Origin: Gallionellales bacterium RIFCSPLOWO2_02_FULL_59_110
GTDB lineage: Bacteria > Pseudomonadota > Gammaproteobacteria > Burkholderiales > Gallionellaceae
Assembly: GCA_001801215.1 (NCBI GenBank)
Contig: MGXA01000011.1
Location: 7,845-58,000, forward strand
Length of the DNA stretch: 50,156 bases
Direction: 5' to 3'
Shown here: positions 1 through 50,156 of the stretch, one piece after another
Position numbering within the stretch: the first letter of the stretch is position 1
How the letters are laid out: each line of letters begins with the position of its first letter
Position numbers and translations under genes: made by a program
Notes under the pieces: generated by a model
Databases searched by the model: none
Told to the model about the DNA's origin: nothing
What the model saw: only the letters and a program-made list of their open reading frames with translations

Positions 1-2464
<2,464 letters not shown>

Positions 2465-2682
2465 GGCGTCCGGCTCGAAAAACGAGCGCGGATTTTATCA
2501 TGCCGGGCAGACAATGCAGCGCGGTTGGCATAGCGCTGCGCCAGCGAGCTGATGCATAGGTATTTTTACCTACAGATTTTGTCTTGCCGCAGTGTGATAG
2601 TTCGAGCGTTGCATACTCGAACAGTTGCAATTTTGGCTTGAATCACTCTCTCACTTTTTCAACACAGGATAAGGAGAAAATC

Positions 2683-3021
2683 ATGCGCACCCTGTCTATT
2701 CTGGCAATCAATTTAGCTTGCCTCACCGCATCGCTGGCTTTGGCCGCAGAAGCAAGGATCGATATCGTCTCGCCGGCCGATGGCTCCAAGCTCACTGCCG
2801 TGGATCGGCACATGTTTGCCTATGAAGTCACCCTGGGCGGCGGCGGCGACCATGCTCATTTGTATGTTGATGGCAAGGAAATGGCCGTGCTGCGCCAAGC
2901 GAAAGGCAGCATCACCCTCGACCAGATGGAGCGCGGCGTTCGGGAAATTTGCGCCAAAATGGTTAACAAAAATCATACGCCTATTGGCATTGAGCGTTGC
3001 ATCAAGGTCACGGTGGAATAG
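2683..3021 (+). CDS. Small secreted Ig-like periplasmic protein, function unknown
   Basis: A 112-residue protein with a classical signal peptide: K/R-poor N-terminus MRTLS, a hydrophobic stretch to about residue 20, and an A-x-A cleavage region near ALAAEA. The mature part of about 90 residues looks like a single beta-sandwich domain opening with IDIVSPADGSKL. It carries a DHAHLYVDG motif and ends with two cysteines (EIC and ERC) around an NHTP histidine, which could form a disulphide or bind metal. The start at 2683 is preferred over an in-frame ATG 99 bases upstream because it has an AGGAG ribosome site 7 bases before it and begins exactly at the signal peptide. It is followed after 2 bases by a membrane protein gene, so the two are almost certainly cotranscribed. 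A copper-related role (CopC/CopD-like pairing) is only a guess. Confidence 0.8.
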   Translation: MRTLSILAINLACLTASLALAAEARIDIVSPADGSKLTAVDRHMFAYEVTLGGGGDHAHLYVDGKEMAVLRQAKGSITLDQMERGVREICAKMVNKNHTPIGIERCIKVTVE

Positions 3022-3023
3022 CT

Positions 3024-3425
3024 ATGGATTGGCAAAACCTTGCCTACGCCGCCACCCAGGTTGTCCATAATTTCGGGGCGGTGGCGGTAGTGGGCGGTGC
3101 GGCTTGTGCGCTTGCCTGGCGCGACGCGTCGGCGCAACGCCAGCTGTGCTGGATAGTGCTGGGCGGCTGGGCTGCCCAGGCGGCAAGCGGTGCAACCTTC
3201 GGCGCGATCAGTTTTTACTTCTACGGAAAGTTTCCGGATATTCACAGCATCGCCTTAGCTGCGCTGGGTGTGAAAATGTTGTGCGCAGCGCTCGGTTTTG
3301 TCCTTGCGGCATGGCAACTGTTCGCGCGCCCTGCGCCGATGCCCAGGCGGCGCGCCTGGATTATTCTGTTGTTTCTGGGCGCTTTGGCGCTGAGCTCCGC
3401 CGCTGTGCTACGCTGGTTTTCCTGA
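3024..3425 (+). CDS. Small integral membrane protein, unknown function
   Basis: A 133-residue protein with about four predicted membrane helices: residues about 5-25 (alanine/valine/glycine rich), 33-58, 70-95 and 108-130, with short charged loops containing WRDAS and PMPRRRAW. The start ATG sits 2 bases after the stop of the secreted-protein gene, and GGTGGA within the upstream stop region can act as ribosome site, which points to translational coupling. I do not recognise the family with certainty; its topology resembles small CopD/DUF-type four-helix membrane proteins. Together with the upstream secreted Ig-like protein it forms a two-gene unit that could handle a periplasmic ligand, but nothing in the sequence fixes the substrate. 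A hairpin terminator candidate follows 20 bases downstream. Confidence 0.75.
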   Translation: MDWQNLAYAATQVVHNFGAVAVVGGAACALAWRDASAQRQLCWIVLGGWAAQAASGATFGAISFYFYGKFPDIHSIALAALGVKMLCAALGFVLAAWQLFARPAPMPRRRAWIILLFLGALALSSAAVLRWFS

Positions 3426-3445
3426 AACTGATGCCCAAGTCTAGC

Positions 3446-3465
3446 CGCCCTTGAGCTTGAGGGCG
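3446..3465 (+). terminator. Hairpin terminator candidate after the membrane protein pair
   Basis: CGCCCTTG and the GU-tolerant complement TTGAGGGCG can fold to an 8-bp stem with a 4-base loop, starting 20 bases after the stop codon. The downstream tract is only partly T-rich (CTATCTTTCTTATC), so efficiency is uncertain. Confidence 0.5.
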
Positions 3466-3690
3466 CTATCTTTCTTATCTCGCGTTTTGCCGCCGCACTG
3501 CTGCATGGTGCTCTCTCTTCTTGCGGTTCTGCACTTGCGTTGCCAAATCTCGGCTCGTCCGCTTGCGCAGCTGAAATCGGCTACTTCCCCGATTGGCCTT
3601 TTCCATTTTGTAACGACTCCGGCTGTAGCCAATAACCCTGTCCGGCTATTCCGCGAATTATCGCTGTGGCGGCGGCACGCCTGCCAGTGA

Positions 3691-3699
3691 TGGTATTAT
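3691..3699 (+). promoter_or_regulatory. Extended -10 promoter element upstream of pabB
   Basis: TGG followed by TATTAT fits the TGn-TATAAT extended -10 form. No -35 hexamer is seen at the usual distance. Predicted start near 3706, leaving a leader of about 70 bases before pabB. Confidence 0.4.
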
Positions 3700-3776
3700 T
3701 TGCGCCCCGGAATGGCGCTGCCAACCACGATTTTCCGGTTTCTCTTGAATGACGGCGTCGCCACACGCCTAATGCG

Positions 3777-5144
3777 ATGAATTTCTATAGCGCCCCGCTG
3801 CCTTATCAATCCGACGCTTCGCGCTATTATGCGGCGCTGGCCGATTTACCTTGGGCGGTATGGCTGGACAGCGGCGGGATGGCGCGCTTCGACATCCTGG
3901 CTGCCGCGCCACATCGCACGCTGACGCTGGATGAAGCGACGGTGCGTGGTGGCCCGTTTGACTTGTTGCGCAACGCGATGGGCGAGCGGGTTGCACCCGT
4001 CGCCGATGTGCCGTTTGCCGGTGGAGCGCTGGGCTACTGGGGTTACGATCTGGCGCGCCGCATGATGAGCTTGCCGGACATCTCGTCAGCCGACGAGCCG
4101 ATGCCGGATATGGCGGTGGGCATCTACGATTGGGCAGTGGTGCTGGATCATCGGCAACGCACCGCGCGTTTGGTGTCGCATTTGCGCTTTGCCGAAACAG
4201 CTGAGTTCTTGCCGCAATTGCTGCTTCGCTTGCAGAGCACTGTGCCGCTCCCCACCGGCACTTTTCGCGTGCATGGGCAGATCACCTCCGACTTTTCACC
4301 TGACAGTTACGCGCTCGCTTTCGCGGCGGTACAGGATTATTTGCGCGCGGGCGATTGTTACCAGATCAATCTTGCGCAGCGCTTCAGCGCGCAAGCTGAA
4401 GGCGACCCGTTCGGCGCCTATCTTGCATTGCGCGGCCTGAGCCCTGCGCCCTACTCGGCTTTTCTGAATCTGCCGCATGCCAAAATTCTGTGTGCCTCGC
4501 CGGAATGTTTTGTCAGCGTGCAGAACGGCAAAGTTCGAACCAGGCCGATCAAGGGCACCCGCCCGCGCGGCGGCGACGCCCAGCATGACCGCCTGCTTGC
4601 CGAAGAATTGCTCAATCACCCCAAAGACCGCGCAGAGAACTTGATGATAGTGGATTTGTTGCGCAACGATCTGGGCAAGAGCTGCATACCCGGCTCGGTA
4701 CATGTGCCGGAATTGTTCAAGCTGGAAAGTTTTGCCAATGTGCATCATCTGGTCAGCACGGTGGAAGGCCGTCTCGCGGCGGGGCGCGACGCGCTGGACG
4801 TGCTGCGCGACTGTTTTCCGGGCGGCTCTGTGACCGGCGCGCCCAAGCTGCGCGCCATGCAGATCATCGAACAACTGGAACCGCACCGGCGCGGCGTCTA
4901 TTGCGGCGCCATCGGCTATATCGGCTTTGACGGCAATATGGACAGCAACATCGCCATTCGCACTTTGGTGCAAAGTAACGGTAGAATCCACTGCTGGGCA
5001 GGCGGCGGCATAGTGGCTGATTCGGATCTGGCGGCCGAGTACCAGGAGACGCTAGACAAGGCATCCGCAATGCTTGAGTTGCTGCGCCGCTATGGGGGCG
5101 CGATGAGCGCGGTGCGCGACGATGCGCAACCGCGCTGCCCTTGA
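3777..5144 (+). CDS. pabB: Aminodeoxychorismate synthase component I
   Basis: PabB converts chorismate with ammonia (supplied by PabA) to 4-amino-4-deoxychorismate, the precursor of p-aminobenzoate and folate. At 455 residues it has the normal PabB length. The chorismate-binding domain fills the C-terminal two thirds and contains PIKGTRPRG, where K259 is the lysine that distinguishes PabB from anthranilate synthases (it forms the covalent intermediate). It also contains ENLMIVDLLRNDLG, GSVTGAPK and YCGAIGYIG, all core family motifs. No fused PabA or PabC domain is present. It stands alone with a possible extended -10 promoter at 3691 and ends 18 bases before fnr, so some read-through into fnr is possible. 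The lysine argues against a TrpE assignment. Confidence 0.93.
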   Translation: MNFYSAPLPYQSDASRYYAALADLPWAVWLDSGGMARFDILAAAPHRTLTLDEATVRGGPFDLLRNAMGERVAPVADVPFAGGALGYWGYDLARRMMSLPDISSADEPMPDMAVGIYDWAVVLDHRQRTARLVSHLRFAETAEFLPQLLLRLQSTVPLPTGTFRVHGQITSDFSPDSYALAFAAVQDYLRAGDCYQINLAQRFSAQAEGDPFGAYLALRGLSPAPYSAFLNLPHAKILCASPECFVSVQNGKVRTRPIKGTRPRGGDAQHDRLLAEELLNHPKDRAENLMIVDLLRNDLGKSCIPGSVHVPELFKLESFANVHHLVSTVEGRLAAGRDALDVLRDCFPGGSVTGAPKLRAMQIIEQLEPHRRGVYCGAIGYIGFDGNMDSNIAIRTLVQSNGRIHCWAGGGIVADSDLAAEYQETLDKASAMLELLRRYGGAMSAVRDDAQPRCP

Positions 5145-5162
5145 ATCAATCGGAGTGACTTT

Positions 5163-5942
5163 ATGGCGCGTCAAGCTACACAAGAACCAGGCTGTGCTGC
5201 GATATCCTGCCAGAGTTGCGGCCTTTACCAGTTGTGCCTGCCCATGGGGCTGGACAGCGCAGATACGGCGCTGCTCGACCGTTACGTTAAAAGAAAGCGC
5301 ACTTTCAAACGCGGCCAGGTGCTTTACCGCAGCGGCGATGCCTTTACTTACGTCTATGCCATCCGCAGCGGATCGGTCAAGACCTATATTTCCACCGACG
5401 ATGGCCGTCTGCAAATTACCGGTTTTCACGTCCCAGGTGAACTGCTCGGCTTGAACGCCATTGACGAAAAACGCTATAGCTGCGAAGCGGTGGCGCTGGA
5501 AACTACCTCGGTATGCGAAATTTCGGTGGCTTGCTTCGAGGAGCTGGCGCGGCAGATTCCGTCGGTGCATTACCAGATGCTCAGGATGATGAGCAAGGAA
5601 ATCAGACACAACCAGGAATTGATGCTGCTGCTCGGCAAGAAAAATGCGGAAGAGCGGCTGGCAACCTACCTGCTGTCGCTATCGCGGCGTTTCGCGATGC
5701 GCAATTACTCCCCGACCCAGTTCAATCTGAGCATGTCGCGCGGAGATATCGGCAATTATCTGGGCATTGCCGAAGAGACCGTCAGCCGCATATTTAGCCG
5801 CTTTCAGGAAGAAGGGGTGATCTCCAGCGAACGCAGGCACATTATTCTGAAAGATATCAAACGCCTTAACGCCATTGCGCATGAGCCTTCTTCCGCCGCA
5901 CCGCTAGCTTTGCCGCTGGTGCAGGCCTTGCATTCCCGCTGA
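5163..5942 (+). CDS. fnr: FNR-type oxygen-responsive transcription regulator
   Basis: A 259-residue Crp/Fnr-family regulator. The N-terminus has C16-x2-C19-x5-C25, the same spacing as the three N-terminal cluster cysteines of E. coli FNR, and C107 in RYSCEAV matches the fourth ligand. An oxygen-labile [4Fe-4S] cluster is therefore expected. A cyclic-nucleotide-like beta barrel (about 35-150) and a dimerisation helix follow. The C-terminal helix-turn-helix contains SRGDIGNYLG and EETVSRIFSRF, with the recognition-helix E, S and R that read TTGA half sites in FNR. The ATG is preceded by GGAG. Its neighbours downstream, OmpW and cbb3 oxidase, are typical FNR/ANR targets, and two TTGA-N6-TCAG elements lie at 6050 and 6922. 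The residues beyond about 240 are a short, poorly conserved tail. Confidence 0.93.
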   Translation: MARQATQEPGCAAISCQSCGLYQLCLPMGLDSADTALLDRYVKRKRTFKRGQVLYRSGDAFTYVYAIRSGSVKTYISTDDGRLQITGFHVPGELLGLNAIDEKRYSCEAVALETTSVCEISVACFEELARQIPSVHYQMLRMMSKEIRHNQELMLLLGKKNAEERLATYLLSLSRRFAMRNYSPTQFNLSMSRGDIGNYLGIAEETVSRIFSRFQEEGVISSERRHIILKDIKRLNAIAHEPSSAAPLALPLVQALHSR

Positions 5943-6049
5943 CCCCGCCCGCGTACCGCCACCCTGGATTCTCGCCAGTGGCGCTTCTGGCGTATCCGAC
6001 GCTTCTTCAGATTTCCCAGTTATCGCGAATTGCCTAACAAGCAATAACG

Positions 6050-6063
6050 TTGACGCGCGTCAG
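6050..6063 (+). promoter_or_regulatory. FNR-type box or weak hairpin terminator, copy 1
   Basis: TTGACGCGCGTCAG matches the FNR-superfamily core TTGA-N6-TCAA in 7 of 8 positions. It lies about 120 bases before ompW and 107 bases after fnr. It can also fold into a 4-5 bp hairpin followed by seven T residues (6066-6072), so it could instead end fnr transcription. A near-identical copy lies at 6922. Confidence 0.5.
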
Positions 6064-6184
6064 GGTTTTTTTGCTGAAACCCATTTAGTCTGCATGGTTA
6101 TTAAAGGTCGCTCAGGGCTTGCCTGCATTTGCTCGAAATTGTCCTTTAATTTTAAATTATTTTTACATTTGTGAAAGGAAGATC

Positions 6185-6835
6185 ATGCAAAAGAATTGGG
6201 CTGTGGCCATGGCGGCAAGTACATTGTTTATTTCGTTTAACGTCTTTGCCGAGGATGGAAACTGGATGATGCGCGTACGGGCGGTTAACGTACTTTGGGG
6301 CAACAATTCCGGTCCGGTAGCAGCGCTCGCCGTGCCTTCGGGAGCCATCAAAGCCAGCAACGAGACGATACCCGAGGTCGATATTTCTTATTTTTTTACC
6401 AGGAACCTTGCGGCCGAGCTTATCCTGACCTATCCGCAGAAGCATAATGTGCGTGTAACCCAGAGCGCGGCCGGTGCTTTCGATGCGGGCTCTCTCAAAG
6501 AGTTGCCGCCAACCCTGACCCTCCAGTATCACTTTATGCCGGACGCCCAGTTCCGTCCCTATGTCGGCGCCGGCATCAATTTCACCCGCTTCTCTAGTGT
6601 GAACCTCGCGCCGCTCGATGCCATTACAGGCAGCCCCAACTCGGTGGACAACACCAGCATCGGCCCCACGCTGCAAGTAGGCTTCGATTATAAGATTGGA
6701 ACAAATTCCTATATCAACCTAGACTTGAAGAAGGTCTACCTCCGTACAGATCTGAACAACAGTGCGCTGGGCAAGCTCAGCCACCTCAAGCTCGATCCGG
6801 CGCTGCTCGCCATCGGCTACGGCTTCAGGTTCTGA
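6185..6835 (+). CDS. ompW: OmpW family outer membrane porin
   Basis: A 216-residue precursor with a signal peptide (MQKNWAVAMAASTLFISF, then an FNVFA cleavage region) and a mature eight-strand beta-barrel. Family features seen are NWMMRVRAVNV at the first strand, VDISYFFTRNLAAELILTYP, LPPTLTLQYHF, FRPYVGAGINFTRF, TLQVGFDYKI and the C-terminal GYGFRF ending in phenylalanine, the outer-membrane sorting signal. OmpW proteins form narrow hydrophobic channels, and in enterobacteria their synthesis responds to oxygen through FNR. The start is chosen at the signal peptide with AGGAAG 4-9 bases before it; an in-frame ATG 66 bases upstream would add an implausible leader. The gene lies directly between fnr and cbb3 genes, with an FNR-like box in its upstream region, which supports anaerobic control by inference. 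Confidence 0.92.
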   Translation: MQKNWAVAMAASTLFISFNVFAEDGNWMMRVRAVNVLWGNNSGPVAALAVPSGAIKASNETIPEVDISYFFTRNLAAELILTYPQKHNVRVTQSAAGAFDAGSLKELPPTLTLQYHFMPDAQFRPYVGAGINFTRFSSVNLAPLDAITGSPNSVDNTSIGPTLQVGFDYKIGTNSYINLDLKKVYLRTDLNNSALGKLSHLKLDPALLAIGYGFRF

Positions 6836-6921
6836 TGGATGGCGGCACGGTTAATGATGCAGGAGCGGTCGCTTGGAGGCTGCCTTCGGTAATGTATGTC
6901 ACCGGCAAAAAAGCAGTTGGG

Positions 6922-6935
6922 TTGACGTGCGTCAG
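6922..6935 (+). promoter_or_regulatory. FNR-type box or weak hairpin terminator, copy 2
   Basis: TTGACGTGCGTCAG differs from the copy at 6050 by one base, and the following GGTTTTTT is shared too. It sits 87 bases after the ompW stop and ahead of the candidate small RNA. If it is a class II FNR site, the -10 would fall near 6958-6963 (GAAAAT) and the start near 6970. It could also be the ompW terminator: a 4-5 bp stem followed by six T residues. Confidence 0.5.
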
Positions 6936-6969
6936 GGTTTTTTCCGGCTTTTGAACAGAAAATAGCATG

Positions 6970-7084
6970 GAGCAAAGTAAGCCTCTGCCAGTTTGCTTTG
7001 CTTCTTCTGTACGCAATAGTGTTGTGTGCGTTGGTGCCGGCCGTTTGCAGCGACCTCTCCCCAGTTGCGAACGGCCCTTTTTTT
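6970..7084 (+). ncRNA. Candidate FNR-linked small RNA with CU-rich loops
   Basis: No open frame is convincing here, but the stretch ends in a strong intrinsic terminator and begins about 41 bases after the centre of an FNR-type box. Three stem-loops can be drawn by eye: 6971-6977 with 6996-7002 (AGCAAAG/CTTTGCT); 7011-7015 with 7027-7031 (ACGCA/TGCGT); and the terminator stem 7039-7049 with 7066-7076. CCTCT occurs in the first loop (6982) and CCTCTCCCC in the terminator loop (7054). Both could pair with Shine-Dalgarno sequences, as the CU-rich loops of several known regulatory RNAs do. FNR-activated sRNAs (FnrS of enterobacteria, PhrS of Pseudomonas) are precedents for the arrangement; no sequence homology to them is claimed. 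The 5' end is predicted, and an ompW 3'-UTR-derived RNA is an alternative. Confidence 0.5.
7039..7084 (+). terminator. Strong intrinsic terminator between ompW and ccoN
   Basis: GGCCGTTTGCA pairs with TTGCGAACGGCC to give about 11 bp with one GU pair and a 16-base loop, followed by seven T residues (7078-7084). This is the best intrinsic terminator in this part of the window. Confidence 0.88.
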
Positions 7085-7528
7085 GTAAAGCAAATCGTTT
7101 TGGTTCAGGATGGATAGCCCGTGTTTGGATGTTATAAAAAAATCTTATTCGGCTGTAAGGCAGATCGCCCGGCTCGCTTATCCCTTCCGCTGTCCATAGA
7201 ATTGCCTTCCCTCTTGAAAAAATGTGCACTACACTACCAAGGCATTGGTTGTCGCACCACAAAGTTTGAGCCGGTTCTTGTATTTCTTACCCTATGTAAA
7301 GGAATGCTCATGAAACGAGTAGCTTTGACCGCAGTGCCGCAAACCTGCCTCTGCAGCGACATCACGCTAATCGCTTCCGCCAGCGAATCCATCCACCGCC
7401 CCCGCCCATCCGCCAACACAGGGCGGCACCTGGATTGCGCCAAGGCTTTCTCTCAATCTGCTGCTTTTCCAGCCCGGCTTCATTTTTGTAAATAACATAT
7501 TGTTCTTAACTCGCCTCAAGGAGATATT
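7085..7528. other. Upstream region of ccoN without a firm gene
   Basis: 444 bases between the intrinsic terminator and the ccoN start. The region must carry the ccoN promoter, but no good -35/-10 pair or clear FNR box is visible. A GTTATAAAAAA tract at 7131 is a possible -10 without a matching -35. A doubtful 61-codon frame lies at 7310-7495. Confidence 0.45.
7310..7495 (+). pseudogene. Possible remnant of a small exported-protein gene
   Basis: ATG preceded by AAGGAATGCTC opens a 61-codon frame whose first 25 residues (MKRVALTAVPQTCLCSDITL, then IASAS) resemble a signal peptide damaged by polar and cysteine/proline residues. The remainder is proline- and histidine-rich with no recognisable fold and ends just before ccoN. 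It could be a decayed exported-protein gene, a short real peptide or chance. The rest of the 7085-7528 stretch shows no other gene; it must contain the ccoN promoter, which I cannot place. Confidence 0.2.
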
Positions 7529-8956
7529 GTGGAAACAACTCAAGCGGCACCAATAAAATACGACATGGACGTCGTCAGATGGTTTTCCATCGCGGCGGTA
7601 ATCTATTTTGTGGTGGGTACGTTAATCGGCGTGTGGATTGCCGCAGAACTTGCGTGGCCGGCGCTGAACTTTATTCCCGAAATTGCCTTCGGTCGCCTGC
7701 GGCCGCTGCATACCAATGCGGTGATTTTCGCGTTCGGCGGCTGCACCCTGATGGCCACCGGCTTTTACATCGTGCAACGCACCGGCTCGACCCGGTTGTG
7801 GAGCAACGGCCTGGCGTGGTTCACCTTCTGGGGCTGGAACCTGATCATTGTCCTGGCGGTAATCACCCTGCCCCTCGGGATTACCCAGTCCAAGGAATAC
7901 GCCGAGCTGGAATGGCCGATCGATATCCTGATCGCCGTGGTCTGGCTGGCATTCGGGCTGAACTACATCATGACCATAGCGATCCGTAAGACATCGCATA
8001 TTTACGTGTCCAACTGGTTCTTCATGGGCATGATCGTGATGATCACTTATCTGCACGTGGTGAACAGCCTCGCCCTCCCGGTCAGCCTGACCAAGTCCTA
8101 CTCCATTTTCTCGGGCGTACAGGACGCCATGATTCAGTGGTGGTGGGGGCATAACGCGGTAGGCTTTTATCTGACTGCGGGCTTCCTGGGCATCATGTAC
8201 TACTTCGTGCCCAAACAGGCCAACCGCCCGGTGTTCTCGTACCGGTTGTCCGTGCTGCACTTCTGGACGCTGATGTTCGGCTATGTATGGCTGGGTGCGC
8301 ACCATCTGCAATACACCGCGTTGCCCGACTGGACCGGTTCTCTGGGCGCCGCAATTTCCCTGGCGATGATTATTCCGTCCTGGGGCGGTGCGATGAACGG
8401 CATGATGACCCTGTCCGGCGCATGGGACCGTCTGCGCACCGATTACATCCTGCGCTTCCTGGTGGTCGCTCTGGCGTTTTATGCGATGTCCACCTTCGAA
8501 GGCCCCGTGATGTCGATCAAGACCGTGAATGCCCTGTCGCATTACACCGACTGGACGATCGGCCATGTGCACTCCGGCGCGCTGGGCTGGGTAGCAATGG
8601 TCTCCATCGGCGCGCTTTACCATCTGGTGAAAAAACTGTGGAACACCGAGATGTATTCCGACAGCCTGGTCAACGTGCATTTCTGGCTGTCCACCATCGG
8701 CACCGTGGTCTACATCGTGGCGATGTGGGTGTCGGGCATCATGCAGGGTCTGATGTGGCGCGATTACGACGAATACGGCACATTGACCTATACCTTTGTC
8801 GAATCGGTTTCCGCGATGCATCCATACTATGCGATGCGCACCATCGGCGGGATCATTTTCAATCTGGGCGCGTGGATCATGCTGTACAACGTGGTGATGA
8901 CGGTGCGTCAGGCAGGCGCTACGCGCCTTGCCAAAGCCGTTACGGCGCAAGCATAA
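7529..8956 (+). CDS. ccoN: cbb3-type cytochrome c oxidase catalytic subunit I
   Basis: CcoN is the heme-copper core of the high-affinity cbb3 oxidase, reducing oxygen to water at the cytoplasmic membrane under low oxygen. The 475 residues form about 12 membrane helices, the normal length. Candidate metal ligands are visible: H61 in [12 protein letters not shown] (low-spin heme b), H208 in WGHNAVGF and H258/H259 in GAHHLQY (CuB), and H346/H348 in [10 protein letters not shown] (high-spin and low-spin heme). The start is GTG at 7529, set by an AAGGAGATATT ribosome site just upstream and the typical short N-terminal extension before the first helix. It opens the ccoNOQP operon; ccoO follows after 10 bases with its own AGGAGG. 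Confidence 0.97.
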
Positions 8957-8966
8957 GGAGGATGAC

Positions 8967-9725
8967 ATGTCTGATCACGATAAAATTTATTCGACCAAGT
9001 TTCAGGACAAGATAGAGCGCAGCACTGTCCTGATGTTTGTGGTGGTTGCCGTTATTCTGACGTTTGGCGGCATCGTGGAAATCGTTCCGCTGTTTTACCT
9101 GGATCGCACCATGACCCATTTGTCTCCGGACGTAAAGAATAAGGTGGGCAGCAAGGAAATTTCCCCCATCGTCTGGCAGCGCCAGCCAGGACAGTCGCTG
9201 GAAGACTGGAAACCGGGCGACGGCGTGCGCCCATACAAGCCGCTCGAATTGGCCGGGCGCGATGTTTACGTCCGCGAGGGTTGCTACCTGTGCCATTCGC
9301 AAATGATCCGGCCGTTCCGCGACGAGAAGGACCGCTATGGCCCCTACTCGGTATCTTCCGAATCCATGTATGACCATCCCTTCCAATGGGGCTCCAAGCG
9401 CACCGGCCCGGATCTGGCGCGCGTCGGCGGCAAATATTCTGACGAGTGGCACCGCAGCCACCTGAGATATCCGCGCGAAGTGGTGCCGGAATCGGTCATG
9501 CCCAACTATGTCTTCCTGGACAACAATAAACTGGATGCGTCCAAGGTAAAGAAGTCTATGCAGGCCATGAACAGCATGCCGTTCTATCCGGCCCATTACA
9601 CCGAAGCCGATATTGCGAGCGCGGCCGGCGTCGAGGGTAAGACCGAAATGGACGCCATGGTGGCCTACTTGCAGAGCCTCGGCAATCACATCAAGTTCAC
9701 GGAAGGCGTGAATTACCGTGATTAG
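8967..9725 (+). CDS. ccoO: cbb3-type cytochrome c oxidase monoheme subunit II
   Basis: CcoO is a membrane-anchored monoheme cytochrome c that passes electrons from CcoP to CcoN. The 252-residue protein has one N-terminal membrane helix (about 20-42: VLMFVVVAVILTFGG), then a periplasmic domain with heme motif C106-YL-C109-H110 in EGCYLCHSQMIRPF. A likely distal methionine is in VMPNYVFL. Family segments GPDLARVGGKYSDEWH and MVAYLQSLG are present. The start at 8967 is taken instead of an upstream in-frame ATG at 8928 (inside ccoN) because AGGAGG lies 7 bases before it. Its stop overlaps the GTG start of ccoQ by 8 bases. Confidence 0.97.
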   Translation: MSDHDKIYSTKFQDKIERSTVLMFVVVAVILTFGGIVEIVPLFYLDRTMTHLSPDVKNKVGSKEISPIVWQRQPGQSLEDWKPGDGVRPYKPLELAGRDVYVREGCYLCHSQMIRPFRDEKDRYGPYSVSSESMYDHPFQWGSKRTGPDLARVGGKYSDEWHRSHLRYPREVVPESVMPNYVFLDNNKLDASKVKKSMQAMNSMPFYPAHYTEADIASAAGVEGKTEMDAMVAYLQSLGNHIKFTEGVNYRD

Positions 9726-9927
9726 CCTGCTGCATTATCTGGGTATGGATACGGCGGCCATGACCGTCAATGACTGGCTCGGCGTGTTCTTTACCGTAGC
9801 GGTGTTCATCGGCATGGTCTATGTCTATGTCATGGTGTTCCGTCCGGCAAACAAGGACAAGTTCGAGTCGCGGCGCGGCATGGCGCTGGACGATGAAGAT
9901 CATATCAATGCGGGAGAAATCAAATGA
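9718..9927 (+). CDS. ccoQ: cbb3-type oxidase small subunit IV
   Basis: CcoQ is the short single-span subunit that stabilises the cbb3 complex. This 69-residue protein has one membrane helix (about 21-40, DWLGVFFTVAVFIGMVYVYV) and a charged cytoplasmic tail ending with FESRRGMALDDED, typical of the family. The start is taken as GTG at 9718 overlapping the end of ccoO; an ATG at 9745 (MDTAAM) is the alternative and would give a 60-residue protein closer to usual CcoQ size. The stop overlaps the ccoP start in an ATGA arrangement, so translation is coupled. Confidence 0.88.
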   Translation: MISLLHYLGMDTAAMTVNDWLGVFFTVAVFIGMVYVYVMVFRPANKDKFESRRGMALDDEDHINAGEIK

Positions 9928-10826
9928 GCGAGAAACACGATCAATCGGACGCACAGACAACCGGCCATGTATGGGACGACGATCTGGCGGATCTCACCAA
10001 TCAGCCACCCAGATGGTGGATGCTGGGCCTGACTGCCAGCGCATTGTTTTGCGTGGTGTATTTCATTTACTACCCATCCTTCCCCATCGTCACGCTGAAC
10101 ACCTTCACCAAGGGAATCGGCGGCTGGACGGCCATCAAGGAAATGGAAGACGCCCAGGACGAGGTGGAAGCGGTGCGCGGCAAATTCGAGGCAAAACTCA
10201 AGGGTATGACCCCGGCTGCCATCCTGGCTGACAGCGAATTGACCGAGTACGTCATTCGTTCCGGCAAGGTGCTGTTCGGCGACAACTGCGCCGCCTGCCA
10301 CGGCCAGAACGGCATCGGTACGCACGACAAGGATGGATTGTTCGCGCCCATCCTGAACGATGATGACTGGCTGTTCGGCGGCAAGATCGACGACATCCAC
10401 GCCTCCATCGAGAACGGGCGCCGGGGCATAATGACGGCGAACAAGGAAATATTGTCCGCCGCAGAGATCGACGTCTTGGCCGATGCAGCCGCCAAAGGCC
10501 AACCGACTTCCACGCCGCTGTTTGCTGAAAAGGGCTGTACCGCTTGCCACGGAGAGGACGGCAAGGGTTTTCAGGCGATGGGCTCTGCCAACCTGACCGA
10601 CAAAATCTGGCGCTTTGACGGATCGGTTGCCGGCATCAAGCGCACCATTACCCATGGCGTGAATGCAGGCGACCCACAAGGCCGCGTGGCGGACATGCCA
10701 TCGTTCAAGCAGGCTGGAAAATTGAGCGATACCGAAATGAAAAAGCTGGCGGTGTATGTGTACAAGTTCGGCGGTGGCCAGCCCGACGCGCCTGCGGCGG
10801 CAACGGATGCAAAACCTGCAAATTGA
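9924..10826 (+). CDS. ccoP: cbb3-type cytochrome c oxidase diheme subunit III
   Basis: CcoP takes electrons from soluble cytochrome c and relays them to CcoO. The 300-residue protein begins with the FixP-type N-terminal segment (VWDDDLADLTNQPPRWWM), followed by a membrane helix (about 32-52). A periplasmic part has two cytochrome c domains with heme motifs C122-AA-C125-H126 (CAACHGQNG) and C205-TA-C208-H209 (CTACHGEDG). The spacing and length match the diheme family. The tail after about 285 is alanine-rich and likely disordered. It overlaps ccoQ by 4 bases and is the last gene of the operon, followed after 190 bases by a strong terminator. Confidence 0.96.
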   Translation: MSEKHDQSDAQTTGHVWDDDLADLTNQPPRWWMLGLTASALFCVVYFIYYPSFPIVTLNTFTKGIGGWTAIKEMEDAQDEVEAVRGKFEAKLKGMTPAAILADSELTEYVIRSGKVLFGDNCAACHGQNGIGTHDKDGLFAPILNDDDWLFGGKIDDIHASIENGRRGIMTANKEILSAAEIDVLADAAAKGQPTSTPLFAEKGCTACHGEDGKGFQAMGSANLTDKIWRFDGSVAGIKRTITHGVNAGDPQGRVADMPSFKQAGKLSDTEMKKLAVYVYKFGGGQPDAPAAATDAKPAN

Positions 10827-11163
10827 CCGGCTGGCGCGGATATAAGTTTGAGCGGCGCGAACCCGGGTCGAAAGATAAATCAGCATGAACCCGGATTTGC
10901 GTAACTGTCAGCCTGCATGGCACTTTTACAGAGGTGGCATGTCTACTCTGCATGTTTTAGTGGAATGCCATCGGGTGCAATAAGGGCGGTTGTGTTCCGG
11001 CCCGCGCCGAACCAAGAAGGAGGGGCAATTCCCCTCCTTTTTTATTTGGCGGGCAAGGCGGTTGTTAAACTGGAGTTGCACCGGCTGTGGTTACAATGCT
11101 CGCCTATTGATTTTGGCATAGTGCAGTCCCATGTTCGCCGATGAGCCAGTCAGGAGTAAAAGT
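10827..11163. other. Gene-free region between ccoP and ccoG
   Basis: The 190 bases before the terminator are long for a plain 3' end. They contain two direct GAACCCGG copies about 27 bases apart and no credible open frame. The part after the terminator (11044-11163) must hold the ccoG promoter, for which no clear hexamer pair is seen. Confidence 0.45.
11017..11043 (+). terminator. Intrinsic terminator of the ccoNOQP operon
   Basis: AAGGAGGGG and CCCCTCCTT form a perfect 9-bp stem with a 5-base loop (CAATT), and the T-run continues to 11043. It lies 190 bases after ccoP and before ccoG, separating the oxidase operon from the assembly genes. Confidence 0.9.
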
Positions 11164-12591
11164 GTGAATAATGAAACAGGGCAAAAAGAAACCGGCACCG
11201 TCGCCGGAATCTATCAGGAGCTCGAACACTGGAAGGTAAATACGGGCGACGAAACCATCCACGCTAAACGTATGCCCGGTTTTTTCCGCACCCTGAAAAA
11301 CTACACCCAGGCGCTCTGGCTGCTGTTCTTCCTTGTTCCCTATCTGCGCTGGAACGGCAGGCAGGCCATTCTGTTCGACATCGAGAATCGCCAGTTCCAT
11401 TTTCTCAATCTCTCCATACTGCCGCAGGACATCTGGATGCTGTCGCTGCTGCTGCTGCTGCTGGCCATGACCCTGTTCGCGGTGACTTCGGTCGCATCCC
11501 GGGTATGGTGCGGGTTCTTCTGCTTCCAGACCGCATGGACCGACTGGTTCACCTGGCTGGAAGACAAAATCGAGGGCGCTCCCCACGCCCGGCGCAAACT
11601 GGATGCCGCCCCCTGGAGCCCGGGAAAAATCGGCAAAAAAGCCGGCAAGCATTTTCTCTGGATGGCAATTGCCCTGTTCACCGGCATCAGCTTTTCGATC
11701 TGGTTCGTCGATGCCTACGTTTACTGGAACGACCTGGTGCATTTGCGCTTGCCGCTGGTCGGCTGGGTGGTGCTTATCGCATTCTTTTTCGGCACCTACA
11801 TCCTGGCCGGGTTGTTGCGCGAGCAGGCCTGCATGTGGCTGTGCCCTTATGCGCGTATCCAGGGCGTGATGACCGATGCACAAACCATCCTGCCCGCCTA
11901 CGACTACCGGCGCGGCGAGCCGCGCGGCAAATTACACCGCAAGGGCGAGAGCGGCGCTACACAGGGCGACTGCGTCGATTGCTTCCAGTGCGCGCAGGTG
12001 TGCCCGACCGGCGTGGATATCCGCGACGGCCAGCAATTGGGTTGCATCACATGCGGCCTGTGCCTGGACGCCTGCGATGCCATCATGGACAAAGTGGGCA
12101 AACCGCGCGGCCTGATCCGCTATACCTCGCTGGATGAACTGGAAGGCAAGCCCGCCAGGAAGATGTACCAGCACCCGCGCACGTGGGTATACATCTGCAT
12201 CATCCTGATCGCCTTTGGCGGGATCGTATATGGCCTGGCCAATATCGGCTCGCTGGAGCTGAAGGTGATATCGGAGCGCCAGCCCCTGTACGTGAGCATG
12301 AGCGACGGTTCGATACAGAATAAATACGACTTCAAGGTGCTCAACAAGACCGGCAAGGATATTAATGTGACGGTTACGGCTGCGGGCGGCGTGCCCGGCC
12401 AGGTCATTGTCGGTGCCGATAAACCGCTGCTTGCGCGCCATGGCCGCAGCACCTCGTTCACCCTTTTCGTCAGGACACCCGGCGAAAACATCGAAATGGA
12501 AGTAACGCCGATCGAATTCAGCATCCAGGACACCGACAACCCGCTGTTCAGCGCCAAGTACCAGTCTAAATTCAACGGCCCCAAGCGTTAG
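11164..12591 (+). CDS. ccoG: cbb3 oxidase assembly protein CcoG (RdxA/FixG), iron-sulfur membrane protein
   Basis: CcoG is a membrane-bound [4Fe-4S] protein of the FixG/RdxA family, linked to copper reduction and maturation of cbb3 oxidase. The 475-residue protein has about four N-terminal membrane helices (GFFRTLKNYTQALWLLFFLV onward), cysteine-containing motifs CGFFCFQTAWTDWF and CMWLCPYARIQG, and two ferredoxin-type clusters CVDCFQCAQVCPTG and CITCGLCLDACDAIM. A fifth helix follows, and a C-terminal Ig-like domain closes the protein. GTG at 11164 is preferred over ATG at 11131 because AGGAG lies 7 bases upstream of the GTG, whereas nothing precedes the ATG. ccoH follows after 39 bases, so both are probably one transcript. 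Confidence 0.95.
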   Translation: MNNETGQKETGTVAGIYQELEHWKVNTGDETIHAKRMPGFFRTLKNYTQALWLLFFLVPYLRWNGRQAILFDIENRQFHFLNLSILPQDIWMLSLLLLLLAMTLFAVTSVASRVWCGFFCFQTAWTDWFTWLEDKIEGAPHARRKLDAAPWSPGKIGKKAGKHFLWMAIALFTGISFSIWFVDAYVYWNDLVHLRLPLVGWVVLIAFFFGTYILAGLLREQACMWLCPYARIQGVMTDAQTILPAYDYRRGEPRGKLHRKGESGATQGDCVDCFQCAQVCPTGVDIRDGQQLGCITCGLCLDACDAIMDKVGKPRGLIRYTSLDELEGKPARKMYQHPRTWVYICIILIAFGGIVYGLANIGSLELKVISERQPLYVSMSDGSIQNKYDFKVLNKTGKDINVTVTAAGGVPGQVIVGADKPLLARHGRSTSFTLFVRTPGENIEMEVTPIEFSIQDTDNPLFSAKYQSKFNGPKR

Positions 12592-12630
12592 CCGACGATT
12601 TAGAAGTAAATTGAAAATGGAGACAGGCAA

Positions 12631-13140
12631 ATGATTTCGCAAGACAACAAAAAAGGCTTACGCAACCCTTGGTTCCTCGGAATGGCTGGCCTGATGGTCG
12701 TGGTGCTGAGCGTGAACGGCGCATTCATCTGGCTGGCCGCGAAAAACCGCCCCGCACTGGTGGATCGGGAATACAACACAAAAGACCGCAAATCCGATAG
12801 CGCCGCACTGAATGACCTTGAATCGCACAGAAACCTGGCCTGGAAAACCACCATCAAGCAGCCCGAGGCCATCGTAACCAATACGCCAGCGGCCTATGAA
12901 ATCGGCGTGGTTGACCGCGCGGGCGCCCCGGTCAGCGGCACAATGGAAGTGCAAGCCTATCGCGCCTCCGACGCGAGCAAGGATTTTATCACTGCCTTCA
13001 GTGAAACCTCGCCGGGCAACTATCAGGGATATATCAATTTCCCGCTCAAGGGCTATTGGGAACTGCGCATCCGCACTAAACGCGGCGATGAACTGTTTGA
13101 GGTCAATACCGGCAGGTTCATGGTCGCAACCGCATCATGA
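12631..13140 (+). CDS. ccoH: FixH/CcoH family cbb3 oxidase assembly protein
   Basis: The 169-residue protein has an N-terminal cytoplasmic NPWFLGMAGLMVVVLSVN segment that forms the single membrane anchor. A periplasmic FixH domain follows, with a YDLxxR-like replacement region EYNTKDRKSD, an Ig-like beta fold (AYEIGVVDRAGAPVSG, QAYRAS) and GYWELRIRTKRGDELF near the end. FixH proteins assist copper delivery or assembly of the cbb3 oxidase. A GGAGACAGG ribosome site precedes the ATG. The operon is normally ccoGHIS; here ccoI (copper ATPase) and ccoS do not follow, and the next feature is a tRNA on the opposite strand. Confidence 0.88.
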   Translation: MISQDNKKGLRNPWFLGMAGLMVVVLSVNGAFIWLAAKNRPALVDREYNTKDRKSDSAALNDLESHRNLAWKTTIKQPEAIVTNTPAAYEIGVVDRAGAPVSGTMEVQAYRASDASKDFITAFSETSPGNYQGYINFPLKGYWELRIRTKRGDELFEVNTGRFMVATAS

Positions 13141-13220
13141 TGCAGGTCGACGGCAAGCAACGCAGTCAGAATGGACAGTGTCCCGCGCAGTGCCGGAGCA
13201 ATCAAGACAAGTAAGGGCAG

Positions 13221-13294
13221 TGGAGCGGGTGAACGGGATCGAACCGTCGTATGCAGCTTGGGAAGCTGCCGTTCTACCATTGAACTACACCCGC
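13221..13294 (-). tRNA. tRNA-Gly, anticodon CCC, CCA encoded
   Basis: On the minus strand GCGGGTG pairs with CACCCGC as a 7-bp acceptor stem. The D arm (GTTC...GAAC) is followed by anticodon stem GCAGC/GCTGC with loop TTCCCAA, giving anticodon CCC. The T arm GACGG-TTCGATC-CCGTT precedes discriminator T and an encoded CCA. It reads GGG codons. It stands alone between ccoH and an HD-GYP gene that run in the opposite direction. Confidence 0.97.
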
Positions 13295-13305
13295 GCAGAG
13301 CCGCT

Positions 13306-13335
13306 ATTCTATGCCAGCACGCATGTTTCGAACAA
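13306..13335 (-). promoter_or_regulatory. Probable promoter of tRNA-Gly
   Basis: On the minus strand, -10 TAGAAT (13306-13311) lies 11 bases before the tRNA 5' end. A weak -35 TTGTTC (13330-13335) has an 18-base spacer. The short leader is as expected for a single tRNA gene. Confidence 0.45.
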
Positions 13336-13442
13336 CACCTGTCTTGCACAAGCACCGGCCAAGGCTCATCCGGAACGGTCGCCTTGCGCCCATAAGCCCT
13401 TATTGCTGATAGAATCGGCAGGATTGCTTTGGTGGGGCGGCG

Positions 13443-14675
13443 ATGACTAGAAAACTGATCAAGATCAAACACCTGATACCGGGTATGTACGTCGACGCGA
13501 TCGGCTATGGTACGCATAACAACGAACGCATCGGGGAAACCGGTAATTTTCTGATCGTCAGCCAGCAGGAAGTTAACCGTTTCGTCGCACTGGGTGTCCA
13601 GGAGCTCTACATCAACACGGAAAAGGGCCTCGACCTTACCGATGAAGAAGAACTGCGGCGCGAAGGGAACACGACTGTGCTCGAACTGGCGCGTATGCGC
13701 AACGCCCAGGCTGCCCAGAAGCCGAAAACGCTGGCGGACGAGCTATATGATGCGAAGAGCATCCTGGCGAAGGCCAGCACAGAACTGGAAAATGCCATCG
13801 CTCATCTCCGCGCAGGCGAGAAAATCGACATTGCGCCGCTCTGGCCGCTGCTCGATGAAATTTACAAATCTGTCAGCGAAAACCGCGATGCGATCGTCAC
13901 GGTATGCCGCAAGAAAAACAAAGACGGTTACGTGCTCGAACATTCGGTCAGCCATTGTGCGCTGATGATGGCCTTTGGCCAGACGCTGAATATGGACAGG
14001 GGCGCAATACTCGAGCTGGGCCTCGGTGGCCTGTTCCACGACATCGGCAAAATCCGCGTGCCCGCAGCGATTCTCAACAAACCCGGAAAGCTGACGGACG
14101 CCGAACTGACCATAGCCCGGCAGCATGCCGCCTGGGGCGGCGAATTCCTCATAAAAGTGGAAAACTTCCCCGAAAAGGCAATGGCGGTCGTCCTGGAACA
14201 CCACGAGCGAATCGATGGGACAGGTTACCCCAAGAAGCTCAAGGACAATGAAATTTCCCTGTTCGGCCAGATGGCATCCATCGTCGATGTCTATGACGCG
14301 TGCATCTCGATACGCGCCTACGGCGCCGCCGCCGACCCCTGCCAGGTGATCCGCCAGCTCTTCGAGAAAGCAGGCAAACTGTTCCACAAGGAACTGGTGC
14401 AGCAATTCATCAAGACCATCGGAATTTTTCCGGTCGGCACGCTGGTGCGCCTGGAAAGCAACAAACTCGCCATCGTCATCCGCCAGACCAAGAGCCTGAC
14501 GCAACCGATGGTGCGCCTCGTATACGACCTGAAGCACAACTGTTTCATTCCGCCGGAAGATATCGACCTGGCGCGTCCCCGCGCGAAGATGGACAAAGTG
14601 CAGGGGCATGAGTCGCCGGAAAAGTGGAACATTAACCCGTTCCGCTTTATCTCTCCGGAACTAGCGAGCAATTAA
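13443..14675 (+). CDS. HD-GYP c-di-GMP phosphodiesterase with DUF3391 N-terminus
   Basis: The 410-residue cytoplasmic protein has an N-terminal DUF3391-like domain (about 5-130, starting KIKHLIPGMYVDAIGYG) and a C-terminal HD-GYP domain (about 165-330). HD-GYP enzymes hydrolyse cyclic di-GMP with a bi- or trinuclear iron or manganese centre. The key residues look intact: EHSVSH at the first histidine, H199-D200 in HDIGKIRVP, the LEHHERIDG pair of histidines and G261-Y262-P263 in DGTGYP. It should therefore be active. The last 60 residues (after GIFPVGTLVRL) match the common C-terminal extension of this group. No sensory domain or membrane span is seen. GGGGCGGCG before the ATG serves as a weak ribosome site. 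It is a single gene, unconnected to a diguanylate cyclase in the window. Confidence 0.92.
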   Translation: MTRKLIKIKHLIPGMYVDAIGYGTHNNERIGETGNFLIVSQQEVNRFVALGVQELYINTEKGLDLTDEEELRREGNTTVLELARMRNAQAAQKPKTLADELYDAKSILAKASTELENAIAHLRAGEKIDIAPLWPLLDEIYKSVSENRDAIVTVCRKKNKDGYVLEHSVSHCALMMAFGQTLNMDRGAILELGLGGLFHDIGKIRVPAAILNKPGKLTDAELTIARQHAAWGGEFLIKVENFPEKAMAVVLEHHERIDGTGYPKKLKDNEISLFGQMASIVDVYDACISIRAYGAAADPCQVIRQLFEKAGKLFHKELVQQFIKTIGIFPVGTLVRLESNKLAIVIRQTKSLTQPMVRLVYDLKHNCFIPPEDIDLARPRAKMDKVQGHESPEKWNINPFRFISPELASN

Positions 14676-14763
14676 TCCGGGCGCTTCCAGCGACGGACTG
14701 CCTGCCGCTGTCCCGCCCCCGCATGGTGTAAAATGCGTCGCACATTTTTCCCGGCAAGCAAAA

Positions 14764-14967
14764 ATGATAACTGTCAGCATCAACGGCGCGATACGCCAAT
14801 TTCCGGATCCCCTCAGCGTTGCCGCCTTGATCGGGGAGATGGGGCTGTCCGGCAAGCGCATCGCATTGGAGCGCAACGGCGAGATCGTGCCGCGCAGCGC
14901 GTTTGCCGCGCAGCAGTTGGCGGACGGCGACAGGTTGGAGGTGGTCGTCGCGGTAGGCGGCGGCTAG
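14764..14967 (+). CDS. thiS: Sulfur carrier protein ThiS
   Basis: ThiS is the small ubiquitin-like sulfur carrier of thiazole synthesis in thiamine formation. The 67-residue protein has the beta-grasp pattern MITVSINGAI...LIGEMGL and ERNGEIVPRSAF, and ends exactly in VGGG. The C-terminal Gly-Gly is the site of thiocarboxylation. It lies 15 bases before thiG, whose product uses the ThiS thiocarboxylate. No TPP riboswitch is recognisable in the 88 bases upstream. A TAAAAT at 14729 without a matching -35 is the only -10-like site. Confidence 0.95.
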   Translation: MITVSINGAIRQFPDPLSVAALIGEMGLSGKRIALERNGEIVPRSAFAAQQLADGDRLEVVVAVGGG

Positions 14968-14982
14968 AAACTACTCAGGAAC

Positions 14983-15783
14983 ATGGCCATGAACGACAAA
15001 CTTATCATCGCAGGCAAAAGCTACTCTTCCCGGCTGCTGGTCGGCACCGGCAAGTACAAGGATTTCGCCGAGACGCGCGCGGCACTGGACGCCAGCGGCG
15101 CGGAGATCGTGACGGTGGCGATCCGCCGCACCAACCTCGGCCAGAACGCCAACGAGCCCAACCTGCTCGATGCCGTGCCGATGTCGAAATTCACCTATCT
15201 GCCGAACACTGCGGGCTGCTATACCGCCGACGACGCGGTGCGCACGCTACGGCTCGCGCGCGAGCTGCTGGACGGCCACTCGCTGGTGAAGCTGGAAGTG
15301 CTGGGCGACCCGCAATCGCTGTATCCCAACGTGGTCGAGACGCTCGCCGCCGCGAAGACACTGGTGGCGGAAGGCTTCCAGGTGATGGTGTATACCTCGG
15401 ATGACCCGATCATTGCGAAGCAGCTAGAAGATATCGGTTGCGTCGCGATCATGCCGCTGGCCTCGCTGATCGGCTCCGGCATGGGCATCCTGAATCCGTG
15501 GAACCTGCAACTCATCATGGAGCGCGCGAACATGCCGGTGATCGTGGATGCGGGCGTGGGCACCGCCTCCGACGCTGCCATCGCGATGGAGCTGGGCTGC
15601 GACGGCGTGCTGATGAACACCGCGATTGCGGGCGCGAAAGACCCGGTGCTGATGGCCTCGGCGATGAAGAAAGCCACCGAAGCCGGACGCGAAGCCTTCC
15701 TCGCCGGGCGCATGCCGAAGAAACTCTACAGCGCCAGCCCCAGCTCGCCAACGGCGGGGATCATCGGCTCGGTACGGAGCTAG
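14983..15783 (+). CDS. thiG: Thiazole synthase
   Basis: ThiG condenses deoxyxylulose 5-phosphate, dehydroglycine and ThiS thiocarboxylate to the thiazole phosphate. The 266-residue TIM barrel shows [21 protein letters not shown] and VKLEVLGD, whose lysine forms the Schiff base with the sugar. It also has [27 protein letters not shown] and [15 protein letters not shown], all family signatures. The start used is ATG at 14983; a second in-frame ATG two codons later is equally possible. It forms a two-gene unit with thiS. A 112-base palindromic element separates it from trmB. Confidence 0.97.
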
Positions 15784-15790
15784 CCAATCT

Positions 15791-15902
15791 TGTAGGGTGG
15801 GCACTTTTTTGCCTCGAAGAGGTTCTCGCACTCTTTGGGTGTGCCCACGCAGTTAGCGAAAGTTATTTCCGCGTGGGCACAAAAAAACGTGCCCACCCTA
15901 CA
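15791..15902. repeat. 112-bp palindromic element, four alternating GTGGGCAC copies
   Basis: The outer arms TGTAGGGTGGGCAC (15791-15804) and its perfect complement (15889-15902) enclose inner arms GTGCCCACGC (15841-15850) and GCGTGGGCAC (15871-15880). The 8-mer GTGGGCAC thus occurs four times in alternating orientation. It can fold as one long hairpin or as two adjacent ones. A T-run flanks the left outer arm and an A-run the right. This is the form of a REP-type or miniature mobile element. It fills the gap between thiG and trmB and ends 14 bases before the trmB ATG. Confidence 0.85.
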
Positions 15903-15916
15903 GAAACCAAATCAAC

Positions 15917-16612
15917 ATGACCGACACCACCGACCTCAAGAACAGACACATCCGCAGCTACGTGCTGCGCCAGGGCCATCTCTCGGTGGCGCAGCGGCGC
16001 GCGGTGGATACGCTGCTGCCGCGCTTCGGCATTCCCTACGCTGCCAAGCGCATCGACCTCGATGCCGCCTTCGGCCGCGCCGCGCCGAAGATACTGGAGA
16101 TCGGCTTCGGCATGGGCGAAAGCACCGCTGCCATCGCACTCGCTCATCCGGCAAATGGCTACCTCGCGCTGGAGGTGCATACGCCCGGCGTGGGCAACCT
16201 GCTCAAGCTGATCGACGCGCAACAGATACCCAACATCCGCATCATCCAGCACGACGCCGTGGAGGTGCTGCGCGATATGATCGCCGACGGCACACTCGAC
16301 GGCGTGCACATCTTCTTCCCCGACCCGTGGCACAAGGCGCGCCACAACAAGCGGCGGCTGATCCAGGCACCGTTCGTCGCGCAGTTGGTGCAAAAGCTCA
16401 AACCCGGTGGTTATATCCACGTCGCCACCGATTGGCAGGATTACGCCGAACAGGTGCTGAGCGTGTTGGGCGAAGAGCCGCTGCTGGAGAACACCGCTGC
16501 CGACTACGCGCCCCGCCCTGATTATCGTCCGCTTACGAAGTTTGAGCAGCGCGGGCTGCGCCTAGGCCATGGTGTATGGGATTTGGTGTTCCGCCGCAAG
16601 AAAGATCTGTAA
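15917..16612 (+). CDS. trmB: tRNA (guanine-N7-)-methyltransferase
   Basis: TrmB makes 7-methylguanosine at position 46 of tRNA using S-adenosylmethionine. The 231-residue protein has the SAM-binding motif [16 protein letters not shown] near residue 56, followed by [15 protein letters not shown]. The family signature [17 protein letters not shown] and the C-terminal segment [17 protein letters not shown] are also present. Length is normal. The leader between the upstream repeat and the ATG is only 14 bases (GAAACCAAATCAAC) with no good Shine-Dalgarno, so the repeat element may influence its expression. It converges with hemW, which ends 45 bases downstream on the other strand. Confidence 0.96.
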
Positions 16613-16625
16613 CAGCGTGTAGCGC

Positions 16626-16660
16626 GTAGGATGGGTATCGCTGCGCTCCACCCATCCTAC
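16626..16660. repeat. REP-like palindrome overlapping the end of hemW
   Basis: GTAGGATGGGT and ACCCATCCTAC form a perfect 11-bp inverted repeat with a 13-base centre (ATCGCTGCGCTCC). This element type recurs in many proteobacterial genomes. It lies between convergent trmB and hemW and contains the hemW stop codon. It could end transcription in both directions, though no T-run follows. Confidence 0.85.
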
Positions 16661-17856
16661 TTTGCGTCATCCAGAAATATCTCCAGCAGATCGTTGAGAA
16701 AGCGCCGCCCCAGCTCGGTTGGCGCGATACGCGTTCCTTCGCGCACCAGCAAGCCTCGCCGCTCCGCCTGTTCCAGCTCGCGCCGGATGGCCAGCAACGG
16801 CAGGCCGGTGCGTTCCTTGAACAGCGCGCTATCGGAACCTGCGTTCAATCGCAGCGCGTTCATCATGAATTCGAATGCGAGGTCTGCGGCTGACACCTCA
16901 TGCTCCTCCTGTACCGGCACAGCTTGCGCCACCGCATCCAGATACGCCAGCGGTTGCCGGTGGCGCGCCTGACGGATCACCTTGTCGTGGAAACTCAGCT
17001 TGCTGTGCGCGCCCGCGCCGATGCCGAGGTAGTCGCCGAACTGCCAGTAATTCAGGTTGTGGCGCGATTGTTTTTTCGGCTGGGCGAACGCAGAGGTCTC
17101 GTAGTGTTCGTAGCCGTGCGCCGCGAGCAGTTCCTCGATGCCGCTCTGCATCTCGCCGCTCGCATCGTCGTCGGGCAGCGGCGGCGGGTTGCGATGGAAC
17201 AGAGTGTTCGGCTCCAGCGTCAGGTGATAGCAGGACAGGTGTTGCGGCGCGAACGACAGCGCGGTTTGCACATCCTGCAATGCCTGCTCCAGCGCCTGCT
17301 GCGGCAATGCGTACATCAGATCAAGGTTGATATTGTCGAAATGTTGCTGCGCGATTTTGATGGCACGTCGCGCCTCGCCGGCATTATGGATACGGCCCAG
17401 CGCTTGAAGATGTGCGTCATTAAAACTCTGTATGCCCAGCGACAGCCGGTTCACGCCCGCCTCGCGATACGCGGCGAAGCGTTCCGCCTCTACCGTGCCG
17501 GGATTCGCTTCCAGCGTGATCTCCGCACCGAGGTCGAGCGGCAGCAACATGCGCACCTGGCGCAACACCTCCGCGACGCTTTCCCCTGAAAGTAGGCTGG
17601 GCGTGCCGCCGCCGAAGAACACCGTATACACCTTGCGCCCCCAGATCAGCGGCAACGCCAGCTCCAGATCGCGCACTAATGCCGCGACATATTCTCTTTT
17701 GGGTACTGAACCGCGCGCCTCGTGCGAATTGAAGTCGCAATATGGGCATTTGCGCACGCACCACGGGATGTGGATGTACAGCGACAGCGGCGGCAAGGCC
17801 TGGAAATTGACGGCCTGCGCTTTGAATCCGGCGGGCAGCAGCGGATGAACGGTCAT
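16657..17856 (-). CDS. hemW: Radical SAM heme chaperone HemW
   Basis: HemW is a radical SAM protein that binds and delivers heme; it was long annotated as an oxygen-independent coproporphyrinogen oxidase. The 399-residue protein has YIHIPWC and the cluster motif C33-x3-C37-x2-C40 (CVRKCPYC) followed by DFNSHE. The HemW-type CPYCDF replaces the CNRLC-type motif of true HemN. FFGGGTPSLL, ANPGTVE, NRLSLGIQSF and LNYWQFGDYLGIGAGAHS are further family motifs. Its start overlaps the rdgB stop by 4 bases (ATGA), so it is translationally coupled in a run with rph and rdgB. The last codons lie within a REP-like palindrome. Confidence 0.95.
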   Translation of the reverse strand: MTVHPLLPAGFKAQAVNFQALPPLSLYIHIPWCVRKCPYCDFNSHEARGSVPKREYVAALVRDLELALPLIWGRKVYTVFFGGGTPSLLSGESVAEVLRQVRMLLPLDLGAEITLEANPGTVEAERFAAYREAGVNRLSLGIQSFNDAHLQALGRIHNAGEARRAIKIAQQHFDNINLDLMYALPQQALEQALQDVQTALSFAPQHLSCYHLTLEPNTLFHRNPPPLPDDDASGEMQSGIEELLAAHGYEHYETSAFAQPKKQSRHNLNYWQFGDYLGIGAGAHSKLSFHDKVIRQARHRQPLAYLDAVAQAVPVQEEHEVSAADLAFEFMMNALRLNAGSDSALFKERTGLPLLAIRRELEQAERRGLLVREGTRIAPTELGRRFLNDLLEIFLDDAK

Positions 17857-18452
17857 GCAACGCTGCCGGATTGCAGCTTGCCCAGCAACACTTTGAGCGC
17901 CTTGCCTCTGTGGCTGATGGCGTGCTTCTCGTCGCGCGACAGTTCCGCGCTCATCTTGCCGAATTCAGGTAGCCAGAACAACGGGTCGTAGCCGAAGCCG
18001 CCTTCGCCGCGCTCTTCATGCGCGATCTCGCCATGCCATTCGCCCTCGGCGATCAGCGGCTGCGGGTCGTCGGCGTGGTGCAGCAGCACCAGCACGCAGT
18101 AGTAATGCGCGCGTCGATCCGCCACGCCGTGCATGGCTTGCAGCAGCTTTTCGTTGTTGCGCGCATCGGACTTCGGATCATCGCCCGCATAACGCGCCGA
18201 CTGCACGCCGGGTGCGCCGCCCAAGGCCGCGACGCAGATGCCGGAATCGTCCGCCAATGCGGGCAGGCCGCTTGCGCGGCTGACATGGCGCGCCTTGGCG
18301 AGAGCATTTTCGATAAAGGTGAAGTGCGGTTCTTCTGCCTCGTCGATGCCGAGCTGCGCCTGGGTCAGCACTTCGATGCCAAGCGGTTGCAGCAGAAACT
18401 GGAATTCGCGCAGTTTGCCGGGGTTATTGGAGGCGATGACGAGTTTTTGCAT
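17853..18452 (-). CDS. rdgB: XTP/dITP diphosphatase (non-canonical purine NTPase)
   Basis: The enzyme hydrolyses XTP, dITP and ITP to monophosphates, clearing deaminated purines from the nucleotide pool. The 199-residue protein starts MQKLVIASNNPGK with the SNNPGK nucleotide motif at residues 8-13. It also has FIENALAKARH, ADDSGICV (catalytic aspartates), GGAPGVQSARYAG, GEIAHEERGEGGFGYDPLFW and ISHRGKAL, which together define the family. It follows rph and overlaps hemW. A palindromic repeat ends only 5 bases before the ATG and occupies the place of a Shine-Dalgarno sequence; none is visible. Confidence 0.97.
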   Translation of the reverse strand: MQKLVIASNNPGKLREFQFLLQPLGIEVLTQAQLGIDEAEEPHFTFIENALAKARHVSRASGLPALADDSGICVAALGGAPGVQSARYAGDDPKSDARNNEKLLQAMHGVADRRAHYYCVLVLLHHADDPQPLIAEGEWHGEIAHEERGEGGFGYDPLFWLPEFGKMSAELSRDEKHAISHRGKALKVLLGKLQSGSVA

Positions 18453-18457
18453 ATCGT

Positions 18458-18524
18458 AGGGGCGCGATTCATCGCGCCCTGATCTATTTCATGTATCGAA
18501 AAGGGCGCGATGAATCGCGCCCCT
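18458..18524. repeat. Paired palindromes between rph and rdgB
   Basis: A 23-base unit at 18458-18480 recurs inverted at 18502-18524 after a 21-base spacer. Each unit is itself a hairpin: GGGCGCGAT-TC-ATCGCGCCC and GGGCGCGAT-GA-ATCGCGCCC. It has the REP/BIME-like layout of two hairpins in opposite orientation. It lies inside the rph-rdgB-hemW run. Confidence 0.88.
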
Positions 18525-18530
18525 GCAGAA

Positions 18531-19253
18531 TTACCAATCCTTCTCCAGTGCCGCACGCTGCATGCCGATCAACTGCTCGATGCCGGATTTCGCCAGCTCC
18601 AGCAGTTCGTCCATTTCGGCGCGGGTGAAGGCATGGCCTTCGGCGGTGCCCTGCACTTCGACAAAGTTGCCGTTGCCCAGCATCACCACGTTCATATCGG
18701 TATCGCACGCGGAGTCTTCCGCGTAATCCAGATCCAGCACCGGCGTGCCCTGGTAGATGCCGACGGAAATTGCGGCGATAAAGTCCTTGAGCGGATTTTC
18801 CTTCACCAGCCCTTTTTGCATGAGGCCGCTTACCGCATCGTGCAGCGCGACAAACGCGCCGGTGATGCTGGCGGTGCGCGTGCCGCCGTCGGCCTGGATC
18901 ACGTCACAGTCGATCTGGACGGTGCGCTCGCCAAGCTTGCCGAGATCGACCACGGCGCGCAGGCTTCGGCCTATCAGGCGCTGGATTTCCTGGGTGCGGC
19001 CGGATTGCTTGCCCTTGGCCGCCTCGCGCCCCATGCGTTCGTTGGTGGAACGCGGCAACATGCCGTATTCCGCCGTCACCCAGCCTTCGCCGCTACCCCG
19101 CTTGTGCGGCGGTATTTTCTCTTCCACGCTGGCGGTGCAGATCACCCTGGTGTCGCCGCACTCGATCAGCACCGAGCCTTCGGCATGCCTGGTGTAGCGG
19201 CGGGTGATGCGGATTTCACGTATTTGACCGGGCGTTCTCTGGCTGGGGCGCAT
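18531..19253 (-). CDS. rph: Ribonuclease PH
   Basis: RNase PH trims the 3' end of tRNA precursors by phosphorolysis. The 240-residue protein has the usual length and begins [18 protein letters not shown]. Core motifs are [66 protein letters not shown] and [18 protein letters not shown], with phosphate-binding arginines and the catalytic aspartates. An open frame continues 41 codons upstream, but the conserved start MRPSQR is at 19253. It is the first of rph-rdgB-hemW; the PP2C gene lies 56 bases upstream on the same strand and may share a transcript. Confidence 0.97.
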
Positions 19254-19309
19254 GTTGGATTCTCGCTGAAAATGGCGGTTGGTGGAGAGTGTGAGCTTGA
19301 CGGCTGAGA

Positions 19310-20101
19310 TCAGGAAATATCCAGAATATGGCAGACGGGTTCGGCGGTATGGGCGACTTCGCCTTCCCCCCAGCACACCACGATGCCGGTGACGTTATCG
19401 GAATGGCCGTCTTCGCGCTCCAACGCGTGTGCGACCAGTCCATCCAGAGCGGCGGCCACGGGCTTTGCGGCGAACGCCGCAATCAATTCCTGGTCGGTGA
19501 ACGGGCCCCACAGGCCATCGCTGCCGAGCAGCAGCACATCGCCGGAACGCAGGGTGATCGGCTGGCCGGGCTCCATGTAAAACATGTCCTCGACGCCGCC
19601 GAGACAGTTGGTGATCTGGTTGCGTTGCGGGTGGACGCGCGCCTCTTCGGCGGTGATCATGCCCCAGTCGAACCACTGCTGCACCATCGAATGATCGCGC
19701 GACTTGGCCAGCACCGCGCCGTCGCGCAGCAAGTACAGGCGCGAGTCGCCGGCATGCCCCCAATATATTTCGCCATCCTGGATCAGCGCGGCCACGCAGG
19801 TCGATCCCGGGAAGCCGCCCAGTGCCTCGTCGCGCACGAGCCGGAGAATGCGTTCGTTGGCGTGGCGCATGGCGCCCGCAACAAATTCGTTGGGGTCGGC
19901 AATGCGCGGCTGCGCATCACGACCGAACGATTCTACAAACGTCCCGATAATCAGGTCGGCGGCCACTTCGCCGTGCAAATGCCCGCCCATGCCGTCCGCC
20001 AGCACCAACAGCAGCGCTTCGCTGCTGTAGGCATAGGCTACGCGGTCCTGGTTATATCTGCGGTTGCCGATGCGGCTGGCTTGGTGTATCGAAAACTTCA
20101 T
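19310..20101 (-). CDS. PP2C-type protein serine/threonine phosphatase
   Basis: The 263-residue soluble phosphatase carries the metal-binding motifs of bacterial PP2C enzymes: [11 protein letters not shown] near residue 12, [13 protein letters not shown] (Asp and Gly metal ligands), [41 protein letters not shown] and [10 protein letters not shown] near the C-terminus. It should dephosphorylate Ser/Thr phosphoproteins with Mn or Mg. No partner Hanks-type kinase gene adjoins it; such pairs are common in related genomes. An FHA-domain protein lies about 9 kb away and could be read-out of the same phosphorylation, which is speculation. The start ATG is divergent from yicC, 78 bases away. Confidence 0.92.
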
Positions 20102-20116
20102 TGACGAACAGGGAAT

Positions 20117-20142
20117 TTGACAGGCTCCAATCGTAATATAAT
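20117..20142 (+). promoter_or_regulatory. Possible yicC promoter with short spacer
   Basis: TTGACA (20117-20122) and TATAAT (20137-20142) are both perfect hexamers but separated by only 14 bases rather than 16-18. It precedes yicC by 38 bases. It may be a low-activity or regulated promoter, or one hexamer may be fortuitous. Confidence 0.4.
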
Positions 20143-20179
20143 GCGCCGCTCAAGCACAGCATTTTATTGGAAGGCCGAA

Positions 20180-21073
20180 ATGATTCTCAGCATGACCGGT
20201 TATGCCACCGCCAGCGCGGAACTCGACAGCGGCTCGCTGACGCTGGAGCTGCGCGCAGTCAACCACCGCTACCTGGACATCCAGTTGCGCATGCCTGACG
20301 AGTTGCGCAGCGTAGAAGGCGCGTTGCGCGAGGCGATCAGCGCGCAATTGCAGCGCGGCAAGGTGGACTGCCGCATCAACTATGCGGCGCGTGACGCGCA
20401 GAGAGGCGCCGCGTTGAACCGCGAGCTGTTACTGCAACTTGCCGCCTGGAACAGGGAAGTGCAGAATGCCCTGCCGGATGCAAGGCCTTTAAGCGTGGCC
20501 GACGTGCTGCGCTGGAACGGCGTGCTGGAAACGCCCGCCGCATCGGCTGACGAATTGCGCGCCGCGCTGCTCGGCCTGTTGCAGGAGGTATTGCAGGAAT
20601 TTTCCGCGTCGCGCGCGCGCGAGGGCGAGAAACTCAAGGATTTCCTGCTGCAGCGCGTGGAAAAAATCGAGGTGCTACGCAACGCTGTAATGCCGCATGT
20701 CCCCGCCGCTATCGCCGCTTACGAGCAGAAGCTCACCGCGCGGCTGCGCGATGCCATGCAAAATGCCTTGGCGCAGGATGCCGGAGCGCCGGGCATCAGC
20801 GATGAGCGCATCCGCCAAGAAATAACGCTGTTTGCCAGCAAGGTCGACGTGGATGAGGAGCTGTCGCGGCTCGCCAGCCACCTCGCCGAAATGCGCCGCA
20901 TCCTCGCGCAGGGCGGCGCGGCGGGCAAGCGTTTGGACTTTTTGATGCAGGAGCTGAACCGGGAAGCCAACACGCTCGGCTCGAAGTCGGTGGATGCGGA
21001 AGTGTCGCGTAGCGCGATGGAGATGAAGATTCTCATCGAGCAGATGCGCGAGCAAATTCAGAACTTGGAGTAA
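20180..21073 (+). CDS. yicC: YicC/YloC family endoribonuclease
   Basis: YicC-family proteins are endoribonucleases; the E. coli member acts in RNA turnover. The 297-residue protein has the family start MILSMTGYATA, LRAVNHRYLDIQLRMP in the YicC_N domain, RGKVDCRINY, a long central region, and the conserved C-terminal DUF1732 segment KRLDFLMQELNREANTLGSK followed by an EMKILIEQMREQIQNLE end. ATG at 20180 is chosen because GGAAGG lies 8-13 bases upstream and the protein then starts at the conserved motif; the frame stays open for 21 more codons upstream. gmk follows after 3 bases, the usual arrangement. Confidence 0.93.
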   Translation: MILSMTGYATASAELDSGSLTLELRAVNHRYLDIQLRMPDELRSVEGALREAISAQLQRGKVDCRINYAARDAQRGAALNRELLLQLAAWNREVQNALPDARPLSVADVLRWNGVLETPAASADELRAALLGLLQEVLQEFSASRAREGEKLKDFLLQRVEKIEVLRNAVMPHVPAAIAAYEQKLTARLRDAMQNALAQDAGAPGISDERIRQEITLFASKVDVDEELSRLASHLAEMRRILAQGGAAGKRLDFLMQELNREANTLGSKSVDAEVSRSAMEMKILIEQMREQIQNLE

Positions 21074-21076
21074 ATC

Positions 21077-21694
21077 ATGCCGGGAAATTTATTTATCGTC
21101 AGCGCACCGTCCGGTGCGGGCAAAACCAGCTTGGTGCATGCCCTTCTCAACATCAATCCGCTGATTAAACTATCGGTTTCGTATACCACGCGCAACCCTC
21201 GTCCGGGCGAACATGACGGCAAGGATTATCATTTTGTCAGCCGCGAAACTTTCGTCGCCATGATGAAACGCGGCGAATTCCTAGAAAGCGCGGAAGTTTA
21301 CGGCAACCTGTACGGCACGTCGCAAACCTGGATCAGCCAGGAAACCACCAAGGGCCAGGACATTCTGCTGGAAATCGACTGGCAAGGCGCGGCGCAAGTC
21401 CGCCACCTGTTTCCGGAATGCGTCAGTATTTTCATCCTGCCACCTTCCATGGAGGCTCTGGAACAACGCCTGAAAGGGCGCGGCAAGGACAACGACGAGA
21501 TCATCGCCAGACGCATGGCGGCGGTGCGCAACGATGTCGCGCATGTCGCCGAATTCGATTATGTTATTATCAACGACAACCTGAATGAGGCGTTGCGCGA
21601 ACTCAATGCCGTGGTGCTTGCCGCACGGCTGAAATGTGCAAGCCAATTGGCCCGCCATCAGGCATTGATCAATCAGTTACAGAACCCGGAGTAA
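21077..21694 (+). CDS. gmk: Guanylate kinase
   Basis: Guanylate kinase phosphorylates GMP to GDP, feeding GTP and (p)ppGpp synthesis. The 205-residue protein has the P-loop FIVSAPSGAGKTSLVHALL at its N-terminus. The GMP-binding segment SVSYTTRNPRPGEHDGKDYHF follows, with FLESAEVYGNLYGTS, DILLEIDWQGAAQVR and the lid region RLKGRGKDNDEIIARRM. The gene is the second of yicC-gmk-rpoZ-spoT, with 3-base gaps on both sides, so it is part of one operon joining nucleotide metabolism to the stringent response. Confidence 0.97.
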   Translation: MPGNLFIVSAPSGAGKTSLVHALLNINPLIKLSVSYTTRNPRPGEHDGKDYHFVSRETFVAMMKRGEFLESAEVYGNLYGTSQTWISQETTKGQDILLEIDWQGAAQVRHLFPECVSIFILPPSMEALEQRLKGRGKDNDEIIARRMAAVRNDVAHVAEFDYVIINDNLNEALRELNAVVLAARLKCASQLARHQALINQLQNPE

Positions 21695-21697
21695 ACC

Positions 21698-21904
21698 ATG
21701 GCACGCATTACCGTCGAAGAATGTCTCGAACAAATCCCGAACCGCTTTGAACTGACGCTGGCTGCCGCTTACCGCGCGCGCCAGTTGGCCAACGGCGCAA
21801 GCCACCTGGTGGACGAGAGCAACGACAAGCCCACTGTAGTCGCGCTGCGCGAAATCAGCGAAGGCAAGGTGGGCAAGGAAATTCTCAACCGCGGGCAGGC
21901 ATAA
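21698..21904 (+). CDS. rpoZ: RNA polymerase omega subunit
   Basis: Omega helps assembly of RNA polymerase and forms part of the ppGpp site. The 68-residue protein begins [20 protein letters not shown] and continues with [10 protein letters not shown] and a conserved [12 protein letters not shown] motif. GGAGTAAACC precedes the ATG. Its place between gmk and spoT is a standard arrangement in proteobacteria. Length is slightly shorter than the 91 residues of E. coli omega, as usual in Betaproteobacteria. Confidence 0.97.
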
Positions 21905-21918
21905 CACCTTGATTTTGC

Positions 21919-24015
21919 ATGGCCGACGCAGACCTTCTTATCGAGGAAGCCTCCGCCTACCTTAAACCGCAGGACGTCGAATACGTCCGCGATGCGCTGG
22001 CCTTCAGCCACACCGCACATCAAGGGCAGAAGCGCCAGTCCGGCGACCCGTATATTTCCCACCCCATCGCCGTCGCGCGCATCCTCACGACTCTGCATCT
22101 CGATGTCCAGGCGATCATAGCCGCGCTGTTGCATGACGTGGTGGAGGACACCGATGTCACCGCCGAGCAGGTCGCCAATAAATTCGGCAAGCCGGTCGCG
22201 GAACTGGTCGATGGGCTGAGCAAGCTCGACCGCATCCAGTTCGAAACCCGCGAGGACGCACAGGCGGAAAATTTCCGCAAGATGCTCCTGGCAATGGCGC
22301 GCGACGTGCGCGTCATTCTCATCAAACTGGCCGACCGGCTGCACAACATGCGCACGCTGGAATCCATGTCGCACGTCAAATGCGAGCGCATCGCCCGCGA
22401 GACCATGGAAATTTTTGCGCCGATCGCCAACCGCCTCGGCTTGAACGATATTTACCGCGAGCTGCAGGATTTGAGCTTCAAATACCTGCACCCCAACCGT
22501 TACGCGGTGCTGGCCAAAGCCCTCAAGGTGGCGCGCGGCAACCGCCGCGAAGTGCTCGGCAAGGTGCTCGATGCGATACGGCAACGGCTGGCCGATTTTC
22601 ACATCCAGGCCGATGTGACCGGCCGCGAAAAAAACATCTTCAGCATTTACAAAAAAATGCAGAGCAAGTCGCTGGCCTTTGCCGAGGTGCTGGATATCTA
22701 CGGCTTCCGCGTGCTGGTCAACGATTTTGCCGCCTGCTATGTAGCGCTGGGCGTGCTGCACGGTTTGTACAAACCGATACCGGGCAAGTTCAAGGATTAC
22801 ATCGCCATCCCCAAGGTAAACGGATACCAATCGCTGCATACCACGCTGTTCGGGCCATTCGGCACGCCCATCGAAATCCAGATTCGCACCCATGAAATGC
22901 ATAGGATCGCCGATGCCGGCGTGGCCTCGCACTGGCTGTACAAGAGCGGCCATGCCTCGATCAATGACCTGCACAAGAAGACCCACCTGTGGCTGCAGGA
23001 ACTTCTGGAAAGCCTGAGCCAGAGCAGCGATTCCTCGGAATTTCTCGAACATCTCAAGGTGGATCTGTTTCCCGACGAGGTGTACGTGTTCACGCCCAAG
23101 GGAAGAATACTTTCGTTGCCGCGCGGCGCGACTGCGGTGGACTTCGCCTATAGCGTGCACACCGACATCGGCCACCACTGTATCGCCGTCAAAGTCAACC
23201 ATGAACTGGCGCCGCTGCGCACCGAGCTCAAAAACGGCGACCGCGTGGAAATCGTCACTGCGCCGCACGCCAAACCGAATCCTGCCTGGCTGGGCTATGT
23301 GACCACCAGCAAGGCGCGCAGCCACATCCGCCACTTCCTCAAGAACATGCAATCCGGAGAATCCGCCCAATTCGGCGAACGTCTGCTCAACCAAGCGCTG
23401 CACACGCTTGGCGTCAAGCCGCAGGACATCGATGAGGCGCGCTGGAACAAATTGCTCAGGGATACCAGCGTCAAAACGCGCCAGGATATTCTGGCCGACA
23501 TCGGCCTGGGGCGCCGCCTAAACATGGTGGTGGCGCGGCAACTGGCCAGCATCGGCGAAACGGTGCCGAATGAAACTCCCGCCACCACGGCCATCACGAT
23601 ACAGGGCACCGAAGGCATGGCGGTGCAGTTCGCCAAATGCTGCTATCCGATCCCGGGCGACCCGATTATCGGCATGCTCAAGAGCGGCCAGGGCCTTACG
23701 GTGCATACCCGCGACTGCCCGGCATCGCACAGGGGGCGCGGAGGCGAACAATGGCTGGACGTGGTGTGGGGCAAGGACATCCATCGCCCTTTCGATGTCG
23801 GCATCAAGCTGCTGGTGTCTAACCAGCGCGGCGTGTTGGCGAAAGTCGCCGCCGCGATCGCCGAAGCGGAATCCAACATCGAAAATGTCAGCTTCGCCAA
23901 TGAAGGCGAGCACACCGCGCTGCATTTCACGCTGGAAGTAAATAATCGCCTGCACCTTGCCAACATCATGCGCAGCCTGCGCAAGATACCGGAAGTGAAA
24001 CGGATTATCCGGTAG
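21919..24015 (+). CDS. spoT: Bifunctional (p)ppGpp synthetase/hydrolase (SpoT/Rel)
   Basis: The protein makes and breaks the alarmone (p)ppGpp. The 698 residues comprise the HD hydrolase domain, with H72-D73 in LLHDVVEDTD and KLADRLHNMRTLE, both intact. The synthetase domain (about 230-350) has DIYGFRVLV, GYQSLHTTLFGP and EIQIRTHEMHRIAD. TGS (about 385-450, DLFPDEVYVFTPKGRIL), helical and zinc-finger-like regions (CCYPIPGDPIIG) and a C-terminal ACT domain (GIKLLVSNQRGVLAKVAAAI) follow. The segment KFKD at 290-293 is the basic type expected for bifunctional enzymes, as opposed to the acidic type of RelA. The gene follows rpoZ after 14 bases. Confidence 0.96.
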   Translation: MADADLLIEEASAYLKPQDVEYVRDALAFSHTAHQGQKRQSGDPYISHPIAVARILTTLHLDVQAIIAALLHDVVEDTDVTAEQVANKFGKPVAELVDGLSKLDRIQFETREDAQAENFRKMLLAMARDVRVILIKLADRLHNMRTLESMSHVKCERIARETMEIFAPIANRLGLNDIYRELQDLSFKYLHPNRYAVLAKALKVARGNRREVLGKVLDAIRQRLADFHIQADVTGREKNIFSIYKKMQSKSLAFAEVLDIYGFRVLVNDFAACYVALGVLHGLYKPIPGKFKDYIAIPKVNGYQSLHTTLFGPFGTPIEIQIRTHEMHRIADAGVASHWLYKSGHASINDLHKKTHLWLQELLESLSQSSDSSEFLEHLKVDLFPDEVYVFTPKGRILSLPRGATAVDFAYSVHTDIGHHCIAVKVNHELAPLRTELKNGDRVEIVTAPHAKPNPAWLGYVTTSKARSHIRHFLKNMQSGESAQFGERLLNQALHTLGVKPQDIDEARWNKLLRDTSVKTRQDILADIGLGRRLNMVVARQLASIGETVPNETPATTAITIQGTEGMAVQFAKCCYPIPGDPIIGMLKSGQGLTVHTRDCPASHRGRGGEQWLDVVWGKDIHRPFDVGIKLLVSNQRGVLAKVAAAIAEAESNIENVSFANEGEHTALHFTLEVNNRLHLANIMRSLRKIPEVKRIIR

Positions 24016-24027
24016 TCTTCAAGCTTG

Positions 24028-24043
24028 AGGCGGGGCGCCTTTT
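24028..24043 (+). terminator. Terminator candidate after spoT
   Basis: AGGCG and CGCCT form a short 5-bp stem with a GGG loop, followed by TTTTAT. A second, stronger hairpin (CGCCTTG/CAAGGCG, 24069-24087) without a T-run lies shortly after. Confidence 0.5.
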
Positions 24044-24191
24044 ATATAACGCTGAACTCCACGTAATTCGCCTTGTCTTTCAAGGCGCACGCCTGTTTGT
24101 CACGCTTCGTTTGACGGTGGACAATTGGCGCAATATGCTGCGCTATCGGCAATGATCGGTGGCGCTGCTGGACGCAAATAAGGAAGGCACT

Positions 24192-25211
24192 ATGAACCTG
24201 ATGTTCTGGAAGAAACAAGCCGGCGCAGAAGCGGAATCGCCCGTCGCCCAATCGGGCAAGTTGAAGAACCTGACAACTCCGAAGCTGGCAGCGCGGATCA
24301 AATTATGGTTCGCCGCCTTAACCGGGCATTTCAGGAAACCTCCTGCGTTTCGCGCAGATGATGGTCGGCTTGCGGATGCACCCTGCGACTCGGAAGATAT
24401 GTCTGGTGCGACCGTAGAACCCGAATTGGAGGCGGCTGACCCAGAAATGCTGGTCAAACCGGCACTGGCGGCGCGGATTAAATTGCAGTTTGTTTCCCTG
24501 GTTAAGCGCTTTAGAAAAACATCCGCAATCGACCCTGAAGAAGATCACTCTGATTCGGCAGAGTCTTCGGGATCTCCTGCGCCGGAAATCCCTGCAAAAC
24601 CCGGCTTGCTCATGCGCATCAATGCCGGGTTTGCTGCCTTTATCAGGGAAATCAAGGCACCCGTCACGCCACAGGCGGGCGAAGATGAGGGGGGCGCCGA
24701 CAGGCGTGACCGCTCCGAGGCAGCGCATGAGGAAGGCGAAATTTCCGACAGCGCAATCGCAGCCGGGCCGGTGCGCTCCAGAAAATGGCTGGTCGTCAGC
24801 GGTTCGATCCTTATAGCGGTTTTATTGGTAACCGGCATCGCTATTAACTTTTGGCAGACTTACGAGCCGAAGCAAAAACGATGGGGCACCAAGCACGACA
24901 TCACCTCTATCTCTTCCACCCCCAGCGGTCAAGAATCCACACCCGATCTGCCCCATGACGAAGTCGATGCGCTTAAGAAGAAAAACGCCGAATTACAAGC
25001 CCGCATCGAGGCGCTGCAAAAAGCCCCCCCGCCGCAGCGGTCTTATATCCCATCAGCCCGGCAATCGGGAGGAAGCTCCCCTTCATTCGCAGGCAGCGGT
25101 GATACGATGCTGGGCACCAGCGACCCTAAAGCCGCCGCGATGACGCTGAAGGAGGCCATTGAGGCCATGAACGCCAGTTCGGGCGATTACGGCAAAAATA
25201 ACACCAAATGA
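24192..25211 (+). CDS. Single-span membrane protein with three internal repeats, unknown function
   Basis: The 339-residue protein is not recognised. Its N-terminal half contains three copies of an amphipathic motif: TPKLAARIKLWFAALTGHFRK, VKPALAARIKLQFVSLVKRF and AKPGLLMRINAGFAAFIREI, separated by acidic, disordered linkers. One membrane helix follows (about 206-225, KWLVVSGSILIAVLLVTGIA). The C-terminal part is serine/proline-rich, with a short coiled coil (ALKKKNAELQARIEALQKA) and a conserved-looking end TLKEAIEAMNASSGDYGK. The repeats look as if they could lie on the membrane or bind a partner. The ATG at 24192 has AAGGAAGG just upstream; a GTG at 24159 lacks a ribosome site. It precedes a signalling gene cluster and may belong to it. 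The function is unknown. Confidence 0.75.
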   Translation: MNLMFWKKQAGAEAESPVAQSGKLKNLTTPKLAARIKLWFAALTGHFRKPPAFRADDGRLADAPCDSEDMSGATVEPELEAADPEMLVKPALAARIKLQFVSLVKRFRKTSAIDPEEDHSDSAESSGSPAPEIPAKPGLLMRINAGFAAFIREIKAPVTPQAGEDEGGADRRDRSEAAHEEGEISDSAIAAGPVRSRKWLVVSGSILIAVLLVTGIAINFWQTYEPKQKRWGTKHDITSISSTPSGQESTPDLPHDEVDALKKKNAELQARIEALQKAPPPQRSYIPSARQSGGSSPSFAGSGDTMLGTSDPKAAAMTLKEAIEAMNASSGDYGKNNTK

Positions 25212-25303
25212 ACAAATGGCGTGCCCTTGGCACTATACTGACGGCATATTTTTAATTTATCGTCTTGTCGTCCATTGCCAACTTACCAGGACAAAGTTGA
25301 AAC

Positions 25304-26410
25304 ATGATGAAGAACATTCGGGCCTTGACCCATCCGGAAATACTCGACCAAGAGGCGCTGCGCGAATTTGCCGATGCGCTGGCGGATCGCGCACCGGAGA
25401 TCGAACGGGACATGGCAAAATTAAATCGGGAGCCAGCCAACCGCGTAGTTATTGCCGATATTTTCCGCTCCCTGCACAACATCAAGGGTGATGCTGCGCT
25501 GTGCAAGGTCGAAACAGCCGGTTTGATCGCGCACCCGATCGAGTCGCTGTTGGCCCGTTTGCGATCGGGGGAGGTGCGTTATACGCCTTTGCTGGGCGAG
25601 ACGATTCTGCTCGCGGTGGACCGGCTGGAACTGGTAACCGAAGCGCTGTTGGTAGGTAAACCAGTCGGGCATCTGAGGCTGGCAGCGTTGGTGGAGGGTC
25701 TGGAGCGAATGAGCCTGGCTTCGCAGGCTGACCTCGATGCACACGCAACGCAAGTCATCGAATCGGTAACCGGGTTCAGGCCGCAAGCCAACCTGCGCAC
25801 TTCAATCGTTTCCCCGCCTGCCCAGCCTCGGCAGAAAGACAGCATGGCCGCCGACCTGCTGTTTTTTCATTCGCTTGCCTTGCAGTTCGAAGCCCGTTCC
25901 CCCCTGTTCGGCGGTCGCACCGGCCGCATTCTCAAGATGGTGCTGGACACCAACCGGGCTGCCGGCTCCCCGGTGGATACCGCACAACTGGAGGCGGCGG
26001 TCTATATGCACGATGTGGGAATGATGTTCCTGCCGGAGGCGGTATGGCTCAAGGTGGGCAACCTGAGCAATGAGGAACGGAACACGCTGCACTCCCATCC
26101 GGGTTTCGCCGCCGGGCTGCTGGAGCGTATGGCAGACTGGAAAATGGCGGCGGAAATTGTGCGCCAGCACCACGAAATGCCGGACGGTGCGGGTTATCCC
26201 GGCAGATTGCAGGGGAACGAAATTTGCCCGGGAGCCAAAATTCTCGCCATGTCCGATGCTTTCGAGGCTGTCACGCTCAAGCACAGCGCACGCGGCCATA
26301 ACCGCTCGGTGCTGCGGGCCGTTGCAGAAGTCAACGCCTGTAGTAATCAATTCGCGCCGGAATGGATCGAGCCGTTCAATTCCGTCATCCGGCGCATGGT
26401 CGAACAATAA
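25304..26410 (+). CDS. Hpt domain fused to a degenerate HD-GYP domain
   Basis: The 368-residue soluble protein joins an N-terminal histidine phosphotransfer domain (about 14-115) to a C-terminal HD-GYP domain (about 185-345). The Hpt site FRSLHNIKGDAAL has the phosphoacceptor H58 and the K-G pair. In the HD-GYP domain the core H236-D237 (MHDVGM) lacks the usual lysine of HDxGK, and the first histidine region reads LFGGRTGR instead of H-x-x-R. The histidine pair in RQHHEMPDGAGYP and the GYP motif are kept. It may thus bind c-di-GMP poorly, lack turnover or act as an effector. It precedes a histidine kinase by 22 bases and a receiver protein, its probable phosphorelay partners. The ATG has AGGACAAAG upstream, a weak site. 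Confidence 0.85.
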   Translation: MMKNIRALTHPEILDQEALREFADALADRAPEIERDMAKLNREPANRVVIADIFRSLHNIKGDAALCKVETAGLIAHPIESLLARLRSGEVRYTPLLGETILLAVDRLELVTEALLVGKPVGHLRLAALVEGLERMSLASQADLDAHATQVIESVTGFRPQANLRTSIVSPPAQPRQKDSMAADLLFFHSLALQFEARSPLFGGRTGRILKMVLDTNRAAGSPVDTAQLEAAVYMHDVGMMFLPEAVWLKVGNLSNEERNTLHSHPGFAAGLLERMADWKMAAEIVRQHHEMPDGAGYPGRLQGNEICPGAKILAMSDAFEAVTLKHSARGHNRSVLRAVAEVNACSNQFAPEWIEPFNSVIRRMVEQ

Positions 26411-26432
26411 ACAACGATGGATTTTTATAGTT

Positions 26433-27119
26433 ATGGATAACACCAAGGAAGCGACCCCCGACATATCGGCTTTTCTCGCGTCGTCGATACACGACATGAA
26501 AAACTCCCTCGGCCTCCTGATTAATTTTCTGGAAACCAGCCTCCCAGAACTCGGACTGGATACCCAGAAAAAGGCTGCACCGATGCTATACGAGGTCAAA
26601 CGCGTCAATGATAATCTGTTGCAGATGCTGGCAATTTTCAAGGTGGGCAACCAATTTTACCCCTTCGATCTGTCGGAAAATTTCATCGATGACTTTGTAC
26701 GGGAAATTGTCGAACAAAACAAAACCATGCTGGATTATTCCGGCATCGCACTGGACGTGGAATTTGACGAAGGGCTGGCCTGGTATTTTGACCGCGAACT
26801 GATTATCGGCGTAGTATCTCACGCGTTGAACAATGCCACCCGCTATACCAAAGACAGATTGATGCTTTCCGTGAAAGAAGAGGATGGGGAATTGGTGGTG
26901 CGTGTCGAGGATAACGGCAGCGGCTACCCCATCAGCGTGCTCGATGCCGGAAGTGCCGTCAGCAAGGGGGTGAATTTTGCCTCGGGCAGCACGGGGCTCG
27001 GGCTGTACTTCTCGTCCATGGTGGCGAAGCTGCACAATAACCGCGGCAAGACCGGCAGCATAGCCCTGGAAAACGGCGGCAAATTGGGCGGCAGTTGCTT
27101 CATCCTGCATCTGCCCTAA
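26433..27119 (+). CDS. Small cytoplasmic histidine kinase
   Basis: The 228-residue protein is a compact sensor-kinase core without a membrane span or sensor domain. H20 in SSIHDMKNSLGLLINFLE is the expected phosphorylation site in an HDxxN-type H-box. The ATPase domain has the N-box SHALNNATRYTKD, the G1 motif VEDNGSGYPI and the G2 motif GSTGLGLYFSSMVAKLH. Input must come from other proteins, perhaps the Hpt/HD-GYP protein directly upstream. The start at 26433 (MDNTKEATPDI) is set by the N-terminal length of the H-box region; the frame is open upstream into the preceding gene and no strong Shine-Dalgarno is seen. The receiver-TPR gene follows after 22 bases. Confidence 0.85.
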   Translation: MDNTKEATPDISAFLASSIHDMKNSLGLLINFLETSLPELGLDTQKKAAPMLYEVKRVNDNLLQMLAIFKVGNQFYPFDLSENFIDDFVREIVEQNKTMLDYSGIALDVEFDEGLAWYFDRELIIGVVSHALNNATRYTKDRLMLSVKEEDGELVVRVEDNGSGYPISVLDAGSAVSKGVNFASGSTGLGLYFSSMVAKLHNNRGKTGSIALENGGKLGGSCFILHLP

Positions 27120-27141
27120 GCTTGAAACAAGGCACATTATT

Positions 27142-28764
27142 ATGTACATGAACCCTGACACCGCCTCCCTGTTTACCGGAAAGTCGTTTTTGATTGTTGA
27201 CGATTTCCAAGGCATGCGCACGATGCTGCGCGAAATGCTCAGGAAATTTGGCAGCAGAAATGTCGATGCCGTCGCCAACGGCAAGGAGGCCATCGCCTTT
27301 CTGGAAAAGAACAAATACGATGTCGTGCTGTGCGACTACAACTTGGGCAGCGGCAAAAACGGACAGCATGTCCTCGAAGAAGCCAAGTATCGCGACTTGA
27401 TCGGCCTTGCGACAGCCTGGATTATCATCACCGCCGAAAAAACTGCAGACCTAGTTTTTGGTGCCGCCGAGTACATGCCTGACGATTACATCATCAAGCC
27501 GGTCAACGAGTCCACGATGAGAAGCAGGCTGGAAAAAGTGCTGGCTAGAAAGGAAATGCTGGCCGATATCGAAAAAGCGGTGCGCGACAAGGATAATGAC
27601 CTCACCGTCGCGCTTTGCGACAGGGCGCTTGCATCAAGCAAATCCAACGCCACGGAATTGCTGCGCATCAAGACCGGCACGCTGCTGACCATGGGCCGCT
27701 ATGACCGCGCACAGCAGGAATTTGAGCAGATACTGGCCAAACGCGACATACCGTGGGCCAAGACCGGCTTGGGCAAAGCGACGTTTTATAAGGGCGATCT
27801 GGCCAAGGCGCAGCAGCTTTTTCGCGAAGTCATCAGCGGCAACCCTGCCTATTTGGAGGCGCACGACTGGCTTGCCAAAAGCCACGAGGCCGCCGGTGAG
27901 CTGGACGAGGCGCAACATGCGCTAACGCGCTGCACGGAACTGTCGCCCAATTCGGTTATTCGCCAGAAAAATCTCGGCCAACTGGCGCACAAGCGGGGCG
28001 ATCTGGAAACGGCCGAAAACGCTTACCGCAAAACCATCAAACTGAGTGAGTATTCCATACACAAAAGCCCGGATTCATATCTCGGCTTGGCCAAGATATG
28101 CTCGGAAAACGACAACCCCGGTGAAGCGTTACAAATTCTTAAGGATGTCCACAAGGAATTTGACAACGCAGAAACCAGCCTCCACGCCAAAGTGGTAGAA
28201 GGGTTGGTCTACCAAAAATCCGGCGACCGGATTAACGCGGAAAAAATTTCCAGGGAAGTGGCTAGCCTGGTCAAGGCGGACGACAGCCAAAGCGCCACCG
28301 GCGTCATGCTTGAAGCCGCCCAGTTGTTCCTGGCAACAGGCAACAAGGAAGCTGCCGAAAATATAGCGCAAAGCCTCGTCAAGAATAACCACGAAAATGC
28401 CGAACTGCTGGCGCAGGTCAATGATTTATACGGCCAAGCCGGCATGCAGGACAGGGGCGAAGAACTGGTCAATAATTCCCGCCAAGAGGTCATTGCAATC
28501 AACGACAAGGGGGTTATCCTGGCCAAGGAAGGCAAGCTGGACGAGGCGATCCGCCTGCTCGGCGACGCGCATAGTTTGCTACCCGGCAACAAGCGGATCA
28601 TGATCAACCTGGCCAACATGGCTGTTATGTCCATGCGGCAAAATGGCAGGCGCGGCGATCTGATCCAGATAGCGGATAACTGCCTCAAGCAGGTCGCCAA
28701 ACTGGACCCGCAGGAGAAGTGGTGCACGCAACTGAGAGTCGCGCTGGAAGCCGTTCCGCAATAA
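27142..28764 (+). CDS. Receiver domain fused to TPR repeats
   Basis: The 540-residue protein has an N-terminal response-regulator receiver (about 14-135): acidic pair D20-D21 in LIVDDFQGM, phosphoacceptor D65 in VVLCDYNLG, a threonine switch in IIITAEKT and the conserved lysine in DDYIIKPVN. About ten TPR-like helical repeats follow (e.g. LLTMGRYDRAQQEFEQIL, YKGDLAKAQQLFREVI, AGELDEAQHALTRC, RGDLETAENAYRKTI). This is a protein-interaction output, not DNA binding. Similar receiver-TPR proteins occur in chemosensory and motility regulation. It directly follows the small histidine kinase and is its likely partner. Two near starts exist: ATG at 27142 and at 27148. Confidence 0.9.
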   Translation: MYMNPDTASLFTGKSFLIVDDFQGMRTMLREMLRKFGSRNVDAVANGKEAIAFLEKNKYDVVLCDYNLGSGKNGQHVLEEAKYRDLIGLATAWIIITAEKTADLVFGAAEYMPDDYIIKPVNESTMRSRLEKVLARKEMLADIEKAVRDKDNDLTVALCDRALASSKSNATELLRIKTGTLLTMGRYDRAQQEFEQILAKRDIPWAKTGLGKATFYKGDLAKAQQLFREVISGNPAYLEAHDWLAKSHEAAGELDEAQHALTRCTELSPNSVIRQKNLGQLAHKRGDLETAENAYRKTIKLSEYSIHKSPDSYLGLAKICSENDNPGEALQILKDVHKEFDNAETSLHAKVVEGLVYQKSGDRINAEKISREVASLVKADDSQSATGVMLEAAQLFLATGNKEAAENIAQSLVKNNHENAELLAQVNDLYGQAGMQDRGEELVNNSRQEVIAINDKGVILAKEGKLDEAIRLLGDAHSLLPGNKRIMINLANMAVMSMRQNGRRGDLIQIADNCLKQVAKLDPQEKWCTQLRVALEAVPQ

Positions 28765-28799
28765 TTCGCCTGAGCTGCCCATCCGCAGGCAACGGGGCT

Positions 28800-29726
28800 C
28801 TATTCCGTTGCCTGCCGCTGCGCACGGACGGAGTTCACCGAAAACTCCACGAGTTCGCCGGGGTTTTCCGAATATGACTGACCCAAGCTGATGGATCCCG
28901 AGCCGCGCAGGATTATTTCTTCGCGCGCGAGGCGCACTACATTCCCGTCGCTGAAGCGGATGTATGTGCCGTTGGTGCTCTGATCCGCCGCAACAAATTT
29001 GCCGAAGCGCAACTCGATGCGAATATGCTGGCGCGAGGCAAAGCCATTTTGCACGACGAGATCGCAGGTGTCCCCGCGCCCCAGCACCACGCTGCGCTGC
29101 TCCTTGTTAACCTTGAGCACCTGTTCACGGTAGCGCAAAGACATCTCGTCGATATTATCCGGGGATTTGCGGAATGCGGGTGTGCCGATGCGGGTGCTCA
29201 GCATGTCGTCCATCTCCCAGATGACGATGGAAATGTCGAAGTGTTCCTGCTTGCCTTTGAACTCGGCGCGCATGATTTGGCGCGTCTTTTCCCGCATATC
29301 GGGCGGCAGCGCATCAACTGCGGCCTGGGTCGTCATTATCTGACCTGCCCTGGTTATCGCGGCAACACGCGCGGCGACGTTAACGGTATCGCCAAATACA
29401 TCACCCGCCTCCCGGATTACCTCGCCATAATTGAAGCCGACACGTATGTGCATTGAATGGCCGCCTTCATATTTTGTGCTTTCCACCGCGCGCTGCATTG
29501 CGCACGCGGCGTGCATGGCGGCGGCGGCGCCGGTAAAGGTGCACATGACTTCATCGCCGATGGTCTTGACCAGCTTGCCCTGATAAGTGGAAATTTCGTC
29601 GGCCATCGTCGCAATGCACTGCGCTATCAGACGGCGCGCCAGTTGATCGCCGAGATTATCATAGAGCGCGGTGCTGCCGCAGATGTCGGCAAACAGGATG
29701 GCAAGCTTTTCTATGTGCTGCGACAT
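28800..29726 (-). CDS. Class III adenylate cyclase with C-terminal FHA domain
   Basis: The 308-residue soluble protein has an N-terminal class III cyclase domain (about 5-190): AILFADICGSTALYDNLGD with metal ligand D14, LVKTIGDEVMCTF with D58 and the substrate-type lysine K54, and GDVFGDTVNVAARVAAITRAG with the adenine-specifying Asp and the transition-state N...R pair. It should make cAMP. The C-terminal FHA domain (about 220-300) shows VVLGRGDTCDLVV, ASRQHIRIE and STNGTYIR, the phosphothreonine-binding signature. FHA output suggests regulation by Ser/Thr phosphorylation. The start is placed at MSQHIEKL (29726) because the domain begins there; an upstream ATG at 29831 would add 35 unlikely residues. 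It converges with the receiver-TPR gene, 36 bases away. Confidence 0.92.
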   Translation of the reverse strand: MSQHIEKLAILFADICGSTALYDNLGDQLARRLIAQCIATMADEISTYQGKLVKTIGDEVMCTFTGAAAAMHAACAMQRAVESTKYEGGHSMHIRVGFNYGEVIREAGDVFGDTVNVAARVAAITRAGQIMTTQAAVDALPPDMREKTRQIMRAEFKGKQEHFDISIVIWEMDDMLSTRIGTPAFRKSPDNIDEMSLRYREQVLKVNKEQRSVVLGRGDTCDLVVQNGFASRQHIRIELRFGKFVAADQSTNGTYIRFSDGNVVRLAREEIILRGSGSISLGQSYSENPGELVEFSVNSVRAQRQATE

Positions 29727-30080
29727 AGCCAAATAACAGACACGACATGTGGAAGGACAAGTAAGTTTCTCATGAAACCGCCCGGTGTTTTCCCTACAAA
29801 GCAAAACAAAATATCCCCTCGATCTGTTCACTGCACATTGCAGGCTATTCTACTTTTCGGGGGCTATTATGCCATCGTTTTTTTTGCTTACGCATGCGCA
29901 TAGTGCGCGGGCATGCCTGGCAAAGCGGCAGCCGGATCAAAACGGTAGATTCATTAATAATGCGGGAAGTGAAGGATAGTTTGAAAGGCGGCAGCGTGCC
30001 TTACCGGTGCCGGTGCGGTGTCCGTTCACCTGCGCAAGCAGCCCCTACCCGCTTTGTCATGCCCGCTCCGGGCAAAACGG
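29727..30080. other. Gene-free stretch between the cyclase and atpC
   Basis: About 350 bases with no credible gene. An atpC-proximal hairpin GCCCG-CTC-CGGGC (30060-30072) without a T-run might weakly terminate the ATP synthase operon. No good promoter for the cyclase gene is visible. Confidence 0.4.
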
Positions 30081-30509
30081 TCAATGCCCTGCTTGTTTGC
30101 GCAACTGCTGGATTGCGCGCAACTGGGCAACAGCTTCCGCCAGTTCTGCTTGTGCTTGGGCGTAGTCGATGTCTGAAGCACGGCTCTTGATCGCTTCTTC
30201 CGCAGCCTGTTTTGCTTCCAGCGCGCGCGCCTCATCCAGGTCTGCGCCGCGTATCGCGGTGTCGGCCAGAATGGTCACCACGCTGGGCTGCACTTCCAGC
30301 ATGCCGCCGGAAACGTAGATGAGGACTTCCTGCTCCTGTTCGGGTTGCTTGATCCTGACCGAACCGGGTTTGATGCGCGTCATCAATGCGGTATGGCGCG
30401 GATAAATACCCAACTCGCCCATTTCGCCGGGAACCACAACCATTTCCGCCAAACCGGAGAAAATAGATTCTTCCGCGCTAACCACATCAACATGTACCGT
30501 CATTGCCAT
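30081..30509 (-). CDS. atpC: ATP synthase F1 subunit epsilon
   Basis: Epsilon connects gamma to the c-ring and can inhibit ATP hydrolysis. The 142-residue protein has a beta-sandwich N-terminal domain ([37 protein letters not shown]) and a C-terminal helical hairpin ([17 protein letters not shown]). A second in-frame ATG two codons downstream (30503) is an alternative start. It is the last gene of atpIBEFHAGDC and follows atpD after 11 bases. Confidence 0.96.
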
Positions 30510-30520
30510 GGGCTTGCCTC

Positions 30521-31963
<1,443 letters not shown>

Positions 31964-32050
31964 TTAATTCTGTAATTTACTGCCGCAACCAATTAACCAA
32001 CCTGCCGCGCCTTGAAGATTTGGTCTCGCCCAATCTTACGCGGTGCGCCA

Positions 32051-32917
32051 TCAACCAACCGCCGCCGCACCGCTCACGATTTCGGATATCTCGCGGGTGA
32101 TGGCGGCCTGGCGCGCCTTGTTGTAAACCAGCTTGAGATCGGCAATCACGCTCTTCGCGTTGTCCGATGCGGCTTTCATCGCCACCATGCGCGCGCTTTG
32201 TTCGGAAGCCATGTTCTCCACGACTGCCTGGTAGACCAGCGATTCGATATAGCGCACCAGCAGCTCGTTGACCACCACTTTGGCATCCGGCTCGTAGATA
32301 TAGTCCCAGCTGCCCTCTGCGGTGCCGATCTGTTCGCCGGTAAGCGGCAGCAATTGCTCGATGCGCGGCTCCTGCTTCATCGTGTTGATAAAGTGGTTGT
32401 AGCTCAGGTGGATGGCATCGATCTCGCCAGCCACATAGGCATCCAGCATCACTTTCACTGCGCCGATCAACTTGTCGATATGCGGCGTGTCGCCCAGACC
32501 GATGACATTGGAGCTGACTTTGGCGCCGATGCGGTTCATGAAGCCCAGGCCTTTGTTGCCGACCGGGCAAACCATGATGCCCTTGCCTTCGCCTTCCCAG
32601 GTCTTCATGTGACTTACGGCCAGACGCAAGATGTTGGTATTCAGGCCGCCGCACAAACCCTTGTCCGAAGTGACGACGATCACGCCGACATTCTTGACAC
32701 CGTCGCGCTTGACCAGGAACGGATGCTTGTATTCCGGATTGGCGCGCGACAGGTGGGCTGCAACGTTACGAATCTTCTCGGCATAAGGACGGGCTGCGCG
32801 CATGCGATCCTGTGCCTTGCGCATTTTGGCCGCAGCGACCATTTCCATGGCGCGCGTAATCTTGCGTGTATTTTCTACACTCTTGATTTTTGTGCGTATC
32901 TCTTTACTGCCAGCCAT
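32051..32917 (-). CDS. atpG: ATP synthase F1 subunit gamma
   Basis: Gamma is the rotating central stalk. The 288-residue protein begins [20 protein letters not shown], whose N-terminal helix is the long coiled coil, followed by [18 protein letters not shown] Rossmann-like middle domain has [15 protein letters not shown]. The C-terminal helix ends with the conserved [22 protein letters not shown] 108-base gap separates it from atpD, the longest within this operon, and holds no recognisable element. Confidence 0.98.
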
Positions 32918-32930
32918 TTCTCACCCCGCC

Positions 32931-34472
32931 TCAATAAACCGCTGTTGCCTTGAATTTTTCAATCGCGGCAGACAACATTTTTTCGTTATCCGCATTCAGA
33001 TCCTTGCTGGTCTCGATCGCTTCCATCAGGCTCTTGTTATTTGACTTGAGATAGGTATGCACCGCCGATTCGAACGCCAGTGCCTTAGGCACGGCCACGT
33101 CGTCGAAGTAACCCTTGTTGACCGCGAAAAGTGTGACCGACATTTCGGCGACAGACAGCGGCGCGTATTGCAGCTGCTTCATCAGCTCGGTCACCATGCG
33201 GCCGCGTTCCAGCTGCTTGCGGGTCGCTTCGTCCAGATCGGAAGCGAACTGCGCAAACGCAGCCAGCTCACGATACTGGGCCAGCGCCAGACGCACACCG
33301 CCACCTAGCTTCTTGATAACTTTGGTTTGCGCTGCACCACCGACGCGGGACACCGATACACCGGCGTTGATCGCGGGACGGATACCGGCATTGAACAGGT
33401 CGGTCTCTAGGAATATCTGGCCGTCGGTGATCGAGATCACGTTGGTCGGCACGAAGGCGGACACGTCGCCCGCTTGCGTTTCGATAATCGGCAATGCGGT
33501 CAGCGATCCGGTCTTGCCCTTGACTTCGCCATTGGTAAACTTTTCCACATAGTCCGCGTTCACGCGGGCTGCGCGTTCCAGCAAACGGGAGTGCAGGTAG
33601 AACACGTCACCGGGATAAGCTTCGCGGCCCGGCGGACGGCGCAGCAGCAGCGAGATCTGGCGATACGCCCAGGCTTGCTTGGTCAAATCATCGTAAACGA
33701 TCAATGCATCCTGACCGCGATCGCGGAAGTATTCGCCCATGGTGCAACCAGCATAAGGCGCCAGGAACTGCATCGCGGCGGAATCGGAAGCGGTTGCGGC
33801 AACCACGATGGTGTAACCCAGCGCGCCGTGCTCTTCCAGTTTGCGCACGACGTTGGCGATGGTCGAAGCCTTTTGCCCGATCGCGACGTATACGCAGGTC
33901 ATGTTCTGACCCTTCTGATTAATGATGGCATCCACCGCCACGGCGGTCTTGCCGGTCTGGCGGTCACCGATGATCAGTTCGCGCTGGCCGCGCCCGACCG
34001 GAACCATGGAGTCGATCGATTTCAGGCCGGTTTGCACCGGCTGGTCAACGGATTTGCGCGAGATCACGCCCGGAGCGACTTTTTCGATCTTGTCGGTCAT
34101 CTTGGCGTTGATCGGACCCTTGCCATCAATCGGCTGGCCCAGCGCGTTGACCACACGGCCGCACAATTCGGGGCCGACCGGCACTTCCAGGATACGGCCG
34201 GTACATTTGACCGTGTCGCCTTCGGTGATGTGTTCGTATTCGCCCAGCACCACGGCGCCGACAGAGTCACGCTCGAGGTTCAGCGCGAGGCCAAAGGTAT
34301 TGCCGGGAAACTCCAGCATTTCGCCTTGCATCACGTCTGACAAGCCATGCACGCGGACGATACCGTCGGTCACGCTGACCACCGTTCCTTCGGTGCGTGC
34401 TTGCGTCAGCGCTTCGAAGTTGTCGATGCGGCTGCGGATCAGATTGCTAATTTCGGAAGGGTTGAGCTTCAT
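32931..34472 (-). CDS. atpA: ATP synthase F1 subunit alpha
   Basis: Alpha holds the non-catalytic nucleotide sites of F1. The 513-residue protein has the usual length and family start [17 protein letters not shown]-loop [15 protein letters not shown] lies near residue 170, followed by [34 protein letters not shown] and [17 protein letters not shown], the family signature. The N-terminal segment [16 protein letters not shown] is the peripheral-stalk contact region. It is preceded by atpH after a 29-base gap with AAGGAAATCCCG as ribosome region. Confidence 0.99.
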
Positions 34473-34501
34473 CGGGATTTCCTTATCTTGATAATTCTTT
34501 A

Positions 34502-35047
34502 TCAGGCCAGTGCATTTGCCATTTCGCCTAGACGGGTGCGAGCAGAGCCATCGATCACCTTGTCCCCGGCACGAATCACGACACCGCCCAGCAGTTCTTT
34601 GTTAACTTTACAAACCAGCTTGATTTCGCGGCCCATGCGTTTCTTCAGTGAGCTGACGATCTTGTCCTGTTGCGCGGTTGACAATTCGAATGCCGAATCC
34701 ACCACCACGTTGACGGTCTTTTCCGCTTCGGCGCGCAATACTTCAAAGAGGCCGGCAATTTCCGGCAGTATCAGCAGACGCTGGTTGTCCACCAGGATGC
34801 GCACGAAGTTGCGCTGCTGCTGTTTAGCTTGCCCGCCCAACAGCCCGTCCATCAGCCCGTCCATCAGGCTTTCAAGTTGGGCTTTTGCAACGCGCGGGCT
34901 GGTGACGACGGCGCGTACTTCCGGATTGGCCACCACCTCGGCGAGAGATGTCAGCGTCTCCGACCAGCCTTTCAGGTCGGACAATTTTTGCGCTTCGTCG
35001 AATGCCGCCTGGGCATAAGGACGTGCAGTGGTAATAGCTTCAGACAT
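34502..35047 (-). CDS. atpH: ATP synthase F1 subunit delta
   Basis: Delta joins the peripheral stalk (b subunits) to the top of F1. The 181-residue protein has the delta/OSCP pattern [17 protein letters not shown] at the N-terminus and [20 protein letters not shown] near the C-terminus, ending in LGEMANAL. In the middle, [12 protein letters not shown] contains a perfect 12-base tandem duplication (34841-34864) that adds four residues. Its start follows atpF after 5 bases. Confidence 0.96.
34841..34864 (-). repeat. 12-bp tandem duplication inside atpH
   Basis: CAGCCCGTCCAT occurs twice in direct succession on the plus strand (34841-34852 and 34853-34864), coding for LMDG twice in AtpH. The reading frame is kept. 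Confidence 0.9.
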
Positions 35048-35052
35048 GGCGA

Positions 35053-35523
35053 TCAGATTTCCGCAACGAGCTTATCGAGCAGGTCGTTGTGCGCCTTGGC
35101 GTCGATCTCGCGGCCGAGGATCTTCCCGGCACCGGCCAATGCGATTGCCGATACCTGGGTACGCAGCTGCTCCTTGGCACGAAACACTTCCTGATCGATT
35201 TCCGCCTTGGCGCCCGCGATGATACGGTCGCCTTCCACTCTGGCTTGCGCCTTGGCTTCTTCGACTATTTCGCTGGCGCGCTTTTCGCCGTTGGCCACGA
35301 TCTCGGCGACCTTTTCCTTGGCTTCGCGCAGCACCTCGGCAGAACGCTTGGCAGCGAGTTCCAGATCATGCTTGGCGCGGTCGGCATCCGCCAGACCGTC
35401 GGCGATCAGCTTCTTGCGCGCTTCCAGCGCCGCCATGATCGGCGTCCAGACGAACTTCATGCAGAACCACACGAACAGAGCGAACATGATGGTCTGTGCG
35501 AGAAGAGTTGCATTGATATTCAT
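35053..35523 (-). CDS. atpF: ATP synthase Fo subunit b
   Basis: Subunit b forms the peripheral stalk as a dimer. The 156-residue protein starts with one membrane helix ([20 protein letters not shown]), then a long charged amphipathic helix ([20 protein letters not shown], then [11 protein letters not shown]) and the delta-binding C-terminal helix. It has the usual length. AAGGAAGC precedes the start by a few bases. It lies 44 bases after atpE. Confidence 0.97.
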
Positions 35524-35567
35524 GCAAGCTTCCTTTCTTGATTTATGCGTAGTTGCTTATCGGAGAA

Positions 35568-35810
<243 letters not shown>

Positions 35811-35853
35811 CTATTTCTCCTGTTAATAAAAAGTTAAGTTGATGAAGCCGAAA

Positions 35854-36723
<870 letters not shown>

Positions 36724-36739
36724 TCACTATCTCGGTCTA

Positions 36740-37099
36740 TTAGAATCTGCTCAAAAACAACCGGGCCGCCAATAGTACCGCTTGCCCCATCACAAAGCCG
36801 CCCAGTATGGCAAGCGGCGGTAATCTCAATGCTGTCATGCACAAGCCGAGCAGCGCCACGACCGCCAAAAATCTTTCGGCGGCATAAAAATACATGAGCC
36901 GTAGCTGACGATGCGCACCACCGGAATGATGCGCTTCATGGGCTGATTGCAGAGCCGCCCGGGACATCCTCCACGCCAGCAATGTTCCGTTGAGGGCAGA
37001 TACCAATCCCCCGCATAACACCGCCAGCGCATATTGCTGGGCATCGTTCAGGCCGTAAATAATGCCAGCGGCAATCAGAGCAACCGCCGCCTGCAGCAT
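36740..37099 (-). CDS. atpI: ATP synthase-associated membrane protein AtpI
   Basis: AtpI aids c-ring assembly or magnesium handling and is usually the first gene of the atp operon. This 119-residue version has four hydrophobic segments: VVMLQAAVALIAAGIIYGL, ALAVLCGGLVSALNGTLLAW, RFLAVVALLGLCMTALRL and ILGGFVMGQAVLLAARL. The frame is open for 76 codons further upstream, but a consensus promoter at 37155-37183 predicts a transcript start near 37148, so the start must be downstream. Choices are ATG at 37099 or GTG at 37105 (two codons earlier). AAGAGG about 20 bases upstream is a distant ribosome site. Confidence 0.8.
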   Translation of the reverse strand: MLQAAVALIAAGIIYGLNDAQQYALAVLCGGLVSALNGTLLAWRMSRAALQSAHEAHHSGGAHRQLRLMYFYAAERFLAVVALLGLCMTALRLPPLAILGGFVMGQAVLLAARLFLSRF

Positions 37100-37154
37100 G
37101 ACCACCTTGCGCGCCAGCCTCTTTTCATCGGCCTCTACAGCGCAAAGGGTGGCG

Positions 37155-37183
37155 ATTATAGTGGCGCTTTCAGGGGGTGTCAA
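37155..37183 (-). promoter_or_regulatory. Consensus sigma-70 promoter of the atp operon
   Basis: On the minus strand, TTGACA (37178-37183) and TATAAT (37155-37160) are both perfect, with a 17-base spacer (37161-37177). It lies between parB (ends 37221) and the likely atpI start. It is the best promoter in the window by hexamer match, as expected for a highly expressed operon. Confidence 0.85.
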
Positions 37184-37220
37184 ACATTGTTGCTCCGTGT
37201 CAATAACACTTTTGCGCAAC

Positions 37221-38084
37221 TTATTTAACCCTTTTGAGCTTGCCCAAAAATTCATCCAGCTGGTCGTGGTTGGCATAAGCGATAACCAGCTTGCCACCGC
37301 CCTTGTTACCCGGCTTGATCTCAACATGTGCTCCGAGGCACGCGCTCATCTCTTCCTGCAGCCGCTGCGTGTCGCGGCTGATATGGTGCGTTTTTTTCTG
37401 TTTGGCCCGGTCCGGCTCTTGAGTCTGCTTTTGTACCAGTTTTTCCGCCTCGCGCACGGAAAGCCCTTCGAGCACAATCCTGTTGGCCAGCAAGACCTGC
37501 TGGGCGTTCTCCAGCGGCAGCAGCGCGCGGGCATGCCCCATGTCCAGCTTGTTTCCCATCAGCATATCCTGCACAACCTGCGGCAATTTGAGCAGACGCA
37601 GCAGATTGCTGGCCGCACTGCGCGAACGGCCCACCGCTTCTGCGGCGACCTGGTGGGTCATCTTGAATTCGTCGATCAGGCGCTGCAGGCCAATCGCCTC
37701 TTCCAGCGGATTCAGATTTTCGCGCTGAATGTTCTCGATCAGCGCCATGGCCAACGCCGCATTGTCCGGCACACTGCGCACCAGCACCGGCACATGCGTC
37801 AGTCCGGCGATCTGTGCCGCACGCCAGCGCCGCTCGCCGGCGATGATCTCATAACTGTTGTCAGGCAGTTGGCGCACCAGGATCGGCTGCATGATTCCCT
37901 GCGCCTTGATCGAAGCCGCCAAATCCTGCAACGATGCCTCATCCATATGCGAACGCGGCTGGTACCTGCCCGGCTTGAGTAATGCGACATTCAAGTCGCG
38001 CAACACCTCGTCCTTTTCGCTCTTGCCGCCGGACAGCAATGCGTCCAGCCCGCGCCCCAACCCCTTGTGCAGCTTTGTTGCCAT
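37221..38084 (-). CDS. parB: Chromosome partitioning protein ParB
   Basis: ParB binds parS sites near the origin, spreads along DNA as a CTP-dependent clamp and works with ParA to separate origins. The 287-residue protein opens MATKLHKGLGRGLDALLSGG, a ParA-contacting N-terminal motif. The ParB/Srx CTP-binding domain has GRYQPRSHMDEASLQDLAAS and IIAGERRWRAAQIAG. The helix-turn-helix region has HQVAAEAVGRSRSAASNLLRLL, and the C-terminal dimerisation part ends with LDEFLGKLKRV. The frame is open upstream, but AAAGGAAGCGATC marks the start at 38084. It ends 11 bases downstream of parA. Two parS sites are in the window. Confidence 0.96.
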   Translation of the reverse strand: MATKLHKGLGRGLDALLSGGKSEKDEVLRDLNVALLKPGRYQPRSHMDEASLQDLAASIKAQGIMQPILVRQLPDNSYEIIAGERRWRAAQIAGLTHVPVLVRSVPDNAALAMALIENIQRENLNPLEEAIGLQRLIDEFKMTHQVAAEAVGRSRSAASNLLRLLKLPQVVQDMLMGNKLDMGHARALLPLENAQQVLLANRIVLEGLSVREAEKLVQKQTQEPDRAKQKKTHHISRDTQRLQEEMSACLGAHVEIKPGNKGGGKLVIAYANHDQLDEFLGKLKRVK

Positions 38085-38095
38085 GATCGCTTCCT

Positions 38096-38878
38096 TTATG
38101 CTGATGCAGCCGACTGCGCCGCGTTGTTCAATAATTCCCCTGCCAAAGCCAGATAAGCCTGCGTCCCCTTGGATAATTTGTCGTGATACAGCACCGGCAA
38201 ACCATAGCTGGGCGCTTCTGCCAGCCGCACGTTGCGCGGGATCACGGTGCGGTAGACCTTGCCGCCGAAGTGTTCCTGCAACTGATCCGAGACCTGCTGC
38301 GCCAGCATGTTGCGCGGGTCGAACATGGTGCGCAGCAACCCTTCGATCTCCAGTTCCGGATTCAGGCTGGCGCGCACTTTGCGGATGGTATTCACCAGGT
38401 CGCTCAGCCCTTCCAGCGCATAGTATTCGCATTGCATCGGGATCATCACCGACTTTGCCGCACACAGGCCGTTCAAGGTCAGCAGGTTCAGCGCGGGTGG
38501 GCAATCGATCAATACATAGTCATACTCGGCCGCGACGACAAGCAAGGCGTCGCGCAAGCGCGTTTCACGATGCGCCAGACCGACCAGTTCGACTTCTGCG
38601 CCGGCCAGCTCGCGGTTGGCGGGCAGGATGTCGTATTTCCCCGCTTCCGAGCGCAGCCGCGCCTCCGCTACCGTTTTAGCGCCCAGCAGCACATCGTAGA
38701 CGCTGGCCTGCACATCGCGTTTGTCGATGCCGCTGCCCATCGTGGCGTTGCCCTGTGGGTCGAGGTCGATCAGCAACACGCGCTGCTGGGCCGCCGCGAG
38801 GCTTGCGGCCAGATTCACGGTGGTGGTGGTCTTGCCCACCCCGCCCTTCTGGTTGGTTATTGCCAGTATTTTCGTCAT
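38096..38878 (-). CDS. parA: Chromosome partitioning ATPase ParA
   Basis: ParA is a Walker-type ATPase that moves ParB-parS complexes. The 260-residue protein begins [19 protein letters not shown] with the deviant Walker A (K11 and K16). LIDLDPQGNATMG and DYVLIDCPPALNLLTLNGL are the Walker A' and B motifs. The start at 38878 overlaps the rsmG stop by 4 bases (ATGA), with GGGAG in the upstream gene as ribosome site, so translation is coupled. The lack of an N-terminal helix-turn-helix marks it as the chromosomal (Soj-like) type. Confidence 0.97.
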   Translation of the reverse strand: MTKILAITNQKGGVGKTTTTVNLAASLAAAQQRVLLIDLDPQGNATMGSGIDKRDVQASVYDVLLGAKTVAEARLRSEAGKYDILPANRELAGAEVELVGLAHRETRLRDALLVVAAEYDYVLIDCPPALNLLTLNGLCAAKSVMIPMQCEYYALEGLSDLVNTIRKVRASLNPELEIEGLLRTMFDPRNMLAQQVSDQLQEHFGGKVYRTVIPRNVRLAEAPSYGLPVLYHDKLSKGTQAYLALAGELLNNAAQSAASA

Positions 38879-39510
38879 ATTGTCAAATCTCCCTTGCATG
38901 TTGCAATTACCAGGCTGCGCGCGGCGGGCAGCCCCGGCACCTGTAACGGTATCACGCGCTCCGCCCGACACCCGTCCGGCACATCCACCAATTCCTGCTG
39001 CGGCGCACCCTTCATCGCCGCCCAGCACCCGTGCGGTGCTATCAGGTGGCGTGTGCTGCGCAGGAATTCACCCAGCTCGCTGAACGCCCGCGAGATGATC
39101 CCGTCGAAACGCTCATTTGGCCGCCACTCTTCCACACGCGCGCAGTGAACGCTCACGTTGCGCAAGCCCAGCTCGATAACCGCCTGTTTCACAAAACTGG
39201 TCTTCTTGCTGTTGCTGTCCAGCAGGGCAAACTGCCAGTCCGGCTGTGCAACTGCCAGCACCAGCCCCGGCAGGCCAGCGCCGCACCCCACATCCAGCCA
39301 CCGCCCCGCCCACAGATGCGGCAGCACCGCAAGGCTGTCGAGCAAGTGATGGCTCACCATCTGCTGCGGGTCGCGGATTGCCGTCAGGTTGTAGACCTTG
39401 TTCCATTTGTGCAGCAGCGCCAGATAATCCAGCAGCTTGCCCTGCGCGCCCGCAACCAGCGTAATTCCCAATTGTGCGCAACCGAGCTGTAATTCTTCGG
39501 CCAGGCTCAT
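38875..39510 (-). CDS. rsmG: 16S rRNA (guanine-527-N7)-methyltransferase
   Basis: RsmG methylates G527 of 16S rRNA at N7 with SAM. The 211-residue protein has the SAM motif [29 protein letters not shown] and VHCARVEEW, plus the early [16 protein letters not shown] segment. The start [10 protein letters not shown] overlaps the mnmG stop by 4 bases. It is within mnmG-rsmG-parA-parB, a classical origin-proximal run. Confidence 0.96.
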
Positions 39511-41411
39511 GCGCGTTTTTGTGTCTGTTGCGTATCATCGCGAAAACCGCGCTTGATATGCACCAGCAACAAGGAAATTGCCGCCGGTGTTACCCCGGAA
39601 ATACGCGCCGCCTGCCCGACGGTTTCGGGTTTGTGCTGATTGAGCTTTTGCTGCACCTCGATGGACAGCCCGCGCACCTCGCGATAATCCAGATCACCCG
39701 GCAAACCCAGCGTTTCATACTGTTCGTTGCGCCCGATCTCTTCGCGCTGCCGCTCGATATAGCCGTGATATTTCGCCTGCGTTTCCACCTGCTCGGCGAC
39801 CTTTACATCATCCACCCCGGCACCCGCCCCGGTCAGGGTCAGCAGGGTGGCATAATTCACGTCCGGGCGGCGCAGCAGCTCATGCAGCGAGTATTCGCGC
39901 TCGATCGGTTTGCCCAGCACGCGCATCGCATCCTCTTCAGGCAGGTTGCGCGGATTCACCCAGGTATTGCGCAACCGTTCCTGTTCGCGCGCGACGGCCT
40001 CGCGCTTCCGATCGAATGCCTGCCAGCGCGCATCGTCCACGATACCCAGTTTGCGCCCGATCTCCGTCAGCCTCAGATCCGCGTTGTCCTCGCGCAATTG
40101 CAACCGGTATTCGGCGCGGCTGGTGAACATGCGATACGGTTCGGAAACGCCGCGCGTAATCAGGTCGTCCACCAGCACGCCCAGGTACGCCTCGTCGCGG
40201 CGCGGGCACCATGCATCCTTCCCGCTGGCTTGCAGCGCCGCATTCAACCCGGCCAACAAGCCCTGTGCGGCGGCCTCTTCGTAACCGGTGGTGCCGTTGA
40301 TCTGCCCGGCGAAGAACAACCCATGGATCGCCTTGGTTTCCAGCGAGCTTTTCAGCCCGCGCGGGTCAAAATAGTCGTACTCGATCGCATAGCCGGGGCG
40401 CAGGATATGTGCGCTCTCCAACCCCCTGATCGAGCGCACCAAGGCCAGCTGCACGTCGAATGGCAAACTAGTGGAGATGCCGTTCGGGTAGATTTCATGG
40501 GTGGTCAACCCTTCCGGCTCGAGGAAGATCTGGTGCGAGGATTTATCGGCAAAGCGCGTAATCTTGTCCTCGATGGACGGACAATAGCGCGGCCCGATTC
40601 CCTCGATCACCCCGGTGAACAGCGGCGAACGATCCAGGCCGCTACGGATGATGTTGTGGGTGTGCGGGTTGGTCTCGGTGATCCAGCACGGCAATTGCTG
40701 CGGATGCTGCGCGGCATTACCCAGGAACGAGAACACTGGCACGGGGTCATCGCCAGGCTGCTCCTGCATCACCGAGTAATCGATGCTACGCCCGTCGATA
40801 CGCGGCGGTGTACCTGTCTTCAGCCGCCCCGCCGGAAGACTCAGTTCGCGCAAACGCCGCGCCAGGCCGATGGAAGGCGGGTCGCCCGCGCGCCCCGCCG
40901 GGTAGTTGGCCTGCCCGACATGGATCAGCCCGGACAGGAAAGTGCCCGCCGTCAACACCACGGTTTTTGCGCTGAAACGCAAACCAAGTTGCGTAACAAC
41001 CCCACATACCCGGTCATGATCGAGCAACAAATCGTCCACCGCCTGCTGGAACAGCCACAGGTTGGGCTGGTTTTCCAGCCTTGTCCGGATGGCCTGCTTG
41101 TAAAGGATGCGGTCGGCCTGCGCACGCGTCGCGCGCACCGCAGGCCCCTTGCTGGAATTCAGGATGCGGAACTGTATGCCGCTCTCGTCGGTCGCCGCCG
41201 CCATCGCGCCGCCCAACGCATCCACCTCCTTGACCAGATGCCCCTTGCCGATCCCGCCGATCGATGGATTGCACGACATCTGCCCGAGCGTCTCGATGTT
41301 GTGGCTGAGCAGCAGGGTCTTGCAACCCCCGCGCGCGCTGGCCAATGCGGCCTCCGTACCGGCATGGCCGCCACCCACCACGATCACATCGAAACCGTCA
41401 GGAAAATTCAT
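39507..41411 (-). CDS. mnmG: tRNA uridine 5-carboxymethylaminomethyl modification enzyme MnmG (GidA)
   Basis: MnmG with MnmE modifies the wobble uridine (U34) of tRNAs using FAD, NADH and methylene-THF. The 634-residue protein has [19 protein letters not shown] (FAD binding near residue 8-24), [30 protein letters not shown], and [13 protein letters not shown] [11 protein letters not shown]. The C-terminal helical domain has [18 protein letters not shown]. The start MNFPDGFD at 41411 is chosen because it matches the family; an upstream in-frame ATG at 41471 overlaps the parS site region and is unlikely. It ends overlapping rsmG. Confidence 0.97.
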
Positions 41412-41473
41412 GTTGCAGCAGCTTTGGAAAGGACGCGCATCATACAACAGCGCATCCGGAATCCAAAACATAT

Positions 41474-41489
41474 TGTTTCACGTGAAACA
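41474..41489. promoter_or_regulatory. parS site 1 (ParB binding)
   Basis: TGTTTCACGTGAAACA is a perfect 16-base palindrome equal to the bacterial parS consensus. It lies in the gap between mnmE (ends 41497) and mnmG, about 3.9 kb from dnaA. Confidence 0.95.
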
Positions 41490-41496
41490 GTCTGCG

Positions 41497-42861
41497 CTAT
41501 TTTCCGATGCAGAAACGGCTGAATATCTCTCCAAGCAGGTCGTCCGGAGTAAACTCCCCGGTAATTTCATTCAGCGCGCTTTGCGCTAGGCGCAGCTCCT
41601 CGGCAAACAGCTCAGCTCTGTCCAGCATTGTTTGCGCCTGTGCCAAGTGGGTATGCGCCAGCGCCAAGGCCTGCATGTGCCGCTCCCGCGCCATGAAAGC
41701 GCCGCTTTCCTGGTCGCGCCAGCCCACCGCCTCCAGCAGTTTGCCGCGCAACTCCTCTACCCCGGCACCCGTTCTGGCTGATACCCAGACAGGCACCCCG
41801 GCAAACGGCGCGCTGTCGAACGCAACAGCGCCCCCGCCCAGTAGGTCGGTCTTGTTGAATACCAGCAGTCGCGGAACATCCGTTGGCAATCCGGCAAGAA
41901 TCACCTCGTCCTGTGTCGTTAGCCCCTTGCTCGCATCCAGCAGCACCAGGATCAGGTCGGCGCGGTGCATGGTCTGATGCGCGCGCGCGATGCCCATGCT
42001 CTCCACCGGATCCTCGGATTCACGCAGCCCCGCAGTGTCCATGATATGCAACGGCACGCCGCGAATCTGGAGCGCCTGGCGGATCACGTCGCGGGTGGTG
42101 CCGGGAATATCACTGACCAGCGCCACCTCCTCGCCGGCCAGACGGTTCAGCAGACTGGATTTGCCGACGTTCGGCTGCCCGGCGATGACCACATGCGCGC
42201 CTTCGCGCAGCAGGTTGCCCTGCTTTGCGGTATCCAGCGTATGCTGCAAGCGCGACCGGATGTCACGCAGCAAGGCGTCGCGACGCGCAAGGTCGACGCT
42301 ATCCACCTCCTCTTCCGGAAAATCCAGCATCGCCTCAACCAGCATACGCAGGTGGATCAATTCATCGACCATGCTGTGGATGGCTGCTGAAAACTCCCCG
42401 CGCAGGGAGCGCATCGCGCTGCGCGCGGCTTCGGCAGTATTGGCTTCGATCAGGTCGGCAACACTTTCTGCCTGTGCCAGGTCGAGTTTGCCGTTCAGAA
42501 AGGCACGGCGCGTGAATTCGCCGGGCTGTGCCAGACGCGCCCCCAAATCGAGGCAGCGCCGCAACACCAGTTGCAACACGGCGGGGCCGCCGTGCCCTTG
42601 GAGCTCAAGCACGTCTTCACCGGTAAACGAATGCGGTGCAGGAAAAAACAAGGCGACACCCTGATCCAGGATGCCGCCGTTTTCATCCAGAAAATTGCCG
42701 GTGGTGGCATGGCGTGCAACGGGAAGCTTTCCCAGTATTCCGCACGCCAGGGTTTCGATGCGCCCCCCGGACACCCTTACCACACCGATCCCGCCGCGCC
42801 CCTGCGCGGTGGAAACGGCGGCGATGGCGTCAGCGTTTGGCTGCGGCAGCTTTGCTCTCAT
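41497..42861 (-). CDS. mnmE: tRNA modification GTPase MnmE (TrmE)
   Basis: MnmE binds formyl/methylene-THF and GTP and works with MnmG in U34 modification. The 454-residue protein has the N-terminal folate domain ([34 protein letters not shown]). A G domain is inserted in the helical domain, with [18 protein letters not shown] near residue 225, [24 protein letters not shown] and VFNKTDL. The C-terminus is CIGK, with the catalytic cysteine 451. The first ATG overlaps the end of yidC by 32 bases; no later start fits the conserved N-terminus. Confidence 0.97.
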
Positions 42862-44497
42862 CCTCGGCAGCCCGGGTGATATACCACTGCTGGCCGATAG
42901 AAAGGATGTTGTTCACGATGGAGTACAACACCAGCCCGGCGGGAAAGAAGAAGAAAATGATGCTGAAGGCGATTGGCATGATCTGCATGACCTTGGCCTG
43001 GATGGGATCAGGCGGCTTCGGGTTGAGGCGCATCTGGATAACCATGCTCGCCCCCATGATCAGCGGCAGGATGTAATATGGGTCGGCCGCCGACAGGTCG
43101 GTTATCCAGCCAAAGAACGGCGCATATCGCAACTCAACGCTTGCCAGGATGGCCCAGTACAAAGCGATAAAAACCGGGATTTGCACCACTACCGGCAAAC
43201 AACCGCCCAGAGGGTTGATCTTCTCGGTTTTGTATAGCTCCATCATGGCGCGGTTCAACTTTTCCCGATCACTGCCGCACTGTTGTTTTATCTTTTCCAG
43301 CTTGGGTGCAACCACGCGCATCTTTGCCATCGAACGGTAGCTTGCAGCGGACAAAGGGAAAAATAATAGCTTGATCAGGACGGTCAGCAGAATGATCGCA
43401 GCGCCCCAATTGTGCGTCCAGTCATAGAACAGCGCCATGACCCAGAACAACGGTGCGGAAAGGACGGTCAGCCAGCCGTAATCCACCGTCAACCCAAGGC
43501 CTGGGGCAATTTCGTCCAGATCAGTTTGCGCCGGCCCCACATAGAGAGTCGTGCCCATCAGCGCCCTTTGGCCGGGGTCAATAGTCTGCTCCGGCAAGAT
43601 CATTCCCACCGAATAGGCGTCGCTATCCAGTTTGCGCGTAAAATATTCTCGCCGGGTTTTTTCCTTGGGCAACCAAGCCGCAACAAAATAATGTTGCAAT
43701 ATCCCTATCCATCCATCATCCGCCTGCTTGGGGTAATCCGTCTTGCCCTTCTCTATTTCCGCGAATTCTACTTTCTGGAACTTTTCCTGATCGGTATAGA
43801 CGGCGGCTCCAACATAAGTAGGCAAAAACATCGAACTGCCCGCCAGCGGCGCACTATCCCTAATCAATTGATAGTAACTGCTTGCCGATACCGGTTGTTG
43901 CCCGGTATTTTCCAGCTCGTAGCCGACTTCAACCAGATAGCTCCCTTTGTGAAAAGTAATTATCTTGGTTACTTTAAGAGCGGCGTCACCAGCACCTTTC
44001 AACCGCACCTGAACCTGTTCCGCATTGCCGGAAAGCGTATATCGATCCTGTTCTGCAACAAACAGGCTGGTATGATTGGGCAACCCCGCCCCGAGCAGAC
44101 CGCTTTGCGCAGCATAATTATGGGTTCCTGCGCCGCGATGAAAAAGTATCAGGGGCTTGTTTTTGTCCTGTCCATCCGGATGGTTCAGCAGCGCCAAATG
44201 ACTGATGTCCCCACCGATGGTGCTGATTTCAGCATCAAGAATATCTGTCCTGACCAGGATTGTTGCTCCAACAGCTGGCTGGGCCGACTGCTGCGCAACC
44301 GGCGCCTGGCCTGGAGTAGCCAAGGAAGAGGCCGCAGGGATGGTCGTAGCGGAAGGCGTTGCAACAGGCAACGCTTCTTTAGTTATCGCGTCTTGCTGGA
44401 TATACTGTTCGGGATGCTGATGGCGTTGCCAACCATCCCAAACCAATCCCAACGAAAACACAAAAATTAAAAACAAAAATAGTCTTTGGATATCCAT
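42830..44497 (-). CDS. yidC: Membrane protein insertase YidC
   Basis: YidC inserts proteins into the inner membrane, alone or with Sec. The 555-residue protein has an N-terminal membrane anchor ([20 protein letters not shown]), a large periplasmic beta-domain (about 50-345), and the conserved C-terminal insertase core of five helices. The core starts at about 355 ([20 protein letters not shown]) and includes [21 protein letters not shown] and [21 protein letters not shown] start at 44497 is chosen over 44545 because the anchor begins there. It overlaps mnmE's start. Confidence 0.97.
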
Positions 44498-44511
44498 GAT
44501 CGAACCTGATG

Positions 44512-44721
44512 TTAGGGCGCGGGATCGTAACCGCCGGGATTCCATGGATTGCAGCGCAGCAATCGTTTGATGCCGAGCCAGCTCCCTTTAATCACACCAT
44601 GTTTCGCCAGGCTTTCACAGGTGTAATGCGAGCAGGTTGGGGTAAATCTGCATGTTGGCGGGCTAAGTGGACTGATCAGGTATTGATACCCATGTATCAA
44701 CTTGATTACAATTCTGCGCAT
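44512..44721 (-). CDS. yidD: Membrane protein insertion efficiency factor YidD
   Basis: YidD assists YidC-dependent insertion. The 69-residue protein has the family motifs [36 protein letters not shown], and [13 protein letters not shown] at the end, with an amphipathic N-terminal helix. It sits between rnpA (overlapping by 16 bases) and yidC (14 bases), the universal arrangement. Confidence 0.96.
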
Positions 44722-45098
44722 CTGCGTTCTACCCTGCTTAACAGCATTTTTAAATTGTCATCTTGCGAACCGCGCCTTTGTGGGCAAGTACGTTTCACCA
44801 TCACAACCAAATCCAAATTGCACAGCTTGATGCTGTGCTGGCGAAACGCCTCCCTGATGGTTCTTTTTAAACAATTTCTGTCTGCGGCACCGGCCAGGAT
44901 TTTTTTGCCCACAATTATTCCGAGCCTGGCATTTTTTTCGCGGTTGCGCGTGAAATAAACCTTGAAATTGTCATCAGTTACGCTTTGCGCGCGGACAACA
45001 TGGTCAAAGCCGTTTGCGCGCAACAATCGGTGCGCAGAGGTAAATTTGCCCGATGGACTAGACTGCGAGTCTTGCACGGCCCTTGGCGCGACGTGCAT
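44706..45098 (-). CDS. rnpA: Ribonuclease P protein component
   Basis: RnpA is the protein subunit of RNase P, which removes tRNA 5' leaders. The sequence contains [27 protein letters not shown] and [15 protein letters not shown], the basic RNR-type motif. The start is uncertain: ATG at 45098 gives 130 residues and overlaps rpmH by 41 bases; GTG at 45077 gives 123 residues, overlaps by 20 bases and has AAGGG just before it. Both overlaps are out of frame with rpmH. It ends overlapping yidD. Confidence 0.9.
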
Positions 45099-45192
45099 TG
45101 ATAACAGCGCGGCCTCCGCGTGTTTTCATGCGTACCAGAAAACCATGGGTGCGTTTTCTTTTGGTTACGGAGGGTTGATATGTGCGTTTCAT
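45058..45192 (-). CDS. rpmH: 50S ribosomal protein L34
   Basis: L34 is a small basic protein of the large ribosomal subunit. The 44 codons read [19 protein letters not shown] and then [20 protein letters not shown] to the stop, a full-length family match. AGGAAG lies 6-11 bases before the ATG. It is the first gene of the leftward origin operon (rpmH-rnpA-yidD-yidC-mnmE...), and a good promoter lies 30 bases upstream. It is divergent from dnaA. Confidence 0.97.
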
Positions 45193-45225
45193 GATTTCTT
45201 CCTAAAGTTAGCCGTAAAACGCGCT

Positions 45226-45254
45226 ATTACAAAGTCTTAATGCGTACGTGTCAA
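45226..45254 (-). promoter_or_regulatory. rpmH promoter
   Basis: On the minus strand, TTGACA (45249-45254) and TGTAAT (45226-45231) have a 17-base spacer. The predicted start is near 45219, leaving a 27-base leader that contains the rpmH ribosome site. Confidence 0.8.
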
Positions 45255-45274
45255 GCATATTTTACTTTTTAGCC

Positions 45275-45283
45275 TGTGGATAA
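45275..45283 (-). promoter_or_regulatory. DnaA box upstream of dnaA
   Basis: TGTGGATAA on the plus strand is the perfect DnaA box TTATCCACA on the minus strand. It lies in the rpmH-dnaA gap and overlaps the likely dnaA -35 region (45277-45282). Confidence 0.85.
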
Positions 45284-45305
45284 GTTTGTTCTACCACTGT
45301 AGAAT
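45277..45305 (+). promoter_or_regulatory. Possible dnaA promoter overlapping a DnaA box
   Basis: TGGATA (45277-45282, 4 of 6 to TTGACA) and TAGAAT (45300-45305) have a 17-base spacer. The -35 lies inside the DnaA box, a layout that would allow DnaA to repress its own gene. Confidence 0.5.
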
Positions 45306-45349
45306 GCGGCAACTTTCACCGCTACCGAATCATTTTCCGCTATGTAACC

Positions 45350-46705
45350 ATGCAGGATATTTCTTTTTGGGATTCATGCCTCCGCTCGTTCGAAAAGAGC
45401 CTGCCGCCGCAACAATACAACTCGTGGATAAAACCTTTACTGCTCAAGAACGAAAATGGAGCCTTGGTTCTAACTGCTCCAAACAGCTTTACCTTGAAGC
45501 TTGTTCAGGAACGGTTTTTACCCGAGATTAGCCGCCAAGCGGGGTTGGTCTACTCCAGAGTTCCTCCGTTTGAGTTTCGTGTTCTTGAAAATGAACCTGC
45601 CAGCAAACCGCGTGAAATAACGGCAAAAAAAGAAGCTATTCCTATCCCTGATAGCAAACCAAAAATCGAGGCTTCCTTTCGTAATTATGGGAAACTCAAT
45701 CCCAACTTAACCTTCGATAATTTTGTAATCGGAAAAGCCAACCAGCTTGCTTTTGCCGCCGCCACCCAGGTCGCCGAATTGCCTGGGGTCTCGTATAACC
45801 CTCTATTCATTTATGGCGGAGTAGGCTTGGGAAAAACCCATCTGATACAGGCGATGGGCAATCAAATAAAAATTAATAATCCGCAGGCAAAAATCTGCTA
45901 TATGCACGCAGAACGGTATGTTTCAGATGTAGTACGCGCTTACCAATCGAATAAATTTGAGGAATTTAAACAATATTATCACTCGCTCGATATTCTGCTG
46001 ATCGACGACATCCAGTTTTTTGCCGGTAAAACCAAAACCCAGGAAGAATTTTTTTACGCTTTCAATACACTCATCGATTCGCACAAGCAGGTCATAATGA
46101 CCAGCGACACTTTCCCCAAGGAAATCTCCGGGCTTGATAGCCGCCTGGTTTCACGTTTTGGCTGGGGTCTCACGGTCGCTATTGAGCCTCCAGAATTAGA
46201 AATGCGAGTTGCCATCCTGCTGAAAAAAGCCAGTTTAGGTGGTTTCGTACTTGACGAAGCGGTCGCTTTTTTTGTCGCCAAACACGTCAATTCAAACATT
46301 CGCGAGCTTGAGGGTGCCCTTAAGCGCATCGAAGCGTACGCAAAATTTCACCGCCGCGCCATTTCTGTTGAAACGGCGAAAGAGGCCCTAAAAGACATTC
46401 TAATCGCCCAAAGCAGACAGATTTCTATTGATAACATACAAAAAACCGTCGCAGATTATTACCACATCAAAATGGCTGAACTGCTTTCGAAAAAAAGAAC
46501 ACGAAACCTGACGCGACCACGACAAATGGCCATGTCGCTCGCTCGCGAACTTACCACCATGAGCTTGCCTGAAATTGGCAACTCATTTGGCGGAAAGGAT
46601 CATTCGACTGTTATACATGCCTGTAAGATGATGAGTAACCTCCGGGCATCGGATACAACGATTGATGCAGATTACAAAATACTGCTACAAATCCTGCGGG
46701 GATAA
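45350..46705 (+). CDS. dnaA: Chromosomal replication initiator DnaA
   Basis: DnaA binds DnaA boxes in oriC, opens DNA and loads the helicase. The 451-residue protein has the N-terminal helicase-loading domain I (FWDSCLRSFEKSLPPQQYNS), a short linker, the AAA+ domain with Walker A YGGVGLGKTHLIQAMG (K162) and Walker B DILLIDDIQFFAGK, and the C-terminal DNA-binding domain with the signature FGGKDHSTVIHACKMM. TRNLTRPRQMAMSLARELT is also present. The gene is visibly AT-richer than its neighbours, as are dnaN and the origin gaps. There is no strong Shine-Dalgarno sequence. It starts the rightward run dnaA-dnaN-gyrB. Confidence 0.98.
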   Translation: MQDISFWDSCLRSFEKSLPPQQYNSWIKPLLLKNENGALVLTAPNSFTLKLVQERFLPEISRQAGLVYSRVPPFEFRVLENEPASKPREITAKKEAIPIPDSKPKIEASFRNYGKLNPNLTFDNFVIGKANQLAFAAATQVAELPGVSYNPLFIYGGVGLGKTHLIQAMGNQIKINNPQAKICYMHAERYVSDVVRAYQSNKFEEFKQYYHSLDILLIDDIQFFAGKTKTQEEFFYAFNTLIDSHKQVIMTSDTFPKEISGLDSRLVSRFGWGLTVAIEPPELEMRVAILLKKASLGGFVLDEAVAFFVAKHVNSNIRELEGALKRIEAYAKFHRRAISVETAKEALKDILIAQSRQISIDNIQKTVADYYHIKMAELLSKKRTRNLTRPRQMAMSLARELTTMSLPEIGNSFGGKDHSTVIHACKMMSNLRASDTTIDADYKILLQILRG

Positions 46706-46765
46706 TTATCGTAATTCATGTGTACCAAATGTTAATAACCTGCGCTTTTATATAAAGCCTAAAAC

Positions 46766-46774
46766 TTATCCACA
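46766..46774 (+). promoter_or_regulatory. DnaA box in the dnaA-dnaN gap
   Basis: TTATCCACA is a perfect match to the DnaA consensus. It is the only perfect box I find in this gap. Confidence 0.85.
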
Positions 46775-46810
46775 TTACAAATATTTTTGTTAACACCATT
46801 TTTCTGTAGT

Positions 46811-46837
46811 TTGACACTTGTTATCTTGTTGTATTAA
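46811..46837 (+). promoter_or_regulatory. Possible dnaN promoter
   Basis: TTGACA (46811-46816) and TATTAA (46832-46837) have a 15-base spacer, slightly short. It is placed about 66 bases before dnaN in AT-rich sequence, where chance matches are common. Confidence 0.4.
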
Positions 46838-46903
46838 AAACATTTTTTTGATTACTAACAGATTGTGTAATACTTTATTAGCTTTTATGTAAGGATTTAT
46901 ATT

Positions 46904-50156
<3,253 letters not shown>

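Follow-up and report, generated by a model that had tools for sequence, protein, structure and literature searches.

A candidate FNR-activated small RNA between ompW and the cbb3 oxidase operon in Gallionellaceae

In Escherichia coli, FNR activates the small RNA (sRNA) FnrS through a class-II site centred at -41.5, and the RNA ends at an intrinsic terminator (PMC3032703). Its meningococcal counterpart in this comparison, AniS, is induced by anoxia and linked to Hfq (PMC4423775), and the FNR site of the gonococcal FnrS is predicted to be of class II (PMC3032703, PMC4423775). Other sRNAs are relevant here for the segments with which they pair. In Neisseria meningitidis, the sibling sRNAs NmsR have a UC-rich linker between two stem-loops and a UC-rich loop that complement Shine-Dalgarno sequences (PMC5362039). 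The anti-Shine-Dalgarno motifs of alpha-r14 (NfeR1) are unpaired on variable stems, an identical CCUCCUCCC being present in each of three hairpins (PMC10746234), and the C/U-rich terminator loop of RepG from Helicobacter pylori pairs with a G-repeat in tlpB (PMC8295292). These statements, and the comparisons drawn from them at the end of this article, follow extracts of the papers cited.

The locus described here belongs to Gallionellales bacterium RIFCSPLOWO2_02_FULL_59_110 and lies in a 50,156-nucleotide stretch of contig MGXA01000011.1, hereafter the window, to which all coordinates refer. An FNR-type box, TTGACGTGCGTCAG (6922–6935, + strand; centre 6928.5), is followed by a -10 element, GAAAAT (6958–6963, +), and by an intrinsic terminator made of a hairpin and a U-run (7039–7084, +), all three exactly where the original prediction of an FNR-controlled sRNA had placed them. 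If the RNA starts at 6970, as the spacing suggests, the centre of the box falls at -41.5, and the predicted sRNA would occupy positions 6970–7084 (+), its end being given by the T-run. The terminator has a 13-pair stem (arms 7039–7051 and 7064–7076) and seven T at 7078–7084; a simple scanner misses it because the 12-nt loop exceeds the scanner limit of 8. Likewise, this consensus scanner reported no sigma-70-type promoter at the RNA locus. Three matches to the FNR-box pattern with one mismatch are present in the window against 2.27 expected, a count that is not significant, and the pattern count for FNR-type boxes in the whole genome is 46. Since the box is unremarkable by count and the consensus scanner is silent on both promoter and terminator, the case rests on conservation.

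The BLAST comparison across 158 genomes of the family detected clear relatives, in the same genus. A covariance model made from an alignment of the nine complete sequences, that of the window included, matches 28 of these 158 genomes at E ≤ 1 and 11 at E ≤ 4.5e-6. All 11 belong to the genus of the window and correspond to the nine complete carriers, to G086, whose contig begins inside the RNA, and to G034, a decayed copy with a terminator lacking its 3' arm. Another decayed copy, in G088 (E 1.3e-3), has lost most of hairpin 2 and the T-run, and the other matches in the family are weak (at most 27.6 bits). The complete element is thereby found in 9/76 genomes of the genus (window included), with one copy cut by a contig end and two decayed. 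So that the window would not be searched with a model it had helped to train, another model was derived from its eight relatives only; run with filters off, this gives a single match in the 50-kb window, at 6976–7083 (53.6 bits, E 3e-12). These comparisons rest on few sequences from one genus. A pattern scan of named genomes, which may omit the window's own genome, returned nine stretches with the titles Candidatus Ferrigenium altingense and bremense, Gallionella sp. (five), Gallionellales bacterium and Nitrosomonadales bacterium. The two Ferrigenium carriers are altingense AG11 and bremense BP06, for which there are enrichment cultures.

At the level of the order, 12 of 399 genomes match the model at E ≤ 0.01, the window's own included, and the others reach at most 36 bits; few known carriers are inside this sample, and stricter filters were applied to it. 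The best matches of six of the 11 other order genomes, together with L046 from the family search, were inspected for an FNR box within 150 bases upstream, and none was present at L044, L045, L046 or L152–L155. Four of these loci (L044, L045, L046 and L153) have GGCCGTT-type terminators and two (L154 and L155) inverted GCCGTCTGAA repeats, L152 having neither; a wider spread of the RNA was not retained. At L154 and L155, which come from another family, the terminators are formed by the inverted GCCGTCTGAA repeats, and the terminator stem of the sRNA resembles them. We take these repeats to be like the Neisseria DNA uptake sequence.

For the RNA of the window (6970–7085), the predicted fold has three hairpins and an energy of -48.7 kcal/mol (z -6.3), and none of 200 shuffled sequences is equally stable; the whole-RNA z values of the nine full sequences lie between -1.6 and -6.8. 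Every one of the nine has the terminator hairpin in its minimum-energy fold. Hairpin 2 (7008–7030, +), common to the relatives, appears in seven and is absent in G016 and G071. Hairpin 1 (6970–7003, +), with CCTCT in its loop, is strong in the window and altered or missing among the relatives. Of the three stems originally predicted, the second and third are thus kept, whereas the 5' stem with the CCTCT loop is not. The covariance search that had been suggested as a check did recover complete orthologues with stems 2 and 3, stem 1 being the one that fails on conservation.

In an alignment of 12 sequences that was fitted to the covariance model, and is hence biased towards it, hairpins 2 and 3 have standard pairs in 95.6% of 228 cells. 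None of 500 shuffles matches their pairing or covariation score, and slid controls pair at 26–53%. Both bases have changed in three pairs of the terminator stem and in no pair of hairpin 2; this number is reached by 4/500 shuffles. As the slid controls likewise attain three such pairs and hairpin 2 has none, the covariation is modest.

The upstream signals are conserved as well. Each of the nine complete carriers retains the TTGA-N6-TCAG box and a -10 element of the form NARAAT, as do the decayed copies of G034 and G088, and the distance between them, first base to first base, is 36 nt without variation in those 11 genomes. A regulator is encoded nearby: the oxygen-sensing fnr gene (5163–5942, +; NCBIfam PRK11161 (Fnr), 267.4 bits, cut-off 228), whose translation has the N-terminal arrangement C-x4-C-x2-C-x5-C. 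The FNR control that had been predicted is therefore supported by the box, by its spacing and by an adjacent FNR that scores above the NCBIfam cut-off.

Two pyrimidine-rich segments are present in the RNA. The first, CTTCTTCT (7001–7008, +), overlaps the ends of hairpins 1 and 2, and the second, CCTCTCCCC (7054–7062, +; unpaired probability 0.99), lies in the terminator loop and is the proposed pairing site. A run of at least five pyrimidines precedes hairpin 2 in 9/9 sequences, the mean unpaired probability of this segment being 0.51 in the window and 0.31–0.91 over the nine; a run of at least five also occupies the terminator loop in every one of the nine carriers (unpaired probability 0.63–0.99). 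When 72 distinct terminator-like stems from the DNA analysed were compared, the loop run was found in 10 of 11 sRNA-type stems and in 3 of 61 others (Fisher's test, 5.6e-9, homologous loops not being independent). The eleventh sRNA-type stem, without the run, resembles an unrelated terminator. According to the folding models, the RNA has conserved, unpaired, pyrimidine-rich motifs such as those of anti-Shine-Dalgarno sRNAs, the segment before hairpin 2 being the less unpaired of the two.

The terminator loop is predicted to pair well with the ccoN Shine-Dalgarno sequence in every species. The mean energy for the loop alone is -13.0 kcal/mol in matched and -13.2 kcal/mol in mismatched combinations of nine species (p 0.55); as the pairing is no better within than between species, it gives no evidence of a specific target. 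Matched-species pairing of the loop alone with ccp, ompW, fnr, ccoO, ccoP and a pabB-like gene gave p values of 0.29 to 0.92. A single site elsewhere in the genome is exactly complementary to part of the loop. It was rejected as a target: it has long frames on the opposite strand and no start-codon context recognizable as that of a target.

In the relatives, fnr is followed in some cases by ompW, then by the RNA, a gene for a di-haem cytochrome c peroxidase (PF03150) and ccoNOQP. The gene ompW stands between fnr and the RNA in four of the nine complete carriers (window, G071, G015 and G080). Six of the nine have a full-length peroxidase gene, the window and G080 have only a remnant of it, and G029 lacks it altogether; the RNA consequently occurs with and without either gene. 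In the window the remnant lies at 7310–7495, and the start of the peroxidase gene survives with its upstream region before ccoN, the first gene of the cbb3 oxidase operon (7529–8956, +; TIGR00780, 679.5 bits, cut-off 583.15). The upstream region of the lost gene (7200–7309, +), delimited by an alignment of 10 loci, contains TGTGNNNTACACTA, an element located between the terminator and the peroxidase gene in 10/10 aligned loci and retained in the window despite the loss of the gene. It is possible that this region could now serve as a promoter ahead of ccoN.

Other features of these intergenic regions were observed. An inverted repeat, TTGTCGCACCACAA (TTG-N8-CAA; 7249–7262), lies just 3' of the TACACT element of the lost peroxidase gene, and a similar stretch exists in most aligned relatives. 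Before the Shine-Dalgarno sequence of ccoN there is a T-rich stretch like CATTGTTTTTAAC (7480–7528), which recurs in most carriers. A second FNR-type box, with a different -10 region, is found upstream of ompW at 6050–6063, and boxes like it precede ompW in G071, G015 and G080. In G086 (L070, 179–340), ompW has a second FNR box upstream, and after this box comes a stretch with a faint likeness to the RNA (5.5 bits), perhaps a decayed duplicate.

The arrangement allows a different reading, in which the stretch forms the leader of the operon that follows, ccoNOQP in the window and ccp-ccoNOQP in most carriers: transcription would start under FNR at about 6970, the terminator would be an attenuator that lets the polymerase pass in certain conditions, and the short RNA would be a by-product or have a second function. 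Promoters of the same type are indeed found directly upstream of ccoN, with no RNA, in G033, G055 and G051 and, outside the genus, in G157; the other genomes of the genus have a different box or no such box before ccoN, in a comparison of 38 loci of which two have no ccoN. When nine loci lacking the RNA were searched with the RNA model, two weak matches appeared (12.8 and 11.5 bits), neither 3' of the box. Moreover, neither the window nor any of the other eight complete carriers has a further box of the TTGA-N6-TCA form before ccoN. This speaks for a leader, as do the promoters retained by the decayed copies and the terminator 5' arm, which is partly paired upstream in the nascent folds of several species. 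However, these nascent pairings differ among species (a weak test, concerning only the pairing of the arm), no leader frame is conserved, and attenuation does not require a conserved pyrimidine loop. The promoter-like TGTGNNNTACACTA element downstream of the terminator also argues against a leader, and so does G086, where ompW with its own box separates the RNA from ccoN. We consider that a leader as the explanation of the element is unlikely, although an sRNA and a leader are compatible and the RNA could be both at once.

It could also be imagined that the stretch merely ends the ompW (or fnr) transcript, as its 3' untranslated region and terminator, the FNR-like box being there by chance. 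No other terminator is evident in the window between ompW and 7039, but in five of the nine complete carriers fnr and the RNA are not separated by ompW, which weakens the idea, and box, -10 element and spacing are kept in all nine; this origin thus appears improbable. The possibility that the stretch encodes a small protein can be given hardly any credit: frames of at least 10 codons exist in 9/9 sequences, but comparison of the nine detected no conserved reading frame within the RNA and none common to the relatives as a whole, in agreement with the original view that no open frame is convincing, and a Shine-Dalgarno-like sequence accompanies only one listed frame, of 12 codons, in G015.

The element is real and conserved, it is new as a family, and it is most likely a regulator of a known kind. 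With an FNR site at about -41.5 from its presumed start, an intrinsic terminator and no conserved frame, the RNA fits the FNR-activated sRNAs, and we think it probable that it is a self-terminating sRNA of about 100–115 nt expressed under FNR. At low oxygen, FNR would bind at -41.5 and activate transcription from about 6970, and the polymerase would stop at 7084. The RNA would then act with Hfq, which is encoded in the genome and would probably bind the U-tail. Above all the terminator loop, and in addition the segment before hairpin 2, would pair with Shine-Dalgarno regions and so lower the translation of chosen mRNAs.

The origin of the gene can be approached from two phylogenies. The carriers fall in three places in a CcoN tree of 37 sequences. 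In an FNR tree of 15 sequences (at least 60% identity), eight of the nine carriers and G034 form one group with a support of 0.87, G029 standing apart. Taken together, and with mixed supports, the trees suggest that the RNA follows fnr and not a single oxidase lineage. Because the promoter found here directly serves the cbb3 oxidase in some relatives that lack the RNA, the simplest history may be that the RNA gene captured the FNR promoter of the oxidase. The captured promoter would probably have been that of the cbb3 operon, once the RNA, mostly together with the peroxidase gene, lay before ccoN. A more elaborate scenario, which we put forward tentatively and regard as doubtful, would make one promoter serve a cis attenuator and a trans regulator: the captured FNR promoter would produce the sRNA, the oxidase would be left to the promoter of the peroxidase gene and to read-through, and the sRNA would tune respiratory mRNAs at their Shine-Dalgarno sequences.

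No description of an sRNA in the iron oxidisers Gallionella or Ferrigenium was found in the literature searched, and the main text of a Gallionellaceae pangenome paper (PMC10734462) contains no reference to sRNA, small RNA or FNR. As these bacteria live at low oxygen, an oxygen-controlled sRNA beside the high-affinity oxidase would provide a handle on the post-transcriptional control of iron-dependent respiration. The carriers, the decayed copies and the relatives having only the promoter would also offer a case of an sRNA gene arising behind an existing regulated promoter.

The claim of a new sRNA family agrees with the search of Rfam 15, which at the gathering threshold detected only a tRNA in the window and nothing in the loci of six relatives, and at lax thresholds no credible family. 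The best match of the window is AniS (RF02274; 17.1 bits against a gathering threshold of 50, E 0.64–1), which was examined further because it spans the full RNA. Membership was rejected, as the alignment misplaces the terminator and the score is below the threshold; AniS is absent from the matches listed at E 10 for the other carriers. Best scores for anti-hemB (RF02837) and SorX (RF02784) are 23.2 and 16.0 bits (thresholds 49.5 and 46.6), and the likeness consists of short aligned CCUCCC-type stretches.

Compared with the systems introduced above, the RNA is unlike FnrS and AniS in sequence and genomic place but resembles them, as far as the extracts describe them, in its class-II FNR site, its shortness and its intrinsic terminator. 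Its pyrimidine segments are similar to those of NmsR, with the difference that the loop here is that of the terminator; FNR control is not mentioned for NmsR in the extract cited. By contrast with alpha-r14, which in its extract belongs to the NtrBC network of alphaproteobacteria and has identical CCUCCUCCC motifs, the present RNA has two less strict motifs. With RepG it shares a C/U-rich terminator loop, FNR control being unmentioned in the extract on RepG. By sequence in no tested family, the RNA is likeliest to be one that is controlled in the manner of FnrS and AniS and carries pairing motifs like those of NmsR, alpha-r14 and RepG.
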